Made by a program: the position numbers and the translations under genes. From Silvanigrellaceae bacterium (GTDB lineage: Bacteria; Bdellovibrionota; Oligoflexia; Silvanigrellales; Silvanigrellaceae), in NCBI GenBank assembly GCA_947475135.1, contig CANJMU010000024.1, positions 1 to 7,884 on the forward strand: 7,884 bases of DNA. The letters run 5' to 3'. The notes beneath the pieces are model-generated. The model saw nothing but the letters and a program-made list of their open reading frames with translations, was not told the origin of the DNA and did not search any database. The first letter of the stretch is position 1, and each line of letters starts with the position of its first letter. This document shows positions 1-7,884 of this stretch, piece after piece.

Positions 1-848
1 AATCGATAAAGCCCGTAAAAAATAAGAAAAAATCCAGTGAGTGCTCCTTCATGCCATTTTTTTCGGGACAGTAAAAAAAGTGTTAAAAATAAGCCAAAAC
101 CTTCGCCCAAACTTTGATAAATTTGACTTGGGTGACGCGGTAAATTCCCACCGCCAGGAAAAATGATTGCCCATGGCAGTCGTTTTTCAATCACTCTTCC
201 CCAAAGTTCTCCATTCATAAAATTACCAATACGGCCAAATCCAATACCTAAGGGAACAACCTGAACTAATTTATCTGTCAGATGAAAGAAATGGATTTTA
301 TATTTACGACAAAAAAGGATAATGGCGATGGTCACTCCAACAATTCCCCCGTGGAAGGACAATCCTCCTTCCCAGGTAGCAAACGATTCCATCAGGTGGG
401 TTTTGTAGTATCCCCAATTGTAAATGAAAACGTAGGCTGTTCTGGCGCCAATCAGCATGCCAATCAGTGCATAGGCGATTAAGGTCACAAGTAAATTTTC
501 TGTCAGCATGGTTTTTTTATGTTTTATCCAGTACATAAAGAAAAAATAAACAAGTAAAAAACCAATCAGATACATCAAGCTATACCAACGAAGTCCCCAG
601 TTGATTTGAAAATATTGCAAACCAAATAAAGTCACAAAAATTCCAAGCAAGTAAAAAAGTAAAGTTTGAACTGTTTCTTTGGTTTTTTTGTTTCGAATAA
701 AGTAAAAACTACATAGAAAACTCCCACCAAAAAAAACAATCAGAGAAATAATTCCTAAGGGTGATTTCACCCATTCAAAAGGGATGTTTTTGACGTGAAA
801 TAAAAATGGGCTAAGATGATGAACCCAATATTGTTGCGAAGACTCCAT
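1..848 (-). CDS. lgt: Prolipoprotein diacylglyceryl transferase, C-terminus beyond the window
   Basis: Lgt is an inner-membrane enzyme that moves diacylglycerol from phosphatidylglycerol to the lipobox cysteine of prolipoproteins, the first step of lipoprotein maturation. The 282 visible residues contain the family hallmarks in order: GLRWYSLMYLIGF (85-97), GGLSFHGG (161-168, H166 matching the essential His103 of E. coli), GRIGNFMNGELWGR (205-218, the Lgt signature with its essential Arg) and HPSQIYQ (239-245). The end of the gene lies left of position 1, just after YGLYR. The ATG at 848 is preceded by AAAGGA with 5-nt spacing. Compared with E. coli, every motif is displaced by about 63 residues because two extra hydrophobic segments (about 30-51 and 58-80) lie between the usual N-terminal SPFLF and the RWYSLMY motif. 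It follows an unknown gene by 53 bp on the same strand and is probably cotranscribed with it. Family assignment is very secure. Confidence 0.96.
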   Translation of the reverse strand, partial: MESSQQYWVHHLSPFLFHVKNIPFEWVKSPLGIISLIVFFGGSFLCSFYFIRNKKTKETVQTLLFYLLGIFVTLFGLQYFQINWGLRWYSLMYLIGFLLVYFFFMYWIKHKKTMLTENLLVTLIAYALIGMLIGARTAYVFIYNWGYYKTHLMESFATWEGGLSFHGGIVGVTIAIILFCRKYKIHFFHLTDKLVQVVPLGIGFGRIGNFMNGELWGRVIEKRLPWAIIFPGGGNLPRHPSQIYQSLGEGFGLFLTLFLLSRKKWHEGALTGFFLIFYGLYR

Positions 849-901
849 AAAAATCCTTTCTATCAGAGCTTTTAAGAATGGGTCTGATTTTTCTCAATCT
901 A

Positions 902-1345
902 TCACAACTCAACTTTATGAACAAAAGCTAGAAGATCTTTGGCGCAATCTAAAAGTAAAAGTTCATTCACGGTTATTTTTTTTAAAAGACCAGAAGTTTC
1001 ATCGTAAATTTCCACAAAAGAATTCACATCAGTCCATCGAATCAGTTGATGAAGAGTGAATATTTGGGAATCAAAAACATGCCCGATATCAATTTGGCCA
1101 CGACCAACTTTGATAAGGCCTTTGTTGGCAACATATTTTCGAAGCCGTTCTTCATCACAAGATTTGAATAATGGGTGATCGACTTCAGAAAAATTTTTAA
1201 AGTAATGATTTTCATACAATTCGTAAATTCCATGGATATGCCACCAAGCTTCGCAGGGAAAGTACTTCCCACAGGGTAAGATCCATCCAGAATGTTCCTG
1301 AAAAAATTGAATTGGGATTTCCTCAGCGGATAAAAATGAAATCAA
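902..1345 (-). CDS. Unrecognised 147-residue soluble protein upstream of lgt
   Basis: I do not recognise this protein. It starts MISFLSAEEIPI and has no signal peptide or membrane segment, so it is probably cytoplasmic. The most distinctive stretch is GKYFPCEAWWHIHGIYEL near residues 25-42, rich in Trp, His and Cys. The middle and C-terminal parts are ordinary mixed alpha/beta sequence (RGQIDIGHVFDS, then LLLLDCAKDLLAF). The frame stays open upstream to a TTG at 1429, but I choose the TTG at 1345 for two reasons: it has a strong AAGGAG 5 nt upstream, and a good promoter (TTGACA at 1425-1420) would place the transcript start inside the longer version. It lies 53 bp upstream of lgt on the same strand, so a shared transcript is likely. 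Whether it has anything to do with lipoproteins cannot be told from the sequence. Confidence 0.72.
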   Translation of the reverse strand: MISFLSAEEIPIQFFQEHSGWILPCGKYFPCEAWWHIHGIYELYENHYFKNFSEVDHPLFKSCDEERLRKYVANKGLIKVGRGQIDIGHVFDSQIFTLHQLIRWTDVNSFVEIYDETSGLLKKITVNELLLLDCAKDLLAFVHKVEL

Positions 1346-1350
1346 AAAAA

Positions 1351-1356
1351 CTCCTT
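1351..1356 (-). promoter_or_regulatory. Ribosome binding site that fixes a TTG start
   Basis: AAGGAG on the minus strand, followed by AAAAA-type spacing of 5 nt (read as TTTTT) and TTG at 1345. It decides the start of the 147-residue gene against the longer reading from 1429, which has no properly spaced site. Confidence 0.6.
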
Positions 1357-1365
1357 CAACGGTTC

Positions 1366-1394
1366 TTGATTCTAGGACGTAAGTGGAATAACTT
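1366..1394 (+). promoter_or_regulatory. Possible promoter for the phosphatase/PagL-like pair
   Basis: TTGATT (1366-1371), 17 nt, TAACTT (1389-1394). Both boxes are imperfect. It overlaps the opposing promoter head-on around CTTCGAAG (1392-1399), so the two directions could compete. Weak prediction. Confidence 0.25.
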
Positions 1395-1397
1395 CGA

Positions 1398-1425
1398 AGA
1401 ATGCAAAAAAAATTGCAACTGTCAA
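1398..1425 (-). promoter_or_regulatory. Sigma70-like promoter for the unknown gene and lgt
   Basis: The minus strand has a perfect TTGACA (-35, 1425-1420), 16 nt, then CATTCT (-10, 1403-1398). The spacer holds the inverted repeat TGCAA-N6-TTGCA (1402-1417) and the -10 abuts the palindrome CTTCGAAG (1392-1399), either of which could be a protein-binding site. Transcription would begin near 1391, about 45 nt before the TTG start. Predicted by eye from consensus similarity. Confidence 0.4.
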
Positions 1426-1478
1426 ACAACTCCAGTGTTCGACGGAAATAAGTTGAATCCTAGTCAGAGGATCCTTGA

Positions 1479-2249
1479 ATGTCAAAGATTAAAAAGTCTC
1501 ATTTGTTTATTTTTTTAGTGATTATTTTTGTTCTTTCTGGAGTTTTTTCCTTTTTTGAGTATTTGTATCATCACGATGCAAACCGTTATGAATCCAAGCA
1601 GTGGCTTGGGTTTTTTGACCATAGGCTTAACTTCAGAGATGTTGGTCAAAGTTACAATGAATGTTTAGGGCAGCGTATTTTTCAAGAAAATAAAATATTT
1701 CGATCCAATAAATATTTTTCGGGTTGGAGTTGTGAAAAAATAAAATCTCCAAATAAAATTTATACCTTTAATTATGATCCACATAATCCTCATGTTTATT
1801 ATTGTTTTGAAAATAATAATTCAAAAAAAATTGGAATTCGTTTTAATGAGCATTCCCTTATCAAGGATACAGATTTTGTATCTAATTGGAAAAATCTAGA
1901 GGTGAAGTCTGCTCTATGTCGTTACTTTGAATCCAATTTAAATGATCTCATTCAAAATCAAAAATTTTTATATCACTGCGATCAGGGGCGCGATCGAACA
2001 GGATTTTATTCGGTGATGTTGATGCTTTCCTTGGCAGAGCAAAAAATGAAAGTAACTTCAGAAATTCAAAAAGCAGCTTTATGCGATTATTCAAAAAGTA
2101 CGAGATTGCCTAAAAACGCAGAAGCAAAAATGACTCAGTTTATTGAAGAAACGGAACAAAAAGGTGGATTTTCAAAATTTTTAATGGAAAATTGTCACCT
2201 TGATCCAAAGCTATTTTCTTTGGCGGCGGAAAGTTTTGTGGTGAAATGA
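1479..2249 (+). CDS. Membrane-anchored tyrosine-phosphatase-family protein
   Basis: A 256-residue protein of the cysteine-dependent phosphatase superfamily, closest to the bacterial NFRD/HCxxGKDRTG type (Y_phosphatase3, which includes the lipid- and protein-acting MptpB). Residues 8-25 form one hydrophobic segment, a signal anchor that should place the catalytic domain in the periplasm. The domain shows LNFRDVG (50-56), IFRSNKYF (73-80) and the P-loop HCDQGRDRTG (166-175), with nucleophile Cys167 and phosphate-binding Arg173 in correct CX5R spacing; the usual Lys of GKDR is Arg. The start ATG has AGAGGA 7 nt upstream. Its stop overlaps the start of the next gene by 4 nt (ATGA), so the two are translationally coupled. 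The substrate is unknown. Phosphotyrosine, phosphoinositide or another phosphorylated envelope lipid are all possible in this family, and its coupling to a lipid A enzyme relative makes a lipid substrate worth considering. Confidence 0.85.
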   Translation: MSKIKKSHLFIFLVIIFVLSGVFSFFEYLYHHDANRYESKQWLGFFDHRLNFRDVGQSYNECLGQRIFQENKIFRSNKYFSGWSCEKIKSPNKIYTFNYDPHNPHVYYCFENNNSKKIGIRFNEHSLIKDTDFVSNWKNLEVKSALCRYFESNLNDLIQNQKFLYHCDQGRDRTGFYSVMLMLSLAEQKMKVTSEIQKAALCDYSKSTRLPKNAEAKMTQFIEETEQKGGFSKFLMENCHLDPKLFSLAAESFVVK

Positions 2250-2848
2250 ATTTTTTCAAAATTTTAACTCTATTGTTTTTTTTATTTCAAAATTTTTTTT
2301 CAAGAATTGCTTTCTGTCAAGAAGTTCAAGTTGTTTTTCCAAAAAACTATTTTTCAGTGGGATACTTTGAACAAAAAACTTTAAATGGAGATATTTCTCG
2401 TCCTCCAAGGCCGATGATGTGGACGGCAGCACAGAAATCAAATTTTGGTGGAGTTTTTATGTATGAAAGGCTTATTTTTCATACTCAAAAAATTTATTCA
2501 CTCACTCTAGGTTTCGACTATGGAAACTGGTTTGCTAAATTTGACAGTATCCAAAGCTTTTCTTTGTTTTTTAAAAATCGATTCTGGATTTATCATAATA
2601 AATTTTTAACACCTTATATTGTTCATAGTATCGCTGGTCTAACATTGCTTTCGCAGAGTCATTTTTCAACTAAAGACCTTGGTTCCAGGTTTCTGTTTCA
2701 AGATTTTTTAGGCATTGGTGCAGCTCTTGGGAATGAAAAAAATTTATTTGTAGAAATTTCTTTTTGGCACTATTCAAACGGAAATATTTTTCCAGTAAAC
2801 CCTGGGTTTGACGTGCCAATAGTGCTTTCTGTTGGTCTTGGTTTTTAA
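2246..2848 (+). CDS. PagL-like lipid A 3-O-deacylase (outer membrane)
   Basis: PagL is an eight-stranded outer-membrane barrel that removes the 3-position acyl chain of lipid A. This 200-residue protein has a hydrophobic signal peptide (about 1-24, cleavage probably near AFC-QEV) and alternating aromatic beta strands. It ends in GLGF, with the terminal Phe typical of barrel proteins. The active-site segment near the C-terminus reads HYSNGNIFPVNPGFD (175-189). His175, Ser177 and Asn178 match the PagL HxSN motif, and NxG follows at the same spacing as in P. aeruginosa (HYSNAGLKQPNDGIE). The third catalytic position, Glu in that enzyme, is Asp189 here. Asp could still orient the histidine, but activity is not assured. 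The gene overlaps the phosphatase stop and is followed 53 bp later by the PagP-like gene. Two runs of eight T (2276-2283, 2293-2300) lie in the signal-peptide coding region. Confidence 0.75.
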   Translation: MNFFKILTLLFFLFQNFFSRIAFCQEVQVVFPKNYFSVGYFEQKTLNGDISRPPRPMMWTAAQKSNFGGVFMYERLIFHTQKIYSLTLGFDYGNWFAKFDSIQSFSLFFKNRFWIYHNKFLTPYIVHSIAGLTLLSQSHFSTKDLGSRFLFQDFLGIGAALGNEKNLFVEISFWHYSNGNIFPVNPGFDVPIVLSVGLGF

Positions 2849-2859
2849 AATTTTATAAT
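2832..2859 (+). promoter_or_regulatory. Possible promoter before the PagP-like gene
   Basis: A perfect TATAAT (2854-2859) stands 16 nt after TTGGTC (2832-2837), at the end of the PagL-like gene and 42 nt before the next ATG. It would allow separate transcription. In DNA this AT-rich a TATAAT alone is weak evidence. Confidence 0.3.
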
Positions 2860-2901
2860 ATAAAAATGTTGTAAAAAAAAATCCAATTTTTAGAGTTGAA
2901 A

Positions 2902-3012
2902 ATGAACGTTTTAAAAAAAATTATTTTTTGTGCTTTGATTTATTTCTGGATTTGGTCTTTTCAGGCTTCAGCAGAGCCCAGAGCCCAGAGCCCAGAGCCC
3001 AGAGCCCAATGA
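2902..3012 (+). CDS. OFF-state product: signal peptide plus repeat-encoded tail, 36 residues
   Basis: In the sequenced five-copy state, translation from ATG 2902 yields a 24-residue signal peptide followed by EPRAQSPEPRAQ and TGA. The stop overlaps the ATG at 3009 (ATGA). Ribosomes ending here could restart and make the barrel domain without its signal peptide. The short peptide is unlikely to have its own function; it is listed because it is the literal reading of this sequence. Confidence 0.45.
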   Translation: MNVLKKIIFCALIYFWIWSFQASAEPRAQSPEPRAQ

Positions 3013-3488
3013 ATTCTTCTACAAATAATGAAAAAAGTTTTCTTTCAAAACTTTGGGGTGAACCGGGTTGGGATGGGGTTCTTTTAGGAATGTGGAGTTT
3101 TCATTATCAGTTAATCTCTCCTGATGCTGCAACACGCCGTGACGCTCAAAAAGAACAATGGCAAAATCAAGCAATTGCAATTACGTATCATGGTATATTT
3201 GGTGGTACTTTTATCAATTCATTCAACGATCGTTGTTATTCTTTTGGTTTTCAAAGGGATGTACTTCAATGGGGGGATATTTCATCATTTTCAACAAATT
3301 TGGGTTATCGTTTAGGCTTTGTTTATGGTTACGATAGTCGAATGAGTGTAGGGCGTATTGCTGATAATTCAAAACTTCTTCCTTATCTTCAGATTATTTA
3401 CGATGTTGGTTGGAAATGGTTTGGTTTTGAATCAAGTTTTGTTGGCGTTCTGACAGGCGGCTTTTTCATTCGTGCTTACTTAGACTAA
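2902..3488 (+). CDS. PagP-like outer-membrane protein, phase-variable, out of frame as sequenced
   Basis: The gene begins at ATG 2902 (AGAG 6 nt upstream) with a clear signal peptide, MNVLKK, a hydrophobic core and an ASA cleavage site at residue 24. It then enters five GAGCCCA repeats and stops at TGA 3010-3012. The rest of the protein continues in another frame from ATG 3009 to 3488 (159 residues, close to the 161 of mature E. coli PagP). The barrel part aligns by eye with PagP, the enzyme that adds palmitate to lipid A. WSFH (H32 counted from ATG 3009) stands for WHAR (His33 of PagP), and FINSFNDR (68-75) for FKDSWNKW, keeping Ser71 but with Asn70 where PagP has catalytic Asp76. Later, RLGFVYGYDSR and LLPYL resemble LGLGFTAGVTAR and the strand after it. 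Three or six repeats would restore one frame. PagP identity is a remote-homology inference; an outer-membrane barrel is safer. A TTG at 2928 opens the barrel frame further but gives no sensible signal peptide. Confidence 0.6.
2974..3008 (+). repeat. Five tandem copies of the heptamer GAGCCCA
   Basis: Five perfect units (2974-2980, 2981-2987, 2988-2994, 2995-3001, 3002-3008), preceded by CA as a partial unit. The array starts on the first codon after the predicted signal-peptidase site. Three units encode the heptapeptide EPRAQSP, so multiples of three keep the frame, while each single gain or loss shifts it by one. The array is GC-rich in AT-rich surroundings, which makes chance unlikely and slippage plausible. 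Confidence 0.95.
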
Positions 3489-3544
3489 GCATAAAAAATG
3501 CATTATCAAGATTCGAATTTCCAAGATCTAAGTTCTCAATCTAA
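3489..3544. other. Convergent intergenic gap without a clear terminator
   Basis: The plus-strand envelope cluster and the minus-strand ABC operon end tail to tail here, 56 bp apart. The only stem is GCAT-AAAAA-ATGC (3489-3501), four pairs and no following T-run, too weak to call a terminator. An ATTCGAAT palindrome is also present. How either transcript ends is not evident. Confidence 0.5.
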
Positions 3545-4960
3545 CTAAACATCCGCCAAAAATAATTTTTCTTCATTTGTATCATAAACCATCAAATTGG
3601 CATGTCGGCACCAACGTAACAAGGTTTGGAATTGCACATCGTGATCTTCAAAAGGTAACATCATCACAATTTGTTCTTGGACAACTTCAGCTTCTAGTCC
3701 TTTTTCACCGGAATTTTTAACCATTTCATAAATAGATGAAACAATCGGCAATTTTAATATGGATGTTTTCATAATATCGAGACGTTTATCCGCATCATTT
3801 TCTGCTGCAAAAGATCTTCCTGCATCAGTTAAAATGACTTGAATTCCTGGTGTAATTAAAAATCCTAAAATTTCTGCAGCTGCAATTGCTGGCAAAACTT
3901 GATCGACGCTTTGGCCTACATCTTCACACAATTCATACAGATCCATGGGTTCTATTTCTGCGCTCAATCGGCTGATTAAACCCTCAACAAATGTCAGACT
4001 TGTTTTAATCAATGGTTTGATTCTTTTTTGTTTGTGATGGTTTTGTGGATGAGTTGTTGAATTGGGTGTTGGTTGAGTTTCTAATTTATTTTTTGTTTCT
4101 GAAGACTGTTGTGCAGTTGGAATTAAAAAATTGTTTTTGACATGATTGGCATCGAGCATTTCGTGCTCGTCTGTTACCTTATCAAGGTGCAATCTTCCAA
4201 AAGCATTTTCCAACTGATTTTCTAATTCTTTATAAATCTCAGACGAAAGATTCCGTGGGCGCGGTAAAGTCACTTCTAAAGTATAAAAAATTGTTCCGGG
4301 ATTGGAAGAAAGAATAATGACACGATCTGCAAGTTGTAGAGCTTCATCAAAGCGATGTGTCACTAAAACTCCAGCACGAATTTTTTTTTCTGGCAGTGTC
4401 CAAATCCTTAAAATTTCAGCTTTTAAGGATTCACTAGTCAATGGATCTAACGCGGAAAATGGCTCGTCCATAAATAAAATCATGGGGTCAGCGACCATCG
4501 CTCTTGCAAAGCTAACCCTTTGTTTCATTCCGCCACTTAATTCTTTTGGGTAAACATCTTCATATCCACGTAAACCAACGAGTTGAATAAAACGATCGAT
4601 TCTTTCATTCTGTTCCTTTATTGGTAACTTAGGTAAGGAAACAGAAATATTTTCGCGCACAGTCATCCAAGGAAACAATGCAAAATTTTGAAAAACAAAA
4701 GATCCTAATTGTAAATTATCTTTGGAGGGCTCTGCATAAGTGACTTTTCCTCGATCTGGTGTCAGTAGCCCAGCCATGCAACGCAATAAGGTCGACTTTC
4801 CAGAGCCAGAAAGACCTACAATTGCAAGAAATTCTCCATCATAAATATCTAAATTAATTCCTTCTAAAACAGTGAACATATTTCCATTAGGGCGACGAAA
4901 ATCTTTGCTCACGGCGCGTGCACTTAAAATAACCTTTTTTTTTGAAGGCGATATCAGCAT
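3545..4960 (-). CDS. NitT/TauT-type ABC transporter ATPase with C-terminal AAA-associated domain
   Basis: A 471-residue ATP-binding subunit that powers import by the neighbouring permease from the cytoplasmic face. Residues 10-240 are a complete nucleotide-binding domain: Walker A GLSGSGKST (49-57), Q-loop VFQNFALFPW (89-98), signature LSGGMKQR (141-148), Walker B ILFMDEPF (161-168, Glu166) and switch His202. All catalytic residues are present. A hydrophilic low-complexity linker rich in Thr, Gln, Asn, His and Lys (about 284-314) leads to residues 320-465. There MDLYELCEDVGQS, LTDAGRSFA and FQTLLRWCRHANLMVYD fit the AAA-associated C-terminal domain (AAA_assoc_C) found on some nitrate/sulfonate/bicarbonate-family ATPases, probably winged-helix and regulatory or dimerising. 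The ATG lies 2 nt after the permease stop, with AAGGA inside the permease end, so expression is coupled. The substrate cannot be named. Confidence 0.92.
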   Translation of the reverse strand: MLISPSKKKVILSARAVSKDFRRPNGNMFTVLEGINLDIYDGEFLAIVGLSGSGKSTLLRCMAGLLTPDRGKVTYAEPSKDNLQLGSFVFQNFALFPWMTVRENISVSLPKLPIKEQNERIDRFIQLVGLRGYEDVYPKELSGGMKQRVSFARAMVADPMILFMDEPFSALDPLTSESLKAEILRIWTLPEKKIRAGVLVTHRFDEALQLADRVIILSSNPGTIFYTLEVTLPRPRNLSSEIYKELENQLENAFGRLHLDKVTDEHEMLDANHVKNNFLIPTAQQSSETKNKLETQPTPNSTTHPQNHHKQKRIKPLIKTSLTFVEGLISRLSAEIEPMDLYELCEDVGQSVDQVLPAIAAAEILGFLITPGIQVILTDAGRSFAAENDADKRLDIMKTSILKLPIVSSIYEMVKNSGEKGLEAEVVQEQIVMMLPFEDHDVQFQTLLRWCRHANLMVYDTNEEKLFLADV

Positions 4961-4962
4961 AA

Positions 4963-6741
4963 TTAATCCTTCACTTTTTCAGAAAGTATTTGAAGACTTT
5001 TCCACAATGTTCGGTTCAATAAAATTAATGCAACAACTAAACAGATAATTCCTGCAACAAGTCTGGCATAATTTCCGCTGAAAGTCGCTTTCATAAATTC
5101 AGCACCAATTCCATTGGATTGAACAATGCTATGATTCGGTAATTCAATAATTTCTGCCACCATACTCGAATTCCAAGCGCCACCAGCGGCAGTTATCCAG
5201 CCTGTAATCAGTGAAGGCAAAATGCAGGGAAAATAAAAGCGAGAAAAACGTTTCCAAAAAGTAAATCCATAAATTTTTGAAACCAATTTTAATTCTGCAG
5301 GAATTCTTGAAGCTGCGCCTATCACATTAAATAAAATATACCATTGACTTCCAACGCACATTAAAAGTGTTGAGTTTAAATAGGGATGCAAATGGAATCG
5401 GTAAAGTAACAGGGTAATCAGTGGAAATAGCACAGGTGCGGGGAAAGCTGCTGCATTTTGAATGATAGGTTGGGCGATTTTTTCTAAAGTGCGATGCAAG
5501 CCAAGCAAAATCCCTAAGGGAACAGTCCATAGAGTACTAATGATTAAAACTAAAAAAACCTTAGAACCCGTTAGAAAAACGGCGTGCATTAATTCAAACC
5601 AATCCGTCGCGGATATTTTTGCCAAGGAAGCAGCAAAGGATGGTAAATTTGGTAAAAGGGAAAAGACAACGCCGCCAATAGCAAACGTAACAATAAAAGA
5701 AACCATAGAAGAATTTTTAATGGCGGTGATTTTATCTTTCCAAGAAAATTCTTGAGGAGTGATAATATTTGTCCATTTTTGAATGTTATCAAAAAGATAT
5801 TTTCGTGTATCGCCGGGGCTTTCAATTTCTGCACGAGGAAATAAAAAACTCAAAGTTTTCCGAAAAATTTTGGAAATAATTTCTGGTAAATTTGTATCTC
5901 GGATTAGATTTAAAAAAAAACTTTCATTTTGATCTGATTTATTTGTTTCTTCGTTGAATTGATTCACCCATGCAATCAATGGTCTCCAAATCAGAAAATC
6001 TGTGCTTAAAATAATAATTAAGAGAACTCCTAATCCAATAGAAAAAGAACCAAATTTTCCATCAGAAAAAGTGAGTGCTAAATAACTTCCCAAACCTGGT
6101 AATCGAAAATTTTGATTTCCTAACGTAAAAGCTTCGCAGGTGGTTAAAAAAAACCATCCACCCGCCATGGACATCATTCCATTGTAAATCAGAGGTTTGT
6201 AACCACTTGGAAAATCCAAAATAAAAAATTTACGTGAATTTGAAAGTTTATAAATAGTGGCAACTTCTTTAAATTCTGAAAGAATTTGTCGCTGGGATTC
6301 ATAATAGGCAAAGGCTAAATTCCAAACTTGACCAACAAAGATAGTTAATAAGCAAGCAAACTCTAAACCCCATCTGCTATTTTGAAAAATAGAGATAAGA
6401 GCCAAAACGAATCCAGGTAAAAATGCAATGACGGGTAAACTTTGCAAAACATCCAACATGGGAATAAGAATGCGCTCCCATGTTTTGCTACGAGCCGCTA
6501 ACGTGCCATAGATAATAGCAAAGACAATGCTCAAAAAAAGAGAAAGAAAACTTCGCGTCAAGGATAAAAGTGCATATCCCGGAAGAGAAGAAAGACGAGT
6601 AGAAATAGTTACGTCGGCAAGAAATGGGGCGTTTGCTGTGCTTAAAAGGTTGATAAAACCAATTCCAAAAACAACACAGACTAAAATGACTGCGACATCT
6701 GCACGTATCAAGGAAGCCTTTGAGGCTTGGACTTGGGCCAT
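4963..6741 (-). CDS. Fused double-domain ABC transporter permease (NitT/TauT type)
   Basis: A 592-residue inner-membrane protein made of two BPD_transp_1 permease units in one chain, so one molecule forms the whole channel. The N-terminal helix (about 14-34) is followed by the first unit (to about 258), with the ATPase-docking EAA loop EFKEVATIYKLSNSRKFF (156-173). A charged cytoplasmic linker (about 260-340) leads to the second unit (345-585), with its own loop ELKLVSKIYGFTFWKRF (483-499). Both loops retain the character needed to bind the ATPase encoded 2 nt downstream. I start at ATG 6741 (MAQVQASKAS) because AAGAGG precedes it by about 8 nt. A GTG at 6834 would add 31 residues translated through the inverted-repeat element and looks spurious. 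No binding protein gene accompanies it in the window. Relatives are annotated for nitrate, sulfonate or bicarbonate, but the substrate is unknown here. Confidence 0.9.
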   Translation of the reverse strand: MAQVQASKASLIRADVAVILVCVVFGIGFINLLSTANAPFLADVTISTRLSSLPGYALLSLTRSFLSLFLSIVFAIIYGTLAARSKTWERILIPMLDVLQSLPVIAFLPGFVLALISIFQNSRWGLEFACLLTIFVGQVWNLAFAYYESQRQILSEFKEVATIYKLSNSRKFFILDFPSGYKPLIYNGMMSMAGGWFFLTTCEAFTLGNQNFRLPGLGSYLALTFSDGKFGSFSIGLGVLLIIILSTDFLIWRPLIAWVNQFNEETNKSDQNESFFLNLIRDTNLPEIISKIFRKTLSFLFPRAEIESPGDTRKYLFDNIQKWTNIITPQEFSWKDKITAIKNSSMVSFIVTFAIGGVVFSLLPNLPSFAASLAKISATDWFELMHAVFLTGSKVFLVLIISTLWTVPLGILLGLHRTLEKIAQPIIQNAAAFPAPVLFPLITLLLYRFHLHPYLNSTLLMCVGSQWYILFNVIGAASRIPAELKLVSKIYGFTFWKRFSRFYFPCILPSLITGWITAAGGAWNSSMVAEIIELPNHSIVQSNGIGAEFMKATFSGNYARLVAGIICLVVALILLNRTLWKSLQILSEKVKD

Positions 6742-6757
6742 AAAGAGAAACCTCTTT
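6742..6757 (-). promoter_or_regulatory. Small hairpin covering the permease ribosome binding site
   Basis: On the minus strand AAAGAG-GTTT-CTCTTT lies directly before the permease ATG. The six-pair stem would partly hide AAGAGG, the ribosome binding site. Such a stem is weak alone (two G-C pairs), so it may only damp translation. Confidence 0.3.
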
Positions 6758-6762
6758 TGAAT

Positions 6763-6886
6763 AGACCTCTTTCCTAACCCCATTTTCTTCGTTGTCGCCG
6801 CGACTTGGTTTCCTAAGTGTATCAGTGCATACACTGCGTTAACTCTCGCTTGCGTCGCTTCGAAACTGAGGTTAGGAAAGAGGTCT
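6763..6886. repeat. 124-bp element with 17-bp terminal inverted repeats (MITE-like or structured RNA)
   Basis: AGACCTCTTTCCTAACC (6763-6779) recurs as an exact inverted copy at 6870-6886. Allowing two mismatches, the match extends inward to 25 bp (6763-6787 against 6862-6886). Inside are a perfect palindrome GTCGCCGCGAC (6794-6804) and a seven-pair hairpin AGTGTAT/ATACACT with a six-nt loop (6816-6835). The interior is rich in CG steps, unlike the surrounding AT-rich DNA. No target-site duplication is apparent and no transposase is encoded. It lies between rpmB and the permease in the direction of transcription, so it could be a MITE-type repeat, and as RNA it would fold into a long closing stem with internal hairpins. 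Confidence 0.7.
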
Positions 6887-6978
6887 CATGGTAAACAAAT
6901 CGAACGTACAGAAACAAAAACACTTCTCATCAACAATTTGGAATGATTGAAATGGAAGCGTTTCAGGGGAAGACTACG
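6887..6978. other. Spacer between the inverted-repeat element and rpmB
   Basis: These 92 bp hold no gene. I see no hairpin followed by a T-run on the minus strand after the rpmB stop, so readthrough from rpmB into the ABC genes is possible. No convincing promoter was found either. Confidence 0.5.
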
Positions 6979-7209
6979 TTATTTTAAATTGACACCCATT
7001 TTATTGCAATAGGCATCAAAGCCAATTTTATTGATAGTGCGAAGTGCTTGTGTGCTCACTTTAAGAGTAATAAATTTACTCAGCTTTGTACTGTAAAGTC
7101 TTTTAGTTTGAACATTAGGTAATAAGCGAACTTTAGTTCTATTTTTAGCGTGAGACACGCGATTTCCAACCATAGTTGATTTTCCGGACAGTGTGCATGT
7201 GCGTGACAT
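6979..7209 (-). CDS. rpmB: Large-subunit ribosomal protein bL28
   Basis: A 76-residue basic protein of the 50S subunit. The sequence opens MSRTCTLSGKSTMVGNRVSH, the standard L28 start (MSRxCxxxGK...GxxVSHxxxxT), continues with KVRLLPNVQ and KRLYS, and ends in the STQALRTINKIGFD-type tail. Length is normal. There is only one cysteine, so this is not the zinc-binding form. The frame is open 10 codons further upstream, but the ATG at 7209 is the start because AAGGAG stands 7 nt before it and the family begins there. rpmG, often next to rpmB, is absent; lon lies divergently upstream and the ABC permease 237 bp downstream on the same strand. Confidence 0.96.
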   Translation of the reverse strand: MSRTCTLSGKSTMVGNRVSHAKNRTKVRLLPNVQTKRLYSTKLSKFITLKVSTQALRTINKIGFDAYCNKMGVNLK

Positions 7210-7271
7210 TTGAGTGCTCCTTCTTATTTGAGACATCATAATGAGTAACTGGCGCCTCTATGAATTTATGG

Positions 7272-7300
7272 TCCATATCAAATAATTAAATAAGATGCAA
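7272..7300 (-). promoter_or_regulatory. Predicted rpmB promoter (extended -10)
   Basis: On the minus strand TTGCAT (7300-7295), 17 nt, TATGGA (7277-7272), with TG one base before the -10 (TGnTAT, extended -10 type). The leader to the rpmB start would be about 55 nt. Fits sigma70 consensus moderately well. Confidence 0.4.
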
Positions 7301-7340
7301 TACGAACTTTTCTTTGCGCTCCTATGGAAACATAAAAAAC

Positions 7341-7368
7341 TTGACAGATGTATCTGTCTGCTCATACT
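7341..7368 (+). promoter_or_regulatory. Predicted sigma70 promoter of lon
   Basis: A perfect TTGACA (7341-7346), 16 nt, CATACT (7363-7368). Transcription would begin near 7375, about 65 nt before the lon ATG. The -35 overlaps a palindrome (7343-7358). No CIRCE element or sigma32-type box is apparent. Confidence 0.55.
7343..7358. promoter_or_regulatory. 16-bp palindromic operator candidate in the lon promoter
   Basis: GACAGAT-GT-ATCTGTC: seven-bp arms around a two-base centre, covering the last four bases of the -35 box and most of the spacer. A bound dimeric protein would block RNA polymerase. The half-site reappears as TGACAGATG at the lon start (7443-7451), also found at 7342-7350. The binding protein is unknown. 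Confidence 0.5.
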
Positions 7369-7441
7369 TCCTTTGATGTAGGAAACTAAAATTTGAATTG
7401 AATAGTGGTTGCTGTGCATTCATAAAATTGAGGACTGCCCC

Positions 7442-7884
7442 ATGACAGATGAAAAAAAAAGTGCGGATAGCGAAAATGAAAAAAATGATTTGGAAAAAAA
7501 AGAAAGTCATGAGTCTTTGCCAGTCATTGTTGCAAAAAAAACAAAACAAATATTAGAAAAATTTCAAAATCACCCATCGGAAGAAACGACAATAAAGCAG
7601 AAAGAGCTTCGGATTTTTCCTGTGAATCAATTGGTGATTTTCCCAAATAGTGTTGTTCCAATCACAGAAAGTAAGGATTGGGACTTAGAAACATTAGATA
7701 AATTGACAAGAATTGGTGGGTCCGTTGGAATTGTTTCAAAGAAATTAAACGTAGAAAAAAACCATCAGGAAAAAGGCAGTAATTCTGAAGAAAATCAAAA
7801 AATAAATCCTCCTTTTTATAATATTGGAACTGAAGTTAAAATTGTGAAAATGATTCGACTTCCAGATCATGGAAGTGGACTTAT
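7442..7884 (+). CDS. lon: Lon protease, N-terminal part (continues beyond the window)
   Basis: Lon is a cytoplasmic ATP-dependent serine protease that removes misfolded and regulatory proteins. Only 147 residues are visible. A highly charged tail (about 1-58, many Lys, Glu, Asn) precedes the substrate-recognition LON domain. That domain is shown by RIFPVNQLVIFPNSVVPI (equivalent to the Lon LPLRDLVVFPGMVVPL), GGSVGIVSKK, and FYNIGTEVKIVKMIRLPD (equivalent to VGTxAxILxxxRLPDG). The ATG at 7442 has TGAGGA 7 nt upstream. Oddities are the long charged tail and a hydrophilic insertion (about 106-122) within the domain. The AAA+ and protease domains lie outside the window, so a stand-alone LON-domain protein cannot be excluded. 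Confidence 0.85.
   Translation, partial: MTDEKKSADSENEKNDLEKKESHESLPVIVAKKTKQILEKFQNHPSEETTIKQKELRIFPVNQLVIFPNSVVPITESKDWDLETLDKLTRIGGSVGIVSKKLNVEKNHQEKGSNSEENQKINPPFYNIGTEVKIVKMIRLPDHGSGL

Follow-up and report, generated by a model that had tools for sequence, protein, structure and literature searches.

Analysis of the window, by which we mean the whole 7884 bp stretch of Silvanigrellales DNA considered here (35% G+C), revealed a perfect array of five GAGCCCA heptanucleotides that sits exactly between the codons of a signal peptide and those of the mature part of a protein, with a unit length that is not a multiple of three. On balance, we favour the reading that phase variation at the level of translation controls a PagP-like acyltransferase at this contingency locus, and that the sequenced copy was read in its OFF state at five units. 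The assignment of a surface enzyme as the putative target is based on PagP as the best Foldseek match, on a tentative alignment of the active-site residues and on the neighbouring PagL gene.

A heptanucleotide array between signal peptide and barrel

The features relevant to this reading are, in order of position:

1479..2249, plus strand: tyrosine-phosphatase-like protein with an HCDQGRDRTG motif and, by eye, an N-terminal hydrophobic stretch (Pfam PF13350)
2246..2848, plus strand: PagL-type lipid A 3-O-deacylase, open throughout (Pfam PF09411)
2902..2973, plus strand: signal-peptide codons MNVLKKIIFCALIYFWIWSFQASA (sequence and translation; signal peptide judged by eye)
2974..3008, plus strand: perfect heptanucleotide array (GAGCCCA)5 (TRF and scripts)
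3009..3012, plus strand: ATGA overlap of TGA 3010 (signal-peptide frame) and ATG 3009 (barrel frame) (sequence)
3009..3488, plus strand: probable PagP-like outer-membrane barrel of 159 aa, out of frame with the signal peptide in the five-copy state (homologues, structure model and Foldseek)
3102..3104, plus strand: codon of the invariant His32, tentatively aligned with the catalytic His of E. coli PagP (alignments)
3216..3221, plus strand: codons of the invariant Asn70-Ser71, tentatively aligned with the catalytic Asp-Ser of E. coli PagP (alignments)

Translation from ATG 2902 gave an apparent signal peptide ending in Q-A-S-A, of which an earlier note on this DNA had named the ASA; its last codon (GCA, 2971–2973) is directly followed by the first of the five perfect repeat units, while ATG 3009 lies directly 3′ of the last one. 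TRF counted the unit as CAGAGCC and reported 5.3 copies at 2972–3008 with 100% match. The frame of ATG 2902 reads MNVLKKIIFCALIYFWIWSFQASA-EPRAQSPEPRAQ-stop and ends at TGA 3010–3012, the barrel frame continues without interruption from ATG 3009 to the stop codon at 3486–3488, and the third frame is closed by a stop at 3026. The two coding frames are offset by 107 nt (2 mod 3), so they are out of register at five units and in register at unit numbers divisible by three; this frame logic is arithmetic on coordinates, and the earlier proposal that three or six units would join the frames was calculated correctly. Since seven equals 1 mod 3 and the repeat contains no stop in any frame, the heptapeptide EPRAQSP, previously proposed for three units, is read in cyclic order in every frame. 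The locus shows two properties expected of a contingency locus, namely a perfect tandem repeat of non-triplet unit length in the 5′ coding region and, by coordinate arithmetic, a gene start and gene body that are joined or separated by a change in unit number.

The array is far beyond chance expectation, as the longest perfect periodic run comprised 30 matches at period 7, whereas 300 first-order Markov simulations covering periods 4–12 gave runs of 9 at the median and 14 at most. Its G+C content of 71% differs from the 33% found in the 500 bp on each side, and all five plus-strand GAGCCC words of the window fall within it. No Rfam family reached its gathering score in the window. An A8 tract (2913–2920) was observed inside the signal-peptide codons of the PagP-like gene, and two T8 tracts (2276–2283 and 2293–2300) close to the 5′ end of PagL, the length at which Neisseria eptA is ON; with 15 A or T runs of at least 8 nt in the window, these tracts may reflect mere AT richness.

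A PagP-like barrel protein

The outer-membrane protein that the earlier note had placed behind the array is uninterrupted, and its identity can be sharpened: it most likely represents an outer-membrane lipid A acyltransferase that resembles PagP and belongs to a family outside Pfam, for which palmitoyl transfer to lipid A would be the putative activity. The family comprised 122 proteins at E ≤ 1e-3, query included. The structure model of the barrel (pLDDT 88.5) contains eight strand segments, which together with an N-terminal helix form the small eight-strand barrel typical of PagP. In a Foldseek comparison against the PDB, PagP structures were the sole matches below 1e-3, with 3gp6 and 1thq as best matches, the structures aligning at about 15% identity; two sequence searches for PDB relatives yielded none, each returning one chance-level row.

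At the residue level, H32 and S71 tentatively align with the His and Ser of E. coli PagP, whose catalytic residues we take to be H33, D76 and S77, and the PagP Asp corresponds to Asn70. This active-site alignment reached an E value of 0.006, yet a hhalign probability of only 6%; its score of 24.3 compares with 23.4 for the best shuffle, and 0 of 100 shuffles reached it. The gathering score of PF07017 (PagP) was not reached: the window's protein gave no match to this model, and one of the 30 alignment members matched it at E 0.078. Further Pfam rows obtained for the family at E 0.03–0.1 were discarded as chance, so that PF07017 alone was kept in mind, and no Pfam match above cut-off was found in the scanned family members (30 members in one scan, 8 in another).

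Neighbouring genes

Both genes upstream of the array exceeded their Pfam thresholds, the PagL gene passing the gathering score of PF09411 (E 3.2e-14, 53.7 bits versus a cut-off of 23) and the phosphatase-like gene matching PF13350 (E 1.2e-9, 38.9 bits versus a cut-off of 22.2). They overlap by 4 bp, and the end of the PagL gene is separated from ATG 2902 by 53 bp on the same strand. A weak terminator-like site at 2815–2836 (plus strand) is one of two in the region 1380–3620, for which 1.3 were expected; in view of this site, a phosphatase-PagL-barrel operon is no more than presumed, with the phosphatase-like gene as its presumed first gene. At the level of a guess, the phosphatase-like protein could act as a lipid phosphatase in an operon for envelope remodelling that it shares with PagL. 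Relatives of PagL or the phosphatase were not detected by tblastn (E 1e-3) in the stretches of L001–L033 that were covered; as PagL is divergent, this result tests gene order only weakly. PagL (PF09411) was likewise not found in the single genome examined for it (G001), and the PagL query gave no match in phages.

Downstream, the opposite strand encodes an ABC ATPase, a permease and ribosomal protein L28. Besides itself, the ATPase had its best match at 74%, and the closest named matches came from Fluviispira vulneris (69%) and Silvanigrella aquatica (68%), both from genera of the Silvanigrellales, an order within the Bdellovibrionota, so that a member of this order is the most likely source of the DNA. 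An inverted repeat at 6763–6886 (25-nt arms, 92% complementary, 74 nt apart) is located close to where the ABC permease gene begins and ahead of the L28 gene; it may represent a REP- or MITE-like element, or else form a long hairpin.

Proposed switch

In the proposed switch, slipped-strand mispairing at replication would add or remove seven-base GAGCCCA units. At unit numbers divisible by three, the Sec signal peptide would be fused to the PagP-like enzyme, and the in-frame lengths would add just a short Pro-rich linker at the mature N-terminus. Such in-frame units should be tolerated, since the N-terminal lengths of the family vary widely: of 120 proteins, 115 carry the family's motif, with a start between residues 14 and 182 (median 68), though some of them may be truncated, and the closest relatives (P0002–P0004, 49–51% identity) have hydrophobic, by eye signal-peptide-like N-termini followed by long linkers. 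At all other unit numbers, translation would end at the codons now located at 3010 or 3026, no enzyme would be present in the outer membrane, and the sequenced copy with its five units would be OFF. As the upstream PagL gene is open throughout, switching would alter lipid A acylation in a subpopulation; since five units are few, switching, if any, may be slow. We infer slippage and its reversibility as well as the enzymatic activity and a selective benefit, which may lie in protection against antimicrobial peptides, phages or predators.

Relatives of the barrel and alternative readings

Unit numbers in homologous loci had been named beforehand as a test of the switch. A contig search for barrel relatives yielded 21 loci, with no record titled Silvanigrellales or Bdellovibrionota among them; 18 were inspected upstream, and 16 had a visible gene 5′ end. 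Using a criterion of at least three exact copies of a 4–12 bp unit within the open frame up to the match, no 5′ coding array was found in these 16 loci, all of them distant relatives. TRF reported imperfect, low-scoring period-8 rows in AT-rich open frames of L007 (score 35, 2.4 copies) and L012 (score 39, 2.9 copies), besides an upstream row in L017, while L006 carries three copies of AAACT about 50 bp before its ATG. At the protein level, none of the 120 listed family proteins contained a tandem heptapeptide (119 relatives, as the window's own entry P0001 starts after the array), and one of the 120 (P0229) contained an exact tandem repeat of 4–10 residues, near its N-terminus. As far as seen, the array thus appears particular to this lineage and located at the family's length-variable place; with no comparable array in the relatives, it would be a lineage-specific gain. 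The earlier description of a contingency locus caught OFF stands in its geometry, its mod-3 logic and its precedents, while the lack of an array in homologous loci speaks against it, so that the switch is something we continue to infer.

In the phylum of G001 the family was found in G001 alone among 299 genomes, and in the phylum of G003 there were two matches in 297 genomes, one of them G003 itself. Viral contigs contained neither a barrel relative nor an exact match to the array junction, and plasmids gave no match. The titles of L001–L018 include Desulfobulbaceae, Desulfobacterales, Gastranaerophilales, Nitrospirae, Thiotrichales and Competibacteraceae. In L002, a MAG titled Desulfocapsa sp., two adjoining heptamer arrays of different units, ACCCAAT x4 and AAACCGC x3, were observed at 9284–9337.

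The absence of comparable arrays in the relatives examined would also fit a recent and fixed loss of function, in which a single expansion or contraction of the array broke the frame and left a young pseudogene with no working switch. The sole sampled state is indeed OFF, and a pagP frameshift between Bordetella holmesii isolates is reported (PMC5454989). However, the 159 barrel codons carry no other lesion, the window's barrel retains all 12 positions at which 30 aligned sequences do not vary, and a perfect, frameshifting 35-bp array placed exactly at a linker that tolerates length changes goes beyond a random frameshift. We therefore consider a fixed loss unlikely, albeit the most serious of the alternatives.

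The unit number itself could have been miscounted during sequencing or assembly, in which case most cells would carry another number, the gene would normally be ON, and the array may still be slippery. K-mer assemblers can collapse short arrays, the species is sampled through a single protein entry (P0001, one member sequence, two contigs), and the longest contig with the window's protein measures 7888 bp. In contrast, an array of 35 bp fits well inside one read, and the 159-aa protein occurs in two contigs, though perhaps one contig was counted twice. A miscount appears improbable to us.

The array could also belong to a family of heptamer repeats dispersed over the genome, its position within this gene being accidental. 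GAGCCCA arrays do occur in unrelated DNA, namely in two viral contigs and, as (GAGCCCA)3, in 2 of 398 genomes of the phylum of G001, and the arrays of L023 and L028 are interspersed with variant units. However, the backward control pattern was found in 1 of 398 genomes, so that the GAGCCCA heptamer is not clearly special, and TRF detected no second heptamer array in the 7.9-kb window; we regard this reading as quite improbable, and the notion of a special mobile GAGCCCA element was discarded on the same counts. In one of the viral contigs (L022, 1–98, minus strand), 14 GAGCCCA copies reach the end of the stretch and continue a 180-codon open frame as an EPRAQSP repeat tail at its end. In genome G231, the backward control pattern gave 32 matches, which amount to at least one long array of a different heptamer.

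Finally, some barrel might be produced even at five units, either by ribosomes that terminate at TGA 3010 and use the ATGA overlap to restart at ATG 3009, or by polymerase or ribosome slippage, for which the barrel frame being open from 2859 and the A8 tract at 2913 could be cited, but a restarted barrel would be devoid of a signal peptide, the pre-array stretch in the barrel frame contains acidic residues and is unlike a signal peptide, and P0002–P0004 do have signal-peptide-like N-termini, which makes such two-cistron expression highly improbable. Transcriptional slippage in the A8 tract was rejected as the main route, since the resulting N-terminus is unlike a signal peptide.

Significance

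The interpretation that we regard as plausible and probable is a contingency switch of the heptanucleotide type in Silvanigrellales, acting on a PagP-like lipid A acyltransferase whose gene lies next to PagL. The mechanism of a slippage switch is already known, whereas the target gene and the lineage were not found in the literature searched: neither a repeat-based phase-variable PagP nor palmitoylation of lipid A under slipped-strand phase variation was encountered in the open-licence articles covered. More tentatively, and with some doubt prevailing on our side, the locus may represent the first PagP-type lipid A acyltransferase under slipped-strand control and the first heptanucleotide contingency locus in Silvanigrellales or Bdellovibrionota, in which an operon with PagL constantly on and PagP flickering would generate mixed acylation states in a free-living bacterium. 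Phase variation has been described as typical of small-genome bacterial pathogens (PMC11475388). If true, our reading would widen the phylogenetic range of phase variation to a probably free-living Silvanigrellales bacterium, add a new kind of target, and make lipid A heterogeneity in this group directly testable by unit counts in sequencing reads. Independently of any switch, a PagP-like family of 122 proteins emerges in which none of the members scanned exceeded a Pfam cut-off.

Comparison with known systems

The predicted barrel resembles PagP, the lipid A palmitoyltransferase of PF07017, in its eight strand segments, in its best Foldseek matches and in the tentatively aligned His and Ser, and differs from it in scoring below the Pfam cut-off, in the Asn that replaces Asp before Ser and in an identity of about 15%. 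Among phase-variable surface genes, hgp of Haemophilus influenzae carries its repeat after the leader peptide; unlike the present array, that repeat is a tetranucleotide, and the product is a haemoglobin receptor. The product of Neisseria eptA/lptA is an inner-membrane enzyme. As proposed for our locus, the CCAA repeat of hgp lies within the open reading frame of a surface protein and turns it ON or OFF (PMC11475388, PMC2651432).

The premise of the earlier note, that repeats with non-triplet units switch surface genes, has close precedents in eptA (PMC6111236) and neuO (PMC13001214). As we propose for our candidate, eptA/lptA of Neisseria encodes a lipid A-modifying enzyme switched by slippage in the 5′ coding sequence; eptA is phase-variable through a poly-T tract that switches at about 1e-4 and is ON with 8 Ts (PMC6111236). 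Unlike here, the repeat is a poly-T tract, and the group transferred is phosphoethanolamine rather than an acyl group. Heptamer arrays in Xanthomonas and Nostoc were considered unlikely to mediate phase variation by the authors of the study describing them (PMC4692102); that heptamer arrays also occur with no evident function would count against a switch.

A close parallel is neuO on the CUS-3 prophage of E. coli K1, where the heptanucleotide AAGACTC in the 5′ coding region sets the gene ON if the repeat number is divisible by three (PMC13001214). There, 64 genomes carried 3 to 53 units, with 42 of the 64 not in a multiple of three; against this range, five units are a low number. The array described here differs in being placed between a signal peptide and an outer-membrane barrel and in being known from one sequence, and neuO encodes a capsule O-acetyltransferase with proven variation. 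Common to both, on our reading, would be a seven-base unit in the 5′ coding region, the mod-3 rule and a modification of the cell surface.
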